Source: Nostoc sp. CMAA1605 (GTDB lineage: Bacteria; Cyanobacteriota; Cyanobacteriia; Cyanobacteriales; Nostocaceae). From it: a stretch of 64,000 nt of DNA. Position 1 is the stretch's first letter; each line of letters opens with the position of its first letter. The position numbers and the translations under genes are program-made. The notes below the pieces were generated by a model. The model saw only the letters and a list, made by a program, of their open reading frames with translations. It did not search any database and had not been told where the DNA came from. Location: contig NZ_PJIZ01000037.1 of the NCBI RefSeq assembly GCF_021596505.1, forward strand, positions 1-64,000, in the 5' to 3' direction. Of this stretch, positions 1-64,000 are shown in pieces.

Positions 1-269
1 CGATCGCACAATTCAACCCATGATGTATTTTGAAAACAGTAGTCGCCAATTGTGCCATTGATAAGTTAAAGATTAGAAATAGCTGACAAAGCATCGTGGG
101 GAGTAGTGAGTAGGGAGTAGAAACAGGGGAATAAGGAGCAGAGGAAATTTAACCCCAATGCCCAATGCCCAATTCCCCATGCCCAATTCCCAATGCCCCC
201 TTGACATTTCGCTGAAATTACTTCAATTTGACTGTTTAGCTTCATAGCTATTTTTTTATTGAAATTTCC
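1..269. other. Intergenic region upstream of topA
   Basis: No convincing gene is visible. Positions about 153-200 are a short tandem repeat built from CCCAATGCC/CCCAATTCC units, of the kind scattered through this window. The stretch just before topA is AT-rich, with a run of seven T at about 251-257, and may hold the topA promoter, but no clear -10/-35 pair can be fixed by eye. Confidence 0.5.
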
Positions 270-2933
270 ATGTCAACTCTCGTCATTGTCGAATCTCCAA
301 CCAAAGCTCGCACCATCCGCAACTACCTACCAAGAGACTATCGGGTAGAAGCGTCAATGGGTCATGTGCGTGACCTACCCCAGTCGGCTAGTGAAATTCC
401 TACGGCTGTCAAAGGGGAAGCATGGGCGCAGCTGGGGGTAAATGTGGACGCAGACTTTGAACCTGTATACGTTGTCCCCAAAGACAAAAAGAAAATTGTC
501 ACTCAGCTAAAGGACGCTTTAAAAGAAGCAACTGAACTGATCCTGGCAACTGACGAAGACCGAGAAGGTGAAAGCATTAGTTGGCATTTATACCAACTAC
601 TCAAGCCCAAAATCCCGACTAAGCGGATGGTTTTCCATGAAATCACCCAAGACGCGATTAAAAAGGCTTTGAAAAACTGCCGCACTATTGATGAGCAGTT
701 AGTCCGCGCCCAAGAAACTCGGCGGATTTTAGACCGATTAGTCGGCTACACCCTCTCACCTCTGTTATGGAAAAAAATTGCCTGGGGACTATCCGCCGGA
801 CGGGTGCAGTCTGTGGCTGTGCGGTTGTTGGTGACTAAGGAACGTCAACGCCGCGCTTTCAGGGAAGGTACATACTGGGATTTAAAGGCATACCTAGAGC
901 AGAATAAAGCCCCCTTTAACGCCCTGTTAGTGACCCTAGCAGGCACAAAAGTCGCCACGGGGAGTGATTTTGACCCATCCACAGGACAAATCGCCGCCGG
1001 ACGCAATGTAGTGCTGCTATCTGAGTCAGATGCTATTGCGCTCAAGGAACGGCTGACTGGTAAACCCTGGACAGTCTCGGAAGTGGAAGAACGCCCAGTC
1101 ACCCGTAAACCCGCGCCACCGTTTACCACATCCACATTGCAGCAAGAATCCAACCGGAAATTGCGGCTTTCGGCACGGGACACCATGCGCGTCGCCCAGA
1201 GTTTGTATGAGCAAGGGTATATTACCTATATGCGTACAGACTCGGTACATTTATCCGAACAGGCGATCGCAGCTGCTCGTGATTGTGTAGAAAAACTATA
1301 CGGCAAAGACTATCTCAGCCCCCAACCTCGGCAATACACCACCAAATCCAAAGGCGCGCAGGAAGCCCACGAAGCCATTCGTCCGGCTGGTAGCAGTTTC
1401 CGTACCCCCCAAGAAACCGGATTAAGCGGTCGGGAATTAGCCCTGTATGACCTGATTTGGAAGCGTACCGTCGCCTGTCAAATGGCTGATTCCCGCCAAA
1501 CCCAAATTACCGTCCAGTTACAGGTGGAAGATGCAGGTTTCCGTTCTTCCGGTAAGCGCATTGATTTTCCTGGCTATCTGCGCGCCTACGTGGAAGGTTC
1601 CGACGACCCCGAAGCCGCATTAGAAGACCAAGAGGTCATTTTACCTGGGTTAAAAGTTGGGGATCATCCCCATTGTAAAAATATAGACACCGTTGACCAC
1701 GAAACCCAACCACCAGCCAGATACACCGAAGCTACCCTAGTCAAAACCTTAGAAAGTGAAGGGATTGGTCGCCCTAGTACCTACGCCAGCATTATCGGCA
1801 CAATTATCGATAAAGGTTACGCCCAACTGGTAAATAATGCCCTAATTCCCACCTTTACAGCCTTCGCCGTCACCGACCTCTTAGAAAAACATTTCCCTGA
1901 TATCGTTGACCCCAGCTTCACCTCCAAAATGGAGCAAACCTTAGACGACATCGCCGAAGGCGAGGCCAATTGGCTACCCTACCTACGGGAATTTTATCTA
2001 GGCGATAAAGGTCTAGAAACCTTGGTCAAAGAACAAGACAGCCAAATTGACGCGAATAAAGCCAGAACCGTCGAACTAGAAAATCTAGCCGTCAAAGTCC
2101 GCATTGGGAAATACGGCCCTTACATTGAAATGGATAACGGTGATGGTGTAATTACCGCCTCAATTCCCAAAGACTTGACCCCAGCCGACCTAGACCCCAA
2201 ACAAGTCGAAACTCTGCTACGCCAAAAAACCGCCGGGCCAGACCAACTAGGCCGTCATCCCGAAACCGGTGAACCAATTTACGTCAAAATCGGTGCTTAT
2301 GGGCCTTATGTCCAGTTAGGCGACAAGTCTGACGAAAACCCCAAACCCAAGCAAGCATCTTTACCCAAAGGTGTCACTCCAGAAAACATTTCCCTGGAAA
2401 CAGCCATTGGTTTGTTATCACTCCCCCGTCATTTAGGAGTGCATCCAGAAACAGGCTGTAAAATCCAAGCCAGTTTAGGGAGATTTGGCCCCTATATTGT
2501 CCATGACCAAGGGAAAGAAGGCAAAGATTACCGTTCCCTAAAAGCAGGTGATGATGTTTTGACAATTACTCTAGAACGGGCGTTGGAATTGTTATCAGAA
2601 CAGAAAAAAACCCGTGGTGCTAGCAGTAGCAAGTCCAAAGCCGCTTTACGGGAATTGGGTACACATCCAGACGACGATGCAGCCGTGAATATCTACGATG
2701 GCCCCTATGGCCCCTACATCAAGCATGGCAAAACTAACGTCGGACTACCAGAAGGTGTATCAGTCGAAGATGTCACCCTAGCTCAAGCTTTGGAACTATT
2801 AGCCGCCAAAGCCTCAACTAGCAAATCTAGCCGCAAAACAACTAAATCCACCACCACGAAATCTAAGTCAACAACAGCTAAATCAACGACTAAATCAACT
2901 ACAGCCAGCAAGAAAAAAGAGGTGAAGAGTTAG
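270..2933 (+). CDS. topA: DNA topoisomerase I (type IA)
   Basis: Relaxes negative supercoils by transient single-strand cleavage through a 5'-phosphotyrosine. The N-terminus is a Toprim domain ([10 protein letters not shown] near residue 4, acidic DEDREGE near residue 95). The type IA core contains SAGRVQS and the active-site motif YMRTDS with the catalytic Tyr at about residue 320. At 887 aa it is of usual length for cyanobacteria. The C-terminal third has three or four repeated modules with G(R/K/A)(F/Y)GPY, followed by a Ser/Thr/Lys-rich basic tail (about residues 845-887) in place of the Cys4 zinc fingers of E. coli TopA. That arrangement is common in cyanobacteria. The ATG lies directly after an AT-rich leader and begins at the conserved Toprim strand, so the start is secure. 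It is followed by a repeat-rich gap and appears to be monocistronic. Confidence 0.97.
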
Positions 2934-3256
2934 TCAATTGTCAACAGTCAACAGTCAATAGTCAAAAGTGGCTCTCTTGTGTTCCCTTCTCATAGCCCTA
3001 ATCAATGCCCCATGCCCCATTGACTATTTACTATCAACCACTGACAATTGACTAATAACTCTCGACGTTCGATAAGTGATGAATGTGATACTCTAAAAAG
3101 TAAGGGAGATAACAACACTAAATTTTTAAGATTGGCTTATGCCCGGAATACGAAAGTGTGTATCAGCCCGGTTATCAGCCAGAGGTGCAAAATTACGCCA
3201 GTTTTTGCGTAGCTGTTAATCAAAATTGAGGTAGTATCTCAGGAGCAGTCAATTTA
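2934..3256. other. Intergenic region topA to small gene, with short repeats
   Basis: Positions about 2935-2966 and 3005-3055 are degenerate copies of TCAACAGTCAATAGTC and CCCCATGCCCCATT type repeats. The remainder (3060-3256) is non-repetitive, with partly complementary stretches (CAGCCCGG and TTATCAGCC around 3160-3182). It probably carries the promoter of the small gene and aroQ. No ORF with coding character was seen. Confidence 0.45.
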
Positions 3257-3394
3257 ATGGACTATATAGATAAGGTACTGGAAAAGCTAAAAGAATTGGC
3301 GCGCAAGCTAATTGAAGCCCTACTAGGCCCTGAAGCAGAGCCGGAACCAGAACTGATTCCGATCCCTGTAGATGAGCGATCGCGTCGTCGTTAA
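3257..3394 (+). CDS. Small acidic/amphipathic protein, 45 aa, overlapping aroQ
   Basis: An ATG-started frame encodes 45 residues beginning [17 protein letters not shown], continuing through a Pro/Glu-rich stretch ([11 protein letters not shown]) and ending in a basic tail (RSRRR). The N-terminal part is a strongly amphipathic helix and the middle resembles a linker. The stop codon lies 23 bases inside aroQ, whose ATG is embedded in the GATGAG of this frame, so the two are probably translationally coupled. An AGGAG at about 3240 lies rather far (about 13 bases) upstream of the ATG. Function unknown. The coding case rests on regular codon composition, the overlap and the clean start; no database comparison was possible. 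Confidence 0.5.
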
Positions 3395-3863
3395 TAGCCC
3401 GAAGGTACAATCATTGACAGTACAACCTCTAAGTATTTTGGTGCTGCACGGGCCAAACCTGAATTTGCTGGGACAAAGAGAACCAGGCGTTTATGGTTCT
3501 ACCACTTTGTCTGAAATTAATCGTCTACTGACTGAAGCAGCACTAAATTTACAGGCTGTTATTTTTCCTTTACAGTCAAACCATGAAGGTGTGTTAGTAG
3601 ATGCAATTCATGATGCACTAGGAAAACACCAAGGAATTCTGATTAACGCTGGGGCTTACACTCATACTAGTGTGGCGTTGAGGGATGCGATCGCCGGCGT
3701 GAATATACCGGCAGTAGAAGTGCATCTCAGTAATATTTATCGTCGAGAAGAATTCCGCCATCACTCTTATATAGCTCCAGTCGTTATTGGACAAATTAGT
3801 GGCTTTGGTGTGCAAAGTTACCTTTTGGGTTTACAGGCTTTGGTGCATCATTTGAAGTGCTGA
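3372..3863 (+). CDS. aroQ: 3-dehydroquinate dehydratase, type II
   Basis: Third step of the shikimate pathway: anti-elimination of water from 3-dehydroquinate to 3-dehydroshikimate, as a cytosolic dodecamer. Type II hallmarks are all present: HGPNLNLLG with the following GVYG (catalytic Tyr loop), NAGAYTHTS (substrate anchor), and VEVHLSN followed by EEFRHHS with the catalytic His. It has 163 aa against about 145-150 for the family. The extra 18 or so N-terminal residues before ILVLHGPN may be real or may reflect a later start, since no other ATG lies between. The ATG overlaps the end of the small upstream gene, suggesting coupled translation. Confidence 0.95.
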
Positions 3864-4025
3864 GTTGTGAGTGCTGAGTTGTGAGTGCTGAGTAATGAGT
3901 AATGAGTTAATGAGTAATGAGTAGTTAGGTTTAGACGGTGGGATTCATCTTTGTGACTACGGCTATAAAAGGTTAAAAGTAGAAAGGTAGAAGAACTTGC
4001 TTTTAACTTTTTACTCATTTCAACC

Positions 4026-4940
4026 ATGCGCTATTTACTAGGGAGTCGGTTTAGGGGTGCTTTTTTAGGGGGTTTATTAGGAGAAACTTTAGCTAAAAGT
4101 AGTCACCCACAGCATCCAGCAGTTAGTAACTTTGCTGAAAGTCTAGTTCCTGGTGCTACTAGTTTGGTGGAATTAGGAAAATTTGATTTAGATAATTGGT
4201 TAGAGATATATCAAAAAAAGTTTACCGATTTAGAACCAGCCAAAATAATTTTCGCTACAATTTCTCTTTCTCTGTTTTGTCACGAAAATCCGGTAAAACT
4301 GCACCAAAATTTACTGCAAATCTTAAAAAATTGCGATATTAATCCAGAGGTCAGAGATAGTACCCTTGCTATAGGATACGCGATCGCTCAATCATTAACA
4401 GAAAAGCTTCATCCCCAAACCCTCATCCCCCAAATCATTGCTTTTATTGGTGAGACAACTACCCCACTCCCACAAAACTTATTAAAAGTAAATAATTTGT
4501 TAACAAAAAAAGCTGGGTTAGAAATATTACAGTGTGAGCTAAATAGTCAAGTACAACTCTCAGAGGGAGTAGCTTTAGCATTTTATTACTTTCTCAGCAC
4601 CCTGGAAGATTTTCGTTTAACGCTTTCCAGAACAATTCACCATCAGCAAATCTGGAAACACAACGCCGTGATTAATTCTCAAGACATCAGTATTATTGCT
4701 GCTGTCTTATCTGGAGTGTATAACAGTAGTGTAAGTATTCCTGCATCTTGGAGGGTTTCACTAACCAGAGAATTCAGCCAAATTTCGCCAATGCTAGAAT
4801 TAGCTGATGCACTTGCGATCGCATGGTCGGGAGTGTATAAATCCGGATTAAACCCTGGATTAAACCTCCCAGAATTCCCACAGGAAGAAAATTTTACCCC
4901 TTGCGTCTACGCAGCTCCCCGCGTCATCAAGGCGCGTTAA
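4026..4940 (+). CDS. ADP-ribosylglycohydrolase-like protein, probably degenerate
   Basis: A 304 aa cytosolic protein. The N-terminus ([16 protein letters not shown]) resembles the opening helix of the ADP-ribosylglycohydrolase/DraG fold (consensus RxRGxLLGxAxGDALG). The C-terminal [16 protein letters not shown] also fits the helical bundle of that family. The metal-binding Asp residues of active enzymes are not evident: GDALG is replaced by GETLA. Catalytic activity is therefore doubtful. It lies downstream of aroQ on the same strand, separated by about 160 bases containing GAGTGCTGAG repeats. Family assignment is by motif resemblance only. Confidence 0.5.
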
Positions 4941-5034
4941 GTCATCATTTATGATTTGGGCATAGGGCATGGGGCATGGGGCATATGGCATTGGGCATAT
5001 GGCATAAGTAAAAAATCTACCTTGTTTCCCAGTA

Positions 5035-5198
5035 CCCAATCCCCAATCCCCAATCCCCAGTCCCCAATCCCCAGTCCCCAGTCCCCAATCCCCAATCCCC
5101 AATCCCCAATCCCCAATCCCCAATCCCCAATCCCCAGTCCCCAATCCCCAATCCCCAATCCCCAATCCCCAATCCCCAATCCCCAGTCCCCAATCCCC
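5035..5198. repeat. Short tandem repeat array, CCCCAATC/CCCCAGTC heptamer type
   Basis: About 20 copies of a seven-base unit CCCCAAT or CCCCAGT run without interruption and end three bases before the ATG of the following HD-phosphodiesterase gene. The array is open in all frames because seven is not a multiple of three, which produces long spurious repeat proteins on both strands. It belongs to the STRR class known from heterocystous cyanobacteria. Confidence 0.93.
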
Positions 5199-5200
5199 CA

Positions 5201-7861
5201 ATGAAAAAACAGCGATTTTTGCAGGTCTGGAATCGACAGTTGACCCATTGGCGGCGGAGGTATAGACTATTTAGCCGTAGGAGAATATTACTAGCTAAGG
5301 TGAGTCACCAACATAAAAAACCTGGAAATGAAGGAAATAAATTGATTTTTCCGCATATCCTCCGAAATTTGCTAGAAAATATCAAAAACGGTGACAGGCA
5401 AAAACGTAAAGTTGACCTGAGAGCAATGACAAAATCGGTCAAGAATCGTAGTCGGGTGGATGCAATAATCTGGGGTTGGATACATAAACAGCGTTCCTGT
5501 TTAGTTTTAGCGATCGCTGTTGTATCCTTGACTGGTGTAATGGGTCACAAACTATATAATCAACCTCAATTAAAAGTAGGAACTCTCGCACCACAGACAA
5601 TTAGAGCTTCCTATGGAGACAAGATTGAGGATCGCCAAAAAACAGCAGAGAAACGTAAAAATGCGAGTAAGGAATCTATACCAGTATTGATGGTAGATTC
5701 AGAAATTACCGAAAAAATCAACCAAAATTTACAAAAATTACTAGATGAAGGCAACGCCATTCGTAAAATTGCGGGTTCTTTCCCTTTTTACGATACTTCC
5801 GTGTTATCTCTCTCAACTCAGGATTATCTCCGTTCATGTTCTGACTCAGAATGGCAAGTTTTGCTGGCGGCGATGAAAAACACTAGTCCACAAAGTTTAA
5901 GTCGTCGTTTCCGACAAAATGTTGGCAAACAAGCACCTAGCAGTAATTCCACACCTCTCAACTCAAATCAACCAGTTTCAGGCGATCAAAGGGTTAATAT
6001 TCTGGGTAAAAGTGAACTGACGTTAGCTTTAGCTGAACTTTTAGCTTATCGAGTCACAATTGGGGAAAAAAACATTCCCTCAGTGATGACACAAATTGCG
6101 GAAGCGCGTCAAGCATACACGCAAGCTAATGAGCAATTAAAAAGCAATAACATCGCCTCAGAGACAATCTATAACGAAACAGCTCTGTTGCAATTATCAG
6201 ATGATGAATGGACAAGAACCCAATCGGGAATTTATCAAAGTGCGGAACGCATTTTGACTCAAGGTATTCCCCCAGGTTTACCAGATAGTATTGTCAGTAG
6301 TGCTGTCAGTTTACAAGTACAAGCTTTTGTTCCTAGAAACGGCGAATCCTTGGCGAATAAACTCTTACTAGCCGTCTTAGAGCCTAATTTAAAAGTAGAT
6401 CAAGAACAAACTCAAGAAAAAGCGCAAAAAGCCGCATCTGATGTTACGCCTGTATTCGTTGAAGTGAAGCAAAATCAGATTATTGTCAACAAAGGAGACT
6501 TGATCACAGAACGGAATTTTGAAATTTTAGAGCATTATCAACTCATTCGGCGGGAAAATAATTGGCTGGAATTACTGAAATTAGGCGGTTTAGTGACGGG
6601 AGCAATCGGCATATTTGTTCTGGCGGAAAAGCGAATTAAATATCAATTGCGCCAACGCGATCGCCTGTTAGTTTTACTATTAACTTTGAGTACACCAGGA
6701 TTATTAGCGATGGGTTTACCTTACACTACCTGGGGGGGTGTGGGGTTATTGTTGGGAAGCTTTTATGGCCCTAGTTTGGGTGTGACAGTGATTGTGTTAC
6801 TGCTGCTGTTATTACCCATCAGCTTAGAAGTCAGCGCAATGACTTTATTGGCGGGTGCTGTGGGTGGAATTTTGGGTAGTTGTATCGCTCAAAAACTGCG
6901 ATCGCGTGAAGAGTTAGCACTTTTAGGTGTGGCGATCGCAGCTGCTCAAGGTGGTGTTTACTTAGTGATTAAAATCCTCATAGGTGCAGCCTTTGGTGCA
7001 GGTTGGTATGTTGTCTTGCAAGAGGCTGGATTATTTGCTTTATCGGGTCTAGCTTGGAGTATTGTGGCTTTAGGCTTAAGTCCCTATTTAGAAAAACTAT
7101 TTGATTTAGTTACCCCCATTCGGCTAGCAGAATTAGCCAATCCCAATCGTCCTTTACTCAAACGCCTCGCTACAGAAACACCAGGAACATTTCAGCACAC
7201 CTTATCAGTAGCCACCTTAGCAGAAGCGGCGGCGAAAAAACTCGGATGTAACGTGGAATTAGTTAGAGCTGGAACACTCTACCATGATATTGGCAAAATG
7301 CACGACCCTTTAGGATTTATTGAAAATCAAATGGGCGGGCCGAATAAACATGAAACTGAAATCAAAGACCCTTGGAAGAGTGCAGAAATCATCAAAAAGC
7401 ACGTCAGTGAAGGGTTAGTGATGGCGAAGAAACATCTGTTACCCACAGCAATTCAAGCGTTTATTCCCGAACATCAAGGGACAATGCTGATTGCCTATTT
7501 TTATCATCAAGCCGAACAAATGGCGCAGGCTGACCCCAGTATTGTGGTGAATGAAGCCGATTTTCGCTATGCTGGGCCAATTCCCCAATCAAGGGAAACG
7601 GGAATTGTCATGTTAGCAGATGCTTGCGAAGCCGCATTGCGATCGCTCAAGGATGTCAACCCTGAACAAGCCTTAACCATGCTAAATAATATTCTGCGCG
7701 CCAGATGGCAAGATAATCAACTCATTGATTCCGGCTTAACACGGGAAGAAATGACACAAATCGCCGAAATATTTGTAGAAGTTTGGCAACAATTTCACCA
7801 CAAACGTATTGTTTATCCTAAGTTAAAAGGTAAAAACAAAGCAAATAAAGTTAATAGTTAA
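5201..7861 (+). CDS. 7TM-HD family phosphodiesterase (PgpH-like)
   Basis: Membrane phosphohydrolase of the PgpH class, whose studied members degrade cyclic di-AMP. Layout: a basic N-terminal cytoplasmic region (1-95), one TM helix (about 97-117), an extracytoplasmic 7TMR-HDED domain (about 130-445), a 7TM bundle (about 450-645) and an intracellular HD domain (about 660-830). The HD motifs are visible: His666 in QHTLSVA, His695-Asp696 in YHDIGK, a later NKHE and an HQGT. The 886 aa length is slightly above the usual 700-850 owing to the long N-terminal extension. The ATG directly abuts the heptamer repeat array, with no Shine-Dalgarno, so the true start could be an internal Met such as the one at about residue 75. 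Its stop overlaps the convergent GNAT gene by four bases. Confidence 0.9.
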
Positions 7862-8373
7862 AATTCACCATCCTGACTAAAAGCAGGTGGATAAACAACC
7901 TTACCGCGATAATTTTGGTCATATTTTTTTAGTGGTTTGACCATGAAAAATTCTTGAGCAACCGGAAACGGAGATTCAATCCCATAATTTACCGATGGCT
8001 CAAAACCAAACCTTTGATAAAAATCAGGATGACCTAACACTATCACTAACGCTTCTTGTGTTTCTGCTGCTTTAGTTAAAGCCACGGTTACTAATTTGCT
8101 ACCAATTCCTTGTTTCTGAAATTGTGGATGTACAGCTAAAGGTGCTAAAGCTAATACTTTTAGTTGCTCTTCCCCTATCAAATGAATATAACTTAAAATA
8201 ATATGTCCTACTATCTGGTTATTGACTTCAGCCACCAGAGAAAGCGCGGGGATATAAAAATCCGAGTGGCGAATTGCTTCGATAATCTTCACCTCATTTT
8301 CTCCCGCAAATGCTAGTCGGTTGACTTCATTGATGGCTTGATAATCTGAAGGGATTTCACAGCGAATATTCAT
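7858..8373 (-). CDS. GNAT family N-acetyltransferase
   Basis: A 171 aa acetyl-CoA-dependent acyltransferase of the YhbS type; substrate unknown. Acetyl-CoA pyrophosphate-binding motif A is visible as QFQKQGIGSKLV, preceded by the beta-4 strand LKVLALAPLAVHP. The C-terminal HPDFYQRFGFEPS is typical of this subgroup. The start is placed at the ATG giving MNIRCEIPSDYQ, because the conserved fold begins there; the longer frame opens at a TTG. It converges on the HD-phosphodiesterase gene with stop codons overlapping, which leaves no room for a terminator between them. Confidence 0.88.
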   Translation of the reverse strand: MNIRCEIPSDYQAINEVNRLAFAGENEVKIIEAIRHSDFYIPALSLVAEVNNQIVGHIILSYIHLIGEEQLKVLALAPLAVHPQFQKQGIGSKLVTVALTKAAETQEALVIVLGHPDFYQRFGFEPSVNYGIESPFPVAQEFFMVKPLKKYDQNYRGKVVYPPAFSQDGEF

Positions 8374-8654
8374 GGTTGAGAAGAAATTCAAGTTTCATAA
8401 TAAAAGCATATATGTAAGTTCTCTATCTTTACGGCTATTATTTCTATTCTTCATAGCCTGACAATTTTTACATAATTGAAAAATTTCTGATTTTAACTTC
8501 TCTCTGTTTTCCCCAGTAAGTTCAGGGATTATATCGAATTCCTGTCACTACGAATGAATTCATAAAACATAGACACACGAAAGAGTTTACCAACCAAAAT
8601 AGCAGATAATTTAAATGTATTAGTTAATACCTAAATAATGTAATATCAGGTTTT

Positions 8655-8777
8655 TAGGTATTTGCACACATCCCCTGGGAAGATGCTAAGAGATAGAAAT
8701 TATAGGTAGATTAATCCGGGATGTTGTTATGCACTGGATTTAAAGAGAGGTTTGGTCATCAGCCAAACCTTTTTTTT
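8655..8777 (+). ncRNA. Candidate small RNA ending in a Rho-independent terminator
   Basis: No ORF explains this stretch, yet it ends in a textbook intrinsic terminator (8748-8777). Upstream, ACATCCC (8668-8674) can pair with GGGATGT (8718-8724), closing an internal loop of about 43 bases, with further weak pairing outside (GCA/TGC). A TAATAT at about 8641-8646 could be a -10 element. The nearest gene upstream (GNAT) is on the other strand, so the terminator cannot serve a protein gene on this strand. The boundaries are guesses, the identity is unknown, and it does not match any small RNA I can name. Confidence 0.4.
8748..8777 (+). terminator. Rho-independent terminator
   Basis: An eight-base stem AGGTTTGG / CCAAACCT with a seven-base loop (TCATCAG) is followed directly by seven or more T. 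It is the strongest simple terminator in the window. It sits upstream of tRNA-Met with no protein gene before it on this strand. Confidence 0.85.
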
Positions 8778-9032
8778 ATTAATGGGAAGGAATATCTGTG
8801 GCGGGGAATCGAAGCAAGAGTCTAGACTTAGCAATCCAATGATGAAGAGAGGGATATTACAGTGTCTTCCCCTTACACCCTCATACCCATACACCCATTT
8901 TTCAGGCAGGTGTAATGTGGATCTGTCAACGAAGCTAACAAAAAGCAGTGGGCATATCTCTTGTTTTTTCTTCAAAATAAGACTAGTCAAAAGAAGATTA
9001 GTCTGCTATGATAATAAATGTGTGAAAAACAC

Positions 9033-9106
9033 GGCTCAGTAGCTCAGTTGGTTAGAGCACGGGACTCATAAGCCTGGGGTCGTCTGTTCAAGTCAGACCT
9101 GAGCCA
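9033..9106 (+). tRNA. tRNA-Met (anticodon CAU), probably elongator
   Basis: Cloverleaf: acceptor GGCTCAG / CTGAGCC with discriminator A, D-arm AGCTCAGTTGGTTAGAGC, anticodon CAT at 9067-9069 in loop CTCATAA, and T-arm GTCTG-TTCAAGT-CAGAC. The first acceptor pair is a normal G-C, whereas initiator tRNA has a mismatch there, and the D-arm is of elongator type. The 3' CCA is not encoded. The anticodon stem CGGGA/GCCTG has an A-G opposition next to the loop. A lysidine-modified tRNA-Ile (CAU) is less likely but cannot be excluded by eye. Confidence 0.93.
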
Positions 9107-9464
9107 TAGTTAAAAATTTTGCATTATTGCAGTATCTTCAGTAAGATAGAATTTCCAGAAATCTATCCATTTTCTCATTTCATCAGACACAAAGTTATCA
9201 GCTAATTTTCATTCTTTTTTGCAGAGTGAGTAGCTTCTAGTAACCATAACTCTAAGGTTTCCACGAAGTGGTGTATCCCTTATCCCTGAATTGATGCAAC
9301 TTGAATGCTGATGAGCTTAACAGTTCTAAATTCACTTATTAAAAAGTTCCATATACAGCAAGATTTTCTGAATTTGGAACTGTTGGATAATTCTAGTGAA
9401 TTGGTATGACTCAAAGTATTTACGCGATAAGCCTAATAGAATCCTTCACATACCAACCAGTTAG
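9107..9464. other. Intergenic region between the two tRNA genes
   Basis: No gene is supported here. Around 9398-9407 lies GAATTGGTAT, the right-hand end of the MITE-like family found elsewhere in the window. No matching left end is obvious, so this may be a decayed copy. No terminator was seen directly after tRNA-Met. Confidence 0.4.
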
Positions 9465-9498
9465 AAAACCTGCTAATCTTATGCTTGAGATTAGCAGG
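9465..9498 (-). terminator. Rho-independent terminator of tRNA-Pro
   Basis: Read on the minus strand, an 11-base perfect stem CCTGCTAATCT / AGATTAGCAGG with an eight-base loop is followed by TTTTCT. It lies 17 bases downstream of the 3' end of tRNA-Pro, so it should end that transcript. Confidence 0.82.
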
Positions 9499-9515
9499 AG
9501 TAGGGATTTTATTAA

Positions 9516-9589
9516 TCGGAGCGGCGGGATTCGAACCCACGACCTCCACTACCCCAAAGTGGCGCGCTACCAAGCTGCGCTACGCCCCG
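9516..9589 (-). tRNA. tRNA-Pro (anticodon UGG)
   Basis: On the minus strand the acceptor is CGGGGCG / CGCTCCG (one G-U pair) with discriminator A. The D-arm is AGCGCAGCTTGGTAGCGC. The anticodon arm is CCACT-TTGGGGT-AGTGG, with TGG as the anticodon. The T-arm is CGTGG-GTTCGAAT-CCCGC type. CCA is not encoded. It stands alone, followed by its own terminator. Confidence 0.95.
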
Positions 9590-9640
9590 GTCACGATTTA
9601 CTATCGTATCCTCAAATTATAGAATAGTCAAGGGGAAAAC

Positions 9641-10006
9641 TTAAAAAACTTTGAGAGTTGCAGCAGCTTGCAACAAACCAGGAACAGCAAAGGCTGACCA
9701 TTGACCTTCAGCACACCTACCTGCGTTGAGGATGAAGCGTAGACTGTATTCATGGGGATAGCCTTCTACCTCCATCCACAATAAATCGCTTTCGGCTTCA
9801 CAGGCTATTTTTTCCTCGTCCATTAATTCGGCGGTGAGTTGTTTCATAGTGTCGGCTAGCTTGGCTAACAGACGGCAAAAATCATCCAACTCAGATGAGG
9901 TTAACTCAATTGCCCAGTCATCAGTTCCTACTAACCCTTGAAATTCACTAGCATGGGGATTCCAGCCAATACGCCAGCCTTCACCGCTTTTAATTAAACG
10001 TTCCAT
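9641..10006 (-). CDS. DUF1818 family protein
   Basis: A 121 aa soluble protein starting MERLIKSGEGWRIGWNP, with a conserved-looking core (GLVGTDDWAIELTSSE, LLWMEVEGYPHEYSLRF, EGQWSAFAVPGLL). This matches the cyanobacterial DUF1818 family, whose role is unknown. It lies five bases downstream of a secreted hypothetical protein and in the same direction as rpoZ, so it is probably the last gene of an rpoZ transcription unit. The ATG is unambiguous. Confidence 0.8.
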   Translation of the reverse strand: MERLIKSGEGWRIGWNPHASEFQGLVGTDDWAIELTSSELDDFCRLLAKLADTMKQLTAELMDEEKIACEAESDLLWMEVEGYPHEYSLRFILNAGRCAEGQWSAFAVPGLLQAAATLKVF

Positions 10007-10011
10007 GAGGA

Positions 10012-10515
10012 TTAGGGGTTAGGGACTGGGGATTGGGGATTGGGGTTAAAAATATTAGTGAGGACTTGAGCAAGGGCATCTCTTTGGCTGCGAGTCAGGC
10101 GTTTAATGGCGGCGCGATCGCCTTCTAAGGGATTTTGCTTTAAAGTATCATTACCTGGGTAAGTGTTGTCATACATGATTTCATTAGCGTCCAGATAATC
10201 AGCCAAAGTTAGCTTCCAATCAAGTCGATAATTGGGGGCGCGTTCTTTAATATAAATGTGATATCTAATCAAACGACTAATTAAGGTGCTATTTTCTGCC
10301 ACTTTACCCGATGATTGGCTGATATATTGGTTTTCTTTAGGTAAATCAGGCAATTGCTGATAGACTAACTGCCACACATCGCTAGGGGTAATTCTTTGCG
10401 CCTCGGCTGGTGATTGGGGTAATATGCTGATTGCAGAAGTCCCTAAAATGATGCTGAGATTTAAGGCAGTGATACCTACGGCGGACTTTGCCAAAGCTAA
10501 TAATTTAAACTGCAC
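10012..10515 (-). CDS. Secreted hypothetical protein with repeat-encoded C-terminus
   Basis: A 167 aa protein with an N-terminal signal peptide (basic MQFK, hydrophobic LALAKSAVGITALNLSIILG, probable cleavage after PAEAQ). The mature part is helical and ends in [14 protein letters not shown]. The last ten or so residues are read from a CCCCAATC-type tandem repeat, so the tail is probably not under strong selection. The start codon appears to be GTG. Related proteins occur in Nostocales but I cannot name a function. It sits between rpoZ (135 bases upstream) and the DUF1818 gene. Confidence 0.65.
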   Translation of the reverse strand: MQFKLLALAKSAVGITALNLSIILGTSAISILPQSPAEAQRITPSDVWQLVYQQLPDLPKENQYISQSSGKVAENSTLISRLIRYHIYIKERAPNYRLDWKLTLADYLDANEIMYDNTYPGNDTLKQNPLEGDRAAIKRLTRSQRDALAQVLTNIFNPNPQSPVPNP

Positions 10516-10649
10516 AAATTTGATTCTGAGAATTGATATTGATATTGAGAAAAACCTTTGCTAGCTCATTTAAATAAATATTCTGAGGTGAAAGCACAAA
10601 GCTGTTAGTTTTACACTCAGCACTCCGCACTTTCAACTCAGCACTAGTT

Positions 10650-10886
10650 TCACAATTCGCCGATGATTTCTGGTTGTGTCAGTTCATCAGACATTTCAAT
10701 AATTGCCCTTAGCACAGGTTTCATCATCGCATCTTCGGCACTTTCAAATTCTTCATAACGCCGACGCTTGGCACGATTTGCCACCTGAACCGTAATGCGA
10801 TAGCGATTGGAAGCTGCACTAATTAAATCCTCGGCACGGTGCATAATCTGAGACTGGGTTGTCTCGAACTTAGAACGCTTTAGCAT
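10650..10886 (-). CDS. rpoZ: DNA-directed RNA polymerase omega subunit
   Basis: A 78 aa subunit that assists folding and binding of beta' in RNA polymerase. The sequence shows the typical cyanobacterial omega pattern: [30 protein letters not shown], here split as [16 protein letters not shown] and [12 protein letters not shown], then a helical C-terminus ([14 protein letters not shown]). Length and start agree with the family. It is followed by the secreted hypothetical gene and the DUF1818 gene on the same strand. Confidence 0.93.
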
Positions 10887-10920
10887 AGTAATTGGTTCTT
10901 GGGGACATACTTAGTTTAGC

Positions 10921-11109
10921 AATAGTCATTAGTCATTAGTCATTAGTCAACAGTCATTAGTCAACACTCAGCACTTATTACTCAGCACTTATTACTCAGC
11001 ACTCAGCACTCATTACTCAGCACTCAGCACTTATTACTCAGCACTCAGCACTTATTACTCAGCACTCAGCACTCATTACTCAGCACTCAGCACTCAGCAC
11101 TCATTACTC
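10921..11109. repeat. Short tandem repeats: TCATTAG and TCAGCACT(CATTAC) units
   Basis: A mixed array of CATTAGT units passes into alternating CAGCACTCAGCAC and TTATTACTCAGCAC units. It fills the space between rpoZ and the adenosine-deaminase-like gene. The same units recur at 19.4, 23.35 and 44.55 kb. Confidence 0.9.
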
Positions 11110-11123
11110 ATGCGGGAGTAGCA

Positions 11124-12158
11124 TCAGGCTAAAGCGGTAGCGCGTTCTGGTTTTAATAAACCATTCAATAAATATGCTGGACGTTGACCGTAAGGCCAGG
11201 CAAAGGCGTGACGAAAAGCAGCATCTTGACAGGCTTGTAGCTGCTCAAAATTGATAATGTCGTAAGTTAAGAGGTTTTCATACTCAAAAGGTAAACGGAC
11301 ATTGTGCAAGCCAGCATTATCAGTACAGATAGCTATATCTACGCCAGCCTCAAAACATCGGTCAAAAACTAACTTTAATTGGCGAATATCCTGCAAAGTC
11401 CCAGTTTTGAGGTAAGTTGTGGGACAAACTTCTAAACATTGTCCGAGTCTTGCTACTTCTGGTAATAATTCTGGATATAACAAAGGAATTTGGATACCGT
11501 GACCAATCCGCATTAGATAAGGTAACAATTCTGGGTAGCAGCCATCAGTAGTTTCGTAAAGATGTCCAGTTGTGTTAATTCCTAGCGATCGCGCATAATC
11601 ATACAGACTAATCAATTCTTGCAGGCGATCGCTATAATGACTATCGCCACCAGCCACATCTACAGCACAAACATATTGTCTATTATGTGCCGCTAAATCA
11701 ACAATCGCTTTATTTACCTCATAGGGTAGCCGCGAGTGCATACACAGAATTTGACTGGTCACAATAGGATATTCCGGTAAATGGCTAGCTTTACCGACCA
11801 CTTCCACAATTTCCGTCATCTTGTCAATTCTCTGTGATTGACTTAAATGTTCTGGTGTCCGTAAATACGGAGTATAACGCAATTCCAGATAAGCCAAATT
11901 CTCGAAAATATAAGCACCACGCACCAAGCGATAAATAAAGTACGGTAAAGTCTCTGCTGTTTGCACACTTTCCACTAAAGTATGCAGTTCTAAGTATTCA
12001 TCTAGAGTATTGCGTGGACGAGTGTAAAAATCTTCAAAATCTGAATAACTGCTAAACCGAGAAATTAACTCTGATGAATGTCGCTCAAAATAACGCCACA
12101 AGACACGGGGAACAACAGAACCCCCCAAGTGTCGATGCAATTCTGCATATAAAGCCAT
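11124..12158 (-). CDS. Adenosine deaminase-like amidohydrolase
   Basis: A 344 aa TIM-barrel metallohydrolase of the adenosine/AMP deaminase superfamily. The N-terminus has ELHRHLGG (metal ligands His-x-His; canonical ELHVHLDGA). Further on are TTGHLYET (third metal His and the Glu), RIGHG, LEVCPTTY and CTDNAG. In classical adenosine deaminases the last motif is TDDP, so the second Asp is Asn here and the P is missing. The substrate may be another aminopurine nucleoside. The start is set at the ATG giving MALYAELHRH; the longer frame opens with TTG and adds 13 residues of no family character. It is divergent from purA, another adenine-nucleotide gene, across about 260 bases containing CCCCAATC-type repeats. 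Confidence 0.8.
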   Translation of the reverse strand: MALYAELHRHLGGSVVPRVLWRYFERHSSELISRFSSYSDFEDFYTRPRNTLDEYLELHTLVESVQTAETLPYFIYRLVRGAYIFENLAYLELRYTPYLRTPEHLSQSQRIDKMTEIVEVVGKASHLPEYPIVTSQILCMHSRLPYEVNKAIVDLAAHNRQYVCAVDVAGGDSHYSDRLQELISLYDYARSLGINTTGHLYETTDGCYPELLPYLMRIGHGIQIPLLYPELLPEVARLGQCLEVCPTTYLKTGTLQDIRQLKLVFDRCFEAGVDIAICTDNAGLHNVRLPFEYENLLTYDIINFEQLQACQDAAFRHAFAWPYGQRPAYLLNGLLKPERATALA

Positions 12159-12253
12159 AGTGATAATTTGTCTATAAAATTTCAATAATATTAACAAATA
12201 TACGGAGGAAAGAATGTGTACTTCTAGGAAGATTGTGTAAATTTATCTAGGTT

Positions 12254-12342
12254 TGGGGATTGGGGACTGGGGACTGGGGGCAGGGAGAGACAAGGTAGAC
12301 AGTAAGTCATATCCAATGCCCCATGCCCTATGCCCCATTCCC
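12254..12342. repeat. GGGGATT/GGGGACT tandem repeat in the ada-like/purA divergent gap
   Basis: Units GGGGATT and GGGGACT, then CCCCATGCCCTATGCCCC, occupy the first part of the divergent intergenic region. The part nearest purA (12345-12416) is repeat-free and may hold its promoter. Confidence 0.7.
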
Positions 12343-12416
12343 AATAAGTATTGACAAATATTGCAGAATATGTTGATAATGGTTCTTTGTGGAAACTTTA
12401 CCTCAATAATAAAAGC

Positions 12417-13759
<1,343 letters not shown>

Positions 13760-13762
13760 TGA

Positions 13763-13824
13763 GTGCTGTTAGCGGTAGCGCGGCGTTTAGCCGGTGCTGT
13801 TAGCGGTAGCGCGGCGTTTAGCCG
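13763..13824. repeat. 31-bp perfect tandem duplication
   Basis: Two exact copies (13763-13793 and 13794-13824) of a 31-base unit starting GTGCTGTTAGCGGTAGCGCG and ending GCGTTTAGCCG. Related forms occur inverted at about 44505-44531 and, in part, near 50989-51020 and 59627-59660, so this is a dispersed family. Confidence 0.9.
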
Positions 13825-13880
13825 GTGGTGAGTGCTGAGTGCTGAGTCAGAAGTTAAAAGTCAAAGGTCTAAAGTTTTTT

Positions 13881-13940
13881 ACTAATGACCAATGACCAAT
13901 GACTAATGACTAATGACTAATGACTAATGACTAATGACTA
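13881..13940. repeat. TAATGAC tandem repeat upstream of rplY
   Basis: Eight or so copies of a seven-base unit AATGACT/AATGACC precede the rplY start by about 20 bases. Confidence 0.85.
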
Positions 13941-13963
13941 ACACCTGATAACTGATAACTGAT

Positions 13964-14266
13964 ATGGCTTTGACTGTTGAATCTAAAACCAGACCAGAAG
14001 GTAGCAAACCCAACGCATTACGTCGTTCTGGATTAATCCCCGCTAACTTATACGGTCACAAAGGTAGAGAATCTATCTCTTTAGTAGTTGATGCTAAGGT
14101 TGTAGAACGTCTACTAAAATCTGCTGCCGTAGAAAAAACAGAGATTGAACTCTCCATTCCCGAATTGCAATGGACTGGTAAAACTGTACTGAAAGAAGTT
14201 CAGGTACATCCAGCTAAAGGTACTCCTTACCACATTAGTTTTTGCGCTACAGCTAACAGCAAGTAG
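13964..14266 (+). CDS. rplY: 50S ribosomal protein L25 (short form)
   Basis: A 100 aa protein that binds 5S rRNA in the large subunit. The sequence shows the L25 beta-barrel pattern: [25 protein letters not shown], here recognised by [16 protein letters not shown], then [21 protein letters not shown]. It lacks the long C-terminal CTC extension, as is usual in cyanobacteria. It lies directly after purA and before a strong terminator, but a repeat-rich gap separates it from purA. Confidence 0.93.
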
Positions 14267-14310
14267 ACAAAAGCAAGAGCATTTGAAATTCTGTCATAAT
14301 TGCTAATAAA

Positions 14311-14340
14311 ACCAGGGTTTTAGCCCTGGTTTTTTGTTTT
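14311..14340 (+). terminator. Rho-independent terminator after rplY
   Basis: Stem ACCAGGG / CCCTGGT, loop TTTTAG, followed by TTTTTGTTTT. It starts 45 bases after the rplY stop. Confidence 0.88.
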
Positions 14341-14470
14341 TCAAATATTTGAGTAATTAGAACCCTTCGGGAAACTCACCCACGCACTTTTTTGTAAAGT
14401 CTAAAATTGGTATAACTCTCAATCTCGCATCTAACGATAGTACGTAAATCCAACAAGTAGGGGTAATCAA

Positions 14471-15193
14471 ATGCAAATCGTTAAGACAGAGGTGAAAATT
14501 TCTACGCCTGATGGACAAATGCCTGGGTTTTTGTATAAGCCTGCTGAATTTGGGCAAAAGCCAGCAGTGATTCTCCTGATGGAAGCATTTGGCTTAACTT
14601 CCCATATTCAAGACGTAGCAGCCCGAATTGCTAATGAAGGCTACGTAGTTCTTACGCCAGATTTGTATTATCGTGAGTTGCCAAACAATAAATTTGGGTA
14701 TGCAGAGGTTGAGCAAGCGATGGCGATGATGTACCGCATGGACTTTGGGAAACCAGTAGAGGAGGATATTGGAGCTGCGATCGCTTATGTAAAGTCACAG
14801 CCAGATGTATTCCCAGAGAGAATCGGAGTGACCGGATTTTGCTTGGGTGGTGGTTTGTCCTTTCTTACTGCTTGCAAATTTTCAGACAAAATAGCAGCTG
14901 TAGCTCCCTTCTATGGCATGGTTCTAGATGAATGGATAGAAGCAATCACCAACATCACAGTACCTATTTACTTATTTCATGGTGGTATTGATCCATTTAT
15001 TCCCCTGGAACGTGTTCAGCAAATCGAAACTCGTTTCCAAGAACTTGGCAAAGAATACAAACTGCAAGTTTATCCTGATGCTGATCATGGCTTTTTCTGC
15101 AATGAGCGTTCTTCTTATAACCTGTCAGCCGCAGAAGATTCATGGCGTGAGCTAACACAGTTTTTTCACAGACATTTACAAAAACCTATCTAA
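14471..15193 (+). CDS. Dienelactone hydrolase family protein
   Basis: A 240 aa alpha/beta hydrolase. The DLH triad is visible: Cys124 in GFCLGGG, Asp174 in GGIDPFI and His206 in DADHGFF. The Glu of MEAFG (about residue 38), which positions the nucleophile in this family, is also present. The natural substrate in cyanobacteria is unknown; it need not be a dienelactone. The ATG follows a 200-base gap after the rplY terminator, so it should have its own promoter. Length is normal for the family. Confidence 0.9.
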   Translation: MQIVKTEVKISTPDGQMPGFLYKPAEFGQKPAVILLMEAFGLTSHIQDVAARIANEGYVVLTPDLYYRELPNNKFGYAEVEQAMAMMYRMDFGKPVEEDIGAAIAYVKSQPDVFPERIGVTGFCLGGGLSFLTACKFSDKIAAVAPFYGMVLDEWIEAITNITVPIYLFHGGIDPFIPLERVQQIETRFQELGKEYKLQVYPDADHGFFCNERSSYNLSAAEDSWRELTQFFHRHLQKPI

Positions 15194-15270
15194 GTTGACT
15201 CACTGTTAACTACAAGGGTCACAATATTCCATCTGGTAGACTGAAGTCATTAATTGGGCGAAGTTGACCT

Positions 15271-15897
15271 ATGACTACAACGATAGACCAAGCAAAACAA
15301 CAAAAGCCCCTCAGTTTTGAAGAGTTTCTCACCCTTTATGGTAGCGATCGCCGCTATGAACTGATCGATGGAGAAGTATTTGACTTGGAACCAACAGGAC
15401 TGCATGAAGAGGTTGCGGCTTTCATTACCACCAAGATTTGCGTTCAGATTGACAGCGCAGGCTTACCTTGGTTTGTTCTTCAGCGAGGACTATTGCGCCC
15501 TTCTAACATCGGTATGACAGCATTTCGCCCTGACGTTGCAGTTGTTGATAGAAATGAACTTACCAAAGAACCACTGTGGTCTGAACAATCGATTCTGACC
15601 CTTGGTAGTTCAATTAAGTTGGTGGTAGAAGTTGTCAGTAGTAACTGGCAAAATGACTATGCCCGTAAAGTAGAAGACTACTCGGTTTTAGGTATTCCCG
15701 AATATTGGATTGCAGACTATGTAGGTAGTGGTGGTACTCGACACATTGGCAAACCCAAACAACCCACCCTCTCTATCTGTACCCTAGTAAACGAAGAATA
15801 TGAAATTCAACAGTTTCGAGGTACTCAAAACATCGTCTCTTTCACCTTTCCAGGTTTAAAACTAACGGATGAACAGGTGTTGAGGGCAGGTAGGTAA
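15271..15897 (+). CDS. Uma2 family (DUF820) endonuclease-like protein
   Basis: A 208 aa protein of the restriction-endonuclease-like Uma2/DUF820 family, greatly expanded in cyanobacteria. Visible landmarks are RRYELIDGEVF near residue 27, RPDVAVVD near residue 89 (catalytic Asp strand), LVVEVVSSNW followed by YARKVEDYSVLGIPEYWIAD (the E-x-V/K core and following helix). Biological role unknown; members are often linked to mobile DNA. It is monocistronic and followed immediately by a MITE-like repeat. Confidence 0.88.
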   Translation: MTTTIDQAKQQKPLSFEEFLTLYGSDRRYELIDGEVFDLEPTGLHEEVAAFITTKICVQIDSAGLPWFVLQRGLLRPSNIGMTAFRPDVAVVDRNELTKEPLWSEQSILTLGSSIKLVVEVVSSNWQNDYARKVEDYSVLGIPEYWIADYVGSGGTRHIGKPKQPTLSICTLVNEEYEIQQFRGTQNIVSFTFPGLKLTDEQVLRAGR

Positions 15898-15908
15898 TAC
15901 CTTTTTTG

Positions 15909-16037
15909 GCGTTGCTGAATCAAAGTATGAAATGCAAAAATTACCCTTGTTTTTCTTTGCACCTTTGCGTCTTCTCTACGAGACGCTACGCGAATGCGCC
16001 TTTGCGTGAGAAAATTCATATTCTCAATCAGCAACGC
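15909..16037. mobile_element. MITE-like element with 10-bp terminal inverted repeats
   Basis: The 129-base stretch begins GCGTTGCTGA and ends TCAGCAACGC, a perfect 10-base terminal inverted repeat. No transposase is encoded. The inside carries a smaller palindromic segment (CTACGAGACGCTACGCG near 15975). Its ends resemble those of cyanobacterial insertion sequences, which suggests non-autonomous mobilisation. Confidence 0.6.
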
Positions 16038-16250
16038 TCCTTTTTTAATTGAAGATGCACTTGATTCTGCACTGTAGAGACGTTGTATGCAACTTCTCTA
16101 CATCATTTACTTGCTGCAACTTCCTAGAGAATTGGGATAAGAACGAAAATTTGCACAATAGAGCGAAGAATTCAGACTTTCATCAGGCTAAAAATAGTAC
16201 CATAATCAAGGTTTTAGCTAATCCCGAACTCAGATTAATTCTAAATTCCT

Positions 16251-17798
16251 ATGACCGAAGTCACTCTTCCCGCTTTAATTGAGCAAATGTTGCAGCCAGG
16301 GTTCTACCCCCATCCTGTACAAGAATCGATTCAACTCATTCAAACCCACGTTTCCTATGTGTTGCTGACTGGGGACTATGCCTATAAATTGAAAAAAACA
16401 GTCAATTTCGGTTTTTTAGATTTCTCCACCCTAGAGAAACGCCAGCATTTTTGTCAGGAAGAATTGCGGTTAAATCAACGGGGCGCGGGGGAACTCTATT
16501 TAGAAGTGTTACCGATCACGTTGCAAGATGAGCAGTATATTCTAGCGGGGACAGGTGAGCCTGTAGAATATGCAGTTAAAATGCGTCAGTTTCCCCAAGA
16601 TACTCTACTTAGTTCACTATTTGCTGAAGGGAAGTTAGACGAAACCCATTTAGAAGAATTAGGACGGGTTGTGGCACAATACCACGCCAAAACCGAGACG
16701 AATGACTATATTCGGAGTTTTGGGGAAGTTGCTCAAGTTAGAGCCGCATTTGATGAAAATTACCAGCAAACCGAAAAATATATTGGTGGGCCACAAACTC
16801 AGACACAGTTTGACGAAACTAAAGCCTACACCGACCGTTTTTTTGCCGAAAAACAAGAGTTATTTCAACGCCGCATCCAAAATGACTATATTCGGGAATG
16901 TCATGGCGACTTACACCTGAGAAATATTTGTCTGTGGCAAGATAAAATTTTGTTGTTTGATTGTATCGAGTTTAACGAACCATTCCGCTTTGTGGATGTC
17001 ATGTTTGATGTTGCTTATGCCGTCATGGATTTAGAAGCACAGCAGCGTCCTGATTTAAGTAATGCTTATCTTAATACTTATTTAGAAGAGACTGGTGATT
17101 GGGAAGGATTAGAAGTATTACCAATATATGTAAATCGTCAATCCTATGTCCGAGCCAAGGTGACATCATTTTTGTTAGATGACCCCAGTGTACCAGCTAG
17201 CGTCAAAGAAGAAGCCAGGAAAACAGCAGCCCAATACTACAAACTAGCTTGGGAATATACTCAACCCAAACAAGGAAAACTGATTTTAACTTCAGGTTTA
17301 TCTGGTTCGGGAAAAAGCACAACAGCTAAATATTTAGCACGACAAACAGGCGCGATTCATATTCGTTCTGATGCAGTTAGAAAACACTTAGGGGGAATTC
17401 CTCTGCATGAACGGGGAGGTAATGATTTATATACCCCCGAAATGACACACAAAACTTATGCACGGTTATTGAATTTGGGGATTATACTAGCTAATCAAGG
17501 TTACACCGTAATTTTAGATGCTAAGTATGATAAACAAGAACTGAGACAAGAAGCGATCGCCCAAGCCCAAAAACACCAACTACCCCTGCAAATTATTTAC
17601 TGCACAGCCCCCTTAGAAGTTGTCAAAGAACGCCTAGCTAACCGTACTGGTGATATTGCTGATGCCACAGTAGACTTATTAGCCTCACAACTCAAGCAAA
17701 CAGAAGCCTTTACCGACACCGAAAAACCCTACGTACAAATTTGGGATACAACCCAACCACCGCAAACACAATTACCAAAATTCAGTAGTATAAAGTAA
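16251..17798 (+). CDS. APH-like kinase fused to P-loop nucleotide kinase
   Basis: A 515 aa two-domain protein. Residues 1-330 resemble the aminoglycoside phosphotransferase fold, with the catalytic loop HGDLHLRN (His218 to Asn225) and the metal-binding DCIEFN. Residues about 340-510 are an AAA_33/zeta-like P-loop kinase with Walker A GLSGSGKST at 349-357 and an IRSDAVRK motif. This fusion is widespread in bacteria and usually annotated as a bifunctional APH/ATP-binding protein. The substrate is unknown and there is no reason to infer antibiotic resistance. The ATG is followed at once by the family N-terminus, and no close partner gene lies beside it. Confidence 0.85.
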   Translation: MTEVTLPALIEQMLQPGFYPHPVQESIQLIQTHVSYVLLTGDYAYKLKKTVNFGFLDFSTLEKRQHFCQEELRLNQRGAGELYLEVLPITLQDEQYILAGTGEPVEYAVKMRQFPQDTLLSSLFAEGKLDETHLEELGRVVAQYHAKTETNDYIRSFGEVAQVRAAFDENYQQTEKYIGGPQTQTQFDETKAYTDRFFAEKQELFQRRIQNDYIRECHGDLHLRNICLWQDKILLFDCIEFNEPFRFVDVMFDVAYAVMDLEAQQRPDLSNAYLNTYLEETGDWEGLEVLPIYVNRQSYVRAKVTSFLLDDPSVPASVKEEARKTAAQYYKLAWEYTQPKQGKLILTSGLSGSGKSTTAKYLARQTGAIHIRSDAVRKHLGGIPLHERGGNDLYTPEMTHKTYARLLNLGIILANQGYTVILDAKYDKQELRQEAIAQAQKHQLPLQIIYCTAPLEVVKERLANRTGDIADATVDLLASQLKQTEAFTDTEKPYVQIWDTTQPPQTQLPKFSSIK

Positions 17799-17970
17799 AT
17801 ATTTTGAGGATGAGGCAGGGGGTGGAAGAATTTTGGATTTTGGATTGAATCATACAGTTTAAAATGTAAAATTCTCAATCCAAAATTGAAAGCGCAAGGG
17901 ACAAGAGGTAAAAACTTTTATACACCCCCACCCCCTTACACCCTTAGACCCCTACACCCCTATTTTCCCC

Positions 17971-18477
17971 ATGTCACAAAACAAAAACTTATTCAATTTT
18001 TCCCCTGAGTCTATATCTCAATTTCTCTTTGGGGCCTTCATCGCATTTATTTTGAACTCGACAGGAACAACAATTACCTTAAGTATTTTCTTGGGTATTC
18101 TGGGTTGGTTTATGTTGGGTTGGTTTACTAATACTACTAAAACTAGTCCCCAACCCCCCACAGTACCCTCGGCTGATGGGATTGATGCTGGATTAAAATA
18201 TTGGTTATTTTTCTTACTAGGATTTAGTTGGTTAGGCTATCCAGCACTCATGAGCATCATACTTGGCGGTATTGGTGCTTTGGCTGGGGGTTGGACGATC
18301 GCTTGGTGGAGAAGTAAGGAACAAACTCAAACACAATTACCAGTAGAAGTTGTAGAAGATGTGGAAGGTCAACAGCAACAGTCTACCAGTAGAATTACCA
18401 GACAGCAAAAAAGGAGAGCTAGCCGTCGTTATCGTCGCGTACCTGGTAGTTTTAGTTTTAAGTTTTGGGGTAAGTAG
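17971..18477 (+). CDS. Membrane protein of unknown function
   Basis: A 168 aa protein. Hydrophobic segments lie at about 15-50 (one or two helices ending GWFMLGWF) and about 74-112 (KYWLFFLLGFSWLGYPALM then ILGGIGALAGGWTIAWW). The C-terminus is hydrophilic, Gln-rich, then strongly basic (RQQKRRASRRYRR). This suggests an integral membrane protein with a basic cytoplasmic tail. I do not recognise a family. It is preceded by a (T)ACACCCC repeat tract and followed by a GGGGACT repeat tract. Confidence 0.6.
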   Translation: MSQNKNLFNFSPESISQFLFGAFIAFILNSTGTTITLSIFLGILGWFMLGWFTNTTKTSPQPPTVPSADGIDAGLKYWLFFLLGFSWLGYPALMSIILGGIGALAGGWTIAWWRSKEQTQTQLPVEVVEDVEGQQQQSTSRITRQQKRRASRRYRRVPGSFSFKFWGK

Positions 18478-18487
18478 GGATTGGGGA

Positions 18488-18514
18488 CACTTCGACAAGC
18501 TCAGTGCTTCGCTG
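18488..18514. repeat. Dispersed repeat CACTTCGACAAGCTCAGTGC, one copy
   Basis: The core CACTTCGACAAGCTCAGTGC followed by TTCGCTGG is flanked by GGGGACT units. Two more copies in tandem lie at 23195 and 23240, each embedded in the same GGGGACT/GGGGATT context. Confidence 0.8.
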
Positions 18515-18586
18515 GGGACTGGGGACTAGGTATTGGGAATCTTCTCTGCTTCTTTGTGTCCTCTCTCCTATAACTTATGCCCTGTT

Positions 18587-19378
18587 ATGTTTTTATATCT
18601 TTCTAAGTTATTACCGTTATTATTTTATCCGTTGGGACTGGCTTGTGTCAGTTTAGTATTTGCTTTATTTAATCTGAAGAAACGACCGCGTGTTGCAGCG
18701 ATCGCTATTTCTTGGGCGTTAATTTTATTATTATTGTGCGGTAATGCTTGGGTTTCTAAATATTTGGTGCGATCGCTAGAATGGCAAAATATTCCCTCAG
18801 CCCAATTACCTACAGCAGAAGCAATTGTAGTATTAGGTGGTGCAACTAAATCAGCCTTTCCTCCACGTCCGACAGTTGATTTGAGTGAACAGGGCGATCG
18901 CGTGATTTATGCGGCTCAACTATACCGTCAAAAAAAGGCTCCTCTAATTATCCTCAGTGGTGGAAGAATTGATTGGCGGGGGAGTGGTTCATCAGAATCA
19001 GCAGATATGGTAACTCTCCTGACATCTATCGGGATTCCCAGCGAAGCATTAATTCAAGAACCAGATTCCCTCAATACTTATCAAAATGCCGTCAACGTCA
19101 AAAAAATTCTTGAATCTCGCGGTATTCGGCAAATACTGTTAGTTACTTCCGCCTTACATATGCCGCGATCGTTGAAAATTTTTCAGCGTCAAGGTATTGA
19201 TGCTATTCCCGCACCAACAGACTTTCTCGTCAGCCAAGGCGAACTCCAAGAACTCACCAGCAGCCCCAAAGCCGCTATCCTCAACTTATTACCAGACACT
19301 GACAATCTACACCAATTTACTAATGCCCTTAAAGAATATGTTGGTAGCTTCGTTTATTGGTTACGGGGATGGTTGTGA
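18587..19378 (+). CDS. YdcF/ElyC family (DUF218) membrane protein
   Basis: A 263 aa protein with two N-terminal TM helices (FLYLSKLLPLLFYPLGLACV and a second at about 38-56). A soluble DUF218 domain follows: AIVVLGGATKS, ERVIYAAQL-like DRVIYAAQLYRQ, LIILSGGRIDW, ESADMVTLLTSIGIP, NTYQNAVN and LVTSALHMPRS. Related E. coli proteins (ElyC, SanA) affect envelope integrity; the activity here is not established. The start is set at ATG 18587 because the longer frame begins at TTG and its 18 extra residues are read from repeat-like DNA. Confidence 0.87.
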   Translation: MFLYLSKLLPLLFYPLGLACVSLVFALFNLKKRPRVAAIAISWALILLLLCGNAWVSKYLVRSLEWQNIPSAQLPTAEAIVVLGGATKSAFPPRPTVDLSEQGDRVIYAAQLYRQKKAPLIILSGGRIDWRGSGSSESADMVTLLTSIGIPSEALIQEPDSLNTYQNAVNVKKILESRGIRQILLVTSALHMPRSLKIFQRQGIDAIPAPTDFLVSQGELQELTSSPKAAILNLLPDTDNLHQFTNALKEYVGSFVYWLRGWL

Positions 19379-19499
19379 TTAGTCAATAGTCAATAGTCAA
19401 TAGTCATTAGTCATTACTCAATAGTCATTAGTCATTAGTCATTAGTCATTACTCAGCACTCAGCACTCAGCACTCATTACTCATTACTCAGCACTCATT
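19379..19499. repeat. TCATTAG/TCAATAG and CAGCACT tandem repeats
   Basis: Arrays of AGTCAATAGTC, CATTAGT and CAGCACT units fill the convergent gap between the YdcF gene and the last gene of the HEP island. Confidence 0.9.
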
Positions 19500-19511
19500 A
19501 CTGATCCCTAA

Positions 19512-20936
19512 CTAATCGAATCGAGAATTTACATGATATTTGTGTCCTGCCATTGCAAGAGCAATAAAGCCCCAAAGTACCATCCCAGGCATCCCTAACA
19601 TTCCACTATTTCCTAACAACGTTGATAACATACCCACACTAATTGCTCTAGATGCAGCCATAAAAGTATCAAACCGATATTCCGAATATTGAAAAGATCC
19701 CGCAAACGCCATAAATATTGCGACTAAGTAAAATACACCGCCAAACCAACCTAATGTGAAAAACATATCTAAAATGCCACTATCAATCACAATCGGTTCT
19801 AAAATACCTTTTTTATTCACAATAAAAGTATTGCCGACACCGTTACCTAAACCATTAGTTAAAGCACTATTTAAACCATCTTCATATATTTTTTGTCTGA
19901 CCTTAGCACTGTCATCTTTATCTAACTGAGAAAAAGTTTCAAATCTAGTAGTAATAGGTTCGGAGAATTCTTTGATTTGTGTTAGTGGAACTATACACAG
20001 TGCCATGATCAAAATAGTTATGAACAGTCGCATTTGCAAATGAGCTTTTAAGGCAGTTAAAAAAGTAAGAAATGCTATTAACCAACCACCCCACAATGTA
20101 CGTACTGTTGTGAGTAAGAAAGCCAAATAACCAATTGCAGAAGCAGGAATACGGAGAAAATTTTTATTACTAAATAACAATACCAAACCTGCCATCATCA
20201 TAGCGGCATAGGGTGCAGGAGATGCCATCGTACTCCAAACCCTTAATTTTAAAGGCTCAGGATCACCCATACTAGTCAATTTTGTACTAGTTAACCAGAA
20301 TAAATCCCACTCAGGCGCAACTAAAAACTGTATCACCCCATAAATACCTGTGACTAATACACCCCAAAGAAAAGTCCTCTCGATAGTACGACGGTATGAG
20401 GGATAATCTCGCCAATTAATAAATAGATAAAAACCAAAAGTAATAGGTGTTAACCAATCTAAAAGACCCCGTGCCGCAGTAAAAGGTGATGTTTTAATCA
20501 CGCCAATCAGAAAGCCGTAAAACACACCTAAAAATGCCAAGACAAAAGGTAAACTGCCTTGGCGCAGTGACCTTGGCAGTTCTTTTAAAAAAGTATGTAA
20601 AGTTAATAACGTCACTAAATATTGTGACACCAACATAAAACGCGTTGCGTCCCAACCACTTCTATAATCGACCAAACGAGCCACGAAGGGAGTAACAAAC
20701 CAAATCCACCAAGTAAAACCTGTATAAAGTAAAGGGTATCGCAGATATAAAAAAATACCGACAGCAAAAGACATGATCACATAAGCCGTGCGAAGAATAC
20801 CCGCCGCACCAGCAAAAATACAGACTGCGGAAAACAAAATGAAAGATAATATAGCTGCCCAAGCTAACGGCGGTTGTTTGCCGAACACAAACTGTTTTCT
20901 CGGTGGACTATTAGGAAGTGTATGTATTTGAACCAC
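19512..20936 (-). CDS. O-antigen polymerase/ligase-like membrane protein (Wzy type)
   Basis: A 474 aa polytopic membrane protein with about 11-12 hydrophobic segments and the large hydrophilic loop in the C-terminal half (about residues 315-385), as in Wzy polymerases and WaaL ligases. It is the last gene of the minus-strand polysaccharide island, which is where Anabaena PCC 7120 has its polymerase-like gene at the end of the HEP island (alr2841, from memory). It probably polymerises or transfers the repeating unit of heterocyst envelope polysaccharide. The start codon appears to be an ATG/GTG at MVQIHTLPNS. Polymerase and ligase cannot be told apart by sequence alone. Confidence 0.8.
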   Translation of the reverse strand: MVQIHTLPNSPPRKQFVFGKQPPLAWAAILSFILFSAVCIFAGAAGILRTAYVIMSFAVGIFLYLRYPLLYTGFTWWIWFVTPFVARLVDYRSGWDATRFMLVSQYLVTLLTLHTFLKELPRSLRQGSLPFVLAFLGVFYGFLIGVIKTSPFTAARGLLDWLTPITFGFYLFINWRDYPSYRRTIERTFLWGVLVTGIYGVIQFLVAPEWDLFWLTSTKLTSMGDPEPLKLRVWSTMASPAPYAAMMMAGLVLLFSNKNFLRIPASAIGYLAFLLTTVRTLWGGWLIAFLTFLTALKAHLQMRLFITILIMALCIVPLTQIKEFSEPITTRFETFSQLDKDDSAKVRQKIYEDGLNSALTNGLGNGVGNTFIVNKKGILEPIVIDSGILDMFFTLGWFGGVFYLVAIFMAFAGSFQYSEYRFDTFMAASRAISVGMLSTLLGNSGMLGMPGMVLWGFIALAMAGHKYHVNSRFD

Positions 20937-20950
20937 TTAAAATCTCCGGT

Positions 20951-21060
20951 TAGTCATTAGTCATTAGTCAATAGTCAATAGTCAATAGTCATTAGTTCTT
21001 CTCCCCTGCTCCCTTTCCCAGTCCCCAGTCCCCATTCCCCATTCCCCATGCCCTATGCCC
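20951..21060. repeat. Short tandem repeats between HEP genes
   Basis: CATTAGT and CAATAGT units, then CCCCAGTCCCC and CCCTATGCCCTATG units, lie between the polymerase-like gene and the GT2 gene. They run into the 3' end of the latter, so that its last residues (WGMGHRA) are read from repeat DNA. Confidence 0.85.
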
Positions 21061-22010
21061 TATGCCCTATGCCCCATTCCCCATTCCCTTTTGAATTGCC
21101 ACGTTTGCCAACCTTGCCAGCGACCACGCCAGGAAGCTAGTAGTTTTTTTCCTGCTAACAGGCCTTCGCTGGGGAGAAAACGTAACCATTGAATTAAACC
21201 CATAGCGTCCCTTGTTCCGACTAATCCAGCCCAGAACAAAAACGCTAATCTTTGTGTGGGCGATAAATGTTCTAGTAATGCTAAGGTTTCGTTGTGTACG
21301 GCATTAACTACAGCAAGAGCATTGAATTGATTGCGCTGATCTTCGTCAAATCTTTGGGCGGGATAATGATTCACTCCGACTTGAGGATCATAAATGAGTT
21401 TCCAGCCGGCGCGCTTGAGGGCGAGACAAAAGGCTACTTCAAAGTGAACTTGCGCGCCTGTACCTAACATCCGTCGGTCAAAGTGCAATTGTTGAATGGC
21501 TTGGCGGCGAAAGCTCATGTTAACACCCTTGAGAACATCTACCTCACGGGGTGCGCCGATACCTTGATGGTGATTACCAATGATGCGTCCAAACCAATGG
21601 ACTTGTCCCACAACTGGACAAGCTCCATCTTCTAAATGTTTTCCGTGATATACCCAATCCCTGCCGCCGACTCCGCCCACGCGCTCATCTGACAGGAAAT
21701 GAGTTTCAATTTGTGCTAGCCAATTAGTATGCGGGGCGGCATCATCATCGGTAAAGGCGACAATGTCTCCTTGGGCAACATTTAAACCAGCATTCATCGC
21801 TGCCACTACACCAGGAATAGTGACTGTAGTGGCGCGTAATGGTAACAGCAGAGGGTCAAAAGTGGTGAGAAACTGCCAAGTTTCTTGGTCTGAATCACGG
21901 ACTACTAATACTACCTCATCGGCTGGACGTATTTGTTTATGTAAAGCATTTAAACAGCGTTCTAGGTCTTTGGTACGGCGGTAAGTAGGGATGATGACGG
22001 TGATTTTCAT
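21060..22010 (-). CDS. Glycosyltransferase family 2
   Basis: A 316 aa GT-A enzyme adding a sugar from a nucleotide donor. The N-terminal ITVIIPTYRR and the metal-binding triad in FTDDDAAPH are visible, with GVNMSFRRQAI and a C-terminal acceptor region; there are no TM helices. The start is the ATG at 22010. It shares one base with the TGA of the preceding GT4 gene (TGATG), a translational-coupling junction. The longer frame starts inside that gene at a non-ATG codon. The extreme C-terminus is encoded by short tandem repeats. Confidence 0.88.
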   Translation of the reverse strand: MKITVIIPTYRRTKDLERCLNALHKQIRPADEVVLVVRDSDQETWQFLTTFDPLLLPLRATTVTIPGVVAAMNAGLNVAQGDIVAFTDDDAAPHTNWLAQIETHFLSDERVGGVGGRDWVYHGKHLEDGACPVVGQVHWFGRIIGNHHQGIGAPREVDVLKGVNMSFRRQAIQQLHFDRRMLGTGAQVHFEVAFCLALKRAGWKLIYDPQVGVNHYPAQRFDEDQRNQFNALAVVNAVHNETLALLEHLSPTQRLAFLFWAGLVGTRDAMGLIQWLRFLPSEGLLAGKKLLASWRGRWQGWQTWQFKREWGMGHRA

Positions 22011-23137
22011 CACTGCTTTAACTCCTCGAATAAATCCACATAGCACTTAGCCATGTTTGTCCAACTGTGTTGAGTGGCGATCGCTCTGGCGGTTGTACCC
22101 ATTGTTTGTCTCAGCAGGCGATCGCTACTCAAAGTCAACATCGCTTTGGCTAAACCTTCAACATCGTCTGAGTCTGCCAAAACCATGCCAGATTCAGGTT
22201 TTACTAAATCGGCTGCACCTGTACTACTAGCGGTAATCACGGGCAACCCAGAAGCCATTGCCTCAATTACTACTAAACCAAATGGCTCATACCGAGAGGG
22301 AAACACGAAAAAATCAACAGCTTTCATCAAGTCGGGAATATCACGACGTAGTCCCAGAAAATGGACTCGCTCCTGCAATCCCAACGCTGTGGCTAACTCC
22401 AGATAGGGACTACCTTCCGTAATTCCAGCTACCGCCAGATGTAAATCAGGAACTTTGACTAAAGCTTTGAGAACTGTATCTAGATTTTTGCGAGCAAGTC
22501 TGATATCACCAGCAAACAACGCCAGAGGAACATCTATTGGTAGATTCCATTGCTGACGGTTAATCTTTCCTGGTGCAAATTCCTCTAAATCCACACCGTT
22601 GACAATGACTCGAATATTTTTTGGCAATACACCAATGGCTTGCAAATCCTGCGCCACCTTCTTAGAAACCGCCACCACAACCCGCGCCTGACGAAAAGCT
22701 CGTTTTTCCCAATGTGCATTTAAAGCTGTATATAACCACTGGTAAAAGTTATAAAAAATTCGGCGTGACTTGTGTGCAGCCTTTCCAGACGAGAATTTCA
22801 ACCAGGAACTATGGACAAAATGTGCTGCATTGACATCACCACGTTCATGAGTAATTGCACCATTGATTTTAACTACATCAATCTCATGGCGATGTTGACG
22901 CAACCAGTTTGTACTGACAAAAGCAAAGATAAAATTACGCAATAATTCCGTCGGCCATCCTTCCACCGGAATAGCCACCCAATTAACTTGGGGATGTTGT
23001 TGTAATTCAGCCGCTACTTGACTAGCTAATAAAGTAACGTGATGACCACGACGAATAGCTTCTAAAGCCACTTCATAGTTTACTCGTCCTTGACCATCAC
23101 CTTTAATAACATTATGTGTAACAATACATACTTTCAC
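22010..23137 (-). CDS. Glycosyltransferase family 4
   Basis: A 375 aa GT-B enzyme. The N-terminal domain begins with KVCIVTHNVIKGDGQGRVNYE. The C-terminal donor-binding domain has VIVNGVDLEEF, LFAGDIRLARKN, and the E-x7-E motif in YEPFGLVVIEAMASG followed by SSTGAADLV. It probably adds one sugar of the HEP repeat unit in the cytoplasm. Its TGA overlaps the ATG of the next GT2 gene, so the two are co-translated. Upstream of its start is a long stretch of short repeats. Confidence 0.9.
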   Translation of the reverse strand: MKVCIVTHNVIKGDGQGRVNYEVALEAIRRGHHVTLLASQVAAELQQHPQVNWVAIPVEGWPTELLRNFIFAFVSTNWLRQHRHEIDVVKINGAITHERGDVNAAHFVHSSWLKFSSGKAAHKSRRIFYNFYQWLYTALNAHWEKRAFRQARVVVAVSKKVAQDLQAIGVLPKNIRVIVNGVDLEEFAPGKINRQQWNLPIDVPLALFAGDIRLARKNLDTVLKALVKVPDLHLAVAGITEGSPYLELATALGLQERVHFLGLRRDIPDLMKAVDFFVFPSRYEPFGLVVIEAMASGLPVITASSTGAADLVKPESGMVLADSDDVEGLAKAMLTLSSDRLLRQTMGTTARAIATQHSWTNMAKCYVDLFEELKQ

Positions 23138-23171
23138 AATTAATTACCCTGTGAAATATAGGATTAATAGG

Positions 23172-23406
23172 GGATGGGGACTGGGGATTGGGGACACTTC
23201 GACAAGCTCAGTGCTTCGCTGGGGACTGGGGATTGGGGACACTTCGACAAGCTCAGTGCTTCGCTGGGGACTGGGGATTGGGGATTGGGGACTGGGGAGA
23301 CAAGGTAGACAAGGGAGAATTTATTTTCTAACTCACAACTCAGCACTCACAACTCAGCACTCAGCACTCAGCACTCAGCACTCAGCACTCAGCACTCAGC
23401 ACTCCC
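23172..23406. repeat. Composite short-repeat block with 45-bp tandem units
   Basis: At 23172-23300, GGGGACTGGGGATT units alternate with two tandem copies of the CACTTCGACAAGCTCAGTGC element (starting at 23195 and 23240, period 45). At 23333-23406 follow about nine CAGCACT units. The block sits in the middle of the HEP island between two glycosyltransferase genes. Confidence 0.88.
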
Positions 23407-23410
23407 CACT

Positions 23411-24289
23411 CTAAACCCCAAACGGTTGCCATAATCTTTGAACATGAGAACGACGAATAATTTCTGGCCAGGCTTGTAGTGAGCCTCGTTTCCATAGATA
23501 TGCGGTCATGTGTACGACATATACAAAACAGAAAACCGCTAGCTTTAAGGCATTAGGGAATAAATTTTTATAACGTTTTATACCAACATATAATCTGGCA
23601 GCTTCTATAGAAATTTCGTAGTTAGTTAACTTACCAATGTCAGATACCATCAAAGAGCTTTTACCATTTGCTCCGGCATGAAATACTTGTAATTCTGGAC
23701 AATGGAGAATTTTGTAGCCTCTTTTTAAGGCTCTTAAACAAAGTTCTGCATCTTCATAACCAAAAAATATATTTTCGTCCCACTGTTCTTGTTCAAGAAA
23801 CTGACGAGGGAAAATAGACGCATGAATTGCTACAGTTTCGGGAATATCGCTAGCACAGAAATATCCTCGAAAAGACAACTTGCCAGAAACCATCTGACCG
23901 CCATCGGAACAGCGACTGACACCGGAAAGAATAGTGTTATTTTGCTGTTCTGATGACATTTGCTGATATCGCGCGATCGCACCAGCTAGAAAGTCGGAAT
24001 CAACATAAATATCATCATCAATAAATGCCACAAAGTCAGTTTCAGACACAGAAATGGCATTTACTGCATTGTTACGATTAGCACAAACACCAATCCGAGG
24101 CCCAGTAATATAAATCGTTTGGGGATATTGTTGAACAATCCGATAATTTTGTTGCTGTACTTCTATATCCGGTGAATCATCAGACACCACAACAGAGTGC
24201 GGTTTGACATCAGAATTCCACAGCGATCGCAAACAATTTTCCAAATCCTGCGGACGATTTCTAGTTGTGATGCAAGCAGATATTCGCAT
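23411..24289 (-). CDS. Glycosyltransferase family 2
   Basis: A 292 aa GT-A enzyme: ISACITTRNRP at the N-terminus, VVSDDSPD, a metal-binding FIDDDIYVDSDF, and GYEDAELCLRALKRG with the catalytic-base region of family 2. The C-terminus has a hydrophobic stretch (LAVFCFVYVVHMTAYLW) that may tie the enzyme to the membrane. It lies in the HEP island with repeat-rich gaps on both sides. Confidence 0.87.
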   Translation of the reverse strand: MRISACITTRNRPQDLENCLRSLWNSDVKPHSVVVSDDSPDIEVQQQNYRIVQQYPQTIYITGPRIGVCANRNNAVNAISVSETDFVAFIDDDIYVDSDFLAGAIARYQQMSSEQQNNTILSGVSRCSDGGQMVSGKLSFRGYFCASDIPETVAIHASIFPRQFLEQEQWDENIFFGYEDAELCLRALKRGYKILHCPELQVFHAGANGKSSLMVSDIGKLTNYEISIEAARLYVGIKRYKNLFPNALKLAVFCFVYVVHMTAYLWKRGSLQAWPEIIRRSHVQRLWQPFGV

Positions 24290-24309
24290 TTTAATTACCT
24301 ACTAGGGGA

Positions 24310-24393
24310 TTGGGGACTAATGACTATTGACTAATGACTAATGACTGTTGACTGTTGACTATTAACTATTGACTGTTGACTATTGACTAATGA
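24310..24393. repeat. TAATGACT/TGTTGACT tandem repeats
   Basis: Seven-base units TGACTAA, TGACTGT and TGACTAT fill the gap between two GT2 genes of the HEP island. Confidence 0.8.
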
Positions 24394-25368
24394 CTAAAAT
24401 TTAGATGCGATCGCAGGGGGTGTAAAACTCAGCATTAGTCCGGCTAGGGTTCTGAGTTTTAGACTCTCTTTGAGGGAACGCCAAAAGTAAGGGCGAGCAG
24501 CTTCTAGCTGTTGATTACGTATTAAACCTATGCCTAACGTGGTGCTGACATGGGCCCATTGCTGTTGAAAATAGGGTTGAAATTCTTTTAGTCTTTCATC
24601 TGCCATAAATTGCTCATAGCAGAACATATCGGCTTGTGCTTTGCGGATTTTGGCTTGGGGGTTGCGTTTACCACTCAGCATTGTGTCTGTTTGTTCATGG
24701 ACACGATAACGCGTCAGTTTTTCTGGATAAAAATAAGCTCCTAATCCAGAACGACAACAAAGATAGTTCAAATATATATCCCATGAACCCCCAACTTCAG
24801 CCGGAATGGCATCCCAATCAATCACATCCCGACGAATCACCGCAGCTGTGGCTGAAGAGACGGATCTATCTATTAAAGCGAGACGATAAAAGGGTTGATA
24901 TATGCCTTTAGCCAGATGCGATCGCTTATAAAACTGGGAACATTCTTGAGTCATCCCATCATCTATATTGCCTTGTGCATCAATGACGTAATGATCACAA
25001 AAAGCTAAAGCCAAATTTGGGTTAGCCTCCAATGGTGGGACAAGCTTTTCTAAAAAGTCTGCTTCCCACATATCATCATCTAACAAACTAGCGATATATT
25101 TTCCCCGCGCCATTTTGAAAGCTTTGATGGTGTTTCCAAACATCCCCAAGTTTGTTGTATTGCGAGAAAAACGAATCCGAGGATCGTTAAAAGACTCGAC
25201 AATAGCTTGGGGATTTTCAGGACTACAGTTATCAGAAACAATAATTTCAATATGGCGATAGGTTTGTCTGACAGCACTTGTTAAGGCTGCTTTTAAGTAA
25301 TCTGGACGATTATAAGTAGGTGTGATGACGCTCACCAAGGGAGTTGGGGAGTTAGTATCTATAGCCAT
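24394..25368 (-). CDS. Glycosyltransferase family 2
   Basis: A 324 aa GT-A enzyme with VSVITPTYNRPDYL, IEIIVSDNCS and the metal-binding SLLDDDMWEADF. The acceptor half contains GGSWDIYLNYLCCRSG and a helical C-terminus. The ATG is clear. It is one of five GT2 genes in a row on this strand and would contribute one linkage of the heterocyst polysaccharide; sugar specificity cannot be read from sequence. Confidence 0.88.
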   Translation of the reverse strand: MAIDTNSPTPLVSVITPTYNRPDYLKAALTSAVRQTYRHIEIIVSDNCSPENPQAIVESFNDPRIRFSRNTTNLGMFGNTIKAFKMARGKYIASLLDDDMWEADFLEKLVPPLEANPNLALAFCDHYVIDAQGNIDDGMTQECSQFYKRSHLAKGIYQPFYRLALIDRSVSSATAAVIRRDVIDWDAIPAEVGGSWDIYLNYLCCRSGLGAYFYPEKLTRYRVHEQTDTMLSGKRNPQAKIRKAQADMFCYEQFMADERLKEFQPYFQQQWAHVSTTLGIGLIRNQQLEAARPYFWRSLKESLKLRTLAGLMLSFTPPAIASKF

Positions 25369-25442
25369 AATTTTGAATAATTATTTTTGCCGGATTGCGT
25401 TTTTACAAGCAAATAATAACGATGCCACGAATTAGTTGTAAT

Positions 25443-26513
25443 TTATGATGACTTCCAGCCTTGTACTGCTATGGGATGAATTTTGGCAAGAATCCGTGAT
25501 ATTTTTGACGGGACAAGAGCTAAAGTTGATAATAGTAATAATGTCCCATACCAAAGAATAACTTTACTTGCTGATATGATGATTTTCCCTTGAGGAGCGA
25601 ACTGAAGAGCTAATTTAATTTGTGCTATCGCTCTACCTATATCACCTCTTGTGAACAAGCCTTGTGCTGTTTCTAGAGCGAAGTAAGCACAATTGATTTT
25701 TGCTTGTTGGATAACTCTTGCAGGTACAGTGTTAGGTAAATAGTCTGCAAAAATTTCTATAGCTTTGTACAAATTCTGGATGTAATGACCATTGATGACA
25801 TTTCGTCTAGTCTGAGAATAGGAACGCACTCGATAAAGTGCCAAGGCTTCAATTTCATACCAAATGGGGTAATTAGCTGCAATTCTTACCCACATTTCCC
25901 AGTCTTCACCACATTTTAAGCGATGATTAAAGCCTCCCAAATTTTCGTAGACTGCGCGACGTACCACTATTGAAGGTGTTTGAATACAACAAACACCAGC
26001 AATCTGATTTAACCAATGACTGGGTAAAATACCACTCTGTTTCTGTTCTAAATCAGACAAATTTTGCCAATGATTATATTCATCAATAAAAACATTACGA
26101 CAAAAAGCCGCGCCAATTTCTGGATGCTGCTGAAAGGCTGGAGCCATCTTTTGATAGAATCCATCGCGTACTAAATCATCGCCATGTAGCTGATGAATTA
26201 ATTCACCCCGTGCCAGTTCTAAGCAGGTTTGAAAATTTTTGGTAATACCGACATTCTGTGGTTGGCGATAAAACTCAACACGACCTTTTCCTATTTCTGC
26301 TACTACAGCCTCTGGATCATCTTCTAGGGAATGATCATCCACAACCATAATTTGCATAATATCGGGGCCGGGATCTTGCGCTAATACGCTAGCTAAAGTT
26401 TCACGCAGATATTCTGCACAATTGTAAGTAGGAATCATCACTGACCACAGTGGACGTTTAACTCCCTGTGGAACTGGTGAAATGATAGGAATATCATTAT
26501 TGTATGGACTCAT
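25443..26513 (-). CDS. Glycosyltransferase family 2 (tandem paralogue A)
   Basis: A 356 aa GT-A enzyme with a short lead (about 20 residues) and then PLWSVMIPTYNCAEYLRETL, a VVDDHS donor loop, QLHGDDLVRDGFY and CGEDWEMWVRIAANYPIW. It is a close paralogue of the gene directly upstream. The first 50 or so residues of the catalytic domain are nearly identical in both protein and DNA, while the C-terminal halves differ more. It is probably a product of tandem duplication, with either purifying selection or gene conversion at the 5' end. Confidence 0.88.
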   Translation of the reverse strand: MSPYNNDIPIISPVPQGVKRPLWSVMIPTYNCAEYLRETLASVLAQDPGPDIMQIMVVDDHSLEDDPEAVVAEIGKGRVEFYRQPQNVGITKNFQTCLELARGELIHQLHGDDLVRDGFYQKMAPAFQQHPEIGAAFCRNVFIDEYNHWQNLSDLEQKQSGILPSHWLNQIAGVCCIQTPSIVVRRAVYENLGGFNHRLKCGEDWEMWVRIAANYPIWYEIEALALYRVRSYSQTRRNVINGHYIQNLYKAIEIFADYLPNTVPARVIQQAKINCAYFALETAQGLFTRGDIGRAIAQIKLALQFAPQGKIIISASKVILWYGTLLLLSTLALVPSKISRILAKIHPIAVQGWKSS

Positions 26514-26546
26514 TTTTTCAGAATAAAAAGTTGGATATGAGTTTTT

Positions 26547-27611
26547 TTAAGATGATTTCAGGTAGTTGAGGGCTGCGGAATTAGCTGTTGTTTGATATTT
26601 TGAATTCCTTGATATTTTGCGTAATAGCGATCGCATTCCCTCCCAAGCCATGATTCTCATAGCAGATTTAATCACTTTGAAGGAAGCACGATACTGAAGT
26701 GCTATTTGCAATTGAGCGATCGCTTGCGGTATCTTGTCTTGAGCAAACAATGCTAAAGCCGCTTCTAAAGATAAGAAAGCACAGTTTTGCTTGGCTTTTT
26801 TATGAACTTTGCCATTGATAATAGAGGGTAAATAAGATTGAAAAATAATCTCTACAGTATCAAAGGTTTCTTGAATGAAAGTTTTACTTTTAGCGTTGAG
26901 TTGGGTAACAGACAAAAAGTGTCTACGCCATAACGTTAAAGGTTCCACCTCAAACCACATGGGGTAATTGGCGAACACTCTCACCCACATTTCCCAGTCG
27001 CCACTCAAACCACAGCGTCGGTCATATCCTCCTAGTTGTTCATACACTTCACGGCGTACTACTGCAACTGATGGGACGGAAATACAACATAGTTCGGCAA
27101 TGCGCTCTATCCAACGGCTAGGAAGAATCCCACTTTCTGGTAACTCTAAACAAGAAAGTCCTTGCCAATTGCTATGCTCATCAATATATACACTGCGACA
27201 AAAGGCAGCACCAAGTTGCGGATTTTCTTGGAAAGCTTGCGCCATTCTTGAATAAAAACCATCGCGCACACAGTCATCACTATGCAGAAGATGAATCAAG
27301 TGACCGCGTGCTAATTCTAAACAAGTATGAGAGTTATTAACCGCACCGACATTGGTAGGTTGACGATAGAATTCCACACGACCTTGACCTAGTTCCGCAA
27401 CTACGGCTGCGGGATCATCTTGTGTGGAACAATTATCAATCACTGCAATTTGCATGATATCGGGGCCAGGATCTTGCGCTAACACACTAGCTAAAGTTTC
27501 ACGCAGATATTCTGCACAATTGTAAGTAGGAATCATCACTGACCACAGTGGACGTGTAACTCCTGCTGGAACTGGTGCGATCGTCGGACAATGAGGATGT
27601 GGTAAATTCAT
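26547..27611 (-). CDS. Glycosyltransferase family 2 (tandem paralogue B)
   Basis: A 354 aa GT-A enzyme: TRPLWSVMIPTYNCAEYL, then AVIDNCSTQDD, LLHSDDCVRDGFYSRM and SGDWEMWVRVFANYPMWF. It is paired with the downstream paralogue, from which it is separated by 33 bases. The start is set at ATG 27611 (MNLPHPHCPT); the longer frame opens with TTG six codons earlier. The metal-binding motif is HSDD here against HGDD in paralogue A, and the donor loop differs (DNCST against DDHSL), so the two may use different sugars. Confidence 0.87.
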   Translation of the reverse strand: MNLPHPHCPTIAPVPAGVTRPLWSVMIPTYNCAEYLRETLASVLAQDPGPDIMQIAVIDNCSTQDDPAAVVAELGQGRVEFYRQPTNVGAVNNSHTCLELARGHLIHLLHSDDCVRDGFYSRMAQAFQENPQLGAAFCRSVYIDEHSNWQGLSCLELPESGILPSRWIERIAELCCISVPSVAVVRREVYEQLGGYDRRCGLSGDWEMWVRVFANYPMWFEVEPLTLWRRHFLSVTQLNAKSKTFIQETFDTVEIIFQSYLPSIINGKVHKKAKQNCAFLSLEAALALFAQDKIPQAIAQLQIALQYRASFKVIKSAMRIMAWEGMRSLLRKISRNSKYQTTANSAALNYLKSS

Positions 27612-27641
27612 AACCTTAATAATTGCCAATTACATTTACTA

Positions 27642-28610
27642 CTAAATTGTTGTACTTTCCGTATTAACAGCAGGACGAGCCAAAAATTTTCCACTCTTGG
27701 ACAAAAACCGAGCTAGATAATACACACGTTCTTGCCAGGAGTAGAAAGACCAACCCAAAATTAAACGGGAAATAGCCCAAACTTCACGACTATTCCATTT
27801 ACCTTGCTGGTAATACTTAGTGCGGCGATACTGAAGATTACGGGATAGGTCAACTCTGGTAGGATAATTAATCCGTTCCAAAAATTCGTTAATGTAGCGG
27901 TTGGTTTGTTCAATTCCTGCTTGTGCTTTTGCTTCCTGTTCTTTGGTGGCTACCCCTTGACCGATGTGATTGTTCGCGCCATGAATGCGGTAACTACCTA
28001 AATTTTCGTGTAGTGTTTTAATCTTACCTAAAAAAGCAGTGCAGTAAATTATGCAACCATCAGCCCAAATCCGCCATTTAATCGGGTCAATAGGGAACAC
28101 TTTTGCTAATGCTTCCCGCCGATAGGAAAGTCCAGAAGTCGGAGGAAAACACCAAGCATTACCAGTATTTAAGACTACTTTAGCTAAATCCTCACTCAAC
28201 TTTGGCCCCTGAGTAGAAGCATTATTCACGTACTTGTCATCAGCATCAATAATATCCAAGTGGTGCATGACACCTACTACATCTGATGTGTTGAATATCT
28301 CAACAATGCGCTGCACTTTTTCAGGTTTCCAAATATCATCAGCATCTAAAAAGGCGATGATATCACCACTAGCGGCTTGAAATCCTGCGTTAAAAGCACC
28401 ACCTTGTCCTTGATTGGGTTGGAAAATAGTTTTGATTTGATTTGGTGCTTTTGCTTGCAGTTTGGTGATCACATCGCGACTATCATCTTTAGAACCGTCA
28501 TCGACAATAATGATTTCGATGTTGGAATAGGTTTGAGCTAAAACAGAATCAACTGTTTTGGGAAGATAACGAGCGTAGTTATAGTTAGAAATAATGACGG
28601 AAACTTTCAT
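27642..28610 (-). CDS. Glycosyltransferase family 2
   Basis: A 322 aa GT-A enzyme with VSVIISNYNYARYLPKT, IEIIIVDDGSKDDS, GGAFNAGFQAASGDIIAFLDADD and a mixed acceptor region. It resembles EpsE/WcaA-type transferases acting on polyprenyl-linked intermediates. The ATG is clear. It is the first gene downstream of hepA, separated by about 200 bases that contain GGGAATA repeats and a MITE-like element. Confidence 0.88.
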   Translation of the reverse strand: MKVSVIISNYNYARYLPKTVDSVLAQTYSNIEIIIVDDGSKDDSRDVITKLQAKAPNQIKTIFQPNQGQGGAFNAGFQAASGDIIAFLDADDIWKPEKVQRIVEIFNTSDVVGVMHHLDIIDADDKYVNNASTQGPKLSEDLAKVVLNTGNAWCFPPTSGLSYRREALAKVFPIDPIKWRIWADGCIIYCTAFLGKIKTLHENLGSYRIHGANNHIGQGVATKEQEAKAQAGIEQTNRYINEFLERINYPTRVDLSRNLQYRRTKYYQQGKWNSREVWAISRLILGWSFYSWQERVYYLARFLSKSGKFLARPAVNTESTTI

Positions 28611-28698
28611 AGTAATATTTATGATCGGGAATAGGGAATGGGGAATGGGGAATAGGGAATAGGGAATAGGGAATGGGGAATGGGGTGAAATTTCTTGT

Positions 28699-28794
28699 AT
28701 ACCAATTCACCAAAATTCTGAAATAAATCCAAATCTAGAAACCCGTGTAGGATAGAGATTTATTAATTTTGAATTTTGAATTTTGAATTGGTAT
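28699..28794. mobile_element. MITE-like element, ATACCAATTC/GAATTGGTAT family, copy 1
   Basis: A 96-base segment bounded by the perfect 10-base inverted repeat ATACCAATTC and GAATTGGTAT. It has an internal AATCCAAATCTAGAAACCC-type segment and an A/T-rich GAATTTT repeat at the right. A second copy at 41599 shares this layout. Confidence 0.65.
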
Positions 28795-28810
28795 TACACC
28801 CCTGTATATT

Positions 28811-30628
28811 TCAAGATTGACTAGTTTGATTTTGCATTTGGTGGTATTTCCACAACTTTCCTTTGAGTTCTAGTAATTCTTGATAGCCGCCTTGTTCTAT
28901 TATTTTTCCTTGTTCGAGAACTACGACTTTATCAGCTTTCGCAATAGTTGATAGTCGATGAGCGATCGCAATTACGGTTCTACCCACAGCTAGTTTTTCT
29001 AAAGACTCTTGAATCAATCGCTCGGATACTGAATCTAAAGCACTGGTAGCTTCATCGAGGATGAGGATTTCGGGATCTCTGAGTAATGCACGAGCTATTG
29101 CTAGTCTTTGTCTTTGTCCTCCCGATAAGCGTACACCGCGATCGCCTAATTTAGTATCGAATCCTTCTGGCATTTCTTCGATAAATTCTAAGGCGTTTGC
29201 TAGTTGAGCCGCTTCACGAATTTGTGCTTGACTCGCTCCTGATGTCCCGTAAGCAATATTTTCTCGTACCGAAGTGTTGAAAATAAATGTGTCTTGACTA
29301 ACTACAGCCATTTTTTGACGGAAGGAATAAATATCCAATTTCTGTAAATCAATACCATCGACTAAAATATGGCCTTCGGTGGGATCGTAAAATCGGGGAA
29401 TTAAATCAGCTAATGTAGTTTTACCTGCTCCAGAAGCTCCTACTAGTGCGGTTGTACGACCACGTTCAATAGTCAAGGTAATATTATTCAGCACTAAATT
29501 ATCGGCAGTATAACCAAAATCTACAGATACTAAATCTATTGAGCGTTTTAAACCTGAAAATTTAATTTTGCCATTTTGGAGATAAGGTTTATTCTGAGTT
29601 TGCAAAATCTCTTTAATCTTCTCTGCCGAGCCTTGCAATGTACTCAAGAAAGCCATAGTACCATTGACATCTTGAATGTTAGGAATGACTCTAACTAGAA
29701 CAAAGAAAAATGTCAATAATGAAGCAACTGGTAATGTAAAAGTTGTGAAAGAAATCACAATCAAACTAATTAACACTGTTGTGGCGATGCCTTCTGCTAT
29801 CGGCTTCACCATTGTCCACGCTAAGACAACCTTAATAGCAGCATTCAGTTGATTGGTACTAGCTCTATAAAAACGCTGTCTTTCAAATTCTTGTGTACCA
29901 AAAGCGTGAATTGTACGAATCCCGTTAATAAGTTCAACAGCCGTAGCTGTAAATTGAGAGTTAGCTTGTGAAATACCAAAACTGGTTTCTCTGACGCGTT
30001 TATTTAATGTAGATAGTCCTACGGCTAGCAGTGCAAAGATGAGAACAGAAACCAAAGAAAGTTGCCATGATATTAAAAACATCACAATGAAATAAACACA
30101 AACTGTGAGGAATCTAGTAAAAACGAAAGCCGCTCCACTAAAAGCCTGTTTGATTCTTTCAATCTCTGTAGTAATTGTATTAATGAGTTCTCCAGAACGG
30201 GTTTGAGTAAAATAACTCAACCTCATCGCCTGCAATTGTTCAAAGATTTGCTTATGCAAGCGATCTGCTAAATTAAGTTGAGCCGATTCGGTGTAGATGC
30301 CGGCAAAGTAATTGAAGGTAGCACGCATCCAGGTACTCAACAAAATTAATATAGATATGCGATATATAGGGCTAATCGGCACAATATCAGAGACTAAAAC
30401 TACATCAACCCAAGCAATACCCGTGTGCATTGGTTGATTAGGATTAGTCAGATTTTGTAAAAATGACAGGAGAAATCCAATACTAACACCTTCAAAGCTG
30501 GCAGCTAGAAAGGAAAATATAACGGCTAAAATAGCTATTTTGCGAAAATGCTTTAACTCTCGCAAAATCAAATAATTGTTTTGCCAAAATTTATTGGCTC
30601 TCAATAAATTAATCGGTTGTTTAGGCAT
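28811..30628 (-). CDS. hepA: ABC exporter HepA, heterocyst envelope polysaccharide
   Basis: A 605 aa half-transporter: an N-terminal six-helix type IV exporter domain (about residues 28-330) fused to a nucleotide-binding domain. Walker A GASGAGKTT is at 397-405, the signature LSGGQ at 501-505, and Walker B ILILDEATSALD with the switch IAHRLST follow. As a homodimer it would export the polysaccharide or its lipid-linked unit. The identification as HepA rests on length (Anabaena HepA is about 600 aa) and on its place directly after hepC and Wzc inside a complete HEP island. In Anabaena it is induced in differentiating proheterocysts. The 304-base gap upstream contains a notable inverted repeat. 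Confidence 0.9.
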   Translation of the reverse strand: MPKQPINLLRANKFWQNNYLILRELKHFRKIAILAVIFSFLAASFEGVSIGFLLSFLQNLTNPNQPMHTGIAWVDVVLVSDIVPISPIYRISILILLSTWMRATFNYFAGIYTESAQLNLADRLHKQIFEQLQAMRLSYFTQTRSGELINTITTEIERIKQAFSGAAFVFTRFLTVCVYFIVMFLISWQLSLVSVLIFALLAVGLSTLNKRVRETSFGISQANSQFTATAVELINGIRTIHAFGTQEFERQRFYRASTNQLNAAIKVVLAWTMVKPIAEGIATTVLISLIVISFTTFTLPVASLLTFFFVLVRVIPNIQDVNGTMAFLSTLQGSAEKIKEILQTQNKPYLQNGKIKFSGLKRSIDLVSVDFGYTADNLVLNNITLTIERGRTTALVGASGAGKTTLADLIPRFYDPTEGHILVDGIDLQKLDIYSFRQKMAVVSQDTFIFNTSVRENIAYGTSGASQAQIREAAQLANALEFIEEMPEGFDTKLGDRGVRLSGGQRQRLAIARALLRDPEILILDEATSALDSVSERLIQESLEKLAVGRTVIAIAHRLSTIAKADKVVVLEQGKIIEQGGYQELLELKGKLWKYHQMQNQTSQS

Positions 30629-30773
30629 TTTAATTTAGTGATTACTTGTCTAGAAAAAATATGGTTACAACAGTTGTCAGTTATCAGTCCTAACGGTGTA
30701 TATTTGAGAATTTATAAGAGACACCAATACTATTCACTGTTCACTGTTAAAATCTGGCTGGATTTAGGAGATT

Positions 30774-30802
30774 GATGGACTGTCAATATTTAACAGTCCA
30801 TC
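30774..30802. promoter_or_regulatory. 10-bp inverted repeat in the hepC-hepA gap
   Basis: GATGGACTGT (30774-30783) and ACAGTCCATC (30793-30802) are perfectly complementary around a nine-base AT-rich loop, about 145-175 bases upstream of the hepA ATG. There is no T run on either side, so it is not an intrinsic terminator. It may be an operator or a structure in the hepA leader RNA; inference only. Confidence 0.5.
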
Positions 30803-30932
30803 GAACCGTAGTTAAAACTAGATTTGTGCAGAATTTTGACTGTATAAAACCCTATTAATTTAGTATTTCTTACATCCTGGTTAACTCTCAGGATAAAGTA
30901 AATTAAAGAGTTATACTCTGAAAATGCACTAT

Positions 30933-31661
30933 TTACGACTCTGTTTTAACTTCCCATGAATTTGTGACAATTGGTAGCGTACTTAGCTGTTCTGGTCTAG
31001 ATAAACTGATTCGTACCGCATCTTCTAAAGTCCAGCAACGGGTGAAAATTAAACTAATATCACCCCGAATGACATTCCATAATATTGGGAGATTTTCTAA
31101 GCCAGATTGGCGTAACCAGTACCCCAACTGACTATTTTTCTGACTATTGGTAGAAAATCTAATTAGTTGAAATAGTTTGCCTTTTTCCCCTACACACCAC
31201 TCACGACTAAATAATGATTGTGGTGAATAAAGTTGTATGAGCATGAATAACACTGCCATGACTGGAAATAATGACAGCAGTAATAAGCCTGCAATTAATC
31301 TATCTATAACTTGCAGCCATATTGCTCCTTGGCTAGTTCTTTTGAATAGTCTTGAACCATCAGCAACGCGCAAAAATATCGGTTTATGAGCTTGCTGACA
31401 AGCTTCAGCCCAAAACTCTAACATATCTGTGCCGAGTTTTGCATCTATACTCACCAAATTAACTGGCGAATGTTTTAAACACTCGACTAGCAATTGTTGA
31501 TTATCAAAAGAGGGTAAATATAGCTGTGCTAATGTTTTAGCAGAGTTCACTAAAAGCTGACCCCGCCGCCATTGCAATGTGTAGTGAGAGGAGCAAGAAG
31601 CCAGTTGTTGAGGTGTGGGAGGATAGTAATGATCAAGGTTTGGAACTATTGTGCTGGTCAT
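30933..31661 (-). CDS. hepC: HepC-like sugar-phosphate transferase
   Basis: A 242 aa protein. An N-terminal cytoplasmic part (about 1-115) precedes one membrane helix (IAGLLLLSLFPVMAVLFMLI) and a C-terminal bacterial sugar transferase domain. The latter has FSREWCVGEKGKLFQLIRF, the counterpart of SxxRxGxxGKxFxxxKFRTM, and LPILWNVIRGDISLI, the counterpart of LPQLxNVLKGDMSLVGPRP. The usual RTM and GPRP residues are altered, as is known of HepC. It should transfer the first sugar phosphate to undecaprenyl phosphate, or has lost that activity. The place directly upstream of hepA matches Anabaena, where hepC mutants lack the polysaccharide layer. Confidence 0.82.
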   Translation of the reverse strand: MTSTIVPNLDHYYPPTPQQLASCSSHYTLQWRRGQLLVNSAKTLAQLYLPSFDNQQLLVECLKHSPVNLVSIDAKLGTDMLEFWAEACQQAHKPIFLRVADGSRLFKRTSQGAIWLQVIDRLIAGLLLLSLFPVMAVLFMLIQLYSPQSLFSREWCVGEKGKLFQLIRFSTNSQKNSQLGYWLRQSGLENLPILWNVIRGDISLIFTRCWTLEDAVRISLSRPEQLSTLPIVTNSWEVKTES

Positions 31662-32448
31662 AGGTCTTTGGATTTATACAAAGTAAATCACTGCGGTAAC
31701 ATCAAAGACTATCAATGCCAAAGACTTTGAGGATAATTAGCATTTTTGGTCAAAGTTGTAGATATTGCCTTGAAAAACATCCTGGTAACAATTGTATAAA
31801 CAGCTATTATCTAATTTGTTTGATAGTGCTGTTGGGCAATTTATGGTAACTGAAATACTAAATAGATAAATAGCACTAAACATCATGATAAATTTGACAG
31901 TGAAATGTTGAACTCTCGAATTTAAATTAGGGATGTTGGAGAGATTTAGAGAGCCGTAAATTCAGTGCCAGACTTTATCTTTTGTTATTAATTTGATTTT
32001 TGGCTATCTATTTACTTAGTTGAAAAAATTGATCAAGCTAGTTCAGTATTGTCTTTGATTCACCTAAAATCAATTTCAATCTCTAGGATATAAGACTCTG
32101 TAGAAATGACTATACGCCAGAAGGAATTCTTTATTTACTCTTTAAATAGACAGTGTTTTTCTAGTTTAATATAAAGGTGATATAAATATACTTAATTATT
32201 TGCTAACAATAATAGTTAATTTATTACACTAAAAAAGTTTAATAATTACAGATAAAAAAGTCAAGTATTCCAATAATTTTTAATATAAAATTGGGGCTAT
32301 TTATAGAAATAAAACGCATAAAAAAATGTGCGATCGCCTGTCTTTCATTTGCTGCGATCGCACAATAAAAATAGGGACTGGGGATTGGGGATTAGGAACT
32401 AGGTTAAATATCTCCCCTGCCCCCTGCTCCCTGCCCCCTTGCCTTCTT
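31662..32448. other. Long AT-rich upstream region of hepC
   Basis: The 787 bases between the Wzc gene and hepC contain no plausible gene. The stretch is AT-rich and non-repetitive apart from a GGGGATT tract at about 32372-32390 next to Wzc and two HIP1 sites near 32333 and 32356. It probably holds the hepC promoter and regulatory sites. No exact NtcA box (GTAN8TAC) was found by eye. Confidence 0.5.
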
Positions 32449-34680
32449 CTACTTCTCCACCCCTTGATGTAAAGCAAATCGATTCTCCCTGGCGTACTGT
32501 ACATATGTACTACCAGAGTTAGCCACCCCATTAGCAACAATTCCAATCAGGTTTAATCGGCTTAACATGGCTGTCGCTTCCGCGATTTGGGTACGTGTCA
32601 CCTTACCCATACTTGCGACTAACACCACACTCCGACAAGAAGAAGCAGTTAACATGGCATCTACTAAACCCAGAACGGGTGGTGCGTCGATAATCACCAA
32701 ATCATAGTTCTCCTCAAAGGCGTGCATCAGTTCCGCCATGCGGGGAGAACTCAGCAAATTGGCGGGATCAGTAGGTCTGGGGCCGGCTGTCAAAATATCA
32801 ATGTAAGTTGAACCAACTGAATGAGTTCCTATTTGATGCGGTAAAGTAATCTCACTAGACAAAATAGTGGAGAGTCCTTGCTCATTCGGCAGATTTAACT
32901 GTTCATGTAAACTAGGCTGGCGTAAGTTGGCATCAATCAACAATACCCGTTTGTGTAGCCTAGCTGCACTCATTGCTAAACCTAAAGCAAAACCTGATTT
33001 ACCCTCGTCTACCACAGGTGAGGAAATCATCAAAGACTTTAAACTAGCAACGGAATTTAAAAGTTCGATGTTTTTGTAAATCAAATCCAAGGATTCCCAA
33101 CGGGGAGGAGATTGTAAAACCTCTACTGTCCAAGGTGCAGGCGTTTCTGGCTTACCAAATGGCAACTTAATTACAGATTCTCTGGTTTTAGCTGGTGGTA
33201 GTTTAGGTGTAGTTCCCAACAAAGGTAACGCCGCTTGTTTCTCCAATTCAGCCGTAGTGTGAACAGAATCATCAGATGCTTCTCGAATGAAAGCTGCAAT
33301 ACCACCCAACATTAACCCCACTACCGCACCTAACAATAGATTTTGCTGGAGATTGGGGCCTAACTTCATCCCAGCTTGGGGTTCTTCCACAACTTCCCAG
33401 TTAAATCCACCCTTGGCTAGTTCTTGACGCAACTGTTGTTCTGCACGCAACAATTGCTCTAACCTTTCTCGACTGAATTGCAACTGTGGTTTAATGCGGT
33501 TGTAATAAGCCAAAAGAGGCGGGAAGCGTTTAATTTCTTGGCGTATCTGATTTTCTTTTTGTGCCAGAGTTTGATCACGGGCAGTTAATGCAACTATGAT
33601 TGTCTGGGTTTCTACGAGTTGGCTAGCCAGAGTTAAATCAATTTCACCAAACTGACCCTGTTCTAGAAGTGGTTCTCCAGACCTCATCACACTAGCAGAC
33701 TTCACACCTAAAGTTCTGCCTACTTCTTGTTGCAATAATTCTTTTTGGCTTTGCAGTTGTTCTTTCAGCTTTTGAACACTGGGGGTTTCATCAGTGAAAC
33801 GTAAGCGTTCTTGAGCTAACAACAATTCTGTTTTTTGAATTTCGTTGAGTAAACCTTGATAGCGGGTGGATTGACTCAGACGAGAAGCCACTAGAGCATT
33901 TTGGGGAGAACGGTTTAATTGTTCTTCTAGAGATTTTTGTTTAGCAATAGCCTCTTGATATTGAGAGCGAGTAGTGCGGCGTTCTTGCTCAATATTATTC
34001 AAAGAGTCTTCTAAGGCTTTGGCTTGTGCTTCAGGGTCGATTAAATTTTGGTTTCTGCGAAATCTTTGTAAGTTAGACTCAGCCGCATTCACTTCTTCGC
34101 TGGCTTTGCTCAACTGTTCTCGGATAACTTGCAAACCCTTTTGCAGACGAGTATCCTGTTGCTGTTTATTGTATTCCACATACACTTGACGAATTGCACT
34201 CAAAACTTTTTGAGTCTTTTCTGGGTCGTTATCTGTGTACTCTACTTGGAAAATTTTGGTAGCTAGATTATCTTCTTTAGTTCTGAGTTGCTCCAAAGCC
34301 AAGGTACTTTTGAGGTCAGCTACCGTAATATCTGGATATTCAGATTTTAGTTTATCAACTGCCTTTTGAATCAATCCTGAACTTTGCATCAAATTCAGTT
34401 GTGTAGCAGTATCTATCTGCACATCAGGTTCAAGAAACTGATTCTCAGGTCTAGTTGTATCATTTTTACCTTGATAGTTGGGTTCTACCAATAGCTGCAT
34501 TGAGCTTTTAAACGTAGGCTTAGTTCTAGCGGTGACAAAAGCTGCGATCGCAATTGTAATGATAAAGACTCCCACAAACCAAGGAAATCTGCGAATAAAT
34601 ACCGCCAGAATTTGTCCATAACTGGGTTCTGTATCTTGATTGGAATTGACAATATTGGTGCTGAGACTAGTTTGAACCAC
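32449..34680 (-). CDS. Polysaccharide co-polymerase / Wzc-type tyrosine kinase
   Basis: A 743 aa inner-membrane protein with two TM helices (about 33-50 and about 444-462) flanking a Wzz/GNVR periplasmic coiled-coil region. The C-terminal cytoplasmic BY-kinase domain has a Walker A-like DEGKSGFALGLA, Walker A' VLLIDANLRQPSL and Walker B DLVIIDAPPV. The A motif lacks the usual PGEGKS start (VVDEGKS). The C-terminal Tyr cluster is short: only two Tyr lie near the end. It would control chain length and export of the HEP polymer. The start is GTG; an AAGGA lies nine bases before it, which supports this choice. It corresponds to alr2833 of the Anabaena HEP island (from memory). Confidence 0.87.
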   Translation of the reverse strand: MVQTSLSTNIVNSNQDTEPSYGQILAVFIRRFPWFVGVFIITIAIAAFVTARTKPTFKSSMQLLVEPNYQGKNDTTRPENQFLEPDVQIDTATQLNLMQSSGLIQKAVDKLKSEYPDITVADLKSTLALEQLRTKEDNLATKIFQVEYTDNDPEKTQKVLSAIRQVYVEYNKQQQDTRLQKGLQVIREQLSKASEEVNAAESNLQRFRRNQNLIDPEAQAKALEDSLNNIEQERRTTRSQYQEAIAKQKSLEEQLNRSPQNALVASRLSQSTRYQGLLNEIQKTELLLAQERLRFTDETPSVQKLKEQLQSQKELLQQEVGRTLGVKSASVMRSGEPLLEQGQFGEIDLTLASQLVETQTIIVALTARDQTLAQKENQIRQEIKRFPPLLAYYNRIKPQLQFSRERLEQLLRAEQQLRQELAKGGFNWEVVEEPQAGMKLGPNLQQNLLLGAVVGLMLGGIAAFIREASDDSVHTTAELEKQAALPLLGTTPKLPPAKTRESVIKLPFGKPETPAPWTVEVLQSPPRWESLDLIYKNIELLNSVASLKSLMISSPVVDEGKSGFALGLAMSAARLHKRVLLIDANLRQPSLHEQLNLPNEQGLSTILSSEITLPHQIGTHSVGSTYIDILTAGPRPTDPANLLSSPRMAELMHAFEENYDLVIIDAPPVLGLVDAMLTASSCRSVVLVASMGKVTRTQIAEATAMLSRLNLIGIVANGVANSGSTYVQYARENRFALHQGVEK

Positions 34681-34701
34681 GTTTATTATCCTTATTTGTG
34701 A

Positions 34702-34860
34702 ATGGCTAGGAATTGGGAATGGGGCATTGGGAATGGGGTATTGGGCATTGGAAATGGTTCATTGATTGGGGGGATTAGGGAAGAATTGACTTCTTCTGCT
34801 TCAATTTCTCTGGGTTTCATATTCCCGATTCCCCATTCCCCATTCCCTATTCTCTGTTCC
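34702..34860. repeat. Inverted short-repeat pair around the Wzc/GT4 gap
   Basis: GGGAATGGGGCATTGGG-type units (34715-34755) and ATTCCCCATTCCCTATTC-type units (34825-34858) are complementary arms separated by about 70 bases. They can form a long stem in the transcript between the GT4 and Wzc genes. Confidence 0.7.
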
Positions 34861-34864
34861 TTTT

Positions 34865-35947
34865 TTAAATACAAGCTTGGGCAATAACTCGTTCAACTTT
34901 GCTAAAAAAGACCTGTTCGGAAAAATTATTCACAGCATGATTACGAATATTTTCATAATTCCAAGAGATTCCTCCGGACTCTAATAATGCTGTTTGTAAT
35001 GATTCGGGTGTTTGTCTTTTAAAGAAAACTCCTGTTTTTCCGTGGATTTGTGTATCTAATACACCACCAGCACCATAGGCAATTACTGGTGTTCCACTAG
35101 CATTAGCTTCTACCGGTACTAAACCATAGTCCTCTAAAGCTGCAACTATCACTGATTTAGCTTTAGAAAATAAGTCTTTACGCTGGCTATCACTCACATG
35201 ACCTAAGAATTTAATATTACTCAATGCCTTCGCTTCTAATCGCTTTCTTTCTGGGCCGTCGCCGGAAATAAATAGCGGCCATCCCAACCAGTTAAAAGCT
35301 TCAACAATAACGTCGAGTCGCTTGTAACTAATCATGCGTGCCGAGGCTAAATAATATTCATCTTTGGTATCTGAGAAAATAAAGTTGCTCGTATCAATGG
35401 GATAATTCACCATGATGGCTGGTTTGCCATAAATTTTTTGAATTCGTTGAGCAACAGTTGTGGAATTAGCTATGTAAATATCTGGTTCTTGAGCATATTT
35501 CAGATCAATATCGCGCATTGCTTGGAATACTTTGGTAATTAAAGGCGCGAAATAGCGATAATCACTGTATTCTCGTAAATAAGTTTCCGTATCCCACAAA
35601 AAGCGGGTGACATTGTGACAAAAGCAAATATGTTTAGCATCTGGTCTTTTTCTGACAGCTTTCGCAAAGCTGGTACTACTACTAATAATTAAATCGTAGT
35701 CTTGTAAATCTAAAGCCCGAAAAGCTGGAAAGTATAAGGGAGCAATTAAGCGGAAATATTTAGTAGCACCAGGAATTTTTTGTAAGTAAGTCGTATTAAC
35801 TAGGCGATCGCCAACATCAATAGTTTTTTCAGGGTCATATAAAGATGTAAAAATATCTGCTTCTGGATAGCGTTTACAGAGTAATTCAAATACTCGTTCT
35901 GCGCCGCCACGTTGGGTTAAATAATCATGTACTAGGGCAATTTTCAT
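34865..35947 (-). CDS. Glycosyltransferase family 4 (WbaZ-like)
   Basis: A 360 aa GT-B enzyme. The N-terminal MKIALVHDYLTQRGGAERV carries the glycine-rich acceptor-domain loop. The C-terminal half has FISGDGPERKRLEAKA, IKFLGHVSD and ALEDYGLVPVEANASGTPV, matching the donor-site E-x7-E (here E-D-Y-G-L-V-P-V-E). These features resemble mannosyltransferases of the WbaZ group, but the sugar cannot be assigned. It lies upstream of the Wzc gene in the HEP island and corresponds to alr2832 (from memory). Confidence 0.88.
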   Translation of the reverse strand: MKIALVHDYLTQRGGAERVFELLCKRYPEADIFTSLYDPEKTIDVGDRLVNTTYLQKIPGATKYFRLIAPLYFPAFRALDLQDYDLIISSSTSFAKAVRKRPDAKHICFCHNVTRFLWDTETYLREYSDYRYFAPLITKVFQAMRDIDLKYAQEPDIYIANSTTVAQRIQKIYGKPAIMVNYPIDTSNFIFSDTKDEYYLASARMISYKRLDVIVEAFNWLGWPLFISGDGPERKRLEAKALSNIKFLGHVSDSQRKDLFSKAKSVIVAALEDYGLVPVEANASGTPVIAYGAGGVLDTQIHGKTGVFFKRQTPESLQTALLESGGISWNYENIRNHAVNNFSEQVFFSKVERVIAQACI

Positions 35948-35949
35948 AA

Positions 35950-36000
35950 GTTTTAGTCAATAGTCAACAGTCAATAGTCATTAGTCATTAGTCATTAGTC
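35950..36000. repeat. TCATTAG/TCAATAG tandem repeats
   Basis: Units AGTCAATAGTC and CATTAGT lie directly upstream of the GT4 gene start. Confidence 0.8.
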
Positions 36001-36044
36001 GAAACTAAGCACTATATGCGAAATAAAATAATAAGATACCCTCA

Positions 36045-36073
36045 AGCCCCCTTGTGGAAGGGGGCTGTTTTTT
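36045..36073 (+). terminator. Terminator-like hairpin on the strand opposite to HEP genes
   Basis: A perfect nine-base stem AGCCCCCTT / AAGGGGGCT with loop GTGG is followed by GTTTTTT on the plus strand. All neighbouring genes are on the minus strand, where the hairpin is followed by TTGAGGG and would not terminate. It could stop antisense transcription or may be part of a repeat. Confidence 0.55.
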
Positions 36074-36205
36074 AGGTATTTAAGCCAAATATTTTGACAT
36101 CAATTATTCAAAATTCAACCAACATTGCAAAATCAAGTATCTGTCTTAAATTCTTAATTCTTAATTTTGAATTTTGAATTTTGAATTTTGAATTTTAAAT
36201 TGATA

Positions 36206-37519
36206 CTATCCCACTGTCACCAGAACTTTTTCAGGGGCAAAATATTTGTTTTGTTCGGCTCTGAGTTGGTCGCAAAGTCTGCCTGTGGGTAGTTCTATAT
36301 CATCGTAGGTGAGGACTTGATCTTTGGAAATATCTCGTTTGAGGCGACACCCTTCTGCTAAACCCATTGGTAGGAGGTTTTGTTGTTGGACAATATCGGA
36401 ATTCTCACATTGTCCGTAGGTCATATAATAGCCGATGCCGTCTAAAGTTTCTCCGGCCTTTAGGTCAATTTTTGCAGTGGCCACTACGTCCACCATCGGC
36501 GCGCCTAAAGGAGCCATGACTGCATCTTGGAATAAGACTGCACGGGCTACAGACAAGGGAACTTCAAAATGACAGAGGTGGTAAGGGGTGTAGAAACTGT
36601 AAAGAGGGCCTTCACCGAGTTTGTAGAGGTTGAGATAGTGGCGTTGTTTGGGGTCGTCGTGGGTAGCGAAGACGAATACGCCAGGGCCGGGTTTTGTACC
36701 AACGACATAGTCAACGATTCCGCCTAGTTCTTTAAGTTGGTCAACATCGTACATATTGGTCATTTCGTCTACATGACCTGTGAAGTCATAGCCCAACATC
36801 CCGCGTCTAGCTACTTTCATCCCTGTGGCGTTAGCAACGATCGCCTGCTCGAATGATATTTTGGAACCATCGGCGAAGCTTGTGACCATGTGGGCTTTTT
36901 GTCCCCAACGTTTAGCGAAGGCTTCTTGGGTGGTGGGGTTGCGGTAGGGGTCTTGCAAACCTTTGATGTTACCGCACAATAAAGGAGTCAAACCAATACT
37001 TTTCACGAAGCGGTAGAGATTCATTTCTACCCCTGGTTGGTCGCCATCACAAGCGGAGAGAATCACACCAGCTTTATCAGCGTAGACTTTGAGAATACAG
37101 CCGATAGTACCGTCAAGTTCGGCATTCATCATAATAATATGTTTGCGATGGGCGATCGCTTCCATGACGATATGCGCGCCAAATTCCACAGCACCAGTCA
37201 CTTCGATGATGGCATCAATACCCTCTGCCTGACAGATGAGTTTAGCATCTTCAGTGATGGCATATTTACCTTGAGCGATCGCCGCTTCTAATTCGCCCAC
37301 ACTATTGACAACTTCAATCTCTTCAATTCCCGCTTCTTGATAAGCGCGTTGGGCTTGGTCAATACTCCGGTTGAAGATAGCCACCAACTCCATCCCAGGA
37401 ACAGAATTGATAATTTGGTTAGCAATTCCGCGACCCATAAAACCAGCACCAATCATTCCCACTTTGACGGGATTACCAGCAGCAGCACGAACTTCTAAAG
37501 CGCGATCGATAATAATCAT
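36206..37519 (-). CDS. SAF-domain NAD(P)-dependent oxidoreductase (homoserine dehydrogenase-like)
   Basis: A 437 aa protein. An N-terminal Rossmann domain contains VGMIGAGFMGRGIANQI (dinucleotide-binding glycine loop at about residue 20). A homoserine-dehydrogenase-like middle includes EVTGAVEFGAHIVMEA and ACDGDQPGVE, and a C-terminal SAF domain (about 360-430) has KRDISKDQVLTYDDIELP. Similar genes accompany sugar-nucleotide loci, including rfbC, in many bacteria, and alr2831 of the Anabaena HEP island is of this type (from memory). It probably reduces or isomerises a sugar or sugar-derived intermediate; the exact reaction is unknown. Confidence 0.82.
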   Translation of the reverse strand: MIIIDRALEVRAAAGNPVKVGMIGAGFMGRGIANQIINSVPGMELVAIFNRSIDQAQRAYQEAGIEEIEVVNSVGELEAAIAQGKYAITEDAKLICQAEGIDAIIEVTGAVEFGAHIVMEAIAHRKHIIMMNAELDGTIGCILKVYADKAGVILSACDGDQPGVEMNLYRFVKSIGLTPLLCGNIKGLQDPYRNPTTQEAFAKRWGQKAHMVTSFADGSKISFEQAIVANATGMKVARRGMLGYDFTGHVDEMTNMYDVDQLKELGGIVDYVVGTKPGPGVFVFATHDDPKQRHYLNLYKLGEGPLYSFYTPYHLCHFEVPLSVARAVLFQDAVMAPLGAPMVDVVATAKIDLKAGETLDGIGYYMTYGQCENSDIVQQQNLLPMGLAEGCRLKRDISKDQVLTYDDIELPTGRLCDQLRAEQNKYFAPEKVLVTVG

Positions 37520-37551
37520 TTTCGTTAATTCCTATATTTAATACGTAAACA

Positions 37552-37640
37552 TTAGGGGGTGTGGGGGTGTAGGGGTGTAAGGGTATAGGGGAATCATAAC
37601 TGCCCAATGCCCCATGCCCAATTCCCAATGCCCAATGCCC
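37552..37640. repeat. GGTGTAGG and CCCAATGCC tandem repeats
   Basis: Units GGTGTAGG/GGTGTAAGG followed by CCCAATGCCCCATGCC units fill the gap between rfbC and the SAF-domain gene. Confidence 0.8.
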
Positions 37641-37645
37641 CATTT

Positions 37646-38215
37646 CTAACAAACCGCTTCCACTGGGTCAGGACTACCAATGGGTATAGTTTCTAATAGT
37701 GGCCAGTTAGCATCTTTTTCAGAAATCACGGTGACTTCTAAAGGCCATTGAATATTAAAGAATGGGTCATCATAACGCAGACCTTTCTCGTATCCAGGTG
37801 TATAAAATTCACCAACTTGATAGACAACTTCAGCGTCATCAGTTAAGGCTTGATAACCATGAGCAAACATTTCTGGCACATACAAAGCTCGACGATTATC
37901 GGCAGTTAATTCCACACCAATGTGTGATAAAAATGTTGGTGATTCGGGACGCATATCAATAATTACGTCATAAATAGCACCTTTAATACAGCGTATTAAT
38001 TTAGTTTCTGCTGCGGGTTTTAGCTGATAGTGCATTCCTCGCAATGTGCCTTTTTTATAGTTATAAGAAAGGTTACATTGAGCAACTGCTGGCTTTAACC
38101 CGTGATTGATAAATTCTTGGGCGCAGAATGTCCGAGCAAAAAAACCACGGTGGTCTGGCTTTTCTTCTAAGTCAATAATAAACGCGTCTTTGAGAGATGT
38201 ATTGGTAAAAATCAT
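37646..38215 (-). CDS. rfbC: dTDP-4-dehydrorhamnose 3,5-epimerase family (RfbC-like)
   Basis: A 189 aa cupin-fold epimerase of 4-keto-6-deoxy sugar nucleotides. Family landmarks are EKPDHRGFFARTFC, LRGMHYQ (catalytic His), GAIYDVIIDMRPESPT, YVPEMFAHGYQAL and GLRYDDPFFNIQWP. The start is set at the ATG giving MIFTNTSLKDAF, the normal family N-terminus; the longer frame opens at GTG. It lies in the HEP island without rfbA, rfbB or rfbD nearby. The substrate may therefore be a CDP- or other 4-keto sugar made by the neighbouring genes rather than the dTDP-rhamnose precursor. Confidence 0.88.
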   Translation of the reverse strand: MIFTNTSLKDAFIIDLEEKPDHRGFFARTFCAQEFINHGLKPAVAQCNLSYNYKKGTLRGMHYQLKPAAETKLIRCIKGAIYDVIIDMRPESPTFLSHIGVELTADNRRALYVPEMFAHGYQALTDDAEVVYQVGEFYTPGYEKGLRYDDPFFNIQWPLEVTVISEKDANWPLLETIPIGSPDPVEAVC

Positions 38216-38288
38216 GTGTTTTGCGTATAAGAAATAATTACTAATCACTTAGTATCTACAGAAATCGCAAGGCTCAACAGGAACTTTC

Positions 38289-39101
38289 TTAATAATTTGG
38301 TTTGGGAAAGGTATCATCCCAATATTGAGTACAAAGTCCTGGTCTTTTCGCAGGGTTAGTAGTGTAGGCAAAGAATAGAGTTGAACGCTCTTGTGTACGG
38401 ACTGTACCGTGATGTAAAAGCCTTTGGGTATCAGCTATAATTACTGTACCTGCTGCGCCAGTACATGACCTCCAGGCAGATTTAGGCACAATTTTATTTA
38501 ATTCTTCATCATTGATGCCTGAATTATATAATTTGCTGTAAAGTCGATAGAAATTCAGACTGTTGATAGATGTCAAATGTGCTGGAACATATTCAAAAGG
38601 CCCGTGTTTTTCTTCCACGTCATTTAAGTAAATAATCAGCTTGATGATATGGCGGTCTTCTGAATCTCTATGCCATAACATTGTACTGAATTGATTGGTA
38701 TTAACAAAGTCTTTGCGAATTTGTACACCATGATAAGCTATGGGAAGACCAACATAATTTTCCAAAATTTTCAATAATCTAGGTTCGCTTCCCCAGTTAT
38801 AAAAATCGGGTATATGGGTAACTGTATAAATTTCTGGGGGATTTTGGTCTGAATCTTTATAGTTACCTTGTCCCATACTGGGTAAGATAGTATGGGCTGC
38901 ATTCAGCAATTGCGTTGTTGAGTCAAACCCTAATTCTGCGAGGGAAGCAATGCAAATTCCTTCATGTTTAAGAGCATTAACCATCCGGCGATCGCGTTCT
39001 TCTATAGTTGGTAATTTGGCAGTATATCGCCAGATTCGGATTCTATAGTCAACTTCTGAATTCAGTGCTTCTATTTTATCTTTGATGGCATTTAACATCA
39101 T
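38289..39101 (-). CDS. Phytanoyl-CoA dioxygenase (PhyH)-like oxygenase
   Basis: A 270 aa protein of the Fe(II)/2-oxoglutarate-dependent PhyH superfamily. The metal ligands are visible as HRDSEDRH (His-x-Asp) and the distal His in RLLHHGTVRTQERS, whose Arg would bind 2-oxoglutarate. The sequence GPFEYVPAHLTS between them is typical. It probably hydroxylates a small molecule, sugar or lipid. It sits inside the HEP island, 18 bases from a GT2 gene. There are two ATG codons in tandem at the start. Confidence 0.8.
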   Translation of the reverse strand: MMLNAIKDKIEALNSEVDYRIRIWRYTAKLPTIEERDRRMVNALKHEGICIASLAELGFDSTTQLLNAAHTILPSMGQGNYKDSDQNPPEIYTVTHIPDFYNWGSEPRLLKILENYVGLPIAYHGVQIRKDFVNTNQFSTMLWHRDSEDRHIIKLIIYLNDVEEKHGPFEYVPAHLTSINSLNFYRLYSKLYNSGINDEELNKIVPKSAWRSCTGAAGTVIIADTQRLLHHGTVRTQERSTLFFAYTTNPAKRPGLCTQYWDDTFPKPNY

Positions 39102-39118
39102 TGGAATCCTTCATTATG

Positions 39119-40117
39119 CTACTTGGTTTTAATCAGGTAACGTCTGTTGTTGCTATGATTATTGATAATTTCTTGCGTTGCTCCTTCTTTAGATACAAGC
39201 ACAGTTTCTAAAATAGATATACTTACTAAACCAAAGTAAGGGATTATGGTCGTCAATGCTAAGACAGGCCATCTTCTTAAAGCTCCTAATAAAACTCGCC
39301 AATTATTATGAGTAAAATGATTAACAATCAAGTTTCTACAAAAGCTCTCTGAATAGCCTATTTCTTTAAGTTTGACATTTATTTCTGGTGAATAGGTATA
39401 TTGCATTTTGAGCAGTAATTTGGGTTTTACCATCCAATGACTAGCTCCAAAAGCATTTTCTAGATAAACATCTTTAGTGATTTTGGCGTTACCATGAAAA
39501 GCACAAAATCCCGTAATATAAACTTGGTAATCTAAGTTGTTTACACCATCTACCCATGTTTGTAAACTACGCTGTGCTAAATCAGTTCTGTATACTTGGG
39601 CTGACATTAACTGTACACCAGAGCGATTGGCTTTGATACAATCTTCAAATACGTCTCTACCTTCTACCTCTATTTCTTCCCCATCAAACTCATAACATTT
39701 TTGATATACTAACTCACCTGTAATTTGATGACGACAGGAAAAATTTAAAATTAGCAATGCTAAATCTAGGGAATTATTTAATGTTTGAACTAGATAAGAT
39801 ATTGTTTTGATATCGATTTTATCATCATCGCTAATTGTCCAAACATATTTGCTGGTAGCAGCTTGAATACAATAAGCAATGTTTCTCATGACTCCCAGAT
39901 TTTCACTATTTCTGTTAGCATGGAAACTAGTATTGTGAAAATAAGTTTGCCATTTCTTAATGATTTCTGGCGTATGATCAGTAGAACAATTGTCAGAAAT
40001 TAAAATTTCACATTCTGATTCACAACCTTGAATAGCGGATGCTAACCATGTTAATTGTTGATCTAGCAACTCAGCCCGGTTATAAGTAGGAATGGCAATG
40101 GTCAATATTTTATTCAT
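39119..40117 (-). CDS. Glycosyltransferase family 2
   Basis: A 332 aa GT-A enzyme with ILTIAIPTYNRAELL, CEILISDNCSTDHT, and metal-binding WTISDDDKIDIK. The C-terminal region includes helical, partly hydrophobic segments (LALTTIIPYFGLVSISIL) that could anchor it in the membrane. The start is placed at ATG 40117; four further codons to a TTG are unlikely. It is followed closely by the PhyH-like gene, so the two are probably co-expressed. Confidence 0.87.
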   Translation of the reverse strand: MNKILTIAIPTYNRAELLDQQLTWLASAIQGCESECEILISDNCSTDHTPEIIKKWQTYFHNTSFHANRNSENLGVMRNIAYCIQAATSKYVWTISDDDKIDIKTISYLVQTLNNSLDLALLILNFSCRHQITGELVYQKCYEFDGEEIEVEGRDVFEDCIKANRSGVQLMSAQVYRTDLAQRSLQTWVDGVNNLDYQVYITGFCAFHGNAKITKDVYLENAFGASHWMVKPKLLLKMQYTYSPEINVKLKEIGYSESFCRNLIVNHFTHNNWRVLLGALRRWPVLALTTIIPYFGLVSISILETVLVSKEGATQEIINNHSNNRRYLIKTK

Positions 40118-40225
40118 ACAAATTTCCAAAAATTATTTAATTTGGCTAGGTTGTAAGACCCCTGACTACTTCTAGCAGTCAGGGATCTAAACAAATGGGA
40201 ACACACTAATTGCCGGGATTATTTA

Positions 40226-41254
40226 TTACTTGCTATTCCAGAAAAAATCTTGGTTGATTTGTTCAGTCCGAATTAAATACTCTAGTTGTTTTAAGCGGGT
40301 GAATCCTCTAAACAAAAATGTGTCTTCAGTCATATCGATTTGACTAAACAAATCAAACAATTGTCTAGCACCTTTTTGGGCATCCCAATCACACTTAAAA
40401 CCAGGTAAAATGCTGTTAATCTTATCAAAAGATACGCGGTAGCTACGGTTATCTGCGCCGTTATCACCAAAAGATAATTTACAACCAGGGAAGGTATCAG
40501 CGATGATTTCAGCGATTTCTTTAACGCGGTAGTTATTAGCTGTGTCACCGACGTTAAAGATTTGGTTGTGAATAATGTCGCGGGGTGCTTCTAGGACGCA
40601 AACTATGGCTTTGCAAATATCCAAAGCATGAACTAATGGCCGCCAAGGCGTACCATCACTGGTCATTTTAATTTCCTTAGTAGTCCAAGCCAAGCCGGCT
40701 AAGTTGTTCAATACGATGTCAAAACGCATTCTAGGAGAAGCACCAAAAGCTGTGGCGTTCCGCATGAAAGTGGGAGAGAAATCATCATCCGCAAGGAGTG
40801 TAACATCCCTTTCCACTAGAGTTTTGCACTCTGCGTAGGCTGTTTGGGGGTTGATGGGAGATTCTTCTGTAACATCGCCTTCTGTAGCTACACCATAGAC
40901 GCTACAAGAAGACATATAGACGAAGCGACGAACACCCATTGTTTTCGCCAAATTCGCTAGACGTACAGAACCTAAATGATTGATGTCGTAGGTAATGTTG
41001 GGTGCTAGTTGTCCGGTGGGATCGTTGGATAACTCCGCCATATGGACGATAGCTTCCACACCTTCTAAGTCTTCGGGGTTGATATGACGAATATCTTTGT
41101 TGAGGGTTTTGGCTGTGATTGGAGTACCGTTGTATAGCCAACCAACTTTATAGAAACCAGTGTCTACCCCAATAACTTCGTGTCCCCGTGCAGTTAATAA
41201 AGGGGGTAATAAACAACCTAAATAGCCTTCAGTTCCAGTTACTAAAATTTTCAT
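40226..41254 (-). CDS. NAD-dependent epimerase/dehydratase (extended SDR)
   Basis: A 342 aa nucleotide-sugar enzyme. It has the Rossmann GTEGYLG motif (GxxGxxG) at the N-terminus, MSSCSVYG, the catalytic YAECK (Y-x3-K), RNATAFGASPRMRFD and a C-terminal substrate-binding part. It would act on UDP- or CDP-sugars feeding the heterocyst polysaccharide. It corresponds to the epimerase gene alr2827 in Anabaena (from memory). Which carbon it acts on cannot be settled by eye. Confidence 0.87.
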   Translation of the reverse strand: MKILVTGTEGYLGCLLPPLLTARGHEVIGVDTGFYKVGWLYNGTPITAKTLNKDIRHINPEDLEGVEAIVHMAELSNDPTGQLAPNITYDINHLGSVRLANLAKTMGVRRFVYMSSCSVYGVATEGDVTEESPINPQTAYAECKTLVERDVTLLADDDFSPTFMRNATAFGASPRMRFDIVLNNLAGLAWTTKEIKMTSDGTPWRPLVHALDICKAIVCVLEAPRDIIHNQIFNVGDTANNYRVKEIAEIIADTFPGCKLSFGDNGADNRSYRVSFDKINSILPGFKCDWDAQKGARQLFDLFSQIDMTEDTFLFRGFTRLKQLEYLIRTEQINQDFFWNSK

Positions 41255-41540
41255 TTGCGTGAAATTCTCTTGTATGAATTATTGGAGTTATAGGAATCCG
41301 ACTTAATTTGGAGAAGAAATCTAAGTATATGTAGGGTGTGTGAGGCGTAAGCCGTAACGCACGCACTAAATGCCTTTGTGGTATCTGCTGTACTCTCGCT
41401 GCTAGCAAAACGGCAATATTGCAGGAGGAAAATCCACACTGTCATTTGCCTCCCCTACATATCCGTTTAAAAATCAACTAGAAATCCTATATTTAGTGTG
41501 GTAGATGAATTAACTAAGTAGAACCGTGTAGATAATTCAA
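41255..41540. other. Intergenic gap with a palindromic repeat
   Basis: The stretch contains TGTAGGGTGTGTGAGGCG then TAAGCCGTAACGCACGCAC (41331-41365), a form of the GTAGGGTGCGT/ACGCACCC repeat common in cyanobacterial intergenic DNA. No gene was seen. Confidence 0.5.
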
Positions 41541-41596
41541 GGTTTGTAGAGAGGACTTTAGTCCTCTAATAAGGACTGAAGTCCTTACTACGAACC
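41541..41596. repeat. Double-hairpin repeat (GGACTTTAGTCC type)
   Basis: The outer arms GGTTTGTAG and CTACGAACC enclose two small palindromes, AGGACTTTAGTCCT and AGGACTGAAGTCCT. The whole is a compact inverted-repeat unit, with no coding potential. Confidence 0.75.
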
Positions 41597-41598
41597 TG

Positions 41599-41686
41599 AT
41601 ACCAATTCACGAAAATCATGAAACAGATCCAAATCTAGAAACCCTTGTCAAATATGGATTTCTTAATTTTGAATTTTGAATTGGTA
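41599..41686. mobile_element. MITE-like element, ATACCAATTC/GAATTGGTAT family, copy 2
   Basis: An 88-base segment with perfect 10-base terminal inverted repeats. It shares CAGATCCAAATCTAGAAACCC-type sequence and the GAATTTTGAATT right arm with copy 1 at 28699. Confidence 0.65.
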
Positions 41687-41856
41687 TGACTATCCTTCCT
41701 CAAGGAATCAACATTTCTGCTCGGCATCTGATTCCATTTTGGATGTAATTCTCCCCATTTGTCTGCCAAAATGGCATTTAATCGTACTTTTAGTTCCCCT
41801 TGCCCCCTGCCCCCTGCCTCTTATCAACCTCCCCTGCTTTCCCTATCCCCTGTTCC

Positions 41857-43074
41857 TTAAATACTACCTACTGTTGCTGGGATATCTGCGTGTTGGGTGA
41901 CTTGTGCGGCGATCGCTTTGCCAATTTCTAGGGAAGAAGTGGCAGCAGGTGAGGGAGCATTGCAAACATGGATGGCATTTTGACCAGGTACAATCAAAAA
42001 GTCATCTACTAGTTTGCCATCATCCATCAAGGCTTGGGCGCGTACCCCTGCATGGGTGGGGACTAAATCTTGGGACTGGACTTCAGGAATCAGTTTTTGC
42101 AGACTTCTGGTAAAGGCGGCTTTACTGAAGGAACGAATGATTTCTTGAATACCTTCGTCAGCGTGTTTGGCGGCGAGTTTCCAAAAACCAGGGTAAGTCA
42201 TCACCTCGGCGAAGTCTTTCAAGTCGAAGTCGGTTTTATAGTAGCCTTCCCGCTTGAGACTTAAAACGGCGTTCGGCCCTGCATGAACGCTACCATCAAT
42301 CATTTTGGTGAAGTGAACGCCCAAAAAGGGAAAATCGGGGTTGGGAACTGGGTAAATTAGGGTTTTTACCAAGTACCGTTTTTCAGGGGTGAGTTCGTAA
42401 TATTCACCCCGGAAGGGAACGATTTTCGCTTTGGGGTTGACTCCACCTAATTTAGCAATGCGATCGCTATGCAATCCGGCACAATTGATCACAAAATGGG
42501 TTTCAAAGCGGCCTTGATTGGTTTCCAGCACATAATTTTTACCACTGGGAACAATTTTCAGCACTTTGGTATTCAGGCGTAATTCCCCACCTTGCTGTTG
42601 AATTAATTCGGCGTATTTTAAACAAACTTGTTTGTAATTAACAATGCCTGTGGAAAAAACGCGAATTCCACCCACACAACTTACATGAGGTTCGATTTCT
42701 CTAACTTCTTCTGAGGTGATTTTTTGGACTTTAATCCCGTTATCTAACCCACGTTTGTAGAGATTTTCTAAACGTGGTAATTCTTCCTCATCTGTTGCTA
42801 CAATAACTTTGCCACAAATGTCATGATCAATGCCATATTCTTGGCAAAATGCCACCATTGAGTCTCTACCATCACGGCAAAACTGCGCTTTAAAACTCCC
42901 TGGTTTATAGTAAATACCAGAGTGAATTACACCGCTATTATTGCCAGTTTGATGAAATGCCCATTGGCTTTCTTTTTCTAATACTAAAATTCGCGCTTGG
43001 GGGTAACGTTTACCTAAAGCCATCCCTGTGGATAGCCCAACTATTCCCCCACCGACAATTACAAAATCGTACAT
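41857..43074 (-). CDS. lhgO: L-2-hydroxyglutarate oxidase family FAD oxidoreductase (LhgO-like)
   Basis: A 405 aa DAO-fold flavoprotein. The N-terminal YDFVIVGGGIVGLSTGMAL is the FAD-binding GxGxxG loop, followed by VLEKE, then HQTGNNSGVIHSGIYY and SFAKAQFC-like FKAQFCRDG typical of LhgO. The C-terminus has THAGVRAQ and NAPSPAATSSLEIG. The usual reaction is L-2-hydroxyglutarate to 2-oxoglutarate. A gene of this class (alr2826, from memory) occupies the same position in the Anabaena HEP island, so an oxidation linked to polysaccharide synthesis is possible. Confidence 0.85.
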   Translation of the reverse strand: MYDFVIVGGGIVGLSTGMALGKRYPQARILVLEKESQWAFHQTGNNSGVIHSGIYYKPGSFKAQFCRDGRDSMVAFCQEYGIDHDICGKVIVATDEEELPRLENLYKRGLDNGIKVQKITSEEVREIEPHVSCVGGIRVFSTGIVNYKQVCLKYAELIQQQGGELRLNTKVLKIVPSGKNYVLETNQGRFETHFVINCAGLHSDRIAKLGGVNPKAKIVPFRGEYYELTPEKRYLVKTLIYPVPNPDFPFLGVHFTKMIDGSVHAGPNAVLSLKREGYYKTDFDLKDFAEVMTYPGFWKLAAKHADEGIQEIIRSFSKAAFTRSLQKLIPEVQSQDLVPTHAGVRAQALMDDGKLVDDFLIVPGQNAIHVCNAPSPAATSSLEIGKAIAAQVTQHADIPATVGSI

Positions 43075-43226
43075 TGGTATTACTCTTAATAAGGCAAAAG
43101 GTAAAAGGCAAAAGGCAAAACAAGAAATAATATTTTTCTTTTGACTTTAACTGTGTATAAGTCAGATATTATAACTTGATCAGCATCAATCCTCGGATTT
43201 TTACTTTTTACTTTTTACTTTTGCAT

Positions 43227-44003
43227 TTATCCCCATACTTTCCAAGGGGCTTGGTTATTATTCCAGAGTTCTTCTAGATAATTTTTATCTCTTAATGTAT
43301 CCATTGGTTGCCAAAAACCATTATGTTTAAAAGCAGATAACTGGTCTAAATCTGCTAACTTTTCTAATGGTTCTTTCTCCCAAACAGTGTTGTCATCAGC
43401 AATAAAATCAATAACTGCTGGTTCTAATACGAAGTAACCACCATTAATCCAAGCTCCATCACCATCTTGTTTTTCGCGGAAACTGGTGATTTTAGTTTGT
43501 TCTTGTCCTAGAGAAATTGCACCAAAACGGCCTGCTGGCTGTACGGCTGTCAATGTTCCTAATGACTTTTGTTGTTGGTGGAATTTAATTAATTCAGTGA
43601 TATTAACATTACTCACACCATCACCGTAGGTAAAGCAAAAAGTTTCATTACCAATATGTTCTCTCACACGCTTTAAGCGTCCACCTGTCATGGTGTTGTC
43701 ACCTGTATTTACTAAAGTGACGCGCCAAGGTTCAGCATAACCAGAATGGACATTCATCTGATTAAAACGCATATCAAAAGTTACATCAGACATATGCAAA
43801 AAGTAGTTAGCAAAATACTCTTTGATGATGTAACCTTTATAACCACAGCAAATGATAAAATCATTAATACCGTGGGCTGAATAGGTTTTCATAATATGCC
43901 AGAGAATTGGTTTACCACCAATTTCCACCATTGGTTTAGGTCTGATGCTAGTTTCTTCACTCAGGCGAGTTCCCAGACCTCCGGCTAAAATTACTGCTTT
44001 CAT
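43227..44003 (-). CDS. rfbF: Glucose-1-phosphate cytidylyltransferase
   Basis: A 258 aa nucleotidyltransferase making CDP-glucose from CTP and glucose 1-phosphate. The N-terminal MKAVILAGGLGTRLSEET and RPKPMVEIGGKP are the nucleotide-binding and sugar-phosphate motifs. FCFTYGDGVSNVNI is the metal-binding D-x-D-like site, and NGGYFVLEP and EKEPLEKLA follow. Length equals the family norm. It is the first gene of the minus-strand HEP island (as alr2825 in Anabaena, from memory). No CDP-glucose 4,6-dehydratase is seen in the window, so the CDP-sugar may be used by the epimerase/RfbC-type enzymes downstream. Confidence 0.93.
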   Translation of the reverse strand: MKAVILAGGLGTRLSEETSIRPKPMVEIGGKPILWHIMKTYSAHGINDFIICCGYKGYIIKEYFANYFLHMSDVTFDMRFNQMNVHSGYAEPWRVTLVNTGDNTMTGGRLKRVREHIGNETFCFTYGDGVSNVNITELIKFHQQQKSLGTLTAVQPAGRFGAISLGQEQTKITSFREKQDGDGAWINGGYFVLEPAVIDFIADDNTVWEKEPLEKLADLDQLSAFKHNGFWQPMDTLRDKNYLEELWNNNQAPWKVWG

Positions 44004-44331
44004 GCAACTACCTCGGAGATTTTTAGGTTGAATAATTTTGATGTAGAGATGTTTGATTTTTGATTGACTTTGCAGAAAGTCTGAAGTCTTTGATCATCAA
44101 AGAATCATTGTTCAGTGATGACGATAAATTTATCAGGATGAAGAGGATGCACTTGGATGGGAGAAAAATTCACTTACCTCTGTAGTTTTCTCCGTACATA
44201 ATTTAACTGTTATTTGTAGTAGTTGTATAAAGAAAGGATAAATAAACTTATATAATCTGTAAAAGCTTAGTGAATAAGAATTATTTTAAAAGTCGTTGAT
44301 CCGAGTGCAATTTGGCGTAGTGATTCTTGGG
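44004..44331. other. Upstream region of the HEP island
   Basis: About 330 bases precede rfbF with no gene. They are AT-rich and non-repetitive and should contain the island's first promoter. A weak dyad TGTA-N10-TACA lies at 44181-44198. It does not match the NtcA consensus spacing. Confidence 0.4.
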
Positions 44332-44612
44332 GACTGGGGATTGGGGATTGGGAGTTGGGGACTGGGGACTGGGGATTGGGGACTGGGGATTGGGGATTGG
44401 GGACTGGGGACTGGGGATTGAGACAAGGGAGACAAGGGAGACAAGGTAGTATTTACTTTTCTTGAAGCACGCTGCTCAACGCTCCGCTTCCGCTAACAGC
44501 AATAACTAAACGCCACGCTACTGCTAACAGCACTCATTACTCATTACTCAGCACTCATTACTCATTACTCATTACTCAGCACTCAGCACTCAGCACTCAG
44601 CACTCAGCACTT
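44332..44612. repeat. Short tandem repeat block downstream of the giant kinase
   Basis: At 44332-44420 GGGGACT/GGGGATT units repeat about a dozen times. At 44505-44531 is an inverted, diverged copy of the 31-bp unit seen at 13763. At 44532-44612 follow CATTACT and CAGCACT units. The array ends inside or next to the 3' end of the multidomain kinase gene. Confidence 0.85.
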
Positions 44613-47600
44613 CCAAGCGTGGAATTACCCGGAATTTGTATTGTGAACTCAGTTCCTTTACCTAACTCAGAATGTACACTTAAGCTACCGCCATGTTTTT
44701 CTACGACAATTTGGCGGGCGATCGCTAATCCCAATCCTGTGCCTTTTCCTACAGCTTTGGTAGTGAATAAATGGTCAAATATTTTTTCTTGCACCTCTTG
44801 GGTCATGCCTTTGCCATTATCACGGATACGGATATATACTTGGTTTGATATAACTTCAGTACGGATAGTAATTATCTGGGGATTGGCTTCTAGTTCTAGA
44901 AAGGATTTAGTTTGCGCCATTTCGTCAAACATATCGATGGCATTGGCCAGGATATTCATAAACACTTGGTTTAACTGCCCAGGGAAGCATTCAATGGTGG
45001 GTAAATCGCCAAATTCTTGTATAACTTGAATTGCTGGACGGTGTTCGTTGGCTTTGAGGCGATATTTCAAAATTAACAATGTGCTATCGAGTCCCTCATG
45101 GAGATTGGCAGAGATTTTGTATTGGCTATCAGCACGGGAGAAGCTACGGAGGCTATTACTGATCTCTGTGATCCGATTTGTTGCTCCTTTCATCGAATTG
45201 AGTAACTTTGGTAAGTCTTCGGAGACAAATTCTAAGTCGATAGCTGTGGCATTATCTTGAATTGCCTTGACTGGTTTGGGATAGTGCTGTTGATAAAGCG
45301 TTAAATGTCCTAGTAAATCTTGGACGTAATCTTGGCCATTGGTAATGCTGCCATTGAGGAAACCGATGGGGTTGTTGATTTCATGGGCAACCCCAGCTAC
45401 CAGATTTCCCAGGGATGCCATTTTTTCGCTTTGTAGCACTTGTAATTGAGTATTTTGCAGTTCGATATCTGCCTGATGGCGTTCAATGGCAATACGGGCA
45501 AGATAGGTGGCAACTTCCATGAGTTGGCGATCGTGCAGGGTAAATTCACCAGCAACTGGCTGATACATAGCCAGGGTAGCCAGCACCTGTCCTTCTGCAC
45601 CTAAAATGGGCGTGGAGGTACAAGCCCGTAAACCAAAGTCTAAGGCGACTTGATAATTAGCCCAAAAGGGGTCGGTAACAATATCTGTGACGGTGACGGA
45701 TGCTTTGCAATAGGCAGCAGTCCCACAAGAGCCGACCTCTGGGCCAATTTTAATGCCATCAACTAAGGCATTATAGGCTGCTGGCAAACTGGGGGCTGCG
45801 CCATAACGTAATCGCCCTTCGGCATCAATCAGCAAAAAGGAACAATAGGCTGGATGGCGAGCATGGCTTTCAATGGATCGAGCAGTTTCTTCCAAAATAG
45901 TGTTGAGGGAAACCCTTTGGGCAATCAATGCCAGAATTTTTTGTTGTCCATTCGAAAGTGCTAGGACTTCTGCTAAATCCTGAGACTTTTGTTGAGCATC
46001 TTGGAGTGAGTGTTCCAACTGTTGATAGAGTCGGGCATTTTCCAGAGAAATGGCAGCTTGGGTACAGAGGAAATTGAGAATTAAAATTCGCTCTGCGGTA
46101 AATACTCCGCAAGTGAGTTGATTATGGAGATATAAAATGCCAGTTAAATGCCCTTGATGGAGTAGGGGGAAACATAGTATGCTTTTGGGCTGCCGTTGTC
46201 TGAGATAGTCACCAATCACAGGTAAGGTAGTTTCCATGTTGTCAATCACCACCACTTCTTGGGTGTTTTTGACGTACTGAATCAGCTTGATGGGGACATG
46301 AGGATGATTGGCGAGTGGTTCAGCACAGAGTTTTGTTTCATTGGGAGTAGCGATTGCTCGTACTTGCCATTCTCCAGTCTCACTCAGCAACATCAAGGCA
46401 CAGCGATCTGCGCCTGAGTTTTGCAGAATGATTTGGGTGAGTTGATGTAGGAGTTCATCAAATTGAATCGTGCTAGAAAGTGCTTGTGAGGCTTTGAGGA
46501 TGGTGGCAAAATCCAGGGAGTAGTTAATTTTGGTACTAATGGAACTCTTGCGGGTGTTGGTATGACCAGAGACAGATGTTGGGGAGATCGTCGCTAGGGT
46601 ACTCAAAATGTTTGTAGATGTTTGTGCCTGTTGCAAGATGGGACGGAGCAGATCGGGATAACGGGTTTCTAACTCAGCAATTTTGGCTTTCGCTCCCCAA
46701 TGGGCATAGCAGTAGTAGGCTTCTTGCATATAGCCTGCGGCAATTCTTTCTTTCTCCCATTTCAGATAGAATCTGGCGGCGAGTTCGTTGGCTAGTGCTT
46801 CTTCTTGAATGAATCCGTTGTCTTTTGCTCCTTTAATTGCCCGATCATAAAAATCAATTGCTTCTACTCTGTGGTTTTTGACTCGATGTTGTTCGGCAAT
46901 GACTAAATCTAATTTATGCTGATAGTTCATAGGAGCCGCTTTTGCCCAAGTCGCCATTTCTTTTAGGTCTTGGTCAATGCGTTCTTCGTATTCTTCTTGA
47001 TAGGATGCCAATCGAGTGAGGGCATCATAAAAACGATAAATGACATTGAGGGGATTCCCAGTTATTCCGCCTAAATACTGTATTGCTGCATCAGCAGATT
47101 GAATCGCTACTTCCCAGTTTTCAAACCAGAAAGCGAGCATTAACTTATTAATAAATATATAAGCTAATCCTGCGTGGTCATTCGTGGATTGATAGAAAGA
47201 CACCATTTTCTTTTCATCGTAAACTTCACCACTAATTAAGCAAGGATCGGACGATTTTCCTAACAGATTCAAAATCGCTTGATGATGAATTTTCTGATAG
47301 TTAAGAATCCCACCCTGATTTATTTGTCGCAGAACCTGTTGATAGGAATCCATTTTAGTTTCCAAATCTGATAGGGGTTCACCCATCAAATAAGGGAACA
47401 TACAGCAGTTCAAAGCAGAGTAACCAGCCGAAGAGGAGTCTCCTGTTTCTAAACCGATGGCATAAGCAGATTGGAATTGCATCAGGCATTCCCGAAAATG
47501 TCTTTTCCAATGAGTGATACCGACACCATTCATCAACAACAACCGAGATTTGTCTTCTTCAGCCGCTAATTTTTGACAAATTTCTAGGGAAAGCTGACCA

Positions 47601-50530
47601 AATTCATAACCTGCTTCATAGTCATGCAAAATTGCACAATGTAGTAATCCATAGGCAGTAAAAAAGAGAGCGGATGCAGGCGATATTCCTTGACGTACAG
47701 AGGATTCTACCCCCTGATATACAATTAATGGATATAGGTGAGGCGCAAAGAAATAAGCCGGTGTGCCTACCTGAAACAGAAAACGCATAACAGCGATCGC
47801 CAATGGGTCAGTTTCTAGGGGAAGGTCAATTAATTCCCTGGAGGTGCGATCGCCAATGGTTTGCCTAGTCCGCGTCAGGGCGATCGCATAATCTTCTAAA
47901 GACGGTGTTTGAGGGAAGGTAAGGCCAAACTGACTCAGAAATTCCAACCCCAATCTCAAAGACTCTTCTAATTTGCCTTGGGCAACAAGAGCTTCTAACT
48001 GAAGCTCACGCACTCTGACTAAATCTAAATTATTTCTAGCCCACTTTTGTAACTCCAAGACCAGTCGTTCCATTTCGGCGAAGTCACCTTGTACATATGT
48101 GGCTTCGATCATTTGGGTGTAGAAGTCTACGGCCAGGGAGTAATCTTGCTGCCAAATTTCGGAGCTTAATAGTGATAATGCTGTTTGAAAATAGTTCATC
48201 GCCGAACTGTAAGCCGCAGATTTCTTTGCTTGTTTTCCAGCGATAATATTAAGTCGGGCTAACTCGAAGATAGCATGGGGTTCTACGATCTCTAATCGAC
48301 CGATATTTAACTGATTAACAATTTCAAAAACGGTAATGTGGTTATTTTCGTCTTTTTGTGCCTTTAAGAATAAATTGCCAATCTGGAAATGAGTTTGAGA
48401 TTTCTCCTGTTCTGGAATCAGAGAATAAGCAGCTTGTTGGACGCGATCGTGGAGAAAGCGATAATTGCAGTTTTCCTGTTGAGTGTGGGGTGTTGCTTGA
48501 GTTTCTGACAAATAAAATTTATACAAATCCCTTTGGGGGAGAATCAACCCCGCCTGTAATGCTTGCCACAATTTTGTAGCTACCTCGGCCTGGGATTGCT
48601 GAGAAACGATCGCCAATGTATTTAAATCAAACTGCCCGCCCATACAAGCCGCCAGTTTTAAAATCTCTTGGGTAGCGGTTGGTAGCTTTTGCAACTGCTG
48701 CACCATTAACGCGACCACATCATCAGTTAAAGCCGCATCTTGCACCTGCACAATATCACACTGCCAATACCCCGCATTCGCGTCAAAGTGAATTAACCGG
48801 TCTTGATGTAACGCCTTCAAAAACTGGGTCGCAAAGAAGGGATTCCCCTGGGTTTTCTGCATCACCAGGTGTGTCAGTGGTTGCACTAGGAATGTGGCAG
48901 CATGAAGGGTATCGGCAATCAGATGATTGAGACTAGTAAAATTTAGGGGTTTTAGGGTAATGGTATTGATTTTTGCCCCAGCTTTCTCCATTCCACTCAG
49001 AGTCAACATCAACGGGTGGGCGGCAAACACCTCATTATCCCGATATGCCCCTAACAGCAACAAACAGCCCGTTTGTGACTCAGACATTAACACCCGAATC
49101 AAATGCAACGAAGCGGAATCTGCCCATTGCAAATCATCGACAAACATCACTAAAGGGTGTGCAGGGGCGGTAAAGACTTGAATAAACCTGTGAAACAACA
49201 AATTAAACCGATTTTGGGCGGCGGTTCCTGATAGTTCCGGTGCTGGTGGTTGGGTGCCAATAATCCGTTCGAGTTCGGGAATCAGTTCTACAATCACTTG
49301 GGCATTTTCTCCCAGGGCTGCGAGAATCTGGGTTTTCCAGTGTTGCAATTGGCGATCGCTTTCACTCAACAGTTGCCCAACTAAGTCTCGAAAGCCTTGC
49401 ACAAAGGCAGAGAAGGGAATGTTGCGATTAAATTGGTCAAATTTACCTTTGATGAAGTAACCCCGTTGTTTGACAATTGGCTTATGTACTTCATTGACAA
49501 CGGCTGTTTTACCAATGCCGGAAAACCCCGCCACCAGCATCATTTCTGATCTGCCTTGGGCTACCCGTGCAAAAGCGTCTAGTAGGGTTTGGACTGCGGT
49601 TTCTCTACCGTAGAGTTTTTCGGGGATAAGGAAGCGATCGCATAAATCCCTTTTTCCCAACTCAAAGGCGGTAATTGTCCCTGTTTTTTTCCACTGGCTG
49701 CAACATTCTGCTAAATCATGCTTGAGTCCCAAGGCACTTTGATAACGGTCTTCGGCATTTTTAGCCATGAGTTTGGCGACAATTGCCCCCAGCATTTCCG
49801 GTATATCAGTATTTACTACATGGACAGGTGTGACAATTTTAGCAATGTGACAATGCACTAATTCTAAGGGGTCATCGGTAAGAAAGGGTAAGCGACCTGT
49901 GAGTAGTTGATACAGGGTGACACCCAGGGCATAAAAGTCACTGCGATAATCGATACCGCGATTCATGCGTCCGGTTTGTTCGGGGGCGAGATAGGCTAGA
50001 GTGCCTTCTAGGGTGTTGGGGTTTTGAATCTCCTGGGTTTCTTTGGGCAGTAGGGAGGCTATGCTTAGGTCTATGAGTTTAATTTGTTTTGATTGTGGAT
50101 GAATGAGGATGTTGGCGGGTTTAATGTCTTTGTGGATGACTCGATGTAGGTGTAGTTGGTGGAGAATATCTGCCAATTGGATGGCTATGGCTAAAATGTC
50201 TGCTAGGTCTAAGTAATGTTGCTGGATATATGTTTCTAGGGAGATCCCACCCCAGTCTGCCATGATCAGGGCGTAGCTATTGCCATAGGGTTCTAGACTT
50301 AGGGGTGGGATGATGCCTGTGATGGGCAGATTTTTGGCGATCGCATATTGATTGCGAAATTGTACCAATTCGCCAAATGTGGGATATTCTTGTTGTAGCA
50401 CCTTAATTACAACTGGTAATTTCTGACTTTCACGTACTGCTCGATACACGGCAGTACGTGAACCCCGGTAAATTTGTTCTGTGATGGTGTAGCCAGAAAT
50501 TTCCGGGACTTTTGGTGCTGGTGGTGTCAT
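44597..50530 (-). CDS. Multidomain Ser/Thr kinase-ATPase-GAF-histidine kinase (HstK type)
   Basis: A 1977 aa signalling protein. Domains: an N-terminal Hanks-type kinase (about 15-275) with catalytic HKDIKPAN (Asp135) and an altered DFG (DLS). An AAA_16/STAND-like ATPase (P-loop GFSGIGKT at 335-342) is followed by a long helical TPR-like region (about 640-1300). Two GAF domains (about 1340-1490 and 1530-1685) precede a histidine kinase with VAHEINNP (phospho-acceptor His1716), an N box NIFMNILANAID-like VFMNILANAID, DNGKGM and GTGLGLAI. This architecture is the HstK family of heterocystous cyanobacteria, combining Ser/Thr and His kinase activities. The start is set at ATG 50530; the longer frame opens at TTG. 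The ligand and partner response regulator are unknown. It lies directly upstream, in transcription terms, of the HEP island. Confidence 0.92.
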   Translation of the reverse strand: MTPPAPKVPEISGYTITEQIYRGSRTAVYRAVRESQKLPVVIKVLQQEYPTFGELVQFRNQYAIAKNLPITGIIPPLSLEPYGNSYALIMADWGGISLETYIQQHYLDLADILAIAIQLADILHQLHLHRVIHKDIKPANILIHPQSKQIKLIDLSIASLLPKETQEIQNPNTLEGTLAYLAPEQTGRMNRGIDYRSDFYALGVTLYQLLTGRLPFLTDDPLELVHCHIAKIVTPVHVVNTDIPEMLGAIVAKLMAKNAEDRYQSALGLKHDLAECCSQWKKTGTITAFELGKRDLCDRFLIPEKLYGRETAVQTLLDAFARVAQGRSEMMLVAGFSGIGKTAVVNEVHKPIVKQRGYFIKGKFDQFNRNIPFSAFVQGFRDLVGQLLSESDRQLQHWKTQILAALGENAQVIVELIPELERIIGTQPPAPELSGTAAQNRFNLLFHRFIQVFTAPAHPLVMFVDDLQWADSASLHLIRVLMSESQTGCLLLLGAYRDNEVFAAHPLMLTLSGMEKAGAKINTITLKPLNFTSLNHLIADTLHAATFLVQPLTHLVMQKTQGNPFFATQFLKALHQDRLIHFDANAGYWQCDIVQVQDAALTDDVVALMVQQLQKLPTATQEILKLAACMGGQFDLNTLAIVSQQSQAEVATKLWQALQAGLILPQRDLYKFYLSETQATPHTQQENCNYRFLHDRVQQAAYSLIPEQEKSQTHFQIGNLFLKAQKDENNHITVFEIVNQLNIGRLEIVEPHAIFELARLNIIAGKQAKKSAAYSSAMNYFQTALSLLSSEIWQQDYSLAVDFYTQMIEATYVQGDFAEMERLVLELQKWARNNLDLVRVRELQLEALVAQGKLEESLRLGLEFLSQFGLTFPQTPSLEDYAIALTRTRQTIGDRTSRELIDLPLETDPLAIAVMRFLFQVGTPAYFFAPHLYPLIVYQGVESSVRQGISPASALFFTAYGLLHCAILHDYEAGYEFGQLSLEICQKLAAEEDKSRLLLMNGVGITHWKRHFRECLMQFQSAYAIGLETGDSSSAGYSALNCCMFPYLMGEPLSDLETKMDSYQQVLRQINQGGILNYQKIHHQAILNLLGKSSDPCLISGEVYDEKKMVSFYQSTNDHAGLAYIFINKLMLAFWFENWEVAIQSADAAIQYLGGITGNPLNVIYRFYDALTRLASYQEEYEERIDQDLKEMATWAKAAPMNYQHKLDLVIAEQHRVKNHRVEAIDFYDRAIKGAKDNGFIQEEALANELAARFYLKWEKERIAAGYMQEAYYCYAHWGAKAKIAELETRYPDLLRPILQQAQTSTNILSTLATISPTSVSGHTNTRKSSISTKINYSLDFATILKASQALSSTIQFDELLHQLTQIILQNSGADRCALMLLSETGEWQVRAIATPNETKLCAEPLANHPHVPIKLIQYVKNTQEVVVIDNMETTLPVIGDYLRQRQPKSILCFPLLHQGHLTGILYLHNQLTCGVFTAERILILNFLCTQAAISLENARLYQQLEHSLQDAQQKSQDLAEVLALSNGQQKILALIAQRVSLNTILEETARSIESHARHPAYCSFLLIDAEGRLRYGAAPSLPAAYNALVDGIKIGPEVGSCGTAAYCKASVTVTDIVTDPFWANYQVALDFGLRACTSTPILGAEGQVLATLAMYQPVAGEFTLHDRQLMEVATYLARIAIERHQADIELQNTQLQVLQSEKMASLGNLVAGVAHEINNPIGFLNGSITNGQDYVQDLLGHLTLYQQHYPKPVKAIQDNATAIDLEFVSEDLPKLLNSMKGATNRITEISNSLRSFSRADSQYKISANLHEGLDSTLLILKYRLKANEHRPAIQVIQEFGDLPTIECFPGQLNQVFMNILANAIDMFDEMAQTKSFLELEANPQIITIRTEVISNQVYIRIRDNGKGMTQEVQEKIFDHLFTTKAVGKGTGLGLAIARQIVVEKHGGSLSVHSELGKGTEFTIQIPGNSTLGSAEC

Positions 50531-50720
50531 AAGCTCAATGACTGATAATTGCTTGGGCAAATTATTACTATTATTACAATGCCCAAATGTGTCAATAACT
50601 TAACAATTTTGGTTCTATTTCCTCAATTTATCATCACCAATTCAGATACCCAACTTTTTGAAAAAGTCGGGTATCTATACCTATCATAATTTGTTTAGCA
50701 GACTAATAACAACCAGTGTT

Positions 50721-50836
50721 ATACCAATTCACAATTCGCAATTCGCAATTCGCAATTCGCAATTCGCAATTGATAAATCCTGACTTGACAAGGTTTTCTG
50801 GGTTTCGATCTGTATCAGAATTTTAGTGAATTGGTA
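50721..50836. mobile_element. MITE-like element, ATACCAATTC/GAATTGGTAT family, copy 3
   Basis: A 116-base segment with perfect 10-base terminal repeats. Its left arm has expanded into a CAATTCG/GCAATTC microrepeat. The right arm (GTATCAGAATTTTAGTGAATTGGTAT) is complementary to the left arms of copies 1 and 2. Confidence 0.6.
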
Positions 50837-50839
50837 TTA

Positions 50840-51044
50840 CACCAATTCTCAAAAATTAAGCAACATACACAAACAAAGCTTGCAACCCAGATGACATCTG
50901 AACTTCTTAATTGCGTAAAGCCTGCGGCATAGCTGCGCTGAGAGCGTAGCGGGACGTTCGCGTTAGCGTCTCAAAGAGAAGTCCATTGCGTTAGCGGAAG
51001 CGGGGCGTTTAGCCCATTGCGAACTGCGAACTGCGAATTGGTAT
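50840..51044. mobile_element. Related MITE-like element with internal GCGTTAGCGG repeat
   Basis: Starts ACCAATTCTC directly after copy 3 and ends GAATTGGTAT at 51044, touching the stop codon of the next gene. The inside carries GCGTTAGCGGAAGCGGGGCG and GTTTAGCCCATTGCG, repeated at 59627. The ends are less perfect than in copies 1-3. Confidence 0.5.
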
Positions 51045-53233
51045 TACTGCCTAGTGCTGATGTATCCCAACATAGCAGAACCTTGGAATAAAGCATTACA
51101 TTTGCTTTCTTCGACAATACAGATACTACTGAGGGCTTGTTGATAAACTTCTGTATCTTCTTGTTCTAAAGAAAGTTGGGCGGCTAGTTGTAAATCTTCG
51201 ATGGCTTTGGTGTGTTGGGGATCAGATTTATTACCTGTTAGTTGCACAATTTCGTAGCGCACCATGCCCCGTTTTAGGTAAACTTTGGCGAGTTTGTCGT
51301 TAATTTTTAAGGCTTGGTCAAAGTCAGCGATCGCCTGTTGGTATTGTTGCACAGAGTTGTTACTGTATTGGGCGATTTGATAGCGGACAGAACCACGTTG
51401 AAAGTAAGCTTCGGATTTAGCGGCGTTGAGTTTCAAGGCTTGGTCAAAATCTGCGATCGCTTCTTGATATTCTTGGAGCGTGTCGCTACTGTATTTAGCA
51501 ATTTGGGAGTAAACAATCCCCCTTCTGATATAGGCTTCGGCTTCTTTGTTGTTGAGAATCAAAGCTTGGTTAAAATCTGCGATCGCCAGTTTATATTCCT
51601 TATCTGGGTCGTTGCTATATTCTGCCATCATATAGCGCGCATTGCCTCGATTGACAAAGGCTTTAATTTCCTGGGGATTCAGTTGTAGTGCGGCACTGTA
51701 GTCTGCTAGCGCGCCTTCGTAGTCTTTGAGATTGTAACGAGCATTACCCCGATTCACGTAGGCTTTGCTATTGTTGGGTTCTTTTTGGATGGCTTGGGTA
51801 AAGTTGTCTGCCGCCTGTTTATAGTCTCGCACTTGGTAAGCTGCATGACCTTGCTGGTAATAATCAGCAAAACTTAAGGTAGGAGGATTAACATTAGGCT
51901 GTGTAATTAAGCTTTGCTGGGCATAATGATTCCGCGACACCAAAGGACGAGTTAATTTCATCATCACATCTAAGTATCCCAATACCCCAAAACCCAACAA
52001 GCAACAGACTACGGGATATAGTCGCTTTCTCAGACGACGGCGTTTTGGTGCAGCACTAGGGTTAGTGGATGGCCAGTTGCTTTGGTATAAAGGCATGACT
52101 GGCAATGGTAAACCAATAGGTTGAGTCGGTGGAGAGTAGCGTCTTTTTTTGGTGGTGGTACGGGGACGTAAATGTTCTTTTCTTTCTATCGCCTGCACGG
52201 AGGGGAAAGGATCTCTACCACCCAAGCGGACTGCCCGTTCACACCAAGGACAACTATGTAGGTGATTGCTGTAGCGATGCTGATGATTCGCGCTACAAAC
52301 AGTCAAAGAATCTTCCGCTTCTGCGAGGGCAGATAACCAAGCTTGAGCCGTAGGACGCTGTTGGGGGGCGTAATGTCCATCCTCAAAGCACTGCACAAAC
52401 AGTTGTTGCAATCGAGGATGCAGAATTTCCCAAGGTGGGGCAATAGGTGTAGGCAGATAAGGGACTTTGCGCTGTTGACTGTAAGTGAAATGTCCAGCCG
52501 CAATTCTGGCTTCGTAGGGTGGTGGTTCAGCAACGCCTTGGTAAATCCCAGAGAAAGGATGTGTACCTTCCATTAATAATTGGAAGATTAACACTCCTAA
52601 GCCAAAGACATCATGACTCAAATCGCGATCGTGGTGAGCAAAGATTTTATTCTGTAACTCTGGGGGTGTAAATTCCGGTTTACCCACCGGACACCGATAC
52701 ACCATATCGTTTTCTGAGTCACGCACTTGGAAAGAATCTGTATCTACCAAGGTGACTAAGGCTGTGTCACTGACGAGAATATTCGACTCATTGACATCGC
52801 CCACACAGTAACCACTATTATGTAAAGCGGCAAAAGCCGCCGCTAAATTGCGCGCCGTCCGCAGCAAATACTGATAATTAAACAACGGACAATGTTGGCG
52901 GCGAGTTCTGGGGTTGTAAAAGTCAATGATGGGACGCATTCCCCGAATGCGGGGCATTAAAAATCCCACAATGCTTTTACTGTCATCTGTCCCCCACAAT
53001 AATTCCTGTGGCCAGGCAATGGAAATATGCCCCAGATTTGCCGTTGGGTTTTCCGGTGGGTTAGTCAGCATCGCCCGTAGTTTATGGGCATGAGCGACTG
53101 TTGATTTGTGATAAACCTTAGCGACTAAATCACCTGCGGATGGTACAGCATAAATACAAGCTTCACCACCGCGCCCCAAACTGACGCTAAGACTGAGAAT
53201 TTCTTCCTGGGGAAGATAACGTAGTACCTTCAT
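51044..53233 (-). CDS. Ser/Thr kinase-like protein with zinc motif and TPR repeats (YegI/TerY-P type)
   Basis: A 729 aa protein. The N-terminal kinase-like domain (about 10-300) has a glycine loop GRGGEACIY, Lys in VAKVYHK, an atypical catalytic loop GDVNESN (Asp146) and VDTDSF in place of DFG. Next is a Cys/His cluster (C-x3-H-x-H then HSCPWCE, about 315-335) that could bind zinc. One TM helix (about 413-432) and a C-terminal domain of five or so TPR repeats follow. This kinase type accompanies a PP2C phosphatase and a VWA protein, both of which lie just upstream on the same strand. The start is ATG 53233, as the longer frame opens at TTG. Role inferred from family: control of a stress-response phosphorylation switch. 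Confidence 0.85.
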   Translation of the reverse strand: MKVLRYLPQEEILSLSVSLGRGGEACIYAVPSAGDLVAKVYHKSTVAHAHKLRAMLTNPPENPTANLGHISIAWPQELLWGTDDSKSIVGFLMPRIRGMRPIIDFYNPRTRRQHCPLFNYQYLLRTARNLAAAFAALHNSGYCVGDVNESNILVSDTALVTLVDTDSFQVRDSENDMVYRCPVGKPEFTPPELQNKIFAHHDRDLSHDVFGLGVLIFQLLMEGTHPFSGIYQGVAEPPPYEARIAAGHFTYSQQRKVPYLPTPIAPPWEILHPRLQQLFVQCFEDGHYAPQQRPTAQAWLSALAEAEDSLTVCSANHQHRYSNHLHSCPWCERAVRLGGRDPFPSVQAIERKEHLRPRTTTKKRRYSPPTQPIGLPLPVMPLYQSNWPSTNPSAAPKRRRLRKRLYPVVCCLLGFGVLGYLDVMMKLTRPLVSRNHYAQQSLITQPNVNPPTLSFADYYQQGHAAYQVRDYKQAADNFTQAIQKEPNNSKAYVNRGNARYNLKDYEGALADYSAALQLNPQEIKAFVNRGNARYMMAEYSNDPDKEYKLAIADFNQALILNNKEAEAYIRRGIVYSQIAKYSSDTLQEYQEAIADFDQALKLNAAKSEAYFQRGSVRYQIAQYSNNSVQQYQQAIADFDQALKINDKLAKVYLKRGMVRYEIVQLTGNKSDPQHTKAIEDLQLAAQLSLEQEDTEVYQQALSSICIVEESKCNALFQGSAMLGYISTRQ

Positions 53234-53399
53234 GATCAATCACGGTTAAGGGTTTATTGGGCATGGGGCATTGGGCATGGGGCATGGGGCATTGTTTCTG
53301 TTTTCCTACTCTCCCTACCCAATTCGCAATTCGCAATTCGCAATTCGCAATTCGCAATTGATATTCTGATACTCAGAAGTTCTTAATTTTGAATTTTGC

Positions 53400-53442
53400 G
53401 GAAAGTTGCGTGCGGGGGTTTCCCCCGTTGAGCAAACTTTCC
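53400..53442. repeat. Nested hairpin inserted in an AATTTTG repeat
   Basis: The outer stem is GGAAAGTT / AACTTTCC. The inner stem is CGGGGG / CCCCCG with a TTT loop. It interrupts a GAATTTTGAATTTT run, which suggests a small mobile insertion. There is no T run, so it is a poor terminator. Confidence 0.6.
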
Positions 53443-53481
53443 AAGACGAATTTTGAATTTTGAATTGATTCGCCCCTTGCC

Positions 53482-54258
53482 TCACAAAAGGGCAGCTAAA
53501 ATCAGGGTTAAGTCGTCATCAGTACGTTGGGTAATGCGCTCAGAGCCTAAAAACTTCACTAACTGTTCTTTTGCTTCCGTTCTATCTTCTGTTTTTTCCA
53601 CAAAATCGAATAAAGGGAAAAAGAACGGTTTGTGAGGTTCGCCAACCACCATATTCAAAGCCAGCATTTGTAGTCCATCGGTGAGGACTCCAATATTTAC
53701 TATGGCTTCGCGCCACACTCTCATTTGCGCTGTCTCTAAAGCACCTGGTGAAGTCAAAAAAGTCGTTTCGTTAATATATTCGCCATTATTGGGGATGGTG
53801 AGGGCTAGTAAGTTGCCCATGCGATCCTTTGCTACTGCTAAACCATCACCAATTTGTACGACTGCGACCATTTCTGGGGAGGCGATCGCAATAATTAAGG
53901 TAGTTGCTAAATCCTGGGGCTGTTTTTGACAAGCCGCCGCTTCATCTTCCACAGCTTTTTTCGCGGCTAGTAAGGCATCAGTTAACAGCCATTGCACTGT
54001 TTCATCTTCAGCTAAGGAGTCTTTAGTTATATTTTTCAGCGAAAGGTTTTCTATGGCTGTTTCTACAGCTACCATCGCACCGACTTTCCCTTGGCTGGCA
54101 GAACCCGCACCATCTGCGGCGGCTGCTACTAACACGTTATCAGGCAATAGTTGCCAGTGGTGGGCATCCTGACACAGCTGCTTATTTTTGAGGTGGCTTG
54201 TACCACAGACAGAGGCGGCGACTACCTGCCAATGAGGGTTCTGTTTTGATGTTTTCAT
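53482..54258 (-). CDS. PP2C-type protein phosphatase of the TerY-P triad
   Basis: A 258 aa metal-dependent phosphatase. Motifs: AAADGAGSASQGKVGA (metal Asp), VVQIGDGLAV, VLTDGLQ and the final TDDDLTLI with two metal-binding Asp. The N-terminus WQVVAASVCGTSHLKNKQLCQDAHHW matches the opening of small PP2C proteins in these triads (YegK-like). It lies between the VWA gene and the kinase-TPR gene on the same strand and would reverse the kinase's phosphorylation. The ATG is unambiguous. Confidence 0.87.
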   Translation of the reverse strand: MKTSKQNPHWQVVAASVCGTSHLKNKQLCQDAHHWQLLPDNVLVAAAADGAGSASQGKVGAMVAVETAIENLSLKNITKDSLAEDETVQWLLTDALLAAKKAVEDEAAACQKQPQDLATTLIIAIASPEMVAVVQIGDGLAVAKDRMGNLLALTIPNNGEYINETTFLTSPGALETAQMRVWREAIVNIGVLTDGLQMLALNMVVGEPHKPFFFPLFDFVEKTEDRTEAKEQLVKFLGSERITQRTDDDLTLILAALL

Positions 54259-54303
54259 ATATTTGTTCTGTCAGCTAGCTGTGAAAGTGTCAAGCCGCAA
54301 TCT

Positions 54304-54520
54304 AGCTAGAAAGGGGGTAGGGGTTTAGGGGGTGTAAGGGTGTAAGGGTGTAAGGGTGTAGGGGTATAGGGGTGTGAGGGTATGAGGGTGTAAGGGTAAA
54401 AAGATTTTCATGTTTGATGATCAAGCATTATTTCTTTTTACTTTTGCCTTTTACCTTTTGCCTTTTGCCTTTTACCTTTTACCTTTTACCTTTTGCCTTG
54501 TGACTTTTACCTTTTGACTT
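54304..54520. repeat. GGTGTAAG and CTTTTACC/CTTTTGCC tandem repeats
   Basis: At 54304-54399 about a dozen GGTGTAAG/GGTATAGG units are followed at 54433-54520 by TTACCTTTTGCCTTT-type units. They fill the gap between the VWA and PP2C genes of the triad. Confidence 0.85.
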
Positions 54521-54522
54521 TT

Positions 54523-55197
54523 CTAGATAGAACCCCAGCCAATTGGCGGTAGTGCGATTTGCTCATCTATCTGTGAGTGGGAAACTGCCGACATACTAGC
54601 CGATAACCAGACAAACATCTCAATAAAGTTCAGTCCTTTGAGTTTTAAGGGTGTGCGGACAGCGATTTGATTGAGGCGCATCATATTCGCGTTTTCTACA
54701 CCCACGCTAAAAAAGGCTACGCGTTTATTTGCTTCATCTCCTTGCAAACGAATTGCCGCTTGCTCAACTAAATGATCTAGTTCCCCTTGTGGCTCTCCAT
54801 CGGTAATCATAAATACCCACGGGCGATAATAGGCAATACCATGAGCGCGATACAAAGATTTACGCTCTTGCACCATATCTAAGGCTTTATGAATACCCGC
54901 ACCCATACTAGTTAATCCTTGGGCTGTCAAAATCGGCGGATTAAATTGATCTGCGGTGACAAAATCTTGCACTACATTGATATGACTATCAAAGGTGACG
55001 ATCGCAATTTCTACTCGTCTGGCTGCTATGGAATTTTTGATTAATTCATCTTTCAAACTCAGCAAGCCCTGGTTAAGAGCTTCTATGGCATGACCTTGCA
55101 TTGAACCAGATGTATCAAGTAACAATACACAAGGACAACGTGGTTCTGGATTCTCTGCAAATTCTACTACTTCATCTAGGGTTAATGTATCACTCAT
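54523..55197 (-). CDS. VWA domain protein of the TerY-P triad (YegL/TerY-like)
   Basis: A 224 aa von Willebrand A protein. The MIDAS motif is LLLDTSGSM (D-x-S-x-S), with the Thr of LTSMGAGIHKAL and FMITDGEPQG completing metal binding. The whole protein is a single VWA fold, as in TerY and YegL. The start is set at ATG 55197 (MSDTLTLDEVVEF); the longer frame opens at TTG nine codons earlier. It is the first gene of the trio and may act as the metal-dependent adaptor or target of the kinase/phosphatase pair. Confidence 0.87.
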   Translation of the reverse strand: MSDTLTLDEVVEFAENPEPRCPCVLLLDTSGSMQGHAIEALNQGLLSLKDELIKNSIAARRVEIAIVTFDSHINVVQDFVTADQFNPPILTAQGLTSMGAGIHKALDMVQERKSLYRAHGIAYYRPWVFMITDGEPQGELDHLVEQAAIRLQGDEANKRVAFFSVGVENANMMRLNQIAVRTPLKLKGLNFIEMFVWLSASMSAVSHSQIDEQIALPPIGWGSI

Positions 55198-55729
55198 AAC
55201 GTTTTGTGTTATGTTATAGTCCAAAGCTCTATTTTCCTTTTTTCAAAGTATATATTTTCCACAGTGGAAGCCAAAAATATTCATGGTAGATGTTTGATGG
55301 TAGCTGATCTAATCTTCATTCAACAAAGCATTCGCACCGCAATTTCTACATCTTTAATGAAATCTTAATCAGGATGTAGATAAAATAGTGAATGGTTCAC
55401 ATTGGAGACATTAATCTATCTACCGAAATTTATATAGAGCAAACATAGAATATAATAAATATTTCCCATTTGCCTACATGAATTTTTAAAGATTTTGTGT
55501 GGGATTTTTATTTTTCTATATAGAAATAAAATTTTTTAAATATATCCATCAGCATGACAAAACACTCGTTGTAGCTAAGATAACTTCAAAACAAGAATAG
55601 TCAAGACAGTGAGCATTTTTACAAACTATTACTAATTACTCAGACAAAAACTTAGAAAATTTCCCTCCTATTCCCCATTCCCCATTCCCCATTCCCCATT
55701 CCCTATTCCTTGTTTGTTCCCTATTGAAT
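55198..55729. other. Divergent intergenic region, VWA gene / response regulator
   Basis: About 530 AT-rich bases between divergently transcribed genes. No ORF is plausible. At 55672-55706 ATTCCCC units form a short repeat next to the response regulator start. Promoters for both transcription units should lie here. Confidence 0.5.
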
Positions 55730-57121
55730 ATGAATCATTCTGGTACATTTACCACACTACGTCCTCAGAGTTTATTAAGACAACTAGCGAGTTGTTTAGA
55801 CACCACTTGTTTACAAGTTGTCAGTAACTTTGTTACTTGGTCAATTTATCTAGAAAATGGCACAATCACCTATGCTACTCATACAGTAGAACCCTTTGAC
55901 AAATTAGAACGTCATTTGCGTCGCCTCAGTCAACAATTTCCTTTAGTCACTCCACAGGTACGTGTTCAGTTACGCTTGCTATTTGAAACTGATTTATACA
56001 AACAAATTAATGAGCAGCAAGATACTGATATCATTCAGCCACAAGATTATCAAGCAATTCAATGGCTGATTAACCAGAAATATTTAGATCAGCAACAGGC
56101 TACAGTATTAATTCAGGAATTAGTCAAAGAAGTTATCGAGTCATTTTTGCTCATTAATACTGGTAATTATGAATTAAGTGACTCATCACAAAAGTTACCT
56201 GTAATTTGTCGTTTAGATACCACAAGAGTCATAGAACGTTGTCAAAAGAGATTGCAAAATTGGCAGACTTATTTACCCAAATTTACTTCTCATTATCAGC
56301 GTCCCTATTTGTTGCTAAGTCACACAATCCCTGGTAAAAGTTCTCCCGAATTACAACCCCAATTAACTTACTGGATGAAGGGTTTTAGTCTGCGTCATCT
56401 TGCTGTGATTATGAATCAAGATGAAATGCAACTAGCACAATATTTATACCCTTACATCATTGCAGGGGAGATTATTTTACATGAACCAGATCCACCATTT
56501 GATCAGTTACCCAAGATGGTGACAGAATTACCAGAAACTCCTGAATATACAACAGCATTGTTAGAGAAAAAGTTAGTTGAGACAGTTGTAGAACTCAGTA
56601 GCAATGCTACGCCTATCACCCCGATTGTAGAGATCGAAAATGTTGCTATTGTCAAGCGATCGCAGATTTCCACTGCTACAACAGCAACCAACAAAGAACT
56701 AAATAACACGAACTCTTCTCCTGAAAGAGTAATTCCCGCTACCGTTACTCCAGAAAAACTCTACAAAATCGTATCTGTAGATGACAGTCCCACAATTTTA
56801 AAAGAAATTAGTTATTTTTTAGAGACGGAAAACTTCACTGTCATTACCATTAGTGACCCCTTAAAAGCGGCGATGTCAATTATTAGGCACAAACCAGACT
56901 TAATTTTATTAGATTTGAATATGGCAGGAATTGATGGTTATGAACTGTGCAGAATTATCCGTAATAATTCGATGTTTAAAAATACGCCGATTATTTTTGT
57001 GACAGGCTATAAAGGCATAGTAGATAAAGTCAAAGCTAGATTGGTAGGTGCGTCAGGATATCTAACTAAACCATTCACCCGTGCGGAATTGTTGAAAATG
57101 GTGTTTATGCACTTGACGTAA
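55730..57121 (+). CDS. PatA-type response regulator (PATAN + REC)
   Basis: A 463 aa protein. The N-terminal part (about 1-190, starting GTFTTLRPQSLLRQLA) matches the PATAN/DUF4388-like region of the cyanobacterial PatA/PixG family. A middle region (about 190-340) ends in a low-complexity linker. The C-terminal receiver domain (about 345-463) has VDDSPT, phospho-acceptor Asp395 in LILLDLNM, VTGY and the conserved Lys in LTKPF. There is no DNA-binding domain, so it works through protein contacts. ATG 55730 is preferred to a TTG two codons earlier. The sensor kinase gene 180 bases downstream on the same strand is the likely partner. Confidence 0.88.
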   Translation: MNHSGTFTTLRPQSLLRQLASCLDTTCLQVVSNFVTWSIYLENGTITYATHTVEPFDKLERHLRRLSQQFPLVTPQVRVQLRLLFETDLYKQINEQQDTDIIQPQDYQAIQWLINQKYLDQQQATVLIQELVKEVIESFLLINTGNYELSDSSQKLPVICRLDTTRVIERCQKRLQNWQTYLPKFTSHYQRPYLLLSHTIPGKSSPELQPQLTYWMKGFSLRHLAVIMNQDEMQLAQYLYPYIIAGEIILHEPDPPFDQLPKMVTELPETPEYTTALLEKKLVETVVELSSNATPITPIVEIENVAIVKRSQISTATTATNKELNNTNSSPERVIPATVTPEKLYKIVSVDDSPTILKEISYFLETENFTVITISDPLKAAMSIIRHKPDLILLDLNMAGIDGYELCRIIRNNSMFKNTPIIFVTGYKGIVDKVKARLVGASGYLTKPFTRAELLKMVFMHLT

Positions 57122-57300
57122 TGGAAGTTGAGTGTTGAGCAAGTATGGTATTGCAGTTAAACACTTAAACCCTTAAACTCCTACATCTTTAGATCCGTTT
57201 TGAATTTTGCATTCTGTAACTGGGAATACTAACCATGTAGCTATCAAGCTTTGCTGATGGTTTTGAATTGCCTGTATTTGGGAATTGGCAAAGATTCCAA

Positions 57301-59505
57301 ATGGAAACAGAGATGAAAAAGTATAAACTCAGAAAATTTACAGCCTTCCCACTACAGATGGTGCTGATTGTTCCGTTTGTGCTGCAAATTTTCGGTGCAG
57401 TGAGTTTAGTAGGCTACTTGTCCTTTAAAAATGGACGAAAAGAAGTGCAGGAATTGGTTAATAAATTGATGGATCGAACCAATGATATGGTTGAGCAACA
57501 CCTTAACTCTTATCTGGCTATTCCCCACAAGATTAACCAAATTAATGCTGATGCGATCGCAATGGGATTATTGGATGTGCGCGATCGCAAAACTCTCGGC
57601 AAGCATTTTTGGAAACTGATGCAAGTCTATGACCTAACCTACATCGGCACTGGACTGACAACAGGTGAAGGCGCAGGTGCGGCTCGTTACGATGGCAAAA
57701 CAGTAACGATTGATGATTGGGGAGCTAAGTTACCAAATAACGCCAAAAACTATGCTACTGATGACCAAGGCAATCGCACTCGCGTCAATAGCACCTACGA
57801 CTACAATAACTTTCATGAAAGTTGGTACACAGAACCAATCAAAGCAGGTAAACCTATTTGGTCACGGATCTACATTTGGAATAGTAATCAGGAATCTTAT
57901 ATTACAGCAAGTACAGGTCGTCCCATATATGATGCTCAAAACCGATTGCTGGGAATGGTTGGTTCTGATATTCATCTGTTGAAACTGAGTGAATTTTTAC
58001 GGCGGTTGGATGTTAGCCGCTCAGGACAAGTTTTCATTATGGAACGCAATGGGATGTTGATTGCCAATTCCAGCACTGAGCAACCATTCACTATAGTTAA
58101 TCAGAAGATTCAACGCTTGCAAGCTACTGACAGCCCAGATCCCGCAGTCAAAGAAATTGCCAAACAGATTCAACAACGAGTACATGGGTTGGAGTCAATT
58201 ACTGCGCCTCGGAAATTAGAACTCAAATTGCGGGGAGAACGTCATTTTGTCTATGTTACCCCCTGGCATGATCAATATGGATTAGATTGGCTGGTGGTGG
58301 TAAGTTTACCAGAAAAAGCTTTTATGGCTAACATCAATGCCAATAAACAAACTACGATCTCGCTTTGCTTAGGGGCATTAGGTACAGCAACTATCATCGG
58401 TTATCTCACATCCATCTGGATTACCCGCCCGATTTTGCGAATCAAATTGGCAAGTCAGGCGATCGCATCAGGTAAATTAGACCAAACAGTTGATCACAGT
58501 AATATTCAAGAACTTAACATCCTTGCCCAATCTTTTAATTATATGGCAGGGCAATTAAATGAACTTTTTACTGCCATTGAAGCTAGTAACACAGAACTAG
58601 AAGACAGGGTAGAAGAACGTACTATTGAACTCAAAACAACTTTAAGTGAGTTACAACGCACCCAAGCCCAGGTAATTCAAAGCGAAAAAATGTCCAGTTT
58701 GGGACAGTTAGTGGCAGGTGTCGCCCATGAAATTAATAATCCAGTGAACTTTATTCATGGCAATATTACTCACCTTCATGAGTACACTCAAGATTTGCTG
58801 AGGATGATTCACCTGTACCAAGAACGTCATCCTGATGATGACCCAGAAATAAACGCTCTAGCTGAAGAAATTGATTTAGAATTTTTGACCGACGATTTGC
58901 AGAAGATGTTATCTTCTATGAAAATGGGAACTGATCGCATCCGTAGCATTGTCCTCTCATTGCGGAATTTTTCGCGTATGGATGAGGCAGAATTTAAAGC
59001 AGTGAACATTCATGAAGGAATCGAAAGTACGCTGTTAATTCTGCAACACCGTCTAAAAAATCAACCAGAATTGCCAGCAATTGAAGTCATCCGTGACTAT
59101 GGCAATCTACCACTAGTAGAATGCTATCCTGGACAACTGAATCAAGTGTTCATGAATATTTTGGTCAACGCCATCGATGCCTTAGATGAAGTCAACCTCA
59201 AGCACACTCATGAGGAAAAAAAGGCTAATCCCAGTCAAATTACTATCCGTACATCTGCTAACGATCATCAATGGGTAGAAATTGCGATCGCTGATAATGG
59301 GACAGGAATACCTGAACCATTGAAAAACCGCATTTTTGACCCCTTCTTTACCACCAAACCCATAGGTAAAGGTACGGGAATGGGTATGGCTATCAGCTAC
59401 CAAATCATTACCGAAAAGCATGGTGGCAAATTAGAGTGCTTCTCAAAACTAGGCACAGGCACAGAGTTGATCATTCAAATACCAATCAAACAGAATGGGC
59501 ATTAG
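57301..59505 (+). CDS. Sensor histidine kinase (Cache-HAMP-HisKA-HATPase)
   Basis: A 734 aa membrane sensor. There is a TM helix at about 12-35, an extracytoplasmic dCache-type domain (about 40-340, with the VGSDIHLLKLSEFL region), and a second TM helix at about 352-374. HAMP (about 375-430), a coiled coil, and the kinase core follow, with VAHEINNP (His476), NQVFMNILVNAID, DNGTGI and GTGMGMAI. The kinase core is of the same subfamily as the giant kinase at 44597. The start is set at ATG 57301; a Met four codons later is also possible. It pairs with the PatA-type regulator just upstream. Confidence 0.9.
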   Translation: METEMKKYKLRKFTAFPLQMVLIVPFVLQIFGAVSLVGYLSFKNGRKEVQELVNKLMDRTNDMVEQHLNSYLAIPHKINQINADAIAMGLLDVRDRKTLGKHFWKLMQVYDLTYIGTGLTTGEGAGAARYDGKTVTIDDWGAKLPNNAKNYATDDQGNRTRVNSTYDYNNFHESWYTEPIKAGKPIWSRIYIWNSNQESYITASTGRPIYDAQNRLLGMVGSDIHLLKLSEFLRRLDVSRSGQVFIMERNGMLIANSSTEQPFTIVNQKIQRLQATDSPDPAVKEIAKQIQQRVHGLESITAPRKLELKLRGERHFVYVTPWHDQYGLDWLVVVSLPEKAFMANINANKQTTISLCLGALGTATIIGYLTSIWITRPILRIKLASQAIASGKLDQTVDHSNIQELNILAQSFNYMAGQLNELFTAIEASNTELEDRVEERTIELKTTLSELQRTQAQVIQSEKMSSLGQLVAGVAHEINNPVNFIHGNITHLHEYTQDLLRMIHLYQERHPDDDPEINALAEEIDLEFLTDDLQKMLSSMKMGTDRIRSIVLSLRNFSRMDEAEFKAVNIHEGIESTLLILQHRLKNQPELPAIEVIRDYGNLPLVECYPGQLNQVFMNILVNAIDALDEVNLKHTHEEKKANPSQITIRTSANDHQWVEIAIADNGTGIPEPLKNRIFDPFFTTKPIGKGTGMGMAISYQIITEKHGGKLECFSKLGTGTELIIQIPIKQNGH

Positions 59506-59528
59506 AATAGGGTGTTGACTCTGCGCTC

Positions 59529-59712
59529 ACACCATTTCACGAAAAATCTGATACAGATTTAAACCTTGAAAATCTTGCTGCATCTAGGTTTTTTAATTGC
59601 GTTAGCGTAGCGGGACGTTAGTCCATTGCGTTAGCGGAAGCGGGGCGTTTAGCCCATTGCGAATTGCGAATTGCGAATTGCGAATTGCGAATTGCGAATT
59701 GCGAATTGGTAT
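59529..59712. mobile_element. MITE-like element with GCGTTAGCGG core, copy 5
   Basis: Left end ACCATTTCACGAAAA, right end GCGAATTGGTAT. The inside has GCGTTAGCGGAAGCGGGGCG then GTTTAGCCCATTGCG, the same core as at 50989, followed by six GCGAATT units. It lies between the histidine kinase and the deiminase gene. Confidence 0.5.
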
Positions 59713-59734
59713 CACACCCCATTCTCCCTTTGTT

Positions 59735-61732
59735 TCAAGGCAAAAATGTAGGCTCAATCTCCCACCATTTTTGGGCAAAAGGTTGGCGACGTGTATTAGT
59801 TCCGCAATGAATTTCACCTCGTTTGCGGAAGTAGGGTTCCCAATCATCGATGAAGTGACAAACTAAACCCAACGGTTCTAAAACTTGTCGTACATAAGCC
59901 TCAAATTGACATTGATGATCCAACTTCGGCCCGAATGGTTTGGGAATACCAAGGTGCTGATTGAGGACAATCATGTTAACCATGTTTGGTAAAAAAGTTT
60001 CGGCTCTACCCTTGCCATCATCTCTAAATAAAGCAGGTAGTTCAATAATATCTTCGTCGCTTAATTCTAATTCTTGTTTGAGGATTTCTCGATTCCAATG
60101 AATGTGTTCTTGATATGTTTGATTTTGGTTGGTTAAATCTTGATTATCGAGAATATCTGCAATAGTAATATCGGCTGGTTTTCTGTCGAGTTTTTTGCCT
60201 TCTCTTAAGAATAATTGACCATGACCTTGCTCTCGCAGATGCTTGATAATGTTATAAGCTTGGTTGGGACTGGCTAATAGTAATTTAAATCCTTTATCGG
60301 TAGGTGCGGGGACAAAGGTCATAAACTCATCAATATGTCCTACACTTAGCCAGTCTGAAAAGATTTCTAGGGGTGCTTGAATTTTTTGAGCATAGAGAAA
60401 ATCTCGCAATACTCTTAACATCCGCCGTGGTTCGGGGATAATATCCTTGCGAGTCCCACCGAAAATCAAGCGCCCCAAGGGATAGTGAACACCTTTAACT
60501 GTCACTGGCGGAGAAACTTCTAAATTCCCAAAAGAGTCTAATTTTGTGGCTAAATAGCGACTTTTACGGGTGAGATAACCAAAGTCAATCCCTAATAGTC
60601 TGCGTTTGGGAAATTCTGCGAGTCCGCGATCGCGTGGGGAATCAAAGACGACAGGAAGTAGATGTCCTGGGGCTTGAGTGTAACCAATTTCAATCTCGTC
60701 TTGCACCCAGGGATCATCTTGATGAAACTCATAGGGGATAATATCAAGTTGAGCGTTGGCTTGAGCAACAACTTTTCTCAGTTCATCAATAAATTCTTTG
60801 TTCTCGCCAGTAGATAACCGCGAAACAAAGACTGTAATTGGCGATAAAGTATTAGGAGTCATGATCCAAGGTGCAACTCGAAATACTACGCGATCGCTAT
60901 ACACAGATTTACCATCTTTGACCAGACTTAAACTAATTTCAACTAAGCCGTCAAAATCAAAATCAGGATAACTCAACCCTTCAATCGCTAAAATAATATC
61001 CCGATCAGTATCCCTGATTCTCGCTCTAGAAATACCAGGGCCAATTAACTCATAACCGTCTCGATCTAATTCGTCATAAATGCGAATGCGCTGGGTAGTG
61101 TCTTTACTAACTGATAACTCTAGTTCATATCCAGCCGGTAAATTTCTCAGCCCAGCTTTACGCACAATCATGAAGCTAAAATCTTTCAGGTCAAGTAGTC
61201 CTTGAATTAAACTCGCTTCGTTATCACTCCGACCATCAGAATAAACGATATCGCGATCGCTATTCACTAATAAAACTGCACCATGGCCATTACTTCCCCA
61301 TTCCCAATCACTTTTATGGGGGTTGTTAGCTTCAATAATCCCGTCTCTATCAGCATCAACATCAAGACAAACTTGCACTGCCGTCAAATCAATCCGCAAT
61401 TGTTTGAGCAGACTACCATGATCATCTTGAAAAGTAATTTGTAAACTCCGGTCTGCAATTTGATCACTAAATGTTCTAGCTAGCAGATAAATTTGCGGAA
61501 TTTGTGTGAGAAACAAGGGAGTTTGTGTAGCAATTACTTGGTGATGATCACCCAATAATTCTATTTCTCCTGTTGTTTTAAAAATCACGACTGTACTTTG
61601 TGGTGGAGCTAGCGTTTTTAAAGAAATTTGCACTAGTCTACCAACTACAAGTACATCTTCATAGTTACCACTACGTTTTCTATTACTCAAGCGATGCTCA
61701 TCTAAGGCTGCCAATTCTAGTAATTCAGTCAT
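59735..61732 (-). CDS. Protein-arginine deiminase (PAD family)
   Basis: A 665 aa enzyme of the PAD family, converting protein arginine to citrulline in a calcium-dependent reaction. All four catalytic residues align with human PAD4 (Asp350, His471, Asp473, Cys645): Asp345 in WVQDEIEIGY, His466 and Asp468 in VGHIDEFM, and Cys643 in GEIHCGTNT. The middle domain has an Asp/Asn-rich stretch (DVDADRDGIIEANN, about 125-138) resembling the PAD calcium sites. Length equals that of animal PADs (about 663). The N-terminal domain is beta-rich and weakly conserved. It has no close partner gene and its own upstream region. The physiological target in cyanobacteria is not known. It lacks a signal peptide, so it should act in the cytoplasm. 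Confidence 0.92.
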   Translation of the reverse strand: MTELLELAALDEHRLSNRKRSGNYEDVLVVGRLVQISLKTLAPPQSTVVIFKTTGEIELLGDHHQVIATQTPLFLTQIPQIYLLARTFSDQIADRSLQITFQDDHGSLLKQLRIDLTAVQVCLDVDADRDGIIEANNPHKSDWEWGSNGHGAVLLVNSDRDIVYSDGRSDNEASLIQGLLDLKDFSFMIVRKAGLRNLPAGYELELSVSKDTTQRIRIYDELDRDGYELIGPGISRARIRDTDRDIILAIEGLSYPDFDFDGLVEISLSLVKDGKSVYSDRVVFRVAPWIMTPNTLSPITVFVSRLSTGENKEFIDELRKVVAQANAQLDIIPYEFHQDDPWVQDEIEIGYTQAPGHLLPVVFDSPRDRGLAEFPKRRLLGIDFGYLTRKSRYLATKLDSFGNLEVSPPVTVKGVHYPLGRLIFGGTRKDIIPEPRRMLRVLRDFLYAQKIQAPLEIFSDWLSVGHIDEFMTFVPAPTDKGFKLLLASPNQAYNIIKHLREQGHGQLFLREGKKLDRKPADITIADILDNQDLTNQNQTYQEHIHWNREILKQELELSDEDIIELPALFRDDGKGRAETFLPNMVNMIVLNQHLGIPKPFGPKLDHQCQFEAYVRQVLEPLGLVCHFIDDWEPYFRKRGEIHCGTNTRRQPFAQKWWEIEPTFLP

Positions 61733-62444
61733 AAGATTAATTGAGTTTATCTTGCTATAGAACAGACTTCAACTAACTAAACCACCTTAATCGCTTTGAA
61801 ATGATTTTGAGAATTTGTTGATTTTTTTTAGAAAAACGAAATATTGCTAAATTTACTTATGTTGTCTCACTGATTCTATACTAATTTCAAAAATTGATAA
61901 CAATTTGATTAATAAATTTTTCTGATACAAGTAGCCATCATGAACCGCGTATACAAGAAGACATGAAAAAGTCTTTCCCTCACACCCCTTTTTCAATTCA
62001 GATATACTACTTATCCCTATTTATGATCACGAACAATCCACAATAATTTTTAATATACTTAATTTAATTTATACACTCTATTTGGAGTGACGCACTTTTG
62101 GGAAAAACCCTATCTTTCTCAATCAGCACCTTGTTCTTATATTTAAATGTAGCCGGAAAAGCCTATTTACTAAAGTCTTGATAGAATGCTATAGCGTTTC
62201 CTAGTCTACTGAAGTACAAATTTATCCGCTTACCCTGCGGGAAGCAAGCTATATCTGTGTTCATCTGCGTTTAATTATTGTCCTTTGTACGTCACTAGGG
62301 TAAAAAAGGCTATAATATCCTAATTAAATAATTAAATACGCTAAGTCTACTGATTTATAGTAGATTTTAATGTATTATCAACTTAGCTAACACAGCATTA
62401 GGACTAATCAGCTTAATATTTTACATAGTCAAGTGTAAAAATCT
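61733..62444. other. Long AT-rich intergenic region
   Basis: About 710 bases upstream of the deiminase gene (minus) and the small ORF (plus). It is AT-rich, with no repeats of the types seen elsewhere apart from weak dyads. No gene or RNA structure could be supported by eye. Confidence 0.45.
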
Positions 62445-62627
62445 ATGTTGGAATTTTTATTTCAGCACACGATGATCTATTGGCGAAAACCGTTAACTAA
62501 GAGATTTGCCAGTCAAAATTATTTACTATCAATTCCTTCTATAAAATTGCTGGGAGTGTTTATTAGTGGTTTAATATTCAGTTTTTTATTTACCGTTAAA
62601 GAATCGATGTTAATACCTGAGCAATAG
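62445..62627 (+). CDS. Small putative membrane protein, 60 aa
   Basis: An ATG-started frame encodes 60 residues with one hydrophobic segment (LLGVFISGLIFSFLFTV, about residues 35-51) and a basic N-terminal half. It lies 36 bases upstream of the nitroreductase gene on the same strand. No family is recognised, and AT-rich DNA readily gives such frames, so it may be spurious. Confidence 0.25.
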   Translation: MLEFLFQHTMIYWRKPLTKRFASQNYLLSIPSIKLLGVFISGLIFSFLFTVKESMLIPEQ

Positions 62628-62663
62628 GCCGCTTTTTCACCTAAAATCTAATAATTTGTAATT

Positions 62664-63486
62664 ATGACTAATCCTACTGATTTGCTTCATCGTCGCTATG
62701 GTGTAGACGCATTTAATGCAGATATTCCTTGGAACCAGACAATATCTAATTTGCTCTCTCACCGTTCCATTCGCGCTTACCTGAATGATCCTCTACCAAC
62801 AAACACTCTGGAAACTTTGATAGCATCTGCACAATCAGCATCTACTTCCTCTAATCTCCAGACGTGGAGTGTAGTTGCTGTTCAAGATACGACACGCAAG
62901 GAGAAGTTATCACAGTTGGCGAATAACCAAGCACATATTCGCCAGTGTCCTTTATTTTTGGTGTGGTTAGCAGATTTGGCAAGATTAACACACATTGCTG
63001 AAAACCAAGGATTACCCCATGAAGGTTTGAATTACCTGGAAATGTTCTTGATGGCGGCTATTGATGCTACATTAGCAGCACAAAATGCGGCGATCGCTGC
63101 TGAATCTTTGGGTTTGGGAACAGTCTACATTGGTGCATTACGTAATCGTCCAGAAGCAGTAGCAGAGGTTTTGAATTTACCACCCCATGTTGTTGCGGTG
63201 TTTGGGTTGTGTGTGGGTTATGCAGATTCATCTATTAATGTAGAAGTGAAACCACGTTTACCCCAAGCGGCCGGTATTACATCGGGAGACTTATCAGTTA
63301 GAAACACAAAAACAGGAAATTGAACTGTATAACCAAATCATGAAACAATTTTACAGTTCTCAACAGATGAATGTTGGTGGTGATTGGTCAGAACATTCAG
63401 CTAAACGCATAGCATTTCCTGAATCTCTATCGGGACGCGATCGCCTGCGAGAAGCCTTGAACAATCTGGGGTTTGAATTGCTTTAA
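62664..63486 (+). CDS. Nitroreductase family FMN oxidoreductase, with apparent +1 frameshift
   Basis: An NfrA-type NAD(P)H:flavin/nitro reductase of about 273 aa once repaired. Family signs are HRSIRAYLNDPLP at residues 31-43, SASTSSNLQTWSVVAV, AAIAAESLGLGTVYIGALRN and VFGLCVGYAD. The open frame ends at 63323 after KPRLPQAAG with a foreign tail. Removing one G of the GG at 63273-63274 continues the frame through VLHRETYQLETQ and on to a stop at 63484-63486 (end NNLGFELL), restoring the expected C-terminus. The break is either a sequencing error or a mutation that truncates about 50 residues of dimer-forming C-terminus. Confidence 0.85.
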
Positions 63487-63560
63487 CAAAGTCCTAATTG
63501 TGGGATGAATTTAAACACAAATCATCCCACTCAGAAATAACACCGAATTTTGAATTGATC

Positions 63561-64000
63561 TTACCGTTCTTGCTGAGTCGGTCGAATCAGAATTTCATTC
63601 ACATTCACATGGGGTGGCTGAGTTACTGCATAGGCGATCGCATTGGCGATATCTTCACTTTGCAGTGGTGTAATAGCTTTTAATCGTTCTTCAACATTTT
63701 TCTTCGCTACAGGATCGGTGACATGATTATTGATTTCCGTCTCCACCAAACCAGGCTCAATCACCGTGACACGGATGTTATCTTTTAACACTTCCTGACG
63801 TAATGCTTCGGAGATAGCATTAACTCCCCATTTAGTGGCGTTATATATCCCAACACCTGCGCGAGCTATGCGACCAGCTACTGATGAGATATTGACGATG
63901 TGACCACTACCTTGAGCTTGGAAGATGGGTAGAACAGCATGAGTAGTATAAAGCACACCAAAAACATTAACATCAAACATTCGCCGCCAGTCGGCAGTGT
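63561..64000 (-). CDS. Short-chain dehydrogenase/reductase, 5' part outside the window
   Basis: The C-terminal part of a classical SDR, truncated by the window edge; the first residues visible are before MFDVNVFGVLYTTHA. Visible motifs are NISSVAG (catalytic Ser), YNATKWG (Y-x3-K with the catalytic Tyr and Lys) and VIEPGLVETEI. The C-terminus EILIRPTQQER is typical of NADP-dependent SDRs of the YdfG/serine dehydrogenase type. The N-terminal TGxxxGxG nucleotide site must lie beyond position 64000. Substrate unknown. Confidence 0.9.
   Translation of the reverse strand, partial: TADWRRMFDVNVFGVLYTTHAVLPIFQAQGSGHIVNISSVAGRIARAGVGIYNATKWGVNAISEALRQEVLKDNIRVTVIEPGLVETEINNHVTDPVAKKNVEERLKAITPLQSEDIANAIAYAVTQPPHVNVNEILIRPTQQER

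What the first reader, a model, noticed from the sequence alone, without database searches (positions are those of the whole stretch)
59735..61732. Full-length protein-arginine deiminase in a cyanobacterium
The gene encodes a PAD of the same length as animal enzymes, with the complete catalytic set (Asp345, His466, Asp468, Cys643) and an Asp-rich calcium-site-like segment. Animal PADs are thought to derive from cyanobacterial genes by horizontal transfer, so each bacterial copy with intact catalytic and calcium residues helps define what the ancestral enzyme did. Nothing in the neighbourhood explains its target, which suggests a stand-alone protein-modification system.
Basis: partly seen in the sequence, partly recalled or inferred. 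Interest (0 to 1): 0.72.

Follow-up and report, generated by a model that had tools for sequence, protein, structure and literature searches.

The report
Animal-type protein-arginine deiminase in a cyanobacterium
The gene encodes an intact enzyme of the kind that turns arginine into citrulline inside proteins; such enzymes are already described in cyanobacteria and one has been shown to work, so this is a new copy of a known thing.

Summary
Window 59735-61732 (minus strand) encodes a 665-aa protein-arginine deiminase (PAD): Pfam PAD 524.8 bits, PAD_M 153.6 bits; 266 of 570 aligned residues match human PAD2. D345, H466, D468 and C643 fall on the PAD2 catalytic residues and are invariant in 37 of 37 animal-type cyanobacterial rows. 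Ligands of calcium sites 1-4 and 6 are present; site 5 seems to lack one. dN/dS is 0.10-0.15. No gene recurs beside it across 42 loci; the target is unknown.

It is not new in kind: Cummings et al. 2021 (PMC8826395) described this clade and showed the Cyanothece 8801 enzyme to be active and calcium-dependent.

Added here: the gene is patchy (5 of 13 genus genomes), lies in different contexts within the genus and is broken in some genomes; 16 of 37 rows carry Arg instead of Gln at a calcium-1 ligand position, one clade; and a divergent long PAD sits in the cargo slot of a toxin-like cassette in four other cyanobacteria, two of which also hold the animal type. The last is the most novel item but lies outside the window.

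The parts
59735..61732 (-). type-I (animal-type) protein-arginine deiminase gene, 665 aa
   Evidence: ORF; PF03068 524.8 bits, PF08527 153.6 bits; PDB PAD2 chains at 548.8-554.6 bits
61388..61732 (-). N-terminal ~115 residues: probable degenerate PAD_N (cupredoxin-like) region
   Evidence: no Pfam PAD_N hit; predicted beta-rich with block-mean pLDDT 75-88 over residues 21-120; most structural alignments to PADs start at model residue 1 against chain residue 3, on a poor overall model
60917..61378 (-). PAD_M middle domain, residues 119-272
   Evidence: PF08527 153.6 bits
61181..61363 (-). calcium-site segment, residues 124-184: D126/D128/D130/E134 (site 6), N157/D159/D161/D170/D181/D184 (sites 3/4)
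   Evidence: alignment with PAD2; conservation in 37 rows; site names recalled
59759..60904 (-). PAD catalytic domain, residues 277-658
   Evidence: PF03068
60698..60700 (-). catalytic Asp345
   Evidence: invariant 37 of 37
60701..60703 (-). Gln344, calcium-site-1 ligand position (PAD2 Q350); Gln in 21 and Arg in 16 of 37 type-I rows
60335..60337 (-). catalytic His466
60329..60331 (-). catalytic Asp468
59804..59806 (-). catalytic nucleophile Cys643

Best explanation
The gene encodes a cytosolic, calcium-gated protein-arginine deiminase of the animal/late-cyanobacterial three-domain clade (Cummings clade Ai). Calcium binding at sites 1-4 and 6 would order the active-site cleft; Cys643 would attack the guanidinium carbon of a protein arginine held by D345 and D468, with H466 as acid/base, releasing ammonia and leaving peptidyl-citrulline, which removes a positive charge from the target. 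Shown here: fold family, catalytic set, most calcium ligands, purifying selection, closer kinship with human PAD2 than other cyanobacterial PADs have, no conserved partner gene. Inferred: activity and calcium dependence (shown in print for the Cyanothece 8801 relative only), cytosolic location (no obvious leader by eye), and use under a calcium rise such as stress or damage. The target is unknown. The gene behaves as an accessory gene that is lost, broken and found in different contexts, and whose tree suggests transfer between cyanobacterial families.
For: PF03068 and PF08527 well over cut-off. Best PAD2 chain 554.6 bits over residues 87-662, against 174.9 bits for a type-II PAD (L075) and 94.0 bits for a type-III PAD (L067) of other cyanobacteria with the same PDB set. 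Catalytic residues map one to one and are invariant in 37 of 37 intact rows. Calcium positions of sites 1, 2, 3, 4 and 6 filled by suitable residues, switch residue PAD2 D389 = D383. Tree: human PAD2 joins type I with support 100/99, away from types II and III. dN/dS (Nei-Gojobori) 0.143, 0.122, 0.109, 0.105, 0.108, 0.148 against six relatives (dS is above 1.2 in three of them, so those are rough). Published activity in the clade (PMC8826395, passages).
Against: No biochemistry for this protein. Site 5: PAD2 D169 aligns with A173, in a loop whose alignment is uncertain. The structure model is poor (mean pLDDT 47.0, pTM 0.38), so calcium sites and Cys643 could not be superposed. The tree program warned that PAD2 sits on a long branch (1.08) and that such joins may be false. 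A small-molecule substrate is not formally excluded.
Confidence: 0.87

Rival explanations
1. A guanidine-modifying enzyme that works on a small molecule (free arginine, agmatine) rather than on proteins, using the same pentein active site.
For: The catalytic fold is shared with arginine and agmatine deiminases (recalled; related enzymes are named in PMC8826395, passages). No protein target is known and no partner gene is conserved.
Against: The protein with its PAD_M aligns with PADs; R367 and R369, aligned with the PAD4 substrate-backbone-binding arginines by my recollection, are invariant in 37 of 37; the related Cyanothece enzyme citrullinates proteins (PMC8826395).
Confidence: 0.05
2. A decaying or catalytically idle gene, kept for a while after horizontal transfer.
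For: Patchy presence (5 of 13 genus genomes, 26 of 217 family genomes); in-frame stops in G554 and G005 and fragments only in G434 and G470; an N-terminally short reading frame in G724; site 5 apparently incomplete.
Against: The window copy is intact; dN/dS 0.10-0.15 against six intact relatives; catalytic residues invariant in 37 of 37 intact rows (six broken, fragmentary or cut rows were left out before that count).
Confidence: 0.05
3. An effector used in conflict with other cells (released on lysis or delivered), of which the animal enzyme is a descendant.
For: A divergent PAD occupies the cargo slot of a toxin-like cassette in four cyanobacteria, with Ntox11 in a leader-like protein of the cassette of another genome. 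Type I itself is accessory and found in different contexts.
Against: The type-I protein has no such leader, and the window's genome has no match to the ~660-aa cassette protein; padloc finds nothing in the window protein at E up to 0.01. The link from type III to type I is by family only; one type-I genome (G789) does have a cassette protein, on another contig.
Confidence: 0.03

Closest known systems
cyanoPADI of Cyanothece sp. PCC 8801 (Cummings et al. 2021, PMC8826395)
   Same: Same clade, PAD_M + PAD_C plus degenerate PAD_N as published, same catalytic set; probably the protein at L052 (genome G143), 55-56% identical to the window protein. That G143 is PCC 8801 is recalled from its chromosome length only.
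   Different: The window copy comes from a Nostocaceae-type genome (a genus mate, G024, has the contig length of Trichormus sp. M33_DOE_039) and has not been assayed.
Human PAD2 (PDB 4n20 and others)
   Same: 266 of 570 aligned residues identical; catalytic residues and calcium-site positions 1, 2, 3, 4, 6.
   Different: PAD2 E158 is D161 here; D169 of site 5 aligns with A173; PAD_N not recognised by Pfam. Arg at 367 and 369 as in the PAD4 chain; PAD2 has Gly at the second position.
Type-II PADs of other cyanobacteria (e.g. L075, L079, L080)
   Same: PAD catalytic domain in the five type-II proteins scanned besides L085, and a weak PAD_M in three of them.
   Different: 26-32% identical over the aligned part in 15 rows; the calcium-site-2 Glu346 position is Thr, Ser or Ala in 15 of 15; the catalytic Cys is kept in 9 of 15.
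Type-III long PADs (L067-L070)
   Same: All four catalytic residues in 4 of 4.
   Different: A leader of about 320-350 aa, and only some 40-55 aa between it and PAD_M in the three proteins where both ends were placed, too little for PAD_N; cassette context.

Membership tests
Three-domain (clade Ai) protein-arginine deiminase | PAD catalytic domain PF03068 | tested here: met
   524.8 bits against cut-off 25
Three-domain (clade Ai) protein-arginine deiminase | PAD_M domain PF08527 | tested here: met
   153.6 bits against cut-off 24.8
Three-domain (clade Ai) protein-arginine deiminase | N-terminal PAD_N (degenerate in cyanobacteria) | tested here: inconclusive
   No Pfam hit; N-terminal region modelled as beta-rich, block-mean pLDDT 75-88 over residues 21-120; most alignments to PADs begin at model residue 1, but the model as a whole is poor
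Three-domain (clade Ai) protein-arginine deiminase | Catalytic Asp, His, Asp, Cys | tested here: met
   D345, H466, D468, C643 aligned with PAD2 D351, H471, D473, C647
Three-domain (clade Ai) protein-arginine deiminase | Calcium sites 2 and 4 with switch residue D389, said to be exclusive to the clade (PMC8826395, section 7) | tested here: met
   E346, D364, S365, D368; D159, D161, D184, D383. Against exclusivity: 12 of 15 type-II rows also have Asp at the D383 column
Three-domain (clade Ai) protein-arginine deiminase | Calcium site 5 (called 'likely conserved' in PMC8826395, not given as defining) | tested here: inconclusive
   PAD2 D169 aligns with A173 in the window protein; the loop alignment is uncertain and the column varies within type I
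Three-domain (clade Ai) protein-arginine deiminase | Groups with animal PADs to the exclusion of other bacterial PADs | tested here: met
   100/99 with one animal row (human PAD2) in a 57-row tree, with a long-branch warning; fungal and actinobacterial PADs were not included
Three-domain (clade Ai) protein-arginine deiminase | Calcium-dependent citrullination of proteins | not testable with these tools
   Published for the Cyanothece 8801 relative (passages)

The most novel reading that the evidence does not exclude
Cyanobacterial PADs are, as a family, accessory weapons or damage-response enzymes rather than regulators: type III is an interchangeable cargo domain of a toxin-like cassette, and the animal-type PAD of this window is a free-standing, mobile relative of such effectors, so that animals may have acquired citrullination from a conflict enzyme.
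Probability: 0.08. Interest if true: 0.75.

Novelty: new member of a known kind. Interest (0 to 1): 0.3.

Why it matters
As a further intact, animal-type PAD it adds a Nostocaceae-type host in which to ask what citrullination does in bacteria, a question that Cummings et al. leave open (PMC8826395, section 10 part 1). The wider comparison gives three testable points: a natural Gln-to-Arg change at a calcium-1 ligand position in 16 of 37 rows, a PAD tree that does not follow the families, and two genomes that hold two PAD types although the published survey saw no species with both of its types.

Tried and rejected
Conserved partner gene: 42 type-I loci (window included), up to about 10 kb on each side, many shorter because contigs end; the largest non-PAD family is in 7 of 42 loci, ABC-transporter ATPases by eye, at scattered places. 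A local exception: a Dopa 4,5-dioxygenase-family gene followed by a SnoaL-like gene lies downstream on the same strand in L053, L055, L056, L059 and L063 (Pfam names, where 4 members matched each; L063 was not scanned), which are the 5 type-I genomes of GTDB family f3; rejected as a general partner. Pfam theme among nearest neighbours: 136 of the 156 neighbour ORFs listed were scanned (74 + 62); the 20 left out are 18 from the loci L043, L049, L050, L063 and L066 and two short ORFs (L026, L055); the window's own neighbours were not in this scan. No family is in more than 4 members of either set.

Structure: one AlphaFold2 job with 15 close sequences gave mean pLDDT 47.0 and pTM 0.38. Foldseek and VIA-align 2 list PADs first (best Foldseek E 6.5e-42 with TM 0.36; best VIA-align Z 20.1 over 358 residues at rmsd 20.9), but the rmsd shows that the model cannot be used to superpose calcium sites.

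Defence reading for the window gene: padloc finds nothing at E up to 0.01. Second PAD in the window genome: none.

Work on cyanobacterial citrullination in the host: searches 'peptidylarginine deiminase' + 'cyanobacteri' (43 papers, 30 listed) and 'citrullination' + 'cyanobacteri' from 2022 (38 papers, 25 listed); from titles and abstract starts I saw no study of a cyanobacterial PAD in its own host. PAD as a polymorphic toxin: the search 'polymorphic toxin' + 'arginine deiminase' gave one paper (PMC4770681, listing only); in Zhang et al. 2012 (PMC3482391, passages only) the words deiminase and peptidylarginine do not occur in the first 300,000 of 357,715 characters.

Recalled, from no call: the lengths of human PADs, the residue lists of the calcium sites, the role of the PAD4 arginines, the identity of G143, the arginine-methyltransferase kinship of Methyltransf_28, the heptamer repeat class. 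Histidine-kinase-like and nitroreductase-like are readings by eye.

Full report
What is there. The reading frame at 59735-61732 on the minus strand encodes 665 aa. Pfam finds PAD (524.8 bits, residues 277-658) and PAD_M (153.6 bits, residues 119-272) and no PAD_N up to E 1. In the PDB sequence set 27 distinct sequences match at E up to 0.001, all of them named protein-arginine deiminases; PAD2 chains score 548.8-554.6 bits over residues 87-662. Counted on the printed alignment, 266 of 570 aligned residues are identical (196 of 381 in the catalytic part, 62 of 157 in the middle part).

Catalytic and calcium residues. The list of calcium ligands by site is from memory (PAD2/PAD4 structures); a figure legend in PMC13023937 (passages) names matching PAD4 positions for sites 1-4 (it prints Glu349 for the site-1 residue that aligns with PAD2 Q350), and for site 5 Asn153, Asp165, Asp168 and Glu252. 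PDB titles of PAD2 mutants (Q350A, E354A, D123N, D169A, D177A) show that such positions were chosen for study. In the window protein the positions of site 1 (Q344, E348, E405), site 2 (E346, D364, S365, D368), site 3 (N157, D159, D161, D170, D181, D184), site 4 (D159, D161, D184, D383) and site 6 (D126, D128, D130, E134) carry suitable residues; at site 5 the PAD2 D169 position is A173, in a loop whose alignment is uncertain.

Conservation. Six of the 42 loci were dropped because broken, fragmentary, shortened or cut by a contig end (L032, L043, L049, L050, L063, L066). The catalytic residues are invariant in 37 of 37. Most calcium positions are nearly constant; D170 and the site-5 loop vary. 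Position 344, next to the catalytic Asp, is Gln in 21 and Arg in 16 of 37. The 16 Arg rows are one clade (100/99) and need one change on the tree. The published statement that site 1 appears fully conserved (PMC8826395, section 7) is therefore too simple for this clade.

Kinship. In a 57-row tree (37 type I, 15 type II, 4 type III, human PAD2) PAD2 joins type I with 100/99, and the 37 type-I rows group with 91/95. The program warned of long branches, PAD2 among them, and of odd letter make-up in 12 rows of types II and III. The best PAD2 chain scores 554.6 bits with the window protein, 174.9 with a type-II PAD (L075) and 94.0 with a type-III PAD (L067). This agrees with the published result that animal PADs are closer to this cyanobacterial type than other cyanobacterial PADs are. 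With one animal row and no fungal or actinobacterial rows, direction and root are not tested here. The 23 rows of GTDB family f1, the window's family (L016 was counted as f1 by assumption), do not form one clade: PADs of families f3, f4, f11 and f46 lie inside, and holding f1 together is rejected with p-AU 0.0127 (the test was chosen after the tree was seen, which weakens it). That does not agree with the published remark that the cyanobacterial PAD tree mirrors the expected species tree (section 10, part 1) and suggests transfer between families.

Distribution and mobility. PF03068 is found in 25 of 386 genomes drawn over the phylum, 26 of 217 of the family and 105 of 388 drawn over the order (24 of these genomes have a match over 400 bits, type I by score), in 5 of 13 genomes of the genus, and in 0 of 14 control genomes. 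The right-hand flank, which is upstream of PAD (62400-63400, a nitroreductase-like gene by eye), has a match in 9 of 13 genus genomes. It lies beside PAD in the window genome and G340; in the other three PAD-bearing genomes of the genus (G024, G550, G554) the fetched surroundings of PAD match the window only over the PAD gene itself (in G024 with about 190 bases of upstream sequence), and the flank is on another contig without PAD nearby. In G340 the histidine-kinase-like gene at 57268-59505 is missing between the shared blocks. Copies with an in-frame stop (G554, G005) or only fragments (G434, G470) exist. Purifying selection is nevertheless clear in six intact comparisons: dN/dS 0.105-0.148 (dS above 1.2 in three).

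Neighbourhood. Across 42 loci no non-PAD family recurs in more than 7. Among 136 of 156 listed nearest neighbours, no Pfam family is in more than 4 of a set. In the five type-I genomes of family f3 a Dopa-dioxygenase-like and a SnoaL-like gene follow PAD.

Mechanism. Calcium-gated hydrolysis of protein arginine to citrulline through Cys643 is by far the best reading. It rests on family knowledge and on the published assay of the Cyanothece 8801 enzyme (absolute dependence on calcium; passages); nothing was assayed for this protein. When the enzyme would be switched on, and on what, is inference.

Outside the window: a PAD in a toxin-like cassette. Four genomes of GTDB family f10 (G626, G731, G703, G726; the 4 of 20 family genomes with any PAD) carry PADs of 994-1083 aa (type III). 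All four catalytic residues are present in 4 of 4. Where the contigs show it, the gene order is conserved: subtilase, SBBP-like genes, ~596 aa, ~355 aa, ~660 aa, one or two variable genes, ~95-99 aa, ~250-270 aa, a protein with an NRLLxLExEL start, the PAD, and a protein with Methyltransf_28 (33.9 bits) and TPRs in L068 (in G626 the cassette is on two contigs, L067 and L105, with no variable gene called on L105). A match to the ~660-aa protein is found in 10 of 388 order genomes; the window genome has none. Of these ten, eight also have a PF03068 match somewhere (four of them by way of type III), two (G433, G746) are not among the genomes with a match. In G624 and G647 the gene in the PAD slot has a leader of about 320 aa that is 34-43% identical to the PAD leaders and no PAD domain at E up to 0.01. 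In G433 a leader-like protein ends in Ntox11 (101.1 bits); its leader similarity to the PAD leaders is weak (best E 1.25e-4 with low-complexity filtering off). This looks like a constant leader with interchangeable cargo, PAD being one cargo. Zhang et al. 2012 list Ntox11 among polymorphic-toxin domains (passages). Delivery and toxicity are inference. G626 and G731 hold both type I and type III; Cummings et al. write that no species was seen to have both of their PAD types, and that type III belongs to their two-domain type is my inference.

Type II. In 15 sampled type-II rows the catalytic Cys column holds Cys in 9, the His column His in 12 and the first Asp column Asp in 13, so some may be inactive; alignment error cannot be excluded for the most divergent rows. 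This stands against the published statement that all catalytic residues are conserved among PAD homologues (section 7).

Verdict. Ordinary in kind, well founded as an observation; the comparison adds details worth following, the type-III cassette above all.

Noticed in passing
L067 3188-6439, L068 8117-11101, L069 8707-11874, L070 7766-10900 (genomes G626, G731, G703, G726): Long type-III PADs sit as the cargo of a conserved subtilase-containing, toxin-like cassette; other genomes have the leader with an unknown C-terminus (G624), the leader alone (G647) or a leader-like protein ending in Ntox11 (G433).
   Followed up: partly
G626 (L051, L067) and G731 (L054, L068): Two genomes of one genus carry both a type-I and a type-III PAD, although a published survey saw no species with both of its PAD types.
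   Followed up: partly
window 60701-60703 and the same column of alignment A2: Calcium-site-1 ligand position Gln344 is Arg in 16 of 37 type-I PADs, one clade.
   Followed up: partly
L079, L080 and other type-II PADs: The catalytic Cys is kept in 9 of 15 sampled type-II rows; N-termini of some look like export signals by eye.
   Followed up: no
L053, L055, L056, L059, L063: A Dopa 4,5-dioxygenase-family gene and a SnoaL-like gene follow PAD on the same strand in these five loci.
   Followed up: no
L068 6491-8083 and its relatives in L067, L069, L070: Beside the type-III PAD lies a protein with Methyltransf_28 (33.9 bits in L068) and TPRs; relatives of this family include an arginine methyltransferase (recalled), so a paired arginine-modifying step is possible.
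   Followed up: no
window, about 59657-59706: Short tandem GCGAATT-type heptamer repeats next to the 3' end of the gene, of a kind known in heterocystous cyanobacteria (recalled).
   Followed up: no
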